Program-made: the position numbers and the translations under genes
In this document: piece by piece, positions 1 to 36,447 of the stretch
How positions within the stretch are numbered: the stretch's first letter is position 1
How the letters are laid out: every line of letters begins with the position of its first letter
Notes under the pieces: model-generated
What the model was told of the DNA's origin: nothing
Databases searched by the model: none
The model's input: only the letters and a program-made list of their open reading frames with translations
Assembly (NCBI GenBank): GCA_023244935.1
Contig: JAHFLJ010000008.1
Span: forward strand, 1 to 36,447
Source of the DNA: Candidatus Liptonbacteria bacterium
Lineage (GTDB): Bacteria > Patescibacteriota > Minisyncoccia > UBA6257 > 2-01-FULL-56-20
Direction: 5' to 3'
Length of the DNA stretch: 36,447 nt

Positions 1-2369
1 TATAACTGCAATGAGTTAGCAGAACCAACGATTGGCTGGTTCGGAATTGATTCATCAAGACCAAGATTGGTCCTGGTTCCATCACTCCAGTTAGCACCGG
101 TCAACTTGATCTGATATGAAATAGCAGATCCGGAAGTTGCGCGTGTAAACCCGGCACCAGTTAGATCAGCCTTGACCGTTAAGGTCTTGGAAGTTCCCTT
201 CGTGATGGTTACACCGTTAGTGTTAACAGCGGTCAAGTTAATCGTAACTTCACTACCGGAACCAGTGGCAACCGTAGAACTACCAACGAGAAGCGATCCA
301 TCATATACCGAGAATTTGGTGGTGGCTTGAGTAGTTGTAGCACCAGCATACACATGCATGATAGTCGTGCTAGCCAAGAATGCATCATCAGCAGAACCGG
401 CGGTAAAGGTGAAAGCACCGACCACAGCATTGTCAGATACGCCAGAGGTGTATGAAACACCAGTGGCAGTAACCGGGGTCAAAGTGGTTCGGAGAACATT
501 CATCAAGTTACCGGCAGTAGTTCCGTAGGCGGTTCCGCTATTGCTAGAAGCAACACCTTGGAAATTCAAGGCGGCAACAGCAACAGTGCTTGAACCATTG
601 GTGGTAGAAGATTCGAAACCAGCAGGCTGGAGGTTATTCCAGGTGTTGGTATCGGCAACTACTACTAAGGTTGGGTTGGTGTTCTGGGCAATTGTCTTGT
701 TTACACCATAGAAAGTTACGTTGCCGGTAGCATCAGTGTTCAAAGCTGAACCGATTGCAACTCCGTCTAATAACAATCTGTAGTTAGTGAACATGGAGTA
801 GTTGGTTGAAGTTGCCTTCAAGACTACATCCTTCAAAAGCACATCTTCGTTAGAAGAACCGGCGATTCTGTAAGAAGCCAATTGAGCTCCGGTTACACCC
901 ATTCCAAGCTGAGCAGCCTGTGGCATGTTGGAAGCCTCAAAGGTGAGAGTACCTGCGGAAGCAACCTGCACGAGCTGACCAACGGCTGGCAAGGTGGAAA
1001 TACCGTTAGAAGAAATAGCCTGATTGGTGCTAACTGCGATAGCAGAAACACCGGAAGTTGGGATTTCAACAACTACGGCTCCATTGGTTCCACCAAAGGT
1101 AGAAGTAGTGATACCAGTCTTCACGTCGGCATATACATCAAACGTCACCTGCTGTCCCGCGGTAATCATAAGCGGAGAAGAAGCAGTGAAGTTGTAGGTA
1201 GTGCCATCAGACAAAGTGCTCTGATTCTGACCAATCTGAGTTGTTCCCTGCATTACCTTCAAGTTCTGGAATGCGAGAGAGCTGGAAGTATAAGTCTTCA
1301 AGCTTAAGTTGGAAATCTGAACTCCGGAGGAAGGACCAGCAACAAAGTTGAAGGACGCAACCTTAACGGCGTTAGTTCCAGCAACAACCTTAACAGTTCC
1401 AACTCCACTGTTTTGAGCAACAGTTAGAGTTGGTTGTGATGATACGACTGAAAACAATTTCAATCCGCTAACGCCACCGTTAGGATTCGGATTATGAACA
1501 GTTATATTAGCATTTGTCGATAATGCAATATTTATAGCCGGAACAATAGCAGAAAGCTGTGTTGAGGAAACGAAGGTTGTGACCAATGGAACACTATCCC
1601 AATTAACAATTGAAGAAGTAGTAAATGAATAGCCATTAACAGTTAAAGTTAAATCTGAGGCACCAATCACGGCGCCAGTCGGAGAAATCGAATCAATCCA
1701 AGGTAAAACGTCTGTATTCTGAAAACCAGAATAAAGTGCGTTGGTATTTGTAATGTAAATTGCATAACCTTTTGTTTCACGCAAATCATTAAGAGTCGTA
1801 AGGTCGTTTGGGATCGCAGCCTTCCAGGTTCCACCAACTGCGACAGATGAAAAATCTAATATGAAATCAGAATCAGTAAAATCTATTACCGTGCTATGGT
1901 TGCCTTTAACTGAATCCAAAATACTAGTAACATTCCCGACATTTATTGCACTTACAGATTGAGGCTTGGCATAAGTAGGGTTAGCCACACCGATAGAATA
2001 CCATCCGGTATGTGTAAATTGTCTCTCGAATAACCGCTCAGCAGGAGTTGTTCCATCCTTATAGTTCAACGTGAGTTGTTGATCTGACGTAGTCTTATTA
2101 TTTATAAAATATCCTTGAAGAGGAGTGAATTCTCCTGTCATGGTAGACCAACCAGCCACACTCGCAGCGTCCAAAATAAAAATATCAAAATTTAAAGATG
2201 TCTCCGGAACAGAAAAAAGATGTGACTCAACAACTTTTGGAGTAGAAACTATATTCCAACCGACCTTAAGGTTTATTACCTGACTGTATGTACTAGCCAT
2301 TGCCTGACCAGTAAAAACCGAAGCAGACAAAACAAATACCGAAATCAAAACGAGTAAATATTTTTTCAT
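1..2369 (-). CDS. Secreted/surface protein with signal peptide, N-terminal 'GWNIVSTP' domain and IPT/TIG-like domain; partial, C-terminus beyond window
   Basis: Uninterrupted minus-strand frame from ATG at 2369 (MKKYLLVLISVFVLSASVFTGQAMASTYSQVINLKVGWNIVSTPKVVES...) running off position 1; contains PWIDSISPTGAVIGASDLTLTVNGYSF (IPT/TIG-like). Absent from the ORF track because it is open-ended. Confidence 0.85.
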   Translation of the reverse strand, partial: MKKYLLVLISVFVLSASVFTGQAMASTYSQVINLKVGWNIVSTPKVVESHLFSVPETSLNFDIFILDAASVAGWSTMTGEFTPLQGYFINNKTTSDQQLTLNYKDGTTPAERLFERQFTHTGWYSIGVANPTYAKPQSVSAINVGNVTSILDSVKGNHSTVIDFTDSDFILDFSSVAVGGTWKAAIPNDLTTLNDLRETKGYAIYITNTNALYSGFQNTDVLPWIDSISPTGAVIGASDLTLTVNGYSFTTSSIVNWDSVPLVTTFVSSTQLSAIVPAINIALSTNANITVHNPNPNGGVSGLKLFSVVSSQPTLTVAQNSGVGTVKVVAGTNAVKVASFNFVAGPSSGVQISNLSLKTYTSSSLAFQNLKVMQGTTQIGQNQSTLSDGTTYNFTASSPLMITAGQQVTFDVYADVKTGITTSTFGGTNGAVVVEIPTSGVSAIAVSTNQAISSNGISTLPAVGQLVQVASAGTLTFEASNMPQAAQLGMGVTGAQLASYRIAGSSNEDVLLKDVVLKATSTNYSMFTNYRLLLDGVAIGSALNTDATGNVTFYGVNKTIAQNTNPTLVVVADTNTWNNLQPAGFESSTTNGSSTVAVAALNFQGVASSNSGTAYGTTAGNLMNVLRTTLTPVTATGVSYTSGVSDNAVVGAFTFTAGSADDAFLASTTIMHVYAGATTTQATTKFSVYDGSLLVGSSTVATGSGSEVTINLTAVNTNGVTITKGTSKTLTVKADLTGAGFTRATSGSAISYQIKLTGANWSDGTRTNLGLDESIPNQPIVGSANSLQL

Positions 2370-2657
2370 TGTTTAATTATACTCCTTTATTCGAATGACT
2401 ATATTATACATTAAAATTAAAAATAGGCAAACACCTAAGCTGAATTCATCATTTAAACATAATATCAATTCAATCCTTAACCATTTACTATATATCTGGA
2501 TACCGCCAAAAGCGATATTTCTACTTCCATTTAATTTCCCACTCCTCCCCGACCCCCACCACCTCCGCAGTGTAAGAAACGTAAAACCGGCCAAATGGCC
2601 GGTTTTGAATTCTAACGTTTCTTCCAATGAGGCGTCGTCCGCTGATTGGCGGACTCC

Positions 2658-2725
2658 CTCAAAACCCACGGTTTTGAGTAATTTCCTACACGGAAGGAAC
2701 CCCGTAGCGTTCCTTCCGACCCATC
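2658..2725 (-). repeat. Two-hairpin GGGTC repeat, copy 1
   Basis: Minus GGGTC-GGAAGGAAC-gctacggg-GTTCCTTCC-GTGTAGGAaatta-CTCAAAACC-gtg-GGTTTTGAG. Confidence 0.85.
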
Positions 2726-2748
2726 CTTCGTCCACAACGGAAAAAGCT

Positions 2749-2785
2749 AAAATAAATCCCCACTTTCGTGGGGTTTTATTTTTAA
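2749..2785 (-). terminator. rpsI operon terminator
   Basis: Minus AAAAATAAAACCCCACgaaaGTGGGGATTTATTTT; flanked by an inverted copy of the rpsI 3' end. Confidence 0.85.
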
Positions 2786-3297
2786 CGCTTTTTCCATTGT
2801 GGAGCTCTTCTTGCCTTCTTGAGTCCGTATTTCTTACGTTCAACCATTCTAGGATCACGAGTCAAGAATCTGAGAGATGCTAAAATTTCCTTGAATTCCG
2901 GCTTGGCTTCAAGTAACGCCCTTGCAGAACCGTGTCGGACAGCTTCCGCTTGAGCGGAAATTCCTCCTCCAAAAACTCGGGCATTAATATCAAATCCGGA
3001 AACTCCGGTCTTGGTTAAAGCTTCATTAGCTACACTGGTAAGCTTGTCGGTCTGGAAATAATTTTTAACGTCTTTCCCGTTAACCAAAAAGGTTCCGTCG
3101 CCTTTAATTAATCTAACTCGCGCAACCGAAGTTTTTCTGCGCCCAACTCCTTCAAAATATTTTCCGGAAGCGACTGAAATTACCGTGGCTTTTGGAGCCG
3201 GTTTCTTAATATCTTTTGCAGTTAAATGCTTAACTGTTTTTTTTATCGCAGGCGCTTTACGCACCGCTGGTTTACTTGCTTTCTTTTCCATCTTCAA
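2782..3297 (-). CDS. rpsI: 30S ribosomal protein uS9
   Basis: ASGKYFEGVGRRKTSVARVRLIKGDGTFLVNGK... ends RRAPQWKKR; overlaps rplM by 26 bp. Confidence 0.97.
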   Translation of the reverse strand: MKMEKKASKPAVRKAPAIKKTVKHLTAKDIKKPAPKATVISVASGKYFEGVGRRKTSVARVRLIKGDGTFLVNGKDVKNYFQTDKLTSVANEALTKTGVSGFDINARVFGGGISAQAEAVRHGSARALLEAKPEFKEILASLRFLTRDPRMVERKKYGLKKARRAPQWKKR

Positions 3298-3631
3298 TAA
3301 AAACTAAATTTAAAATTCGTCTCGACCTCAAGAAATTCTTCGGCAACATATTCAACACCGCGCCTCTGAAAAGTTTCTTTGCATCTTTCTTGAAAGCTGT
3401 TTCGTAATTCTGTTCTTTCAAGTGCCCCATATATCCGGTATGGCGATAATACATCTTATCTTTAGCCTTGCTTCCGGAGATTACTATTTCTTCCAAATTG
3501 CTAACAACAGCTCGGTCGCTAGAAACTTTCGAAGGATCATAGTCGGCACTTTTTTTGCCGGACAAAATCTGGGCAACTTCACTTGCCACTCTTCCAAACG
3601 GTTTATTTTTTGCGTCAATTTTATAGTCCAT
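3272..3631 (-). CDS. rplM: 50S ribosomal protein uL13
   Basis: KPFGRVASEVAQILSGKKSADYDPS..., MYYRHTGYMGHLKEQ. Confidence 0.96.
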   Translation of the reverse strand: MDYKIDAKNKPFGRVASEVAQILSGKKSADYDPSKVSSDRAVVSNLEEIVISGSKAKDKMYYRHTGYMGHLKEQNYETAFKKDAKKLFRGAVLNMLPKNFLRSRRILNLVFIEDGKESK

Positions 3632-3632
3632 T

Positions 3633-3986
3633 TTATACTAATGAAATTTCGACAAGGCGCGACCCATCGCGTTTGCGTACCTTGGCCAACTTGGTGATTC
3701 TGGTATATCCTCCGGTTCTGCCCTTGTATCTCGGCGCGATATCGTCCACAAGCTTATGAACCAACGGTTTATCGTGAATTTTCTGAAGTAAAAGTCGTCG
3801 AGAAGCAACATCTCCACGTCGAGCCATAGTCAACGCTTTTTCAAAATCAGGTCGGAGAGATTTTGCTCTCGCTTCGGTAGTTTCGATCGATTCGCTCTTA
3901 ATAAGCGCGCAAACTAAACTGCGCATAAATGCCCTTCTTTGTCCTGTCTTTCTATGAAATTTTCGTCCAACCTTTCTGTGGCGCAT
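3633..3986 (-). CDS. rplQ: 50S ribosomal protein bL17
   Basis: MRHRKVGRKFHRKTGQRRAFMRSLVCALIKSESIETTEARAK. Confidence 0.98.
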   Translation of the reverse strand: MRHRKVGRKFHRKTGQRRAFMRSLVCALIKSESIETTEARAKSLRPDFEKALTMARRGDVASRRLLLQKIHDKPLVHKLVDDIAPRYKGRTGGYTRITKLAKVRKRDGSRLVEISLV

Positions 3987-3996
3987 ATTATTTTAT

Positions 3997-4752
3997 TTAC
4001 TTTTTAGCTGACTTTTTCTTTGCGGGCTTTTCGTCTTTTTCAGCTTCCGGCATATCGACAACCTCCAAAGCAGAAACTTTTTCAAAATGATCCTTCAAAA
4101 TATTGGTTGATTTGTGAAGCGCGGAAGATGGAGAAATTGCTCCGTCGGTCTCAATAACCAAAGTTAATCGGTTATAGTCGGTGCGGTCTCCAACGCGCAT
4201 GTTCTCAACATCGTAGTTGACACTTACAACCGGTGAGAAGAATGCATCCAAGGCAATAACTCCAACCGGCAATTTTTCCGTCTTTCTGGCTTCTACCGGT
4301 GAAAACCCAAGTCCTCTTTCTACGGTTATTTCACAATCAAACTCGGTTCCTTTTTCGGTTACAGTAGCTAATTCTTCTTCCGGGTTTAAAATTTCAACCA
4401 AGGAGTTTAATTCAATATCGGCTCCGGTTAATTTCTTTTCTCCTTTAGACTTCAAAACTAAAACTTGAGGCTCATCCGTACTCATCTTGAATCTTAACTT
4501 TTTAAAATTAAGCATAATCTGAATAAGATCCTCTTTCACTCCTGCCATCGTAGAGAACTCATGCGAGACTCCTTTAATCTTAATGTAAGTTACAGCAGCC
4601 CCAGGCAAAGACGAAATCAATGTTCTCCTCAAGGCATTGCCCAAAGTAAGACCGTATCCGGAGTATAATCCCTCTACTACGAAAACCCCCTTGTTTCCTT
4701 CTTCGGAAACCGTCTTGATTGATACCGAGTCGCTTAAGTGAGTAATTTCCAT
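3997..4752 (-). CDS. rpoA: DNA-directed RNA polymerase subunit alpha
   Basis: GLYSGYGLTLGNALRRTLISSLPGAAVTYIKIKGVSHEFSTMAGVKED; short C-terminus without an obvious full alpha-CTD. Confidence 0.97.
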   Translation of the reverse strand: MEITHLSDSVSIKTVSEEGNKGVFVVEGLYSGYGLTLGNALRRTLISSLPGAAVTYIKIKGVSHEFSTMAGVKEDLIQIMLNFKKLRFKMSTDEPQVLVLKSKGEKKLTGADIELNSLVEILNPEEELATVTEKGTEFDCEITVERGLGFSPVEARKTEKLPVGVIALDAFFSPVVSVNYDVENMRVGDRTDYNRLTLVIETDGAISPSSALHKSTNILKDHFEKVSALEVVDMPEAEKDEKPAKKKSAKK

Positions 4753-4823
4753 TTTTTGTTTTATATATTTTTACTTGTGGTGAATTTACCTGCGGTGAGG
4801 CAATCTAACCCGCTGACTACTTC

Positions 4824-5450
4824 CTAATTACTAAATGCTTCAACCAATAAACTTATTTCAAACGGAACTTCCACATCGTGAGGCTCGCTAGCCACCCGAC
4901 CTTCTAGCTTCTCTGCGTCTAAGATTAACCACTTTGGAACTTCCTGTGATTTCAACTTTTCTCGCATGTCTCGGAATAATGCGTCATTCTTTGACTCTTC
5001 GCGGATGCTAATTAAATCTCCCTTCGTAATTTCATAACCCGGAGATCTCACGCGTTTTCCATTCACAAAAAAATGTCCATGAACAACCAGTTGTCTCGCC
5101 ATTAAACGAGAAGGCGTGAAACCCAAGCGATAGATAACATTATCCAATCGGCTTTCCAATAACTCGATAAATTTAGCTCCAACACCACCTGAAACCGAAG
5201 ATTGAGTCTTAATGGCTTCGCCAAAGATTCGGTTTAAATTCTTTTCGTCAATCAAGTAGGTTAGTTTGAACTTCTGTTTTTCTTTAATCTGTTTACCAAA
5301 ATCAGAAAGCGGACGTCTTCGCCCTTTTCCGTGAGCTCCCGGTGGATATGGCCTTCGCACCTGCGCGCACTTATCCGAAGAACACCTTGTTCCTTTAAGG
5401 CCTAATCGCACTCCCAATGCTCGCTCTTTTTTTTCTTTTGGTCCTACCAT
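4824..5450 (-). CDS. rpsD: 30S ribosomal protein uS4
   Basis: RRPYPPGAHGKGRRRPLSDFGKQIKEKQKFK; RLDNVIYRLGFTPSRLMARQLVVHGHFFVNGKRV. Confidence 0.98.
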   Translation of the reverse strand: MVGPKEKKERALGVRLGLKGTRCSSDKCAQVRRPYPPGAHGKGRRRPLSDFGKQIKEKQKFKLTYLIDEKNLNRIFGEAIKTQSSVSGGVGAKFIELLESRLDNVIYRLGFTPSRLMARQLVVHGHFFVNGKRVRSPGYEITKGDLISIREESKNDALFRDMREKLKSQEVPKWLILDAEKLEGRVASEPHDVEVPFEISLLVEAFSN

Positions 5451-5463
5451 TTTATTTTATAAA

Positions 5464-5889
5464 TTAAACTCTTCTGGTTTTTTTTGCTCTCGGCCCATTA
5501 TGTGGAACTGGGGTAACATCTTTAATCGAATTTACCGCAAAACCTTGCCCAATCAAAGATCTAACTGCAGAATCTCTACCACTGCCAACTCCGCGGACAA
5601 TAATATCGACTTCTTTGGTTCCGGCAGAATGCATCTTTTCGGAAACAACAGAGATAATTTTGGAAGCGGCGAAAGGAGTTGCTTTCTTCGGTCCGGAAAA
5701 TCCCAAAGAACCTGCGGTTGCCCAAGCAATTACTCCACCCTTCTCGTCGGTTACGCTAATAATAGTGTTATTATAAGACGCGTTAATATAAACCTTAGCT
5801 TTTTCGGCTTTTCTGGTTTTTTTGGATGCTGCGGAAGATGTTTTATCTCCGGATCCCGACGCTGGTTGTGTAACTTTCTTTTTTCCCAT
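5464..5889 (-). CDS. rpsK: 30S ribosomal protein uS11
   Basis: INASYNNTIISVTDEKGGVIAWATAGSLGFSGPKKATPFAA...PHNGPRAKKTRRV. Confidence 0.98.
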   Translation of the reverse strand: MGKKKVTQPASGSGDKTSSAASKKTRKAEKAKVYINASYNNTIISVTDEKGGVIAWATAGSLGFSGPKKATPFAASKIISVVSEKMHSAGTKEVDIIVRGVGSGRDSAVRSLIGQGFAVNSIKDVTPVPHNGPRAKKTRRV

Positions 5890-5913
5890 TACTTTATTTT
5901 TTACAAATTATTT

Positions 5914-6297
5914 TTACTTAAGATCAACTTTTCTCTTTCCTGACCCGGCGGTATTTCTGGTATTTCCTCTTACGGTTCTGGAATTGGTCTGAGTATTCTG
6001 TCCACGAACCGGAAGTCTTCTTGCGTGTCTCGCTCCTCGATAAGTCTGAAGATCTTTTAAGCGGTTAATATTCTGCTTTACTAATTGTTTTAAATCTCCC
6101 TCAATCCGAATAGTTTTTTCAACATAATTTTTGATTTTGTTGAGCTCGTCGGAAGTAAGATCCTTAGATAACTTTTCACCGTCGATTGAAGTCTCCTTTA
6201 AAGTTTTAGCACTGGTAACATGACCGATACCATAAATATAGGTGAGGCCCACCTTTACTTTTTTATTATCCGGAATGTTAACACCTAGAATACGCAT
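5914..6297 (-). CDS. rpsM: 30S ribosomal protein uS13
   Basis: MRILGVNIPDNKKVKVGLTYIYGIG...; RHARRLPVRGQNTQTNSRTVRG. Confidence 0.97.
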   Translation of the reverse strand: MRILGVNIPDNKKVKVGLTYIYGIGHVTSAKTLKETSIDGEKLSKDLTSDELNKIKNYVEKTIRIEGDLKQLVKQNINRLKDLQTYRGARHARRLPVRGQNTQTNSRTVRGNTRNTAGSGKRKVDLK

Positions 6298-6306
6298 TTT
6301 TATTAT

Positions 6307-6420
6307 TTATCCTTGTCTTTGTTTGTGCTTTTTCGTTTTACAAATCACATACAAGCGCCCATCGCGCTTTACAATTTTGCATGAATTACAAATTTTTTTG
6401 ATAGAAGATCTTACCTTCAT
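6307..6420 (-). CDS. rpmJ: 50S ribosomal protein bL36, 37 aa; missing from the ORF track
   Basis: Own translation: [37 protein letters not shown]; Zn-type Cys pattern; located between infA and rpsM. Confidence 0.97.
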
Positions 6421-6425
6421 TTTAA

Positions 6426-6647
6426 TTAATTCCTACGAACGATTCTACCTCTTCCGCCATCCGGACTCATTTCCATCGTTACCCGGTCGCCAGGGACAAT
6501 ACGAATATGATGCAAGCGCATTTTCCCGGAAAGATGGGCAAGAACTAAACGATCAGGGATGACCTTGACTCTAAAAGAGAGCCCTGGGAGAGCCTCCTCG
6601 ACAATTCCCTCCAGTTTGTCTAAGTTCTTTGCGTTTTTATCGTTCAT
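6426..6647 (-). CDS. infA: Translation initiation factor IF-1
   Basis: [15 protein letters not shown]...[28 protein letters not shown]. Confidence 0.96.
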
Positions 6648-6662
6648 TAAAGGCGTTTCAAA

Positions 6663-6691
6663 ATTGTAAACGAAGGCAGTCTCTATGTCAA
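6663..6691 (-). promoter_or_regulatory. Sigma70-like promoter of the infA-rpsI operon
   Basis: Minus strand TTGACA (6686-6691), 17-nt spacer, TACAAT (6663-6668), 15 nt before infA ATG. Confidence 0.75.
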
Positions 6692-6694
6692 CCG

Positions 6695-8368
6695 CTACTC
6701 AATTACAACCTTTATTTTCCTCTCGTCCGCCGGCATACGTCCTATCCAAAAAGGCGAGATTTTAAGTTTAGCCGAGGCAAGATCCGTTAATTTAGAGAAT
6801 AGGGACCGAACTTCATTTTCAGTCTTCCCGGCAATCTCGCCCCTGAATTTATTGCCATCGAAATCCTGCACGGTATTCCCTTTAACTCCGACCGTAAACT
6901 TTAAAGTTCCCTTAGCATAATCCGCTACCACATTCGAATAAGAAATCTCCGGATTTTCCAGCTTCGTCCCACCGCGACCAGCTTCTTTAGCTGAAATTTC
7001 TCCGACAATAGTCTTCAAGTCTTCCTCTTTGAACCCAACGGCAATTAACTTTGCTTCACCTAGAACAGAAAATTGTCCTTTATCGTCGGTGCCGGTGTTC
7101 ACGCTAATTTTAGTAATCTGAAAATCGGAAGCGCCATCGATAATTGTAAATTCTTTCGGAATCCCTTGAAAAATAACGCTGTCAAATGAAGATTTTAATA
7201 GTTCGGAAACTTTTGCTTTCGCATCCGCGATATCTTTATCCGATGGAACCGCCTTCTCGCCGGAAAATCCACCGGAAGTTCCCCCTAGGATGCTACCATA
7301 AAAAGCATCAAACTTGGGAGTACCTTTAAATCCCAGAACCGAAAGTTTATCAACCGGACCGAGATTATATTCCGCCCCGGGTTGATCCGCGGTGACTGTA
7401 GTAATAATACTCGAGGCAATTATCTTTCCATCTTTAATGTCCGCTCCCGGAACTATTACTTGACTATCTAATCTAAAAACTTTCCCGTCCGCCGTCGCAA
7501 ATCGAGTCTTGGCAACCAACGGTTGAGCCTGAGAACTATAAGAATTATAGATTGTAAGCTTGCCGGTTGCTTTCTCGGAAACGACCTTTCGAGAGGTCGC
7601 CGGAAAAAACTGAGTAATATTTTTCGGCTGAATAAATATCTGCGCCGGAATTATCTGCGAAAATGAATCTATCTTGTTGCTGGCGGAAGATGCGGTAATC
7701 GAAAGTGTTTTTTCCCATGGGTCTCGTTTAAACTGCACCGTAACCTCTCCCCGATTAAAAACTTTTGCTCCTAAATAATAAATTCCGCCGAATATAACCA
7801 AAAGTATGGCAAGTGAAACAAATATTTTGTAACCGGAAAGTTTTTTTTCCGACCCTCCCTCTTCCTGAGATTCGCGCGAATGAATTTTATCTCTCATCCC
7901 CATTGAACCGGTATCTTGCTCACCTTCGGACGTAGTATCTTCCGAATTCTCGACACTATCTTTCACGCCGACATGAAAAACATTTTTATTATCTTCCTTC
8001 TCCTCGGAATGAGCATCCACTTCATCCGCTTCATTCAAATGTTTCGGCGAATGCTGTAAAGTCTTTGCAGTCTGCTTGGAAGAAACTATATCCGAAATAG
8101 ATCCTTTTCGGGACCCCTGAAATAGCGGATGAATTGCTTCCCAGCCGTTTGCCTTGGCAAGCGCCAATACATCTTCATCTACCGATTCAATATAAATCTC
8201 TTTGTCCATTTCGGTGGCTACCTCCCTCAGCGCATGATAATTTGCAACTTCATCGCCAAACCGCGAATCTTTCGGAATTACCAAAGTTATCGCTGAACTT
8301 TTTGCCGCCTCAATCTTTTTTAAAAGTGATTTCGCGTCTTCGGTTTTGGATACAATTATTTTTAACAT
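6695..8368 (-). CDS. Single-TM protein with baseplate-J-like extracellular region
   Basis: N-terminal cytosolic domain, [25 protein letters not shown], then a beta-rich region ([35 protein letters not shown]...) resembling CPR 'baseplate J-like' proteins. Confidence 0.6.
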
Positions 8369-8371
8369 TTT

Positions 8372-9502
8372 TTAATGGGAAATTAACCAATGGATTCGAC
8401 GACGTAAAGGATGATTGATTCGCTCGTCACCTTTATCATAATAGCATTCGACAAGTGGCGCCAGTTGTGGGAAATTCTCCTCAACCGATTCCGACTTAAA
8501 TTTACGCCCAAGTTCAAACCCTAATTTGGAAAGAACCTCTGCGTGCGGATAATCTTTAAGTTCAACCCTCCCCTTTTTCAATGGCAAACTCTGCGGAAGC
8601 TCGATTGGAGATTTGAAATGCACTCGCCCGCTCGCCTTAATCTTTACCAGCTCGGAAAGCAAAGAGTTAAGCGCCGGCTTCCATATTTTATCAATTTGTT
8701 CCGAAACCCGCTCGGAAACATTATTGTTTAAATACCTATCGTAAATATCCAATGTTGCGGACGGACTAAGCGCCCAAAAATCGGCAACTTTCCCGAAAAA
8801 GTCACCGAGCGACCAATCTAAGAATTGTCGTCTGAATATCTCTTTCCCATCCGGCTCGTATTCCAAATAAATACTTTTTCCCCCCGATCGAATGTCGAGC
8901 AACGCGCTTTTTCCGGCGCTATGCGCGATAGCCATCAACTCGGACTTATCTTTGGTAGTTAAAAATACTTTATCCCCCGAATAAATTATCGGCTGAATAA
9001 GATCAAATGAAGCCCTGTCGGTAAATATCAACTCCAGCACTCCTTTAACTTCTCTCCCGCGCAAGCCAACCGGCGAATGAACCAAAGATGAATCCACAAA
9101 AAACGCAACCGGCCGGCTATCTAAAAGTATTGTGTCCAGTTCCTCTCTCTCCATCTCTTCGCCGACCTCCTCCCGAAACTCCAAAAACATTTTTTGGGTT
9201 AGCTGAGCCAAAAAATTTTCTATCTCAATTTCATCAATCGGCAAGTCTTTATTCGGTCGAGTATATTTAAAATTAAAAAAACGCACCGCCGAAAAATCTG
9301 GCGAAAGCGCGACAATGGAATGATTGGAACTATTTTCTTTTTTTACTTCAAACCTCTTCCTTAAATCAAAATTAAATAACGAAAAATTATACGCTCGATG
9401 AATTTTTCGATCTTCATCGATAAAAAAACAAGATGTGCGGGAGTCGTCCCCACCTATTTCATATACCAAAAATTTTTCTTTTGCTCCGGAAAAAATCCTC
9501 AC
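8372..9502 (-). CDS. Divergent actin-like ATPase fold (FtsA/PilM-like) candidate
   Basis: GTG start; LVYEIGGDDSRTSCFFIDEDRK near N-terminus and SALLDIRSGGKSIYLEYE mid-protein resemble phosphate-1/2 motifs; sits upstream of the TM protein as in PilM/PilN pairs. Confidence 0.4.
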   Translation of the reverse strand: MRIFSGAKEKFLVYEIGGDDSRTSCFFIDEDRKIHRAYNFSLFNFDLRKRFEVKKENSSNHSIVALSPDFSAVRFFNFKYTRPNKDLPIDEIEIENFLAQLTQKMFLEFREEVGEEMEREELDTILLDSRPVAFFVDSSLVHSPVGLRGREVKGVLELIFTDRASFDLIQPIIYSGDKVFLTTKDKSELMAIAHSAGKSALLDIRSGGKSIYLEYEPDGKEIFRRQFLDWSLGDFFGKVADFWALSPSATLDIYDRYLNNNVSERVSEQIDKIWKPALNSLLSELVKIKASGRVHFKSPIELPQSLPLKKGRVELKDYPHAEVLSKLGFELGRKFKSESVEENFPQLAPLVECYYDKGDERINHPLRRRIHWLISH

Positions 9503-9616
9503 TTAAAAATTATAACATATCTTAATTAAACTCATAATCCGGACAGCTGAACAAAAAAAAGCGAATACTCAATCGGCTAAATTTAATCTATTCAAAATTT
9601 GGGTTATAATTATCAA

Positions 9617-10660
9617 ATGGAAATAATTATATCTGCAATTGTTCTGTTAATTGGCCTAGGGGTCGGTTTTTATCTGCTCCTAAAGGAAATTAAAGACCAA
9701 AAGGATAAACCGGCGGATAATTCTATGTTGCTACTCCAAAACCAGCTAAACGAGATGAATAGAATAATGGACAGTAAGCTCGGCGAATCCACTAAGGCCA
9801 TCCAAATGCAGTTCGGCGAGACCGCAAAGATTGTCCAAAATGTCACCGAAAGGCTAACTAAACTGGACGAAACCAACCGCCAAGTAATAAATTTTACCGA
9901 CCAGCTCCAGTCCCTTCAAGACATTCTTAAAAATCCAAAACAACGCGGAATTTTAGGTGAATACTATTTGGAGACTCTTCTTAAAAATGTTTTACCGCCT
10001 GGAAGCTACCAAATGCAGTATCCATTTAACGACGGAACAATAGTTGATGCCGTGGTCTTCGTTAAAGAAAAAATCATTCCAATTGATTCCAAGTTCTCCC
10101 TGGAAAACTACAATCGCCTCGTAGAAGAAAAGAATGAGGCCGAAAAATCCAAGCTGGAAAAATTATTCGTCAGCGACCTTAAAAACCGCATTGTGGAAAC
10201 TTCCAAATATATTTTACCGGAACAAGGAACAATGGATTTTGCCTTTATGTTCATCCCTCATGAAGCAATCTACTATGACTTGATTGTAAATAAAATTGGC
10301 GCGCTAAAAGAAGAAACCGAAAACCTTATCCAACGCGCGGCTTCAAAATACAAAGTTATCATCGTCTCTCCGACTTCCTTCCTGGCATATCTCCAAACAG
10401 TCCTTCAAGGGCTGAAGGCGCTTCAGATTGAAGAATCGGCAAAAGAAATCCGAAATAATGTTATCAAACTCGGCCAGCACCTTGGCGCTTATAACGAACA
10501 CATGAAAAAACTCGGTGACAACCTGGGAACCACCGTAAATGCCTTTAATCGAGCCCACAAGGAACTTCATAAGATAGATAAAGACGTTATGAAGATTGGC
10601 GACTCCGAAGCCTCCATAGAGCCGATTACGCTCCAATCACCGGAAGAAGACGAGATGTAG
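9617..10660 (+). CDS. rmuC: DNA recombination protein RmuC homolog
   Basis: MEIIISAIVLLIGLGVGFYLLLKEIKDQK..., NPKQRGILGEYYLETLLKNVLPPGSYQMQY, IPIDSKFSLENY; track start 9599 (TTG) would overlap the TATAAT box, ATG 9617 preferred. Confidence 0.93.
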   Translation: MEIIISAIVLLIGLGVGFYLLLKEIKDQKDKPADNSMLLLQNQLNEMNRIMDSKLGESTKAIQMQFGETAKIVQNVTERLTKLDETNRQVINFTDQLQSLQDILKNPKQRGILGEYYLETLLKNVLPPGSYQMQYPFNDGTIVDAVVFVKEKIIPIDSKFSLENYNRLVEEKNEAEKSKLEKLFVSDLKNRIVETSKYILPEQGTMDFAFMFIPHEAIYYDLIVNKIGALKEETENLIQRAASKYKVIIVSPTSFLAYLQTVLQGLKALQIEESAKEIRNNVIKLGQHLGAYNEHMKKLGDNLGTTVNAFNRAHKELHKIDKDVMKIGDSEASIEPITLQSPEEDEM

Positions 10661-10903
10661 GGAATATAACCGATAACTATCAACTAATAACCTTTTTAGA
10701 ACATAGAACACAGAATCTAAAATTTAGAATCGTGACCAATCCAGTTCTAATCCGCCGGCTGGCGGACTATTTTCTGCGTTCTAGGTACTAGATATTCCTT
10801 CTAAATTCTATTTTCTAGGTTCTAAATTCTAAATTAGTTGCATTTGGTTCTCTATTTAGTATCATGAAAATCAGAACTTCAAAACTCTGAGAGGAGGAGC
10901 GGT

Positions 10904-11323
10904 TTGGCAAAAAAACAAGGAGCAAGCAAAGATAAACCACAAAAAAATCGTGGGACCGAAAACGAACTTCGAGTAGTTGGCTCGCTTTCGATTTTAAAGC
11001 GAATTAACCCGCTGGTGGTCGGATATCATCATTCTCAAAAAAATGGCGAGAATGATGTAATGGGAATTGATGCCACTATTCTTCTCCGCAACGGTTTCGC
11101 TTTTCTGGTGCAAATTAAATCCAGTAATAAAAAAATAGATCGCCAGTTCACGAAACATCCGCACATCCCGGTCATCATTATTTCCGAGGAAATGTCCGGC
11201 GAACAAATTGCAATGCTCTTAAATGGATTAATTGCCGAATTCGGTCGACAATTCTTCGAAAAAATTATCGATCGAGAAGATGTTTATCCGAAATATGCCA
11301 GATTCTCAGAACCTAAAAATTAA
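10904..11323 (+). CDS. Putative PD-(D/E)XK-type nuclease-like protein
   Basis: TTG start with GAGGAGG SD at 10891; NRGTENELRVVG...GENDVMGIDATILLRNGFAFLVQIKSSNKK gives E...D...QxK motif spacing. Confidence 0.5.
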   Translation: MAKKQGASKDKPQKNRGTENELRVVGSLSILKRINPLVVGYHHSQKNGENDVMGIDATILLRNGFAFLVQIKSSNKKIDRQFTKHPHIPVIIISEEMSGEQIAMLLNGLIAEFGRQFFEKIIDREDVYPKYARFSEPKN

Positions 11324-11335
11324 TTAAAACAAAAA

Positions 11336-11370
11336 CCCGGACAGTCCATGGACTATCCGGGAATTTTTTT
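11336..11370. terminator. Bidirectional terminator between nuclease-like ORF and ftsZ
   Basis: CCCGGAcAGTCCATGGACTaTCCGGG followed by AATTTTTTT. Confidence 0.8.
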
Positions 11371-11407
11371 ATTTAACTACAAAAAACTCCGGTTTTTGTA
11401 GTTAAAT
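11371..11407. terminator. Second hairpin, ftsZ-side terminator
   Basis: ATTTAACTACAAAAA-ctccgg-TTTTTGTAGTTAAAT inverted repeat. Confidence 0.65.
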
Positions 11408-11455
11408 TCGCCTATTTTATATCGTGCTCCGCACGAACTAAATTCTACTATGGGG

Positions 11456-12691
11456 TTATTTTCTCCTCTTCCTCAAAAATGTCGGGATGTCCCACACATC
11501 ATCCTCCGGTTTTTCCGCCTTTTTTGGCTCGATTATTGGCTGAGGCTGAGAGACGACGCTCTTCGAAGCCTGAGCAAAACTTCCGATTGGATTTTCCTTG
11601 GCGGAAATTGGTTCCGGCGATTTTTCGCCTAATTTTTCAAATTTAGAAGTGAAAAACTGTTTCTCGCCTCCGTGAGTTGAAAAAAGTGAAGTTGTCGGAG
11701 TTGTCGCTCCGTTAAAGCCGGCCGCAATTAAAGTAATCTTAATTTGATTATCTCGAAGACGCCGATCGTGATACGCGCCAAAAATAATTTTGGCCGACGG
11801 ATCCGCCGCCTGAGAAACAAGCTTAGCGGCGTCGTTAATTTCCGCCATTTTCAAATCTCGGCTACCGGAAATTCCCAAGATTACTCCCCTGGCACCTTCG
11901 GCAGAAATTTCCAAAAGTGGCGACCGAAGCGCCGCGGTAACCGCCTTAACGGCTCTATCCGGTCCTGAAGCGGTAGAAACACCGATTATTGCCGTCCCGG
12001 CATCCTGCATGACCGCGCGAACATCCGCAAAATCCACGTTAATAATCCCGGGAGTAACCACTAGCTCAACGATTCCGGAAAGCGCGTTTTTTAGAACGTC
12101 ATCAATGGCTTCAAATGCTTTTAAGACCGGAGTGTCTTTGCTGATTATTGAAAAAATTCTGTCATTCGGGACTACAATTAAAGCGTCTACCTTATCTTTA
12201 AGTTTTAAAAGTCCTTCGTTAGCTATTTTAGCTCTCTGCGACCCTTCAAAAGCAAAAGGCTTAGTTACAACTGCGATTGTTAAAGCGCCACTCTGCTTAG
12301 CAACTTCGGCAACCACCGGCGTAGCTCCTGTTCCGGTTCCGCCTCCAAAACCTGCGGTTAGAAACACAATATCCGCCCCTCTTAAAGTTTCGGCAATTTC
12401 GGAACGATTCTCTTCGGCCGCTTGTCTGCCAAGTTCCGGATTCATTCCCGCTCCCAAGCCCCGAGTTAAATTTTTCCCGACATAAATTTTTCTTTTAACT
12501 AAAGCGTGGTCCAAGTCTTGGTGATCGGTATTTATCGCAATAAACTCTACGCCTTTAATAAAATTTTGGCTCATTCGCGAAGCGGCGTTTCCGCCACCTC
12601 CTCCTATTCCTACAACTTTTATGCTGGCTATCGGCGGGTTAGAAATGTTTTCCTTCTTCATTTTCTTTACTGATTTGGTTTTTTTGGCCAT
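11456..12691 (-). CDS. ftsZ: Cell division protein FtsZ
   Basis: VVGIGGGGGNAASRM...FIAINTDHQDL...AGFGGGTGTGATPVVAEVAK. Confidence 0.98.
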   Translation of the reverse strand: MAKKTKSVKKMKKENISNPPIASIKVVGIGGGGGNAASRMSQNFIKGVEFIAINTDHQDLDHALVKRKIYVGKNLTRGLGAGMNPELGRQAAEENRSEIAETLRGADIVFLTAGFGGGTGTGATPVVAEVAKQSGALTIAVVTKPFAFEGSQRAKIANEGLLKLKDKVDALIVVPNDRIFSIISKDTPVLKAFEAIDDVLKNALSGIVELVVTPGIINVDFADVRAVMQDAGTAIIGVSTASGPDRAVKAVTAALRSPLLEISAEGARGVILGISGSRDLKMAEINDAAKLVSQAADPSAKIIFGAYHDRRLRDNQIKITLIAAGFNGATTPTTSLFSTHGGEKQFFTSKFEKLGEKSPEPISAKENPIGSFAQASKSVVSQPQPIIEPKKAEKPEDDVWDIPTFLRKRRK

Positions 12692-12696
12692 TTTTT

Positions 12697-13953
12697 TTAA
12701 TTTGACGGGATGAAATTGCCAAACCAGGATTTCATCTTTTTGATGATATCTCCCGGAGAGAATCCTTTTTCATCTTTAGCTGTCCAGCCCTCTTTATCTA
12801 TGCCGGACATAAGTAATCCCAAAGAACTGGCAAATTCCGGATCCTCTACCAAGTCGGTTGAAGCAATATCTCCTTCTTTCTCCAGCTTCTCCGCCACGGA
12901 AGCGAATCCAATCTGGCATGAAAGTTTAAGCTCCTGCCTGGCCAATTCCGTAAGTCCGGGCAACTTAGACCCGCCCCCTACGAATATCGCCCCGCCGGCC
13001 AACCTCCCTGCCCTGCCCATCAATTTAAGCTCATTATTAACAAATTCAAGTATCTCTGCAAGCCGTGATTCGATTATCTCCGAAACGAATCTTCTGGAGA
13101 TATTTCCGCGTGTCTCCGGCGCGAATTTCTTAATATCGAAAGATTCCCTGGAATTAACTTCGGAAGACATCGCATACCCGAACTGAAGCTTAATATTTTC
13201 GGCGGCCTCCACCGGAATTCTAAGCCCGACCGCCAAATCATTTGTAATATTACTTGAACCGACCGGAAAAATTTGCGCGCCGACTAATTTATTTTCTTCA
13301 TACACCGCCATGCTGGTTGTTCCGAAACCGATATCCACCAAAACCACTCCCAATTCTTTTTGATGTTTACTTAAAGTTCCTTTAGCGGTCGAGAGAGGTC
13401 CAAAAAGCAAAAAATTTCTTTCACCGCCGACAAGTTCCAAAAGTCTTCCCGCGGAAGTTCCATGCGGTGAAAACACGTCGATTAAAACCGCGCCGACTTC
13501 CAATCGATTACCGGAAAGTCCCCGCGGATTAGTAATATCCGAAACTCCGTCCACAATATATTCTTTAATAACCACATCCACCAACATTCTATTCGGCGGA
13601 AGACTAACCGCTTGCGCCGCTTTGATTGCTCGATCAATATCGTCTTGATAAATTTCATTGTCGGCGCGTGATACCGCGATAATGCCTTTTTGATGCTGGA
13701 CTCTTGCTTGTGGCGAACTAATATTGGAATAAATTGTTCGAAGTGCTGACTTATTTATTTTTCGAATCGGTTCAACCGCGCGACTAAGCGCCGGCACGGC
13801 TTCCGCTAGATCACAAACCGCCCCCTTCCGTAGTCCGGAGTTTGGTTCTTTATATAAAGCTCGTAAAATTATTTTTCCGTTTCTAAATTCTCCCAGGGCA
13901 ACTTTAATCGTTGAGGTTCCAACATCTAAACCGACAATAAAACGTGACGCCAT
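12697..13953 (-). CDS. ftsA: Cell division protein FtsA
   Basis: FIVGLDVGTSTIKVALGE...GVVLVDIGFGTTSMAVYEENKLVG...GGAIFVGGGSKLPGL. Confidence 0.95.
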   Translation of the reverse strand: MASRFIVGLDVGTSTIKVALGEFRNGKIILRALYKEPNSGLRKGAVCDLAEAVPALSRAVEPIRKINKSALRTIYSNISSPQARVQHQKGIIAVSRADNEIYQDDIDRAIKAAQAVSLPPNRMLVDVVIKEYIVDGVSDITNPRGLSGNRLEVGAVLIDVFSPHGTSAGRLLELVGGERNFLLFGPLSTAKGTLSKHQKELGVVLVDIGFGTTSMAVYEENKLVGAQIFPVGSSNITNDLAVGLRIPVEAAENIKLQFGYAMSSEVNSRESFDIKKFAPETRGNISRRFVSEIIESRLAEILEFVNNELKLMGRAGRLAGGAIFVGGGSKLPGLTELARQELKLSCQIGFASVAEKLEKEGDIASTDLVEDPEFASSLGLLMSGIDKEGWTAKDEKGFSPGDIIKKMKSWFGNFIPSN

Positions 13954-14354
13954 AATTTTTTTTCTAGATTTTCCATTTCAATAATATCACGTTTCTTCTC
14001 GTGTTGATAGCCCGCCAAATGCAAAATTCCGTGGATAAGTAGGTAGGTTAGGACCTCCACCTTGCCCTCGCACCAATCGTAATTTATAAATACCTCTCCC
14101 AAACTTTTCCGGCCGTTTTCACTCGGAAAATCTTTGTTTCCCGGAAAAGACAAAATATTAACCGAGCTTTCCGTGGAAATTTTCTGACCCATCTTAGTCT
14201 TATGGATGTGCTCTAAAGAACCGGCTCGTCTAGCCACTTTAAGCATCTCCTTATTTGGCAATAAAAAAATTTGCACTTCCGAGTTTTTAATACCAAGGAA
14301 ATGCAAAAGTTCCGTAGAAATTCTATTTAACCTCAACTCCGTCGCGTGCCTCAT
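13926..14354 (-). CDS. ybeY: Endoribonuclease YbeY
   Basis: VNILSFPGNKDFPS...LGEVFINYDW...YLLIHGILHLAGYQHEKK (HGxLHLxGxDH-like motif); overlaps ftsA. Confidence 0.9.
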   Translation of the reverse strand: MRHATELRLNRISTELLHFLGIKNSEVQIFLLPNKEMLKVARRAGSLEHIHKTKMGQKISTESSVNILSFPGNKDFPSENGRKSLGEVFINYDWCEGKVEVLTYLLIHGILHLAGYQHEKKRDIIEMENLEKKLWRHVLLSV

Positions 14355-14798
14355 TTATTGAAGTATTGACTTTACAACTTCGGAAACCAATTTTCCGTCC
14401 GCCTGCCCTTTAAGACGAGCCATGGCCTCTTTAATTAAAACATTAAACTCGGTTACTCCGGTATTCTTTATTTCCAAAACAACTTTTTCAATTTCCTCTC
14501 GGGAAAGTTCTGCCGGTAAGTAGCCTTTGATTATTTCCAACTCTGCTTTTTCGCCATCCGCCAAATCGGCCCTGCCTCCTTGTTCGTAGAGAACAATCGC
14601 TTCTTTTCTTTTTTTACCTTCACGCTTTACCAATTCCAAAACCTCCTCCTCAGTTAAAACCGAATCTTTGCCGGCACCTTTTTTTTCAATTTCTTTATTT
14701 CTGAGAACCGAAATTATCATGCGCAAAACTCCGGACTTTTTTTCATCCTTCGCTTTTAGCGCCTCCTTTAATTCGGAGTTTATTTTTTCGTAAATCAT
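14355..14798 (-). CDS. yqeY: YqeY (GatB/YqeY domain) protein
   Basis: INSELKEALKAKDEKKSGVLRMIISVLRNKEIEKKG...VKREGKKRKEAIVLYEQGGRADLA. Confidence 0.93.
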   Translation of the reverse strand: MIYEKINSELKEALKAKDEKKSGVLRMIISVLRNKEIEKKGAGKDSVLTEEEVLELVKREGKKRKEAIVLYEQGGRADLADGEKAELEIIKGYLPAELSREEIEKVVLEIKNTGVTEFNVLIKEAMARLKGQADGKLVSEVVKSILQ

Positions 14799-14801
14799 TT
14801 T

Positions 14802-15017
14802 TTAAGAAGAAAGACCTAGTTTCTTTAATCTGCCGATTTCCTTTGCTTTATCTCCACGATGCTTAGCGGAACCGCGAACGGAACGCTTATTGGCATCCTT
14901 AGAATAGAAACGGCGCTTTCGGACTTCAATCAAAACTCCGCTTCGTCTAATTTTCTTAGTAAAGCGAAAAAATAGATTGCTTGCAGACTCCCCCTCTTTT
15001 TTATTCACCTCTATCAT
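14802..15017 (-). CDS. rpsU: 30S ribosomal protein bS21
   Basis: MIEVNKKEGESASNLFFRFTKKIRRSGVLIEVRKRRFYSK. Confidence 0.92.
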   Translation of the reverse strand: MIEVNKKEGESASNLFFRFTKKIRRSGVLIEVRKRRFYSKDANKRSVRGSAKHRGDKAKEIGRLKKLGLSS

Positions 15018-15062
15018 TGCTAAAAATAATACCCAAGATGACAGAAAAATGCAAATTTCACG

Positions 15063-16358
15063 CTATTCCACTCTTTTTAGATCCGCACCCAAATTTTTCA
15101 GACGCCCGTCAATATTCTCGTATCCCCTATCCAATTCTTCAATATTCGAAATTTCCGACTGACCGGTTGCCATCAGCGCCGCGGAAACGTGCGCCATTCC
15201 GGCACGCAAATCGCGAACAATCAAAGGCTTCCCCTTCAACTCGGTCGCTCCTTCAATAACTGCGCGATGCATAAATCCCGCGTCATTAAATCTGCACTTA
15301 TCCCACGCTCCGCAATCATCAAAAGTTTTTACATTCGCCCCCATTTCGTTTAAATCTTTAACATAACCAAATCGATCTTCATAAATAGTTTCGTGAATTT
15401 CGGAATTACCTTTGGCTTGAGTGAGCACAACCACCAACGGCTGTTGCCAATCGGTCATAAATCCCGGATGCGCTTCAGTCTGAACTTTAACCGCTTTTAA
15501 TTCACCTTTTCTCCAAAAAATTATTCCGTCGCGAGTAACTTCATATTCTCCGCCCATTTTACGAACAACGTTCAAAAAATTAATTAAATGTCCTTGTCTA
15601 GCCGACTTAACCATAATTCTCCCGTTTGTCCCAAGCGCCAGACACGCAAAAGAAATCGCCTCATTCCTATCCGGCAATATCGAATGACTCGCCCCATGGA
15701 GCTCCGGAACCCCTTCAATCTCAATATCTCGATTAGCTCCCAGCTGAATAATTGCTCCCATTTTCTGCAACAACTTAATTAAATCGATTACTTCCGGCTC
15801 TAAAGCCGCATTGGTTATCCTAGTAGTTCCCTTAGCCATTACCGCCCCTAAAACAGCGTTCTCGGTTGCCCCGACGCTTGGTATTTCAAAATCTATTTTT
15901 GCCCCATGCAAGCCGTTTGGCGCCTTCGCCCTATAACTCACAGGAGTTACTTCAATCTCCGCTCCTAGCGCGGTTAAAGCCCCAATATGGAAGTTAACCG
16001 GTCGTGGCCCAATTTTATCTCCCCCCAAAATAGGCACCTCCGCCTCTCCGACACGCGCCAAAAGCGGACCAAGTGCCAAAATCGGCAACCGATTCCTACG
16101 GCTAAGTTCTAAAACTTTATTATTTTTTATTTCCGGAGTCTGGAGAACCACAACGTCCCGATTCCATTCAATTTTAGTTCCAATTTTTTCGCAAAGCTCC
16201 GCAGTAATTTCCGTATCCCCTATCCTTGGAAAATTTTCGAACACACACGGCTCCGAAGTCAAAATCGAAGCAATCATCATTTTGGTTGCCGCATTTTTAG
16301 CACCGGAAAGCGACACCTCACCATTTAGTCGGTTTCCTCCGTTAATTATAAATTTCAT
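15063..16358 (-). CDS. murA: UDP-N-acetylglucosamine 1-carboxyvinyltransferase
   Basis: GGNRLNGEVSLSGAKNAATKMMIASIL..., HPGFMTDWQQPLVVVLTQAKGNSEIHETIYEDRFGYV. Confidence 0.96.
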   Translation of the reverse strand: MKFIINGGNRLNGEVSLSGAKNAATKMMIASILTSEPCVFENFPRIGDTEITAELCEKIGTKIEWNRDVVVLQTPEIKNNKVLELSRRNRLPILALGPLLARVGEAEVPILGGDKIGPRPVNFHIGALTALGAEIEVTPVSYRAKAPNGLHGAKIDFEIPSVGATENAVLGAVMAKGTTRITNAALEPEVIDLIKLLQKMGAIIQLGANRDIEIEGVPELHGASHSILPDRNEAISFACLALGTNGRIMVKSARQGHLINFLNVVRKMGGEYEVTRDGIIFWRKGELKAVKVQTEAHPGFMTDWQQPLVVVLTQAKGNSEIHETIYEDRFGYVKDLNEMGANVKTFDDCGAWDKCRFNDAGFMHRAVIEGATELKGKPLIVRDLRAGMAHVSAALMATGQSEISNIEELDRGYENIDGRLKNLGADLKRVE

Positions 16359-16366
16359 TAGACAAT

Positions 16367-17722
16367 TTACCCGCCCGAGATAGGCGAGGCTGGTTGGCCC
16401 TGGGCCTTTCTTAAAAATTCTCCAAGCTCCGAAATCTTAATTCGCTCCTGCTTGGCGGTATCCCTATCCCTAACCGTTACTGCATCGTCTTCCAAAGTAT
16501 CGAAGTCCACAGTTATGCAATATGGGGTCCCGATCTCGTCCTGCGAATAATATCTCTTTCCGACATTTCCTCGGTCATCCCAGGCGACCATAAAGTCTTT
16601 TTTGAGTTCTAAATAAATCTCTCTAGCCTTGGAAACCAATTCCGGCTTATTTTTAAGCAATGGGAACACCGCCGCTTTATATGGCGCAAGTTTAAACGGT
16701 AATTTCAAATAAACTCGTTTTTTATCACCCTCCCCTTCTTCATTATAGGCATTGCAAAGCACCGCCAAAAAACTCCTATCCACTCCCCAAGTCGGCTCAA
16801 TTACATGTGGAATAAATTTTTCGTTAGTCTCGGGGTCCTGATAATTTAAATCCTCACCGGACGCTTCCATGTGATTCTTTAAATCAAAATCGGTTCTATA
16901 TGCCAATCCATAAAGTTCTTTTGTCCCAAACGGAAATTCATATTCAAAATCAATGGTCCTTTTGGAATAATGTGCCAAATCTCCGGTCGGAACTTCGTAT
17001 TCGTGAACTTTATCCATATCCAAACCGATTTCTTTCATCCAAGAAATCATCTCATTCTTCCAATGCTCAAAAACCTCCTGCCACTCGCTGTCATTTTTTG
17101 GAGTTGCAATAAAATATTCTATTTCCATCTGCTCAAATTCTCGAGTTCGAAAAATAAAATTACCGGGAGTTATTTCATTCCTAAAAGCTTTACCAACCTG
17201 AGCTATCCCAAACGGCAACTTTTTTCTGGAAGTCATTAAAACATTTTTAAAATCCACAAACATCGCCTGGGCGGTTTCCGGTCGGAAATAGGCAAGATTT
17301 GCTTCTTCTTCTGCGGGTCCGATAAAAGTCTTCAACATCAGATTAAACTGCTTAGCTTCGCCGAATTCTTTTCCTCCGCAATTCGGACATTTTCCTTCCA
17401 ACTGATCGGCACGAAAACGCCCATGACATTTTTTACATTCTACAAGTGGGTCCGAAAAGGTATCCACATGTCCGGAAGCTTTCCAAACTTTCGGATTCAT
17501 AATCAACGCCGCGTCAATTCCAACCATGTCATCCCTCTGTTGCACGAATTTCTTCCACCAAAGGTCTTTAATGTTTTTCTTAAGTTCCGCCCCGACCGGA
17601 CCATAATCCCAAGAATTTGCCATACCGCCATAAATCTCCGAGCCGGGGAAAACAAAACCCCGTCTCTTCGCCAAAGATACTATCAGTTCCATCCCGTTAG
17701 AAGTCTCGTTAATTTTTTTCAT
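16367..17722 (-). CDS. glyS: Glycyl-tRNA synthetase, single-chain class II type
   Basis: [31 protein letters not shown]...[25 protein letters not shown]. Confidence 0.97.
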
Positions 17723-17782
17723 ATTACTTTTATTCTATGGCTTGTTCTGACTTAGTCGACAAAATGTGGAATCATTTAAACT

Positions 17783-19504
17783 TCATTCCTGAACCCCTCG
17801 CGACGAAGCTTGTATCATAGTATCCCTTCTAAGGCTAGTGTCCACCATGTCTCCTCGAGACGTGAGCATTAGCCCCGTAAATAAATCTTTTGCCTCTGCG
17901 GTTGAAGATTCAACAAGCATCACATCTCTTCCCTCATCCAAAGTAGAAGGAGTATATTCCAGCTGAATAATGGCCTCTGCCGGATCACTGACAATTCCCC
18001 GACCGGCGGATAGATTACTCAATTTCCAAGTCACAATTCCGCTATTTTGATCGATAATCGGAGAACTATCGGTATTTGTTTTAATTTTGCCGGTGAACGA
18101 AACTCCGGGTTTAAGTTTCGCGCTAACCGTAATGTCGCTCATATCCACTCCGTATGAATACAATTTAAAATGAATCGTATATTGAGTTGGCTGATTAACC
18201 TTAGGCGGATACGGTCCGGCGTTTATAAATCCGGCATTCGGATCATAAAAAAGTCCGTAAGAATCATATTTAAGAATACCGGAAATCTTTGTGTCGGCTT
18301 GCGCAACCGAAACCGTTTTAACCGCAACCACATTCGATGGTACGGTTGGAGATTCCATCTGGATATTTAATTTTAAACTATAATTACGGTCACTCATTCT
18401 CTTTATATTAAAATCACTTTTTGTCGCTATCGAAAAATCCACGGCCCTCTCTTCGCCTGGAGCCAAAACCAACAACTCGGGGTTAGTCTGTTGAGTCCAT
18501 AAAATTGAATTGGAAATCGAGCTAAAAGAACCTCTGGTATCCATTCGCGAGAAATCAAACATCTCTCCGACAAGTCCGACATTTATTTTCAAATTTGCCA
18601 AGGCCACCTCGGAATTATTTTTATAATAAATTTTATATCTTAAACTATCCCCCGGTTTAGCTATATAGGAATTTGCATCGTTATCATTTACGGTAACCCT
18701 CAAAGTCAAAGGCGAAGAAGAAATACTCATCGTTGCCGACTGCTTGGTTATGGAAAAATCTTGCCCATCGTAATTCGAAAAAGAATCGATATTAAACTCC
18801 TGATTTGATAATTCCGCTCCGATAAGCGAGCCGGTTACTTTTATTTCGCCGGAAGAAAGAGCCGGAACCGATGACAAAATCAATTCCTGATTACTCTGCA
18901 TATCATCCCGCGAAATTTCCGAAACGGTAAATGCCGGCGGATAACTAAGCTTCAACTTCAAACCCCGGAACTCCATCGGCAAATTATTTTGATATTTAAA
19001 AACTGTTTCAAAATTTTCTCCGTTCGCGGCGCTTTTCGGCAAAGAAACATTAAGAGTTATGGACTCCGGCCCTATCCCGAGATCCGCCGAAGAATTTGAT
19101 TCAAACTGTGCGCCCTGCGCGCTTGCCAAAGAATAACTTATTTTGGCGGTAAGTTTTTTAAAACTCTGAGGACCATCGGTTGCAATTAAACTAATTTTCT
19201 CTTGGTTCACGCTTCCGGGACCGATATCTCCGATGGAATAATCATATCCTCGCTGGTCCACACTCCTTCCCGCGAAAACCAATCCATCCGGCAAAAAAAC
19301 CGAAAGCTTGGCATCTTTCAAGGCTTGGTCAGAAGTATTTGTGTATGAAATTGTCACCTCGAACGGCAAACCGACATAAATCTTTTCCGGCTTATTAAAT
19401 TCCAAAAGAACCCCAGGAGCCGAAGGCCTCGTAAAATAATAAACTCCGAAACCAACTCCGGATAAAACCGCAATCAATAAAAAGGCGATTAAAAAATTCT
19501 TCAT
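17783..19504 (-). CDS. Membrane-anchored protein with DUF11-like (conserved repeat) domains
   Basis: N-terminal TM FLIAFLLIAVLSGVGFGVYYFT; repeats such as VTISYTNTSDQALKDAKLSVFLPDGLVFAG and YKIYYKNNSEVALANLKINVGL. Confidence 0.65.
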   Translation of the reverse strand: MKNFLIAFLLIAVLSGVGFGVYYFTRPSAPGVLLEFNKPEKIYVGLPFEVTISYTNTSDQALKDAKLSVFLPDGLVFAGRSVDQRGYDYSIGDIGPGSVNQEKISLIATDGPQSFKKLTAKISYSLASAQGAQFESNSSADLGIGPESITLNVSLPKSAANGENFETVFKYQNNLPMEFRGLKLKLSYPPAFTVSEISRDDMQSNQELILSSVPALSSGEIKVTGSLIGAELSNQEFNIDSFSNYDGQDFSITKQSATMSISSSPLTLRVTVNDNDANSYIAKPGDSLRYKIYYKNNSEVALANLKINVGLVGEMFDFSRMDTRGSFSSISNSILWTQQTNPELLVLAPGEERAVDFSIATKSDFNIKRMSDRNYSLKLNIQMESPTVPSNVVAVKTVSVAQADTKISGILKYDSYGLFYDPNAGFINAGPYPPKVNQPTQYTIHFKLYSYGVDMSDITVSAKLKPGVSFTGKIKTNTDSSPIIDQNSGIVTWKLSNLSAGRGIVSDPAEAIIQLEYTPSTLDEGRDVMLVESSTAEAKDLFTGLMLTSRGDMVDTSLRRDTMIQASSRGVQE

Positions 19505-19547
19505 TATCTATATATTCTACCCTCCTCCGCGAAGTGGCGCAAATTGC

Positions 19548-19585
19548 GTATTCGCAACCCCTGCCTGCCGGCAGGCAGGGAATAC
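19548..19585. repeat. 38-nt palindromic repeat copy 1
   Basis: GTATTCGCAACCCCTGCCTGCCGGCAGGCAGGGAATAC. Confidence 0.9.
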
Positions 19586-19664
19586 CATGTATTCATGATG
19601 CTTGGGTCCAATAAATTGATGTCCCCCTCCCACCTTAGAGGGGCGCTGTAACAAATTTATAAAA

Positions 19665-20153
19665 CTATACTATATAAATTTTGCTACCTCGAACCTTGGC
19701 GCCACAATCAGCGCAATAATACCCTAATGAATCCACTCCGAACATGCGAGGAGTCGAACTACACAGCTGACAAACCGCTCCTTTTGGATTCCAACCCAAG
19801 ACAGATAATAACTCCGTAGAACTTTCCTTATTATTTTTTAAAAAATTCCACACCTCTTCGTCGTGGTTGTGCTCGGCAAGCACATCGCAAACCAATTTCA
19901 AAAAACCGGGAGTAAAATCCAATTTCTCCTGTTTCAAAGCGTCCACCACCTGCAAGCTTCCCTTTTCAATCCAGCGCGCTTTGATTAAATTCCCGGGCTC
20001 CAAATGAGGCGAAAGTTTTGAAGTTATTTTCCTTCCGCTCTTAATCTTTGCGCTTTGTTTTCCAAAATCTTTTGCAAAAAAAACTACGCGCTCATCAAGT
20101 TCGCCCTGAAAATCTTTATGTAAAACTATCGCCTCCCCCACATATTCTCTCAT
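19665..20153 (-). CDS. recO: DNA repair protein RecO (short form)
   Basis: MREYVGEAIVLHKDFQGELDERVVFFAKDFGKQSAKIKSGRK (OB fold); C-terminal CQLC...CADC. Confidence 0.8.
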   Translation of the reverse strand: MREYVGEAIVLHKDFQGELDERVVFFAKDFGKQSAKIKSGRKITSKLSPHLEPGNLIKARWIEKGSLQVVDALKQEKLDFTPGFLKLVCDVLAEHNHDEEVWNFLKNNKESSTELLSVLGWNPKGAVCQLCSSTPRMFGVDSLGYYCADCGAKVRGSKIYIV

Positions 20154-20170
20154 TTAACTAATTATAGCAC

Positions 20171-20198
20171 AAAAAAATGTCCCTGAAATCGGGACATT
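20171..20198 (-). terminator. Rho-independent terminator of the 163-aa gene
   Basis: Minus: AATGTCCCgatttcaGGGACATTTTTTT. Confidence 0.85.
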
Positions 20199-20682
20199 AA
20201 CTATCAACACGTGATCCTTTGCAAAAAATCATATCTGGGACACTCGTTGCCAACTGTTCTTCTTCGGTAGTCCAGACCACCAGATACCCTCTTCTTATAT
20301 AAACCAATTCCTTATCCCAAAGATTGAAACAGTCCTTAACCGAAACGCTTAAAAGCATACTAATTGCGTTTCTTCTCTCACTATTGGCTTCACGAGAAGC
20401 CAACGCCCCTGCCGCTCCAATCGCATCACCAACCTCAACAGATTCCGCGTAAAGCTCATCGGACTCCTCGATCTCTTGAGTAAATTTTCTAAGCAAAAAA
20501 CAAAGAACCTTCAAATCCGGTGGAAGCTCTTTCACAGGATGTTCTCCTGCGCACTGAGCCCCAATCATATCTCCGTATCTATCGACATCTTCAAAATTCA
20601 CAACTTCTTCCGGATGCTGTCGCAAAAACTCATACAAAGTTCTAATCGTATCTCCCGGAGAAGGCGCAGAGCCCGAAGACAT
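20197..20682 (-). CDS. Hypothetical protein
   Basis: AAGGAGG SD 5 nt before ATG 20682 (track start is GTG 20688); own terminator; no family recognised. Confidence 0.65.
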   Translation of the reverse strand: MSSGSAPSPGDTIRTLYEFLRQHPEEVVNFEDVDRYGDMIGAQCAGEHPVKELPPDLKVLCFLLRKFTQEIEESDELYAESVEVGDAIGAAGALASREANSERRNAISMLLSVSVKDCFNLWDKELVYIRRGYLVVWTTEEEQLATSVPDMIFCKGSRVDS

Positions 20683-20742
20683 AGTCACCTCCTTTTAAAA
20701 TCTACTAATTTAAATCTATACGATTCAGAAAAATATGCAAAG

Positions 20743-20770
20743 ATAAAAACACCACTCGCTTCCGAGTGGT
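20743..20770 (-). terminator. Terminator of the 74-aa gene
   Basis: Minus: ACCACTCGgaagCGAGTGGTgtttttat. Confidence 0.8.
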
Positions 20771-20783
20771 AATTCTGCAAGGT

Positions 20784-21008
20784 CTATGTTGGATTTCCGG
20801 ATAGCATATCGGCAATCAAGTTCAAAACAATTTTCTCGCAACCATTATCAATTAACGATTGCGGAGTTTTGTTCTCCAACATTTCTTGCGGAGTATTAAG
20901 CCAAATATCCACGCTTTGACGAGTAAAAACAGATTCCAGCAATTCAATCCCCAACCTTAAAGTTGGGTTATTCAGAAATTCTTCAACTCTGCCTCCGACA
21001 CTGTCCAT
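20784..21008 (-). CDS. Hypothetical small protein
   Basis: SD AGGAGG before ATG, own terminator; 74 aa. Confidence 0.55.
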   Translation of the reverse strand: MDSVGGRVEEFLNNPTLRLGIELLESVFTRQSVDIWLNTPQEMLENKTPQSLIDNGCEKIVLNLIADMLSGNPT

Positions 21009-21138
21009 GCATGCCTCCTATAAATCTACTATCTACAATCTAGCGGAAAATTTAATAAAAACAAAGCCCATCGCTCAGATTCACCCATAAAAACCGGAAA
21101 ACTCCTACTCAAATATTTTTTAATAAAATATACCTCCA

Positions 21139-21729
21139 CTACCTGCTCCTCCCAATATTTATAAACAAATCAGTAATCTTATCATTATATATTTTATATC
21201 CGATAGATGCTCTATTTTGTTGCGAACCGTCGGATTCAACCCCAATTACCAACTCATCAAAATACAATTTATTAGGAGTTGTTTTTATAAATCGGCGATT
21301 TGGATACTCTGTGGCCATATAATTCAAATATTCCTTTACCGCAAAATCACTTTGGTTAAAAGTAAATATGAGTCCTCTAATTTTTTCTAATTCCTTTTCA
21401 GCGCGACTTGCTGGGACATCACCGCAACACGGAGATTTTCCGTATATTTCGTCTGCGCCACAGCACGAAGATTCTTCGATTACTACATATACTTTGTCCG
21501 CAAAATATTTACTGGCACTGCTAAAATCTGATTTATTTACCGCCTCCTCGAACTCCACTAGATGCCCGTCACTAACTACGTCTTGCATCGAAAACGGTTG
21601 AGATACGATTGGACCGGATTTTTTAACAAACTCAAAATATCCGACTACGCCAACCAGTATAATGACTACTGCTATCAAGACAAAGTTTAAAAATCCTTTT
21701 TGTTTCATATTATGAATTAATTTAACCAT
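21139..21729 (-). CDS. Membrane-anchored hypothetical protein with CC...CC segment
   Basis: N-terminal TM FLNFVLIAVVIILVGVVGYFEFV; EESSCCGADEIYGKSPCCGD. Confidence 0.6.
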   Translation of the reverse strand: MVKLIHNMKQKGFLNFVLIAVVIILVGVVGYFEFVKKSGPIVSQPFSMQDVVSDGHLVEFEEAVNKSDFSSASKYFADKVYVVIEESSCCGADEIYGKSPCCGDVPASRAEKELEKIRGLIFTFNQSDFAVKEYLNYMATEYPNRRFIKTTPNKLYFDELVIGVESDGSQQNRASIGYKIYNDKITDLFINIGRSR

Positions 21730-21821
21730 ATAATTAAATATACATTAATCACCGAATGAAATAAAATGCGCCTGATTTTTACGCGAGAGGTCGCGTCCCC
21801 TCCCTCCCGACCCCACCTCCT

Positions 21822-21881
21822 GTTCGAATCCACCCATGCGCGAAATAAAATAACCCGTCGCAAGGATGGATTATTTTATTT
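21822..21881 (-). terminator. Terminator hairpin of tRNA-Tyr, extended by inverted copy of the tRNA T-arm
   Basis: Minus: AAATAAAATAA-tccatccttgcgacggg-TTATTTTATTT then an inverted T-arm ggattcgaac. Confidence 0.75.
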
Positions 21882-21968
21882 TGGTGCGCAGGGAAGGATT
21901 CGAACCTTCGTAGCCGTATAGGCGGGAGATTTACAGTCTCCTTCATTTGACCACTCTGACACCTGCGC
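21882..21968 (-). tRNA. tRNA-Tyr (GTA), class II variable arm, CCA encoded
   Basis: Minus: GCGCAGGTGTCAGAGTGGTCAAATGAAGGAGACTGTAAATCTCCCGCCTATACGGCTACGAAGGTTCGAATCCTTCCCTGCGCACCA; acceptor GCGCAGG/CCTGCGC; loop CTGTAAA. Confidence 0.96.
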
Positions 21969-22029
21969 AATATTAATTCGAACTTATCTATACTAATACG
22001 TTTTAACTAAAAATTAAAGCCCGATTGCC

Positions 22030-22368
22030 CTACCTGGAAAGCAAATCGGTTTCGTCTTTTCCGTCTTCGGACATCTCCTTAAAATCCTGCGCTGGCTTTT
22101 CACCCACAGTTTTAGAAAATCGTTTAATCTCGCTGTTCACAAAATTATCCAATCTCATAATAAAAACTTTTAATCTCCTAAAAAATTTAAACATCGTGCT
22201 TCCTAAAATCGCATCAATTTTTTCAGGGATTTCCGAAGCCGCTAATTTATCCAAAATCCCCCCCTTCTTAACTTGATCTTCTTCTACGCGGGGCATTGCC
22301 CTGATTGTCAACAAAATAAGCCCGGCGAGGGAAAGGAAAAATATATTTGTTAATATAAAAGCGAACAT
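22030..22368 (-). CDS. Hypothetical single-TM protein
   Basis: MFAFILTNIFFLSLAGLILLTIRAMPR...; downstream of tsf in the same orientation. Confidence 0.55.
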   Translation of the reverse strand: MFAFILTNIFFLSLAGLILLTIRAMPRVEEDQVKKGGILDKLAASEIPEKIDAILGSTMFKFFRRLKVFIMRLDNFVNSEIKRFSKTVGEKPAQDFKEMSEDGKDETDLLSR

Positions 22369-22400
22369 TTTTACCTTTTTAGTTTACCACAAAACCCAAT

Positions 22401-22841
22401 CTAGATAGAAATTCTACTGAAAGTTCGAATCTTTACGTTTTCACCAACTTTAGCGATAACCGAATTTACCAAATCTTGGACAGTTTTCTTGTCATCTTTA
22501 ATATACGGCTGAGCCAAAAGTTCCTCCAAATTTTCCGGAGCCATAGCGGCAATCTGCATCGCTACTTCGCGAACCATCTCTTTGAATGGCTCGGAATGAA
22601 CCACAAAGTCGGTCTCCGCGCGCGCGTCCACTAGAACTCCGATTCTTTCATTATGCACATAAGAATAAATCATTCCCGCTCCGGCCTCTCGGTCAGCGCG
22701 CTTCTCCACCTTGGCAACACCCTTTTCGTGAATAATCTGCTTAGCGGCTTCGAAGTCTCCCTTCGCATCTTCCAACGCGCGTTTGCAATCCATTACTCCG
22801 GCGCCGGTAGCTTCACGTAACTTAAGAATATTGTCGTTCAT
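22401..22841 (-). CDS. tsf: Elongation factor Ts, short form
   Basis: LREATGAGVMDCKRALEDAKGDFEAAKQIIHEKGVAK...GVLVDARAETDFV. Confidence 0.95.
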   Translation of the reverse strand: MNDNILKLREATGAGVMDCKRALEDAKGDFEAAKQIIHEKGVAKVEKRADREAGAGMIYSYVHNERIGVLVDARAETDFVVHSEPFKEMVREVAMQIAAMAPENLEELLAQPYIKDDKKTVQDLVNSVIAKVGENVKIRTFSRISI

Positions 22842-22855
22842 GTTTGTTTTTTAGT

Positions 22856-23599
22856 TTAGTTTGATTTTAAAGTTTCAAGAGTAGCCGCTCTCTGCCCTTC
22901 CTTTATCGTAGCCTTAATTTTTTCTGCGAACCAATTAATGCTTGAGCGAGATTTTGTATTCCCGGGAACCAAGTAATCTATTTCATCCGGATTCACGTCA
23001 CTATTCGTATATGCGATAACCGGGATAGAAAGTCTCTTTGCTTCGTTCATTGCCGCTTTATGAAGTATCGGATCAATCAGCACCACTACATCCGGCTTAC
23101 CTGCCATATTCTCAATTCCGCTAAATAATTCTTCCAACTTCACCATTTCTTTTTTCAGTCCAAGCTGTTCTTTCTTCGTGTATTTTTCCACTGCACCGCT
23201 CGCAAAGTCACTTCTTAATTTCTTCAAATATTCAACGCGCTTGGAAATAACTTTGAAGTTTGTAAGAGTTCCTCCAAGCCATCGCACTGTTACTGCCGGA
23301 ACGTTCAACTCTTTCGAAATATCTTCCAAAAGCTGTTGTGCCGGTGGCTGAGTTCCGATTAAAAGAACTGAACCCTTTGCCGTAACCTTAGCTTTCAAAA
23401 ATTCCAAAGCGTCTCCCATCTTTTCCAAGGTCTTGCCGAGGTGAAATATCTCTACTCCATTTCTGGTGCTCAAGATGTAAGGTCTCATTCTCGGATGAGT
23501 CTTGGTTCTGGTGCGACCGCAAAAAACACCGGCGTCAACCATTTCTTTTAACTCCGGATCACTTTCCAACTCATTCAATTGTACTATTTCGTCTGCCAT
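22856..23599 (-). CDS. rpsB: 30S ribosomal protein uS2
   Basis: DAGVFCGRTRTKTHPRMRPYI..., PDVVVLIDPILHKAAMNEAKRLSIPVIAYTNSDVNPDEIDYLVPGN. Confidence 0.96.
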   Translation of the reverse strand: MADEIVQLNELESDPELKEMVDAGVFCGRTRTKTHPRMRPYILSTRNGVEIFHLGKTLEKMGDALEFLKAKVTAKGSVLLIGTQPPAQQLLEDISKELNVPAVTVRWLGGTLTNFKVISKRVEYLKKLRSDFASGAVEKYTKKEQLGLKKEMVKLEELFSGIENMAGKPDVVVLIDPILHKAAMNEAKRLSIPVIAYTNSDVNPDEIDYLVPGNTKSRSSINWFAEKIKATIKEGQRAATLETLKSN

Positions 23600-23684
23600 A
23601 TTTGTTTTGATTTATGATTTTTTCTGCTATGCCGGAATTATGGGCCTTTCGACTGACCCCAACGGCTCGAGCATCGTAGGGAAA

Positions 23685-23713
23685 AGTATAGATTAAATAA
23701 GGCCTTATGTCAA
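23685..23713 (-). promoter_or_regulatory. Promoter of rpsB-tsf
   Basis: Minus TTGACA (23708-23713), 17-nt spacer, TATACT (23685-23690); roughly 80-nt leader to rpsB. Confidence 0.7.
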
Positions 23714-23802
23714 AACCGCGTAGTGAATCTGACACTTACGTTTTCTCAAAGAGAAAATGCTTAAATTCCATTGTGCCAGATCTACTACAGGGTCAAAATT
23801 GA

Positions 23803-23840
23803 GTACTCGCAACCCCTGCCTGCCGGCAGGCAGGGAGTAC
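23803..23840. repeat. 38-nt palindromic repeat copy 2
   Basis: GTACTCGCAACCCCTGCCTGCCGGCAGGCAGGGAGTAC, compensatory to copy 1. Confidence 0.9.
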
Positions 23841-23847
23841 TATCGAA

Positions 23848-23875
23848 ATTCTCAAATTCTTGAGAATTTGAGAAT
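23848..23875. repeat. AT-rich palindrome with ATTCTTGAGAAT core
   Basis: ATTCTCAAATTCTTGAGAATTTGAGAAT. Confidence 0.85.
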
Positions 23876-23936
23876 AAGGAAGCAATGAAGTTTGCCTTGG
23901 TATTGCGTTATTAGTTATAAGTTATCTGTCATTAGT

Positions 23937-25142
23937 TTACTTAATCACCCCTCCGCCCAACATCTCGCCGTTTTTTAAGTAAACAACTGCTGACTGACCA
24001 GGAGCCACAAACCGCTGTGGTTTCGAAAATTCCAGCTTCCATCCCTTCCTTTCTTTAATCAAAACCGCAGAAAATAACGGCTGCCGATAACGCACCCTAG
24101 CCATCACCGACATTCCAACATTCTTGAGAATGTTGGAATGTTCTAAGTTACAAAAATTAACCTCGTCTAAAAAAACCTCTTTTTTATATAGCTCCGCATT
24201 TTCTCCCCCTTCGGCGACAACCAAGATATTCTTCTTGATATCCTTACTGGCCACATAAAGAGGCTGATGATTTTTCTGTCCCTTCTGGTGCTTCAGATTC
24301 CCCACCCCGCTACGCTGACCAATCGTATAAAACCAAGAGCCATTGTGTTCTCCGATTTTTTCTCCGGCTAAATTCAAAACATCGCCAGTTTTTTCCGGAA
24401 TATATTTTTTCAAAAACTCTTTAATATTAACCATCCCCAAAAAACAAACTCCCTGCGAATCTTTCTTCTCCGCAGTAGAAACTCCGATTTTTTTGGCGAT
24501 CTTCCTAATTTCCGGTTTTAAATAATCCCCCAGAGGAAAAAGCGACTTAGCAATTTGCTTCTGATTTAGAGCCCACAGAAAATAACTCTGGTCTTTATTG
24601 GTATCTTTGGCGATAGCCAAAGAATAACTTATGACTGATGACTTATCACTAATAACTTTTAGGACCGATTTCTTCGGTTTAAAGTCATTAGTTATCGGTT
24701 GATAGTTATTAGTTATTTTTTTCACATAGTGTCCCGTTGCCACATAGTCGGCACCGAACTTCATCGCTCTCTCAAAAAACAACCCGAACTTTATCTCTTT
24801 GTTGCACATTACATCGGGATTCGGAGTTAGTCCCTTGCGATAGCCGTCAATCATATAATCCACCACCTTTTCTTTGTATTCTTTTTCAAAATCCCAGACA
24901 TAAAAAGGAATCTCTAAATGTTCCGCCACGCGCCGGGCATCCTCAGCATCTTTTTCCTGGCAATTATCGAGATTATATCCACGCATAAAAACCCCAACGA
25001 CGCTATGTCCTTGTTTTTTTAGTAAATATGCCGCGACGGAGCTATCTACGCCTCCTGACATACCCACGAATACTTTACTTCGCTTCTTGGCGGACAATTT
25101 ATTTTTGTTTGACATAAATTCAGAAAGATTATATTCTATCAC
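23937..25142 (-). CDS. mnmA: tRNA-specific 2-thiouridylase MnmA
   Basis: VFVGMSGGVDSSVAAYLLKKQGHSVVGVFM..., NPDVMCNKEIKFG, KDQSYFLW; likely start at the internal MSNKNK methionine. Confidence 0.96.
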   Translation of the reverse strand: MIEYNLSEFMSNKNKLSAKKRSKVFVGMSGGVDSSVAAYLLKKQGHSVVGVFMRGYNLDNCQEKDAEDARRVAEHLEIPFYVWDFEKEYKEKVVDYMIDGYRKGLTPNPDVMCNKEIKFGLFFERAMKFGADYVATGHYVKKITNNYQPITNDFKPKKSVLKVISDKSSVISYSLAIAKDTNKDQSYFLWALNQKQIAKSLFPLGDYLKPEIRKIAKKIGVSTAEKKDSQGVCFLGMVNIKEFLKKYIPEKTGDVLNLAGEKIGEHNGSWFYTIGQRSGVGNLKHQKGQKNHQPLYVASKDIKKNILVVAEGGENAELYKKEVFLDEVNFCNLEHSNILKNVGMSVMARVRYRQPLFSAVLIKERKGWKLEFSKPQRFVAPGQSAVVYLKNGEMLGGGVIK

Positions 25143-25162
25143 CAGTTCAAAAACAAGGAGAA

Positions 25163-25372
25163 ATGATGAAAATCATTCCCGATGGACCACGATCCAAAAC
25201 AAGTAGAGCACAAATGGTTAACTTAATTGCTACGACCGAAGAAGATAAAACATCTCTTAGAAAACTTTACGAGCTCCTACATAAATTTGAGAATACAAGA
25301 ATTCTCGTTTCCTTCGCAGAGTCCACAATTGAGAACGATGACATCAAACATATCTGCCTCGTCGTAGAATAA
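25163..25372 (+). CDS. Hypothetical small protein
   Basis: 69 aa; AAGGAGA SD before ATGATG. Confidence 0.45.
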   Translation: MMKIIPDGPRSKTSRAQMVNLIATTEEDKTSLRKLYELLHKFENTRILVSFAESTIENDDIKHICLVVE

Positions 25373-25404
25373 AACATATCCGCCACTTTGGCGGTATTTA
25401 TTTT

Positions 25405-25766
25405 CGCACAGCGTAGCTTAAACACTTTTTTATGGGTCACGAAAATTTAATTTACCTAGCGTAGCAAATTGGTTTTCGGTCGGGTCATGAAGTCGCTTAA
25501 GCCGGCATCCGCCGAAGGCGGATTTAAGCGACTGAATACCAGCGAAAATATCGCTGGATGTTTTCGCATTCTTCACAGCGTAGCAAACTAATTTTGGGCT
25601 GGGTCACAAAACAAGCTGAGCATGGTTTTTTGTATTTTCCAAGCGGAGCTTAGTTGATTTTTTTCTGGGTCATGAAACCAAATGAGCATGGTCTCCGTAC
25701 TCGGAGTCATTTGGTTGAATACCAGCAAAAATCTCGCTGGAGATTTTTGTGTAAGAAAAAAATTAA
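25405..25766. repeat. Four tandem degenerate units of a hairpin repeat family beside efp
   Basis: AGCGTAGC/AGCGGAGC starts at 25410, 25458, 25577, 25642; GGGTCA(C/TGAA) at 25434, 25482, 25601, 25667; GAATACCAGC... in units 2 and 4. Confidence 0.85.
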
Positions 25767-26342
25767 CTAAGCGGAGCCCTTGTCAACGCGCTCCACATAT
25801 TCTCCGGTCTGAGTATTCACTCGAATAACATCTCCGGCGTTTATAAACAGCGGAACCGGAATTGTTGCGCCACCTTCCAAAGTCACAACCTTATTCCCTC
25901 CCTGAGCGGTATTCCCTTTAATAGATGGCGGGGCTTCGATAACTTTAAAATCCATTTTAATCGGCAAAGTCGCAGTAATAACTTTTCCGTTGAAAAACAA
26001 CGCAACCACAATTGTGTTCGGCTTCAAAAACTTTCCGGCGTCTCCCAAAACTTCGGCGGTTAAGGAAAACCGGTCGGCGGCGTTTTTTTCGTCACAGAAC
26101 CAATATTCCCCTTTGGTCATATAAATAAATTTAGAGTTCTTCTTTTCAACTTCGGCTTCCTCAAAACTATCGGACGCCTGCCAATTTCGCTCTAAAATTT
26201 TCCCGGTTATTAAATTTCGTATTTTTGTATTTACGGTAGCCTTACGTTGCTGCATACGTAAAAAATTCATTTCTAAAACTTCGTATGGCGCTCCGTCCAA
26301 AATAAATAAGGTTCCTTTTGTTAACTCACTGTATGAAAGCAT
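25767..26342 (-). CDS. efp: Elongation factor P with noncanonical acceptor loop
   Basis: MLSYSELTKGTLFILDGAPYEVLEMNFLRMQQRKATVNTKIRNLITGK...; C-terminal OB FINAGDVIRVNTQTGEYVERV. Confidence 0.93.
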   Translation of the reverse strand: MLSYSELTKGTLFILDGAPYEVLEMNFLRMQQRKATVNTKIRNLITGKILERNWQASDSFEEAEVEKKNSKFIYMTKGEYWFCDEKNAADRFSLTAEVLGDAGKFLKPNTIVVALFFNGKVITATLPIKMDFKVIEAPPSIKGNTAQGGNKVVTLEGGATIPVPLFINAGDVIRVNTQTGEYVERVDKGSA

Positions 26343-26427
26343 GTGTTTATAAATAATTTTTACTGATTACTTATGACCTATAAGCGCTGACTATTATAGG
26401 CAATTAAAACGATTTTGTAAACCAAAA

Positions 26428-26461
26428 ATAAAACCCTGAACTACCAGAGTTTTATTTTTTT
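26428..26461. terminator. Terminator downstream of the KH protein gene
   Basis: AAATAAAACCCTGaactacCAGAGTTTTATTTTTTT. Confidence 0.75.
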
Positions 26462-26505
26462 ATATTTGTACGTTACAAGTTATAAGCTGCACACTACAAG
26501 TTACA

Positions 26506-26847
26506 TTATACAGTCCCATCGGCCAATGGAATGCCCCTTAAACTTCCCTCCGGCTCTTCAATTTTTAAGTTTATGCGCGCATTATTCTTCATGCCCACAA
26601 TCCTAAGAAGCGCTCGGATAGATTTTGCGGTGGATCCTTGTCGACCGACAATCTGCCCCATATCATCACGATGAACTCTTAAGGTCAGAAGAACGCCCAT
26701 CTCGTCCACTTTTCTTTCAATACGGATATCCTCCGGATGGTCTACGAGTGACTTCACCAGATATGCCAAGAATTCCTGATCGTTAGTGTTGGTCATTTCA
26801 ATTCTATTCTTTTCGGCGACCTTTTCTTTATTTTTAATCGATTCCAA
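26506..26847 (-). CDS. khpA: KH-domain RNA-binding protein (KhpA/YlqC-like)
   Basis: FLAYLVKSLVDHPEDIRIERKVDEMGVLLTLRVHRDDMGQIVGRQGSTAKSIRALLR. Confidence 0.85.
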   Translation of the reverse strand: MESIKNKEKVAEKNRIEMTNTNDQEFLAYLVKSLVDHPEDIRIERKVDEMGVLLTLRVHRDDMGQIVGRQGSTAKSIRALLRIVGMKNNARINLKIEEPEGSLRGIPLADGTV

Positions 26848-26873
26848 AGCCAGTATAACAAAATTTTCAATTT

Positions 26874-26910
26874 AAGAAAACCGCCTGTGGAAAGCTTAGG
26901 CGGTTTTCTT
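26874..26910 (-). terminator. rpsP terminator hairpin that includes the last codons of rpsP
   Basis: Minus AAGAAAACCGCC-TAA-gctttccaca-GGCGGTTTTCTT, 12-bp stem. Confidence 0.8.
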
Positions 26911-27186
26911 CTCTTCTACTTTTTTCTGTGTATGAGTCGGAACCTTCTTCCCGGTTATCACTCCTTCTCTTATAAAAAGATTGTGAACTGTCGGGCTCGC
27001 CTTAGCTCCGGTCTTTATCCAATAGTTGGCCCTTTCTTTGTCGATAGTCGCCTTCTTGGAAAATGGGCTGTATGAACCCAAATCTTCCACCCCTTCAGTC
27101 ATAAGCTTTGACCGTCTTTCGGCCACAACTATACGATAACTGGGCTGGTGTTTCTTGCCTCTTTTTGAAAATCTTATAACTAACAT
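26896..27186 (-). CDS. rpsP: 30S ribosomal protein bS16
   Basis: MLVIRFSKRGKKHQPSYRIVVAERRSKLMTEGVEDLGSYSP; homology start at 27186 rather than the track's 27225. Confidence 0.93.
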   Translation of the reverse strand: MLVIRFSKRGKKHQPSYRIVVAERRSKLMTEGVEDLGSYSPFSKKATIDKERANYWIKTGAKASPTVHNLFIREGVITGKKVPTHTQKKVEEKKTA

Positions 27187-27220
27187 AATTGATATATAGT
27201 TTACATTAAAGAGCCCCAAA

Positions 27221-27305
27221 GTCAATCCCGTTAGAGTCCGCGCTCGCGCGCCTACACGCGCGCCCCATAGGGGCTTCAGAGCGAGATGATTCTAACGGGA
27301 TTGAC
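27221..27305. promoter_or_regulatory. Perfect 15-bp inverted repeat between divergent genes; each outer edge overlaps a TTGAC element
   Basis: GTCAATCCCGTTAGA (27221-27235) / TCTAACGGGATTGAC (27291-27305); GC-rich interior. Confidence 0.7.
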
Positions 27306-27377
27306 ATATGGCACTCCTACGAACAAAATAAGGACAGTAAATTGATTCTCTAAAACGAGAAGAAAGAGGTGTCGCAA

Positions 27378-29939
27378 ATGAGAGCAATCTGCAACTGGAA
27401 CAAAGAGTACGAATCCATTTATAACAAATCAAAAGATTACGATGAGCTCGTAGCTCGTCTTAAGAAATTGTTTGAAAAATGGAAAAAGCTCGGAAAACTT
27501 CCTAAGAATTTTACCTGGCAAAATTTCTTCAATGATGCTCAGCAATACGCGCGCAGGCATGAGATTATCAAGTCAAGACACGTAAAGCGAGCGGTTTGGA
27601 AAAAGTTTTCGGCCAAAGAAGCCGAAGCCTTCAAACAAGCAATGAAGAATGGCGCTAGCCGTGAAGAACTTATGGCTAAATTCAAAATGCTCAGGAACGA
27701 AAGTGATATCGTCCAAGCCATACGAAATATTTCTCCCGGAATAAGAGCTGAGCGGAAGAAGATTACCGAACAGAAAGAAGTTGAGGTTATCAGACTTCCT
27801 CCGCGCAGAAAGTTTTCGGAGCCGATTACCATCGAGATTTCGAAGGATGCTTGGTTTAATCCGGACAAGCGACGAAGAATCGGCGCTATGAGCCGAATCG
27901 ACTGGAAAGGCCGTGGCGCTCGTGCCGCGCTCATCGAACGCGCTTTCCGCATTTTTGCCGAAGAAGGCTGTCGCTATGTTGTCTTGAATGCCGGTCTGGT
28001 AGACAAGACTGAAGTTAATGCCAAAATCAAAAAGATTCTGGAAAGCTACGAACACAGCGAAAGAAATAAAATCCGCGAAGAAGTCGTTCATCAAGTTTTG
28101 AATGAATGCGCCGAAGAGCTTGCCTCAGTCATTCCCGTGCTCAAAAAGCCGGAAGAAAGCATTAGGGCCACCGGCTCTCCGTTCGCGCACATTTATATCA
28201 TCACATCCCTTGTCCTTGACGGTGATTTCGGCGAAAAAATCGCCCAGCATCTTCAAGAACTTCGTCCGGAAGTCCGCATCTACAAACAAGGCGGAGATCG
28301 GACCAGAATTAAAGGCATTGGCTGTAATGAAGAAGAACGCAAAAATGGCGTATCTATCGGATGGCTCAACCCTAAACGTCAAAGATTGCCAGGCCAGTAT
28401 GCCAGCACTTCCGTAGACAAGGAAATCGAAGAAGAAGAAGCGGGAGCAAATGACTTTCCTGACTTCTGGGTTGTCGGTGGATTTGGAAATTCCATCAGTA
28501 AACCCGGAAACGGAGAAAAAAAGATTCCCCGTATTTCTCTACCGGCCCTCCACGTCCCAACCCCCAGACGGCCAGGCGAACCCTCAATCGCGCTTAACCA
28601 GATTGGCGTTCGCATAATCGAATGGGGCGAAGACGGCGAAGATAAAATCATCCGAACTTGGAATCTTCGTGATTTGGTTAAAGATGAAAGAAGTTTCATC
28701 ACCGGCAACAAGGATGGCGCGACCGAACTTCAGCGCAAAATCGTTGAAGCAATCAAACGGGAGCCTCGCGGATTGCATGTTGGTGAGCTTACCGACATCG
28801 TTGGCGCAGAAAGATCTGCTGTCCAAAAATCTGCTAATGACCTTCTTACTCCTCGCTCGCTTAAGCGCGTTACCTGGCCAGGACTCTTCATTGATGAATC
28901 CGGTAGGTTTAACCTTCATCGGGATTGGCTTCAGGAACGCTTGCGCTACCCGTGGCCGTATAGCTCCGACGTGTTCGAACTCCGACGCATGATTTTCGGC
29001 TGTCTCCATGCCGGTTACAACACTACGGACTATGAATACATTTGCCAAAAATTTGCGGATGATATTCTGAAACGCAACGCAACCGTCCTGGAATTAGTCG
29101 GCGACATCATCGCCGGACTGAAGCATAATCTCGTCCACCGCGGTGAGATTATCGGCAACATGAATTACACCGAACAGGAAATTTTTGCGGCCGAACTCAT
29201 CGGTACGGTTATCATGAAGGTTTTCAAAACCAGGTTTACGGAATCGCTTAAGAAATATGATTTGAGCAAAACGATTGCGGAAGCAATAATTGCGGCCGAA
29301 GTAGAATCCAACATGCCACTCTTTATCTATATCATCGGAAACCATGATGGTTGGCAAAAAGAGCTTGGCGTCACTCCCGGACTTCTCTTCAATGCAGCTC
29401 TTACCCAACTTCTCGGATTTCACATCCACAAACTTCTCACGGATAAACTGATGCCGATTCATAATCTCGGCGAGATTATCCGCAAAAAGATAATTGGATT
29501 GCCGGAACACACTCCGCTCTATGAGTTCCCCGGTGGAATGAAAACCAATCTTCATCACCCGCAAATGGCGCGTGCCAAAACGACGTCCATTCGCTCCGAA
29601 GAAGCTCTTGGTTTTCATAATGACACCCAACTCGTAGACATCGCCAACTTCCATACCACAATCGAAGTTGAAAAATGGAGCCCGGATCTCGGCCAACGTG
29701 TGGTTACACAGGCCGGAGCCATGACTCCATTCACCGAATTCGAGAATGGAAAGATGAAGCGAATCGACTTCGGTCCGGTTTATGTCGGCATTCGTTATAA
29801 GGATGAGAAAATCTTCTGTGTCGAGCATGAGTTCTTCAGCGAGCACATCTTGAAACAGCCGATTTCCAAGAATACCGATATTGATGAACTCAAAAAACGC
29901 CTTGGCGTTCTACTGAGCCCAATCAGTAAAACCCGATAA
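27378..29939 (+). CDS. Large protein with C-terminal metallophosphoesterase-like domain, internal winged-helix-like segment and probable degenerate N-terminal metallophosphoesterase-like domain
   Basis: C-terminal FGCLHAG...LVGDIIAG...YIIGNHDGW...ANFHTTIEV; middle LQRKIVEAIKREPRGLHVGELTDIVGAERSAVQKSANDLL; N-terminal VVLNAGLVDK...DFWVVGGFGNSI. GTG 27369 in track; ATG 27378 better spaced from AGAGGTG. Confidence 0.55.
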   Translation: MRAICNWNKEYESIYNKSKDYDELVARLKKLFEKWKKLGKLPKNFTWQNFFNDAQQYARRHEIIKSRHVKRAVWKKFSAKEAEAFKQAMKNGASREELMAKFKMLRNESDIVQAIRNISPGIRAERKKITEQKEVEVIRLPPRRKFSEPITIEISKDAWFNPDKRRRIGAMSRIDWKGRGARAALIERAFRIFAEEGCRYVVLNAGLVDKTEVNAKIKKILESYEHSERNKIREEVVHQVLNECAEELASVIPVLKKPEESIRATGSPFAHIYIITSLVLDGDFGEKIAQHLQELRPEVRIYKQGGDRTRIKGIGCNEEERKNGVSIGWLNPKRQRLPGQYASTSVDKEIEEEEAGANDFPDFWVVGGFGNSISKPGNGEKKIPRISLPALHVPTPRRPGEPSIALNQIGVRIIEWGEDGEDKIIRTWNLRDLVKDERSFITGNKDGATELQRKIVEAIKREPRGLHVGELTDIVGAERSAVQKSANDLLTPRSLKRVTWPGLFIDESGRFNLHRDWLQERLRYPWPYSSDVFELRRMIFGCLHAGYNTTDYEYICQKFADDILKRNATVLELVGDIIAGLKHNLVHRGEIIGNMNYTEQEIFAAELIGTVIMKVFKTRFTESLKKYDLSKTIAEAIIAAEVESNMPLFIYIIGNHDGWQKELGVTPGLLFNAALTQLLGFHIHKLLTDKLMPIHNLGEIIRKKIIGLPEHTPLYEFPGGMKTNLHHPQMARAKTTSIRSEEALGFHNDTQLVDIANFHTTIEVEKWSPDLGQRVVTQAGAMTPFTEFENGKMKRIDFGPVYVGIRYKDEKIFCVEHEFFSEHILKQPISKNTDIDELKKRLGVLLSPISKTR

Positions 29940-29945
29940 AAAATA

Positions 29946-29998
29946 TTCCCCGATCCGCTATCCGTCAACCGACGGAGACGGACGGGGTTTTTCTTTTT
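29946..29998 (+). terminator. Terminator of the 856-aa gene
   Basis: CCCCGATCCG...CCGTCaaccGACGG...CGGACGGGGTTTTTCTTTTTT. Confidence 0.85.
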
Positions 29999-30008
29999 TA
30001 ACCCACGA

Positions 30009-31031
30009 TTATCTTTCGTCGTGATACAAAATTCTCGGATACATTTCAAGCAACGTAAAAAGTAAGCTCAAAAATATCGGCCCAAGAATAAACCCGATTG
30101 GCCCAAAAAATTGCAACCCTCCAAGCACGCTAAGAAGTATTGCTAACGCGTTTACTTCTACGTCTTTTTTTATCAAAAATGGACGAATCAGATTATCAAC
30201 AGAACTTACAATGATAAAGCTCCAAGCAAGTAACCCAAGTCCCGGAATTAACCCGGCCGTTAACATCAAAAAGATAGAAACAGGAAGAGTTACGATCATC
30301 GTCCCGACAACCGGAATAAATGCGGCCACAATAGTGATTAGCCCCCAAAAGACCGGCTGAGGTAAACCAAATGCCCAAAATCCCGCCATTGCAACCAGTC
30401 CTTGTAAAACAGAAACAATTATTGTCCCCCTAACAACCGAGGCCATCGCCAGCTCAATTTTGGAAAGTATCGCCAAATCATCTTCCTTTTTCAACGGACT
30501 AAGCAAAACAAACTTATCCTTAAGCGCGTCCCCGTCCCGTAAAAAATAATAAAAAGCCAATATGCTAACAAATAAACTTAGAAAAATTGAAGTAACGCTG
30601 GAAAAAAGTTCTCCCAAATTACCTACTATCCAAGAAATCGCGCTGCTAAAATAACCTTGCAGATCTGCTACCGATAGATTCAACGACGGCATAAACTTAT
30701 GCAATTGATCATTTATCCATACAACTAAAGTAAAATTATCTCCGCTCAATCCTGAATATAATTGACCCGCCTCCTGAATAACCTGCAACCCGAAGAATAT
30801 TATCGGAACCAGGACTAAAACGATTGCGAGAATAGCGGATAAAATTCCGGCCAAGGCAGGACTCTTAAACATTTTAATTAATCGCAAATAAACAGGTCCA
30901 AAAAGTATCGCTAGCGCTCCGCCTAAAACTATTGCCGAAAAATATGGCTTAAAAATAAAAAAACAAACAACCCCGACAGATGCCAGCAAAAATAAGAAAA
31001 AATAACCCTGCAATAAGCTTTTATTAAACAT
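30009..31031 (-). CDS. AI-2E family (PerM-like) transporter
   Basis: Multi-TM; FFGLPQPVFWGLITIVAAFIPVVGT-type motif and PFLIKKDVEVNALAILLSVLGGLQFFGPIGFILGPI. Confidence 0.88.
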   Translation of the reverse strand: MFNKSLLQGYFFLFLLASVGVVCFFIFKPYFSAIVLGGALAILFGPVYLRLIKMFKSPALAGILSAILAIVLVLVPIIFFGLQVIQEAGQLYSGLSGDNFTLVVWINDQLHKFMPSLNLSVADLQGYFSSAISWIVGNLGELFSSVTSIFLSLFVSILAFYYFLRDGDALKDKFVLLSPLKKEDDLAILSKIELAMASVVRGTIIVSVLQGLVAMAGFWAFGLPQPVFWGLITIVAAFIPVVGTMIVTLPVSIFLMLTAGLIPGLGLLAWSFIIVSSVDNLIRPFLIKKDVEVNALAILLSVLGGLQFFGPIGFILGPIFLSLLFTLLEMYPRILYHDER

Positions 31032-32671
31032 TACTTTGATTTTATATGATTTAAAGCATACTGCAAACTAGACCCAACCTTTTTCCCGGGATTAAAAATA
31101 TTTTCGGAGTCAAATATCTGCTTAATCTCTTCAAAAAGTCTATACACCTCCCTTCCATACATTTTTTCCAAAAATGGGCTCCTGATTAAACCGTCGTTAT
31201 GTTCGGCGGTAATTGACCCGTCAAACTTCAAAACCAGGTTGTAAACTAACTCCATAAGAATAGGAATCGAGCGTCTGACTTCTTCGTCATCTAAATTAAC
31301 CAAAGGAATTATGTGAAAATTTCCGTCACCAATATGTCCGGCGATAGTGTAAGTCATCTTATTCTTATATGGATCCAATAATAAATAAAGTTGAGGCAAA
31401 AACTCCCCTAATTTTTCCGGCGCAACAATAAAATCATCCATAAATGGGGCTGTTTGCTTGTCTTTGAATTTACTACGAAGCAAGTTGAAACTCTCTCGAC
31501 GCATTGTCCAATATTTTTCAGCCTCGGCAGGATTATTAATTATTCGAATTTTAAACTTCTCTGCGTTTATCTCTTTTCGCAATTCGACAAGTCTGGAATC
31601 CAAAAGTTTTTTGTCGTCTTCGGTTAACTCAACAAGCACAATCATCTTAGGAATCCCTCCGGTTAAAACCATCAAAGCTTCCGGCCAAAATGCGAATACT
31701 AGCTTAAAAAGATTTTTGGCCTTCATTTTGCCGATAATTTCAAAAATAAATTTCAAAGCGATTTTCAAAGTATTGTCGTCAAAAGATTCTATACTCTCCG
31801 GACTATATTTCATGGCAATCTTTGCCAAAGACGGAAGTTTTTGAATATCTTTCAAAAACACCACCGCCAAACCGGAATGTTTCTTTTTCGGAATAATTTT
31901 TAACTTCGCCTCGGTTATTATTCCCAACGTTCCTTGAGCACCCACAAAAATTTTACTTAGATCCATTCCGTCATTTACAATACAATTCCAAACTTCATAT
32001 CCGGCCGAATTTTTTGAAACTCGCGGCTTGGCGGATAATATCCTTTCTCGATTATGCTCTAAAAGAATATTCATCTGATTATATATTTTTCCCTCCAATC
32101 CACCGGCTTTTATTTTCTCGACTATCTGCTCTTTATTTGCAAAATTAAAGGAGTGTTCTTCTCCGTCTTCTAGAATAACTTTAATTTCTTCTACGTATTT
32201 TTCGGTCTTCCCGTATGCCAATGTCTTCTCCCCTCCGGAATTATTAGAGATCATTCCGCCTAGCGCGCAAAGCGACTTGGATGCCGGATAAGACGGCAAC
32301 ATCATACCTTTTTCGTCTAAAACTTTTTCTAAATCCCGATAAAAAAGACCGGGCTCGACAATCACAAAATCCTCGCCGACCTTAATCAACGAATTTAGGT
32401 GACGAGTGAGATTAACCACGATCGACTCGGTAAGAGAGCCACCGGACATACAAGTCCCTGCAGACCTAGCAGATATAGAAATTTTTCTACCTTTCTTTTT
32501 CTCTGCAAGCACAAATTTTACTAAATTTTTAATGTCCGCCCTATCCTTTGGAAATACCACAACCTCAGGAATAACTTCAAAGATAGAAGCATCCCGACTA
32601 TATTCTGCCAGAACCTCTTTAGAATTCTCAACTTCCCCTTTGAAAAACTTTTTTATTTCTTCGTAAATCAT
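31031..32671 (-). CDS. FAD-binding oxidoreductase, GlcD/D-lactate dehydrogenase family
   Basis: ISARSAGTCMSGGSLTESIVVNLTRHLN; SLCALGGMISNNSGGEKTLAYGKT; GHIGDGNFHIIPL; SITAEHNDGLIRSPFLEKMYG. Confidence 0.9.
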   Translation of the reverse strand: MIYEEIKKFFKGEVENSKEVLAEYSRDASIFEVIPEVVVFPKDRADIKNLVKFVLAEKKKGRKISISARSAGTCMSGGSLTESIVVNLTRHLNSLIKVGEDFVIVEPGLFYRDLEKVLDEKGMMLPSYPASKSLCALGGMISNNSGGEKTLAYGKTEKYVEEIKVILEDGEEHSFNFANKEQIVEKIKAGGLEGKIYNQMNILLEHNRERILSAKPRVSKNSAGYEVWNCIVNDGMDLSKIFVGAQGTLGIITEAKLKIIPKKKHSGLAVVFLKDIQKLPSLAKIAMKYSPESIESFDDNTLKIALKFIFEIIGKMKAKNLFKLVFAFWPEALMVLTGGIPKMIVLVELTEDDKKLLDSRLVELRKEINAEKFKIRIINNPAEAEKYWTMRRESFNLLRSKFKDKQTAPFMDDFIVAPEKLGEFLPQLYLLLDPYKNKMTYTIAGHIGDGNFHIIPLVNLDDEEVRRSIPILMELVYNLVLKFDGSITAEHNDGLIRSPFLEKMYGREVYRLFEEIKQIFDSENIFNPGKKVGSSLQYALNHIKSK

Positions 32672-32708
32672 TAACCATATTATACAATACTTTGTATATT
32701 TTGATAAA

Positions 32709-32731
32709 AGAAAAAGCCCAAAATGGGCTTT
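32709..32731 (-). terminator. Terminator of the HIT gene
   Basis: Minus AAAGCCCATTTTGGGCTTTTTCTTTT. Confidence 0.85.
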
Positions 32732-33365
32732 ATGGAAAATACGACTTAAGTCGACGAACGGTTTCTTCTTGGAGTTGGTTGTCGAGATTACGATCCATCT
32801 CGCGCCAATTTCCGCGCTCAGGAAAACCGAGAAGCTCGGCAGTAATCAGACGCAAGTACATCGACGGCGCAGGCGGATTCCAACAAATCATCGAATCACC
32901 GTTTGGCGTTGTCCAAAAAAGATATGGCTCCTGTCGGCTGGCATAAACATCCTGCAGATAGGAATCGCTGTCGGATAGATTATCAATATCAACCGTCGGA
33001 AAATCAGCAACGATTTTCGGAGTCAAGTCTACCTTGACCGGAAGAAGATGAAGATGGGCGTGCTTAACGGTCTGACCAACAATGCCGTGTTCGAACATTA
33101 AAATTCTACTGACCGCACCAGGAGAATCGTCATGAACATATTCCAAGTTGAGGGCACGCGCCGCCGAATATATTGTCGTGACCAAATTTGCCATAGCCCC
33201 TCCAAGGGGCAACGCTCCCAAGCAAGGGATATGTGCTTTTGGAATAATGAGCACGTACCCGCCAACAATCTGTCCCAAAGTTGCAACCACGGACCAGTCC
33301 GCGTTTTCCCAGATGAGACGCTCTTTCATCTTTTCGGGGTCACAGAACACGCAGCCGTTTTCCAT
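32730..33365 (-). CDS. HIT-family protein
   Basis: VFCD...NADWSVVATLGQIVGGYVLIIPKAHIPCLGAL...VKHAHLHLLP (HxHxH motif); SD CGGAGG. Confidence 0.85.
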   Translation of the reverse strand: MENGCVFCDPEKMKERLIWENADWSVVATLGQIVGGYVLIIPKAHIPCLGALPLGGAMANLVTTIYSAARALNLEYVHDDSPGAVSRILMFEHGIVGQTVKHAHLHLLPVKVDLTPKIVADFPTVDIDNLSDSDSYLQDVYASRQEPYLFWTTPNGDSMICWNPPAPSMYLRLITAELLGFPERGNWREMDRNLDNQLQEETVRRLKSYFP

Positions 33366-33510
33366 ACTGCCTCCGTTTTCAAAGTTATTTACTGATTAAA
33401 ATACTAGCCACTTATCTATTCAATGTCAAAATAAAAATTCCCTCACACATAAATATATTAGAAATTTTTTTCTCGGTTTCGTGCACCGCCAAATCCCATT
33501 TGGCGCGAAA

Positions 33511-33586
33511 GTGGGGTCGGGAGAAAAGTTCAAGGTTTCTCCCGTGTAGGAATGAGCGAAGCGGATTCAAAACCGTGGGTTTTGAA
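33511..33586 (+). repeat. Two-hairpin GGGTC repeat, copy 2
   Basis: Plus GGGGTC-GGGAGAAA-agttcaagg-TTTCTCCC-GTGTAGGAatgagcgaagcgga-TTCAAAACC-gtg-GGTTTTGAA. Confidence 0.85.
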
Positions 33587-33667
33587 GTGCACAACCAAAA
33601 GACGCCCGCTAGGGCGTAGTTATTTTTGGTTGTGCACCCACAAGGGAATCTCACGTCGCTTCGCTCT

Positions 33668-33729
33668 TTCAGAACCCACGGTTCTGAATCATCTCCTCCA
33701 CGGGGAACCGAGCGCGGTTCCCCGACCCC
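33668..33729 (-). repeat. Two-hairpin GGGTC repeat, copy 3, inverted relative to copy 2
   Basis: Minus GGGGTC-GGGGAACCG-cgct-CGGTTCCCC-GTGGAGGAgatga-TTCAGAACC-gtg-GGTTCTGAA. Confidence 0.85.
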
Positions 33730-33737
33730 CTCCACTT

Positions 33738-33816
33738 GTTCGATCCCTTGTGCATGAACTAAAAAACCTCCGCAATGGAGATTTTTTAGTTCATGTGCAC
33801 CCACAAGGGATCGAAC
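33738..33816 (-). terminator. tRNA-Lys 3' terminator palindrome including an inverted copy of the tRNA 3' end
   Basis: Plus GTTCGATCCCTTGTGCATGAACTAAAAAACCTCC...GGAGATTTTTTAGTTCATGTGCACCCACAAGGGATCGAAC. Confidence 0.85.
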
Positions 33817-34037
33817 CTTGGACCTTATCCTTACAGCCGGCAGCCTCCGAGAAAATGAATAGTGGAGTGATTAGGTGCACCCACAAGGGATCGAACCTTG
33901 GACCTTATCCTTAAGAGGGATCTGCTCTACCAGCTGAGCTATGGGTGCATTAGTCCACTATTCATTTTTAAGGGGCGAACCGGCTGGCAAAACTTGTTCT
34001 GCAGAGGGATCTGCTCTACCAGCTGAGCTATGGGTGC
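33796..34037 (-). other. Split outer tRNA-Lys: 5' half (nt 1-35) at 34003-34037 and 3' half (nt 36-73) at 33796-33833, separated by a 169-nt insert holding the intact tRNA-Lys
   Basis: Both halves are identical to the corresponding parts of the inner tRNA and join with no gap or overlap in the anticodon. Confidence 0.85.
33876..33948 (-). tRNA. tRNA-Lys (CTT), complete 73-nt body, CCA not encoded (CCT follows)
   Basis: Minus GCACCCATAGCTCAGCTGGTAGAGCAGATCCCTCTTAAGGATAAGGTCCAAGGTTCGATCCCTTGTGGGTGCA; loop CTCTTAA. Confidence 0.93.
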
Positions 34038-34132
34038 ATATTTAGAACGATTATCATTATGCCATAATTTTTAAAAAATTAAAGAGGTAATTTTCATTAC
34101 CGAATTTATTCAATTTATGGTAAAATATGCGC

Positions 34133-36292
34133 GTGTTAAGACTCAATACACCGCTTGAACAAATTCGAGGAATCGGTCCGGGAATAATTACGAAGCTAAA
34201 CAAGCTCGGACTTCAAACTGTAAGCGACATTCTTTACCACTTCCCTTTTCGCTACGAAGACTTTTCTCATGTTTCCAATATTTCTGATTTAGCTCCCAAA
34301 GAACAATCGACTATCCACGGAGTAATCGAAGATGTCTCCATTCGCCACGCCTGGCATCGCCGAATGTTTATAACCGAAGCACAGATTGCCGATGAAACCG
34401 GCTCAATTCGAGCGGTCTGGTTTAATCAACCTTACATAAAAAATATTTTGACTGTCGGCCAAATGGCTAACTTCGCCGGAAAAGTTTCGGAGTCGGATGA
34501 AGGAGAATTATATTTCAGTAACCCCACTTTTGAAGTTTTAAAAAACGAAAATCAAGAAACAAAACATACCGCCCGCCTAGTTCCAATTTATCCGGAAACA
34601 AGAGGATTTACCTCCAAAGGAATTCGCGCGATTTTAAATTCCCTACTCCAGAATATTCCCGATATGGAAGACTGGATACCGGATGAAATTCTGGAAAAAA
34701 ACAATATTCCCGACTTAAAAAGCGCCCTACTCAAAATTCATTACCCAGAAACACTAGACGAAGCTTTTTATGCCAGAAAGCGTTTTGTCTTCGAAGACAT
34801 CTACTTGCTACAACTCGTCAATCTGATCCAGAAACTAACTCTAGCCAAAGAAAAAGCTCCACAGATACCAACCGATATTGAATGGCTTAAAACGGAGGTC
34901 TTAGCAAAGCTCCCATTTGAACTAACCAATGGACAGAAGAAAACCCTTTGGGAAGTTATTAAAGATATAAGTCTAGAAAAACCGATGAATCGCATCATCC
35001 AGGGAGATGTTGGCTCCGGCAAAACCGCCATTGCGGCCGTAGCCTCTCTTGTAGTCTCTAAATTGGGTCTACAGACCGCAATCATGGCTCCAACCGAAGT
35101 TCTCGCCAAGCAACACTACGAGACCTTTAAAAAGCTGTTCTTGCCGATGGACAAAAAATACCAACCGACAATCGGACTACTCACGGCCTCCGAATCGAAA
35201 ATATATTATGAAAAAGATGTCGAGGCCGACATTAAAAAACCCGCCTTAATCCAAAAAATTAAAAAGGGAGAAATCCCGATAATTATCGGCACCCATGCGC
35301 TGATTTCCAACTCCGCGAAGATTGCTTTTACTTTTGAGAATCTTGGACTCTTGGTAATTGATGAACAACACCGCTTCGGAGTTAAGCAGCGCGCGGAACT
35401 CACGAAAAACTCAAAAGGAATAATCCCCCACTTTTTAAGTATGTCGGCAACGCCTATCCCGAGGACTTTGATGCTCTCCGTTTTTGGCGATCTGGATGTT
35501 TCCATAATTTCCGAACTACCGAATGGCCGTCAGGAAATTACCACTCAAATTATTCAAAAAGAACATGCTCAAAAAACCTATGAATTTATGAAACAAAGAT
35601 TGAATGAAGGGCGACAAGCTTTTGTTGTCTGTCCCAGAATTGAACCAAGCGAAGATGAAAAATCTGTTCCTAAAAAACAGTTCTTCCAAAATATTAAAAA
35701 GCTTGAGTTAAAATCCGTTAAAGAAGAATACGAAAAATTATCGAAAACGGTTTTCAAAGACTACACCGTAGCAATGCTTCACGGACAAATGAAGCCCGCC
35801 GAAAAAGAGAAAATTATGGCGAATTTTAAGGCCAATAAAATAAACGTGTTGGTTTCGACCACGGTAATCGAGGTCGGCGTAGACATCCCCAACGCCGCAA
35901 TAATGCTAATCGAAGGCAGTGAACGTTTTGGGTTGGCGCAACTCTACCAACTACGTGGACGAATAGGTCGCGGGGAACACAAATCCTACTGTTTCCTTTT
36001 TACCGATTCCAAGAATCCGGAAACTAACGCCAGATTAAAAGCAATAATGACCGCGAAAAATGGATTTGAATTAGCCGAAAAAGATTTGGAAATCCGCGGA
36101 CCCGGACAATTTATCGGCGATGAACAATCCGGATTTTCGGATTTCATGATGAAAAGTCTTCAAAATATCGAACTTGTCAAATCTGCGCGTGAGTCAGCTG
36201 CGCTAACCTTAACTAGAAGCAATGGCCTGGATAAATTCCCAAAACTAAAAGAAAGACTGGCTGAATTTAAAATCCGCCTCCACTTGGAATAG
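34133..36292 (+). CDS. recG: ATP-dependent DNA helicase RecG
   Basis: RGIGPGIITKLNKLGLQTVSDILYHFPFRYED; QGDVGSGKTAIAAVA; DEQHRFGVKQR; SATPIPRTL; QLRGRIGRG. Track ATG 34127; GTG 34133 is proposed as a leaderless start. Confidence 0.96.
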   Translation: MLRLNTPLEQIRGIGPGIITKLNKLGLQTVSDILYHFPFRYEDFSHVSNISDLAPKEQSTIHGVIEDVSIRHAWHRRMFITEAQIADETGSIRAVWFNQPYIKNILTVGQMANFAGKVSESDEGELYFSNPTFEVLKNENQETKHTARLVPIYPETRGFTSKGIRAILNSLLQNIPDMEDWIPDEILEKNNIPDLKSALLKIHYPETLDEAFYARKRFVFEDIYLLQLVNLIQKLTLAKEKAPQIPTDIEWLKTEVLAKLPFELTNGQKKTLWEVIKDISLEKPMNRIIQGDVGSGKTAIAAVASLVVSKLGLQTAIMAPTEVLAKQHYETFKKLFLPMDKKYQPTIGLLTASESKIYYEKDVEADIKKPALIQKIKKGEIPIIIGTHALISNSAKIAFTFENLGLLVIDEQHRFGVKQRAELTKNSKGIIPHFLSMSATPIPRTLMLSVFGDLDVSIISELPNGRQEITTQIIQKEHAQKTYEFMKQRLNEGRQAFVVCPRIEPSEDEKSVPKKQFFQNIKKLELKSVKEEYEKLSKTVFKDYTVAMLHGQMKPAEKEKIMANFKANKINVLVSTTVIEVGVDIPNAAIMLIEGSERFGLAQLYQLRGRIGRGEHKSYCFLFTDSKNPETNARLKAIMTAKNGFELAEKDLEIRGPGQFIGDEQSGFSDFMMKSLQNIELVKSARESAALTLTRSNGLDKFPKLKERLAEFKIRLHLE

Positions 36293-36310
36293 ATTTATAA
36301 TTTTACTTCA

Positions 36311-36447
36311 TTATTTATTCTTGGGACGCATGAGCGGGAAAAACACAGTCTCCCGAACAGGCTTATCCATAAGCACCGCGAATAACCTCTCGGATATTCC
36401 AAATCCGGCGGTTGGAGGCATTCCATACTCCAGTGCCTCCACAAACC
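36311..36447 (-). CDS. lysS: Lysyl-tRNA synthetase C-terminus, partial
   Basis: Own translation: [44 protein letters not shown]; class II LysRS motif 3 region. Confidence 0.75.

Follow-up and report, generated by a model that had tools for sequence, protein, structure and literature searches.

A complete tRNA-Lys gene nested in the anticodon of a split tRNA-Lys in Patescibacteria and its relation to a dispersed palindromic two-hairpin element

RPE, REP/BIME, ERIC and MITEs are short palindromic non-coding sequences (about 60-110 nt) that lie as dispersed copies in small genomes and within other genes. tRNA genes are also broken by integrative elements, in which the inserted DNA restores function, an integrase is involved and one hybrid tRNA is formed at the junction. 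RPE have been described as genome-infesting palindromes of Rickettsia (PMC5799277). Group I introns of bacterial tRNAs are located in the anticodon region, and split tRNAs are found in archaea, the break being at 37/38 in Nanoarchaeum (PMC4090602). Our search of open-licence papers gave no nested tRNA-in-tRNA gene like those reported here, and no account of the element associated with them.

The present study concerns a stretch of 36,447 nt from Candidatus Liptonbacteria, called the window; its genome is denoted G000, the other G-numbers denote compared genomes, and the suffixes -A and -B indicate two tRNA-Lys loci of one genome. Direct reading of the minus strand at 33796-34037 gave the order outer 5′ half, linker L1, complete tRNA-Lys(CTT), linker L2 and outer 3′ half, with the following features:

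34003..34037, minus strand: 5′ half of the outer tRNA-Lys, nt 1-35, last base U35, same as nt 1-35 of the inner tRNA
33949-34002, minus strand: linker L1, 54 nt (direct read)
33987..34002, minus strand: hairpin H of the element, GCAGAACAAGTTTTGC, at the start of L1 and abutting the insertion boundary (direct read)
33980..33986, minus strand: 5′ strand of P2, CAGCCGG, pairing with 33834-33840; P2 covaries across copies
33970..33979, minus strand: 5′ side of the conserved internal loop, TTCGCCCCTT, family consensus TTCGCTCG.. (alignment A1)
33954..33969, minus strand: 5′ strand of P3, (A)AAAATGAATAGTGGA (direct read, inverted-repeat search, fold)
33876..33948, minus strand: inner complete tRNA-Lys(CTT) (ARAGORN; Rfam RF00005, 66.2 bits)
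33834-33875, minus strand: linker L2, 42 nt (direct read)
33852..33866, minus strand: 3′ strand of P3, TCCACTATTCATTTT (direct read, inverted-repeat search, fold)
33841..33851, minus strand: 3′ side of the conserved internal loop, CTCGGAGGCTG, family consensus ..CTCGCTG (alignment A1)
33834..33840, minus strand: 3′ strand of P2, CCGGCTG, then TAA (direct read)
33796..33833, minus strand: 3′ half of the outer tRNA-Lys, nt 36-73, 38 nt, beginning UAAGG, same as nt 36-73 of the inner tRNA
33753..33795, minus strand: palindrome with terminator-like hairpin just 3′ of the outer 3′ half, 19-nt arms, 95% complementary

The joined outer halves agree with the inner tRNA throughout (73/73), with 0 nt lost or duplicated, and the CUU anticodon is interrupted after U35 and before U36. 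The insert has 169 nt, of which 96 nt are non-tRNA. L1 and L2 form an imperfect inverted repeat around the inner tRNA (38-nt arms, 74% complementary), in which inverted-repeat search recovered both the perfect 15-bp AAAATGAATAGTGGA arm and CAGCCGG/CCGGCTG. On all these points, i.e. the nested anatomy with exactly complementary outer halves, the break at CU^U and the pairing of the linkers, our results agree with the preliminary description of the locus. Folding of the 242-nt RNA gave -98.7 kcal/mol (z = -5.3 vs shuffles). The inner tRNA was the only one called at the locus by ARAGORN and Rfam, and no Rfam family besides tRNA scored above gathering at the nest or at 11 related loci; in practice, tRNA annotation here gives the inner gene only and overlooks the nest. 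At the terminator-like site (33753..33795), the terminator search made calls on the plus strand only. Downstream of the nest, the region 33560-33790 has several palindromes and tRNA-Lys 3′-end fragments in both orientations (33631-33647 and 33738-33752); these form part of a repeat that is dispersed, further copies being found on contigs 3, 7, 13, 25 and 27, and may be what is left of an older nest layer.

Like group I introns, the insert lies in the anticodon region and is exact; in the window its boundaries read U (5′) and G (3′), but the 3′ base varies among relatives. Unlike them, it has no core and only 96 nt of non-tRNA sequence, antisense copies exist, and the outer tRNA is often broken. 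As in archaeal split tRNA genes, the halves are flanked by complementary sequence and the break is at or near the anticodon loop, whereas here a complete second tRNA stands between the halves, RtcB is missing and the outer copy decays in relatives. The locus shares with tRNA-targeting integrative elements an insertion that disrupts a tRNA gene and supplies the function, but here a whole tRNA occupies the middle of the insert and both old halves are left outside.

The interruption at 35/36, which the preliminary description proposed to look for in related Patescibacteria, recurs there in the same layout and at the same base. Among 100 relatives searched, there were full-length matches in each of which ARAGORN again called a single tRNA; they read as nests, the tRNA-Lys sequence being particular to each, and include G074 (two layers), G008, G005 (two loci) and G009. 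Altogether, nests or their remains were found at tRNA-Lys in 15 of the 38 genomes of the family (G000, G003, G005, G008, G009, G011, G013, G015, G020, G024, G028, G029, G034, G037 and G026, the last with its nest in the D-loop), and in G074 and G241 of other families. Both tRNA-Lys genes are nested in G000, G005, G008 and G029, and about 35 other family tRNA-Lys loci that were fetched are plain. Patterns made from L1 and L2 each matched in 8/244 order genomes, and the reversed-pattern control gave 0 matches in the 244 genomes; chance is excluded by this control together with the recurrence of the layout at the same base. The match of G122 to the L2 pattern was set aside, since it lacks a tRNA and resembles coding sequence. 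When 380 genomes sampled from the phylum were searched, the linker patterns gave a nest in G000 only, and the second match (G423) reads as an uninterrupted tRNA. Exact L1-pattern matches were found in 21 stretches among 85,462 species; seven are nested, all from Patescibacteria or MAGs of the group, and in the remaining 14 no tRNA was called by ARAGORN. The carriers of nests include Candidatus Liptonbacteria, Candidatus Harrisonbacteria and other Paceibacterota MAGs.

The insertion is exact, between U35 and U36 and with no target duplication, in G000, G005-B, G003 and G015. The tRNA-Lys(CTT) adjacent to recG is nested in G000, G008 and G074 and plain in G001, G003, G004, G017, G018, G021, G023, G031, G052 and G053. 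G001 has the tRNA nearest to that of the window (70/73) yet is plain, and G074 belongs to another family, which also contains the plain G052. These mixed states at the recG orthologue point to separate events, which is the simplest reading of the nests there. The tRNA-Lys(TTT) locus has neighbours common to G000, G003, G009, G013 and G020, including a downstream gene which we take to resemble secD. A second kind of nest, present in two families, was seen in G026 (L264/L145) and G241 (L220), where a complete tRNA-Lys lies in the D-loop of an outer tRNA-Lys and is flanked by plain inverted repeats.

Genome G000 is rated 100% complete and has 39 complete tRNAs. Besides the gene in the window it has a tRNA-Lys (TTT, contig 10) that also lies in a nest, the outer copy of which is degenerate, and no third tRNA-Lys was found in G000 by similarity or among the 30 ARAGORN-typed tRNA loci of the 39. 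Since the two inner copies are the only complete tRNA-Lys genes found in this genome, they should be the working ones, and we infer that the inner tRNA-Lys is the gene in use and the outer one a relic. The outer copy is broken, lacks U36 or is partly lost in G008, G074, G005-A, G003, G009, G011, G020, G028, G029 and G000-B, with U36 absent in G008 and G074. At the TTT locus most outer copies are old: those of G009, G020 and G000 are degenerate, and foreign sequence interrupts the T-arm of that in G003. G028 belongs to the genus of G009 and retains just a remnant of L2 and the terminal bases of the outer 3′ half, so the outer copy is dispensable at that locus. Remains of at least one older layer are found outside the current one in G008, such older layers being seen at G008-B. 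The outer copy is intact in the window (73/73, with U36) and likewise in G005-B, and in the window it may conceivably work as well. In G013, G009 and G024 the outer copy differs from the inner one but keeps 7/7 acceptor pairs, which could reflect selection on the outer copy or merely its recent origin.

In G009, G011, G013 and G024 the inner and outer copies are of different tRNA-Lys types, the inner ones nearest to plain TTAGCTC..GTCG types and the outer ones nearest to ATAGCTC..GTCC types. Inner tRNA and host outer tRNA agree with each other in G000-A, G005-B, G008 and G074. The 3′ flank of the inner copy resembles that of the outer copy in G008 and G037, and this likeness beyond the tRNA suggests that in some cases a resident gene was captured.

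L1 and L2 correspond to the 5′ and 3′ sides of an element which is dispersed in the class Paceibacteria, with the architecture H; then P2 - UUCGCUC - P3 ... P3′ - CGCUG - P2′. In an alignment of the linkers with the tRNA omitted (A1), P2 and P3 covary, with 39 double-changed cells vs a shuffled mean of 11.1 and at most 7 in slid controls, and the internal loop is conserved as UUCGCUC (5′ side) and CGCUG (3′ side). With a covariance model (R1), at least about 95 tRNA-less matches were found in at least 40/244 order genomes, and matches in at least 45/384 class genomes; about 90 tRNA-less copies were collected. These counts are lower bounds, because mostly nested cases went into R1, E-values from it are approximate and scoring covered the top candidates of each genome. 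Hairpin H stands directly before P2 in 76% of 78 flanked copies vs 3.6% of shuffles. In 500 pairs, the arms of H had 9 G-U and 6 mismatches, and those of P2 gave 548 Watson-Crick, 17 G-U and 51 mismatched pairs. The stem sequences vary from copy to copy around the conserved loop, and the scarcity of G-U in such varying stems suggests that arm pairing is kept up at the DNA level. In 46/88 copies TAA or TAG follows on the 3′ side, and one subgroup has CCG instead. Many copies within one genome differ in H and P2, thus most copies are not fresh copies of one another. Tandem arrangements were also seen, with three copies of the element at a 78-nt spacing in L205 (G154:C1:258380-258597).

In L264 (G026) and L220 (G241), the anticodon loop of the outer tRNA-Lys harbours a tRNA-less copy in antisense orientation, at the site T^TAAGAG on the opposite strand, minus one T in G241; the D-loop of this same outer gene holds the complete tRNA-Lys described above. 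The element is dispersed, multicopy, palindromic and non-coding, which is what defines interspersed palindromic repeats. As for mobility, it is scattered in its presence at orthologous tRNA loci, with no enzyme linked and no move observed. Like RPE, REP/BIME, ERIC and MITEs, its copies are short, dispersed non-coding palindromes that occur inside other genes. Unlike in those families, the loop alone is conserved and the stems are not, a complete tRNA gene can occupy the apex, and nests of several layers form in one tRNA; in contrast to REP/RAYT, the element has no RAYT/Y1 link. The element resembles the small interspersed palindromes in dispersal, and its relation to any named family is one of resemblance.

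Based on these data, we consider it probable that the nests arise by a DNA-level palindromic insertion carrying tRNA-Lys, in which the inner copy works, the outer one is a relic and recombination deepens the nests. The palindromic two-hairpin element would sit at T^TA(A/G)-like sites, among them the TTAA within the anticodon loop of tRNA-Lys. With a complete tRNA-Lys at the apex of the long hairpin, the cell would retain a usable tRNA despite the split gene. The inner tRNA is presumably transcribed together with the outer halves and released by RNase P and 3′ processing, and the outer halves would decay unless recombination with the inner copy keeps them identical. Nests may deepen when homology of the tRNA halves lets a whole nest replace the inner tRNA, as suggested by G074. 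In the double nest of this genome, the two copies of L1 are identical at 56/56 positions, those of L2 at 45/47, and U36 is lost at both levels; this common loss speaks for recombination and against fresh insertion, because insertion at T^TAA would keep UAAGG at the new level, and exchange of the inner tRNA for a whole nest would account for it in a single step. The same exchange could keep the inner copy equal to the outer one, as seen in the window. Among the candidates listed in the preliminary description, an inverted-repeat-driven duplication comes nearest to this evidence, but the phenomenon is much wider than was suggested there.

A further step would be that the tRNA-Lys-bearing hairpin is itself mobile, and targets, breaks and replaces tRNA-Lys genes, thereby regenerating its own target. 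We regard this as a tentative idea; it is a sub-hypothesis of the palindromic insertion and compatible with it. The mismatch of inner and outer types in G009, G011, G013 and G024 leaves room for a travelling cargo tRNA, and the double nest of G074 and the older-layer remains in G008-B fit as well. However, foreign cargo is unnecessary in G000-A, G005-B, G008 and G074, where the inner copy equals the host's outer one, the loss of U36 at both levels of G074 points to recombination, and neither an enzyme nor a viral carrier was found. It is in this sense that we propose, with considerable reserve, a new kind of selfish DNA, a palindrome with tRNA-Lys cargo that inserts in tRNA-Lys anticodons. If true, the element would persist by supplying the essential gene that its insertion destroys, and would bring its own next target, building onion-like nests over time.

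Searches for an enzyme or a carrier gave the following results. The Y1 transposase (PF01797) is found in 5/38 family genomes and is absent from G000, G008, G011 and G028, which all bear copies, and a link was rejected on account of its rarity in the family and this absence. Reverse transcriptase (PF00078) is found in 23/38 family genomes; it was also rejected, as it is absent from the nested G003, G011 and G020 and that of G000 looks DGR-type. This gene of G000 lies on C3 (L310, 1897-2961), which also has a 134-nt repeat pair at 863-996 and 1446-1579 with 20/23 differences at template A, and the locus is likely a diversity-generating retroelement. A phage carrier was rejected on eight viral matches to the L1 pattern, none with a tRNA.

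A purely mutational origin, by template switching at tRNA hairpins and capture of tRNA fragments, with the products retained from the need for one whole tRNA-Lys, seems to us doubtful, though several features are in line with it. Template switching is reported both to generate and to maintain hairpins (PMC8794818), and arms that are almost wholly Watson-Crick, as seen here, are of the kind that it can make or maintain. The D-loop nests of G026 and G241 are plain inverted repeats without the conserved loop, and inner and outer 3′ flanks are alike in G008 and G037. On the other hand, the UUCGCUC / CGCUG loop with its TAR flank recurs class-wide in about 90 copies, which exceeds what random switching would produce.

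The preliminary description also considered an intron-like insertion. In such a case, a new ribozyme or enzyme would take the insert out of the outer pre-tRNA, so that each transcript would yield two tRNA-Lys, and the insert would spread by reverse splicing. The exact insertion between U35 and U36 in G000, G005-B, G003 and G015, the conserved internal loop with covarying helices, and outer halves that are intact in the window and still paired in G013 would be expected of an intron. Nevertheless, we find this improbable. There was no match to Intron_gpI (RF00028) with E up to 10 in 33500-34130, as anticipated by the preliminary description, which saw no group I core, and none at gathering score in 11 related loci. 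RtcB ligase (PF01139) is absent from G000 (control genomes were positive in 9/14). The antisense tRNA-less copies at the same site (G026, G241) cannot be a sense intron, and many copies are intergenic. Moreover, most relatives have an outer tRNA that has degenerated or lost U36 (the latter in G008 and G074), and very few G-U pairs occur in the stems. The 5′ exon U and the insert-end G, which the preliminary description compared with group I boundaries, are present in the window; before AAGG, the insert ends in C in G074 and in A in G037, and the U that closes the 5′ half is simply the tRNA's own base at this position. An assembly artefact, finally, to which metagenome assemblies and repeats of 35-40 nt might give rise, is highly implausible, as the layout recurs at one and the same base in separate assemblies, whose tRNA sequences differ, and the reported order of the pieces appears to be the sole one that uses each junction once.

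Returning to the palindromic insertion, an essential gene would reside within what is left of a former copy of itself, repeatedly and in layers. This bears on how tRNA genes gain interruptions, on why palindromic DNA is drawn to tRNA-gene loops, and on the tolerance of insertions in minimal genomes with one gene per tRNA.

Hairpin copies were also observed beside other tRNA genes, just upstream of tRNA-Gly (L194, G125), a tRNA-Asp-like gene (L197, G121), tRNA-Met (L204, G130) and tRNA-Ile (L258, G145). At these four loci, P2′ is made by or lies beside the acceptor strand, and a start fragment of the same tRNA is located upstream; in G125 (L194) there are two tandem hairpin units. In G000 itself, C14:14949-15181 (L304, about 1200-1580) has a second copy of tRNA-Glu, with about 11 nt missing at its 5′ end, which follows a complete tRNA-Glu(TTC) and hairpins.
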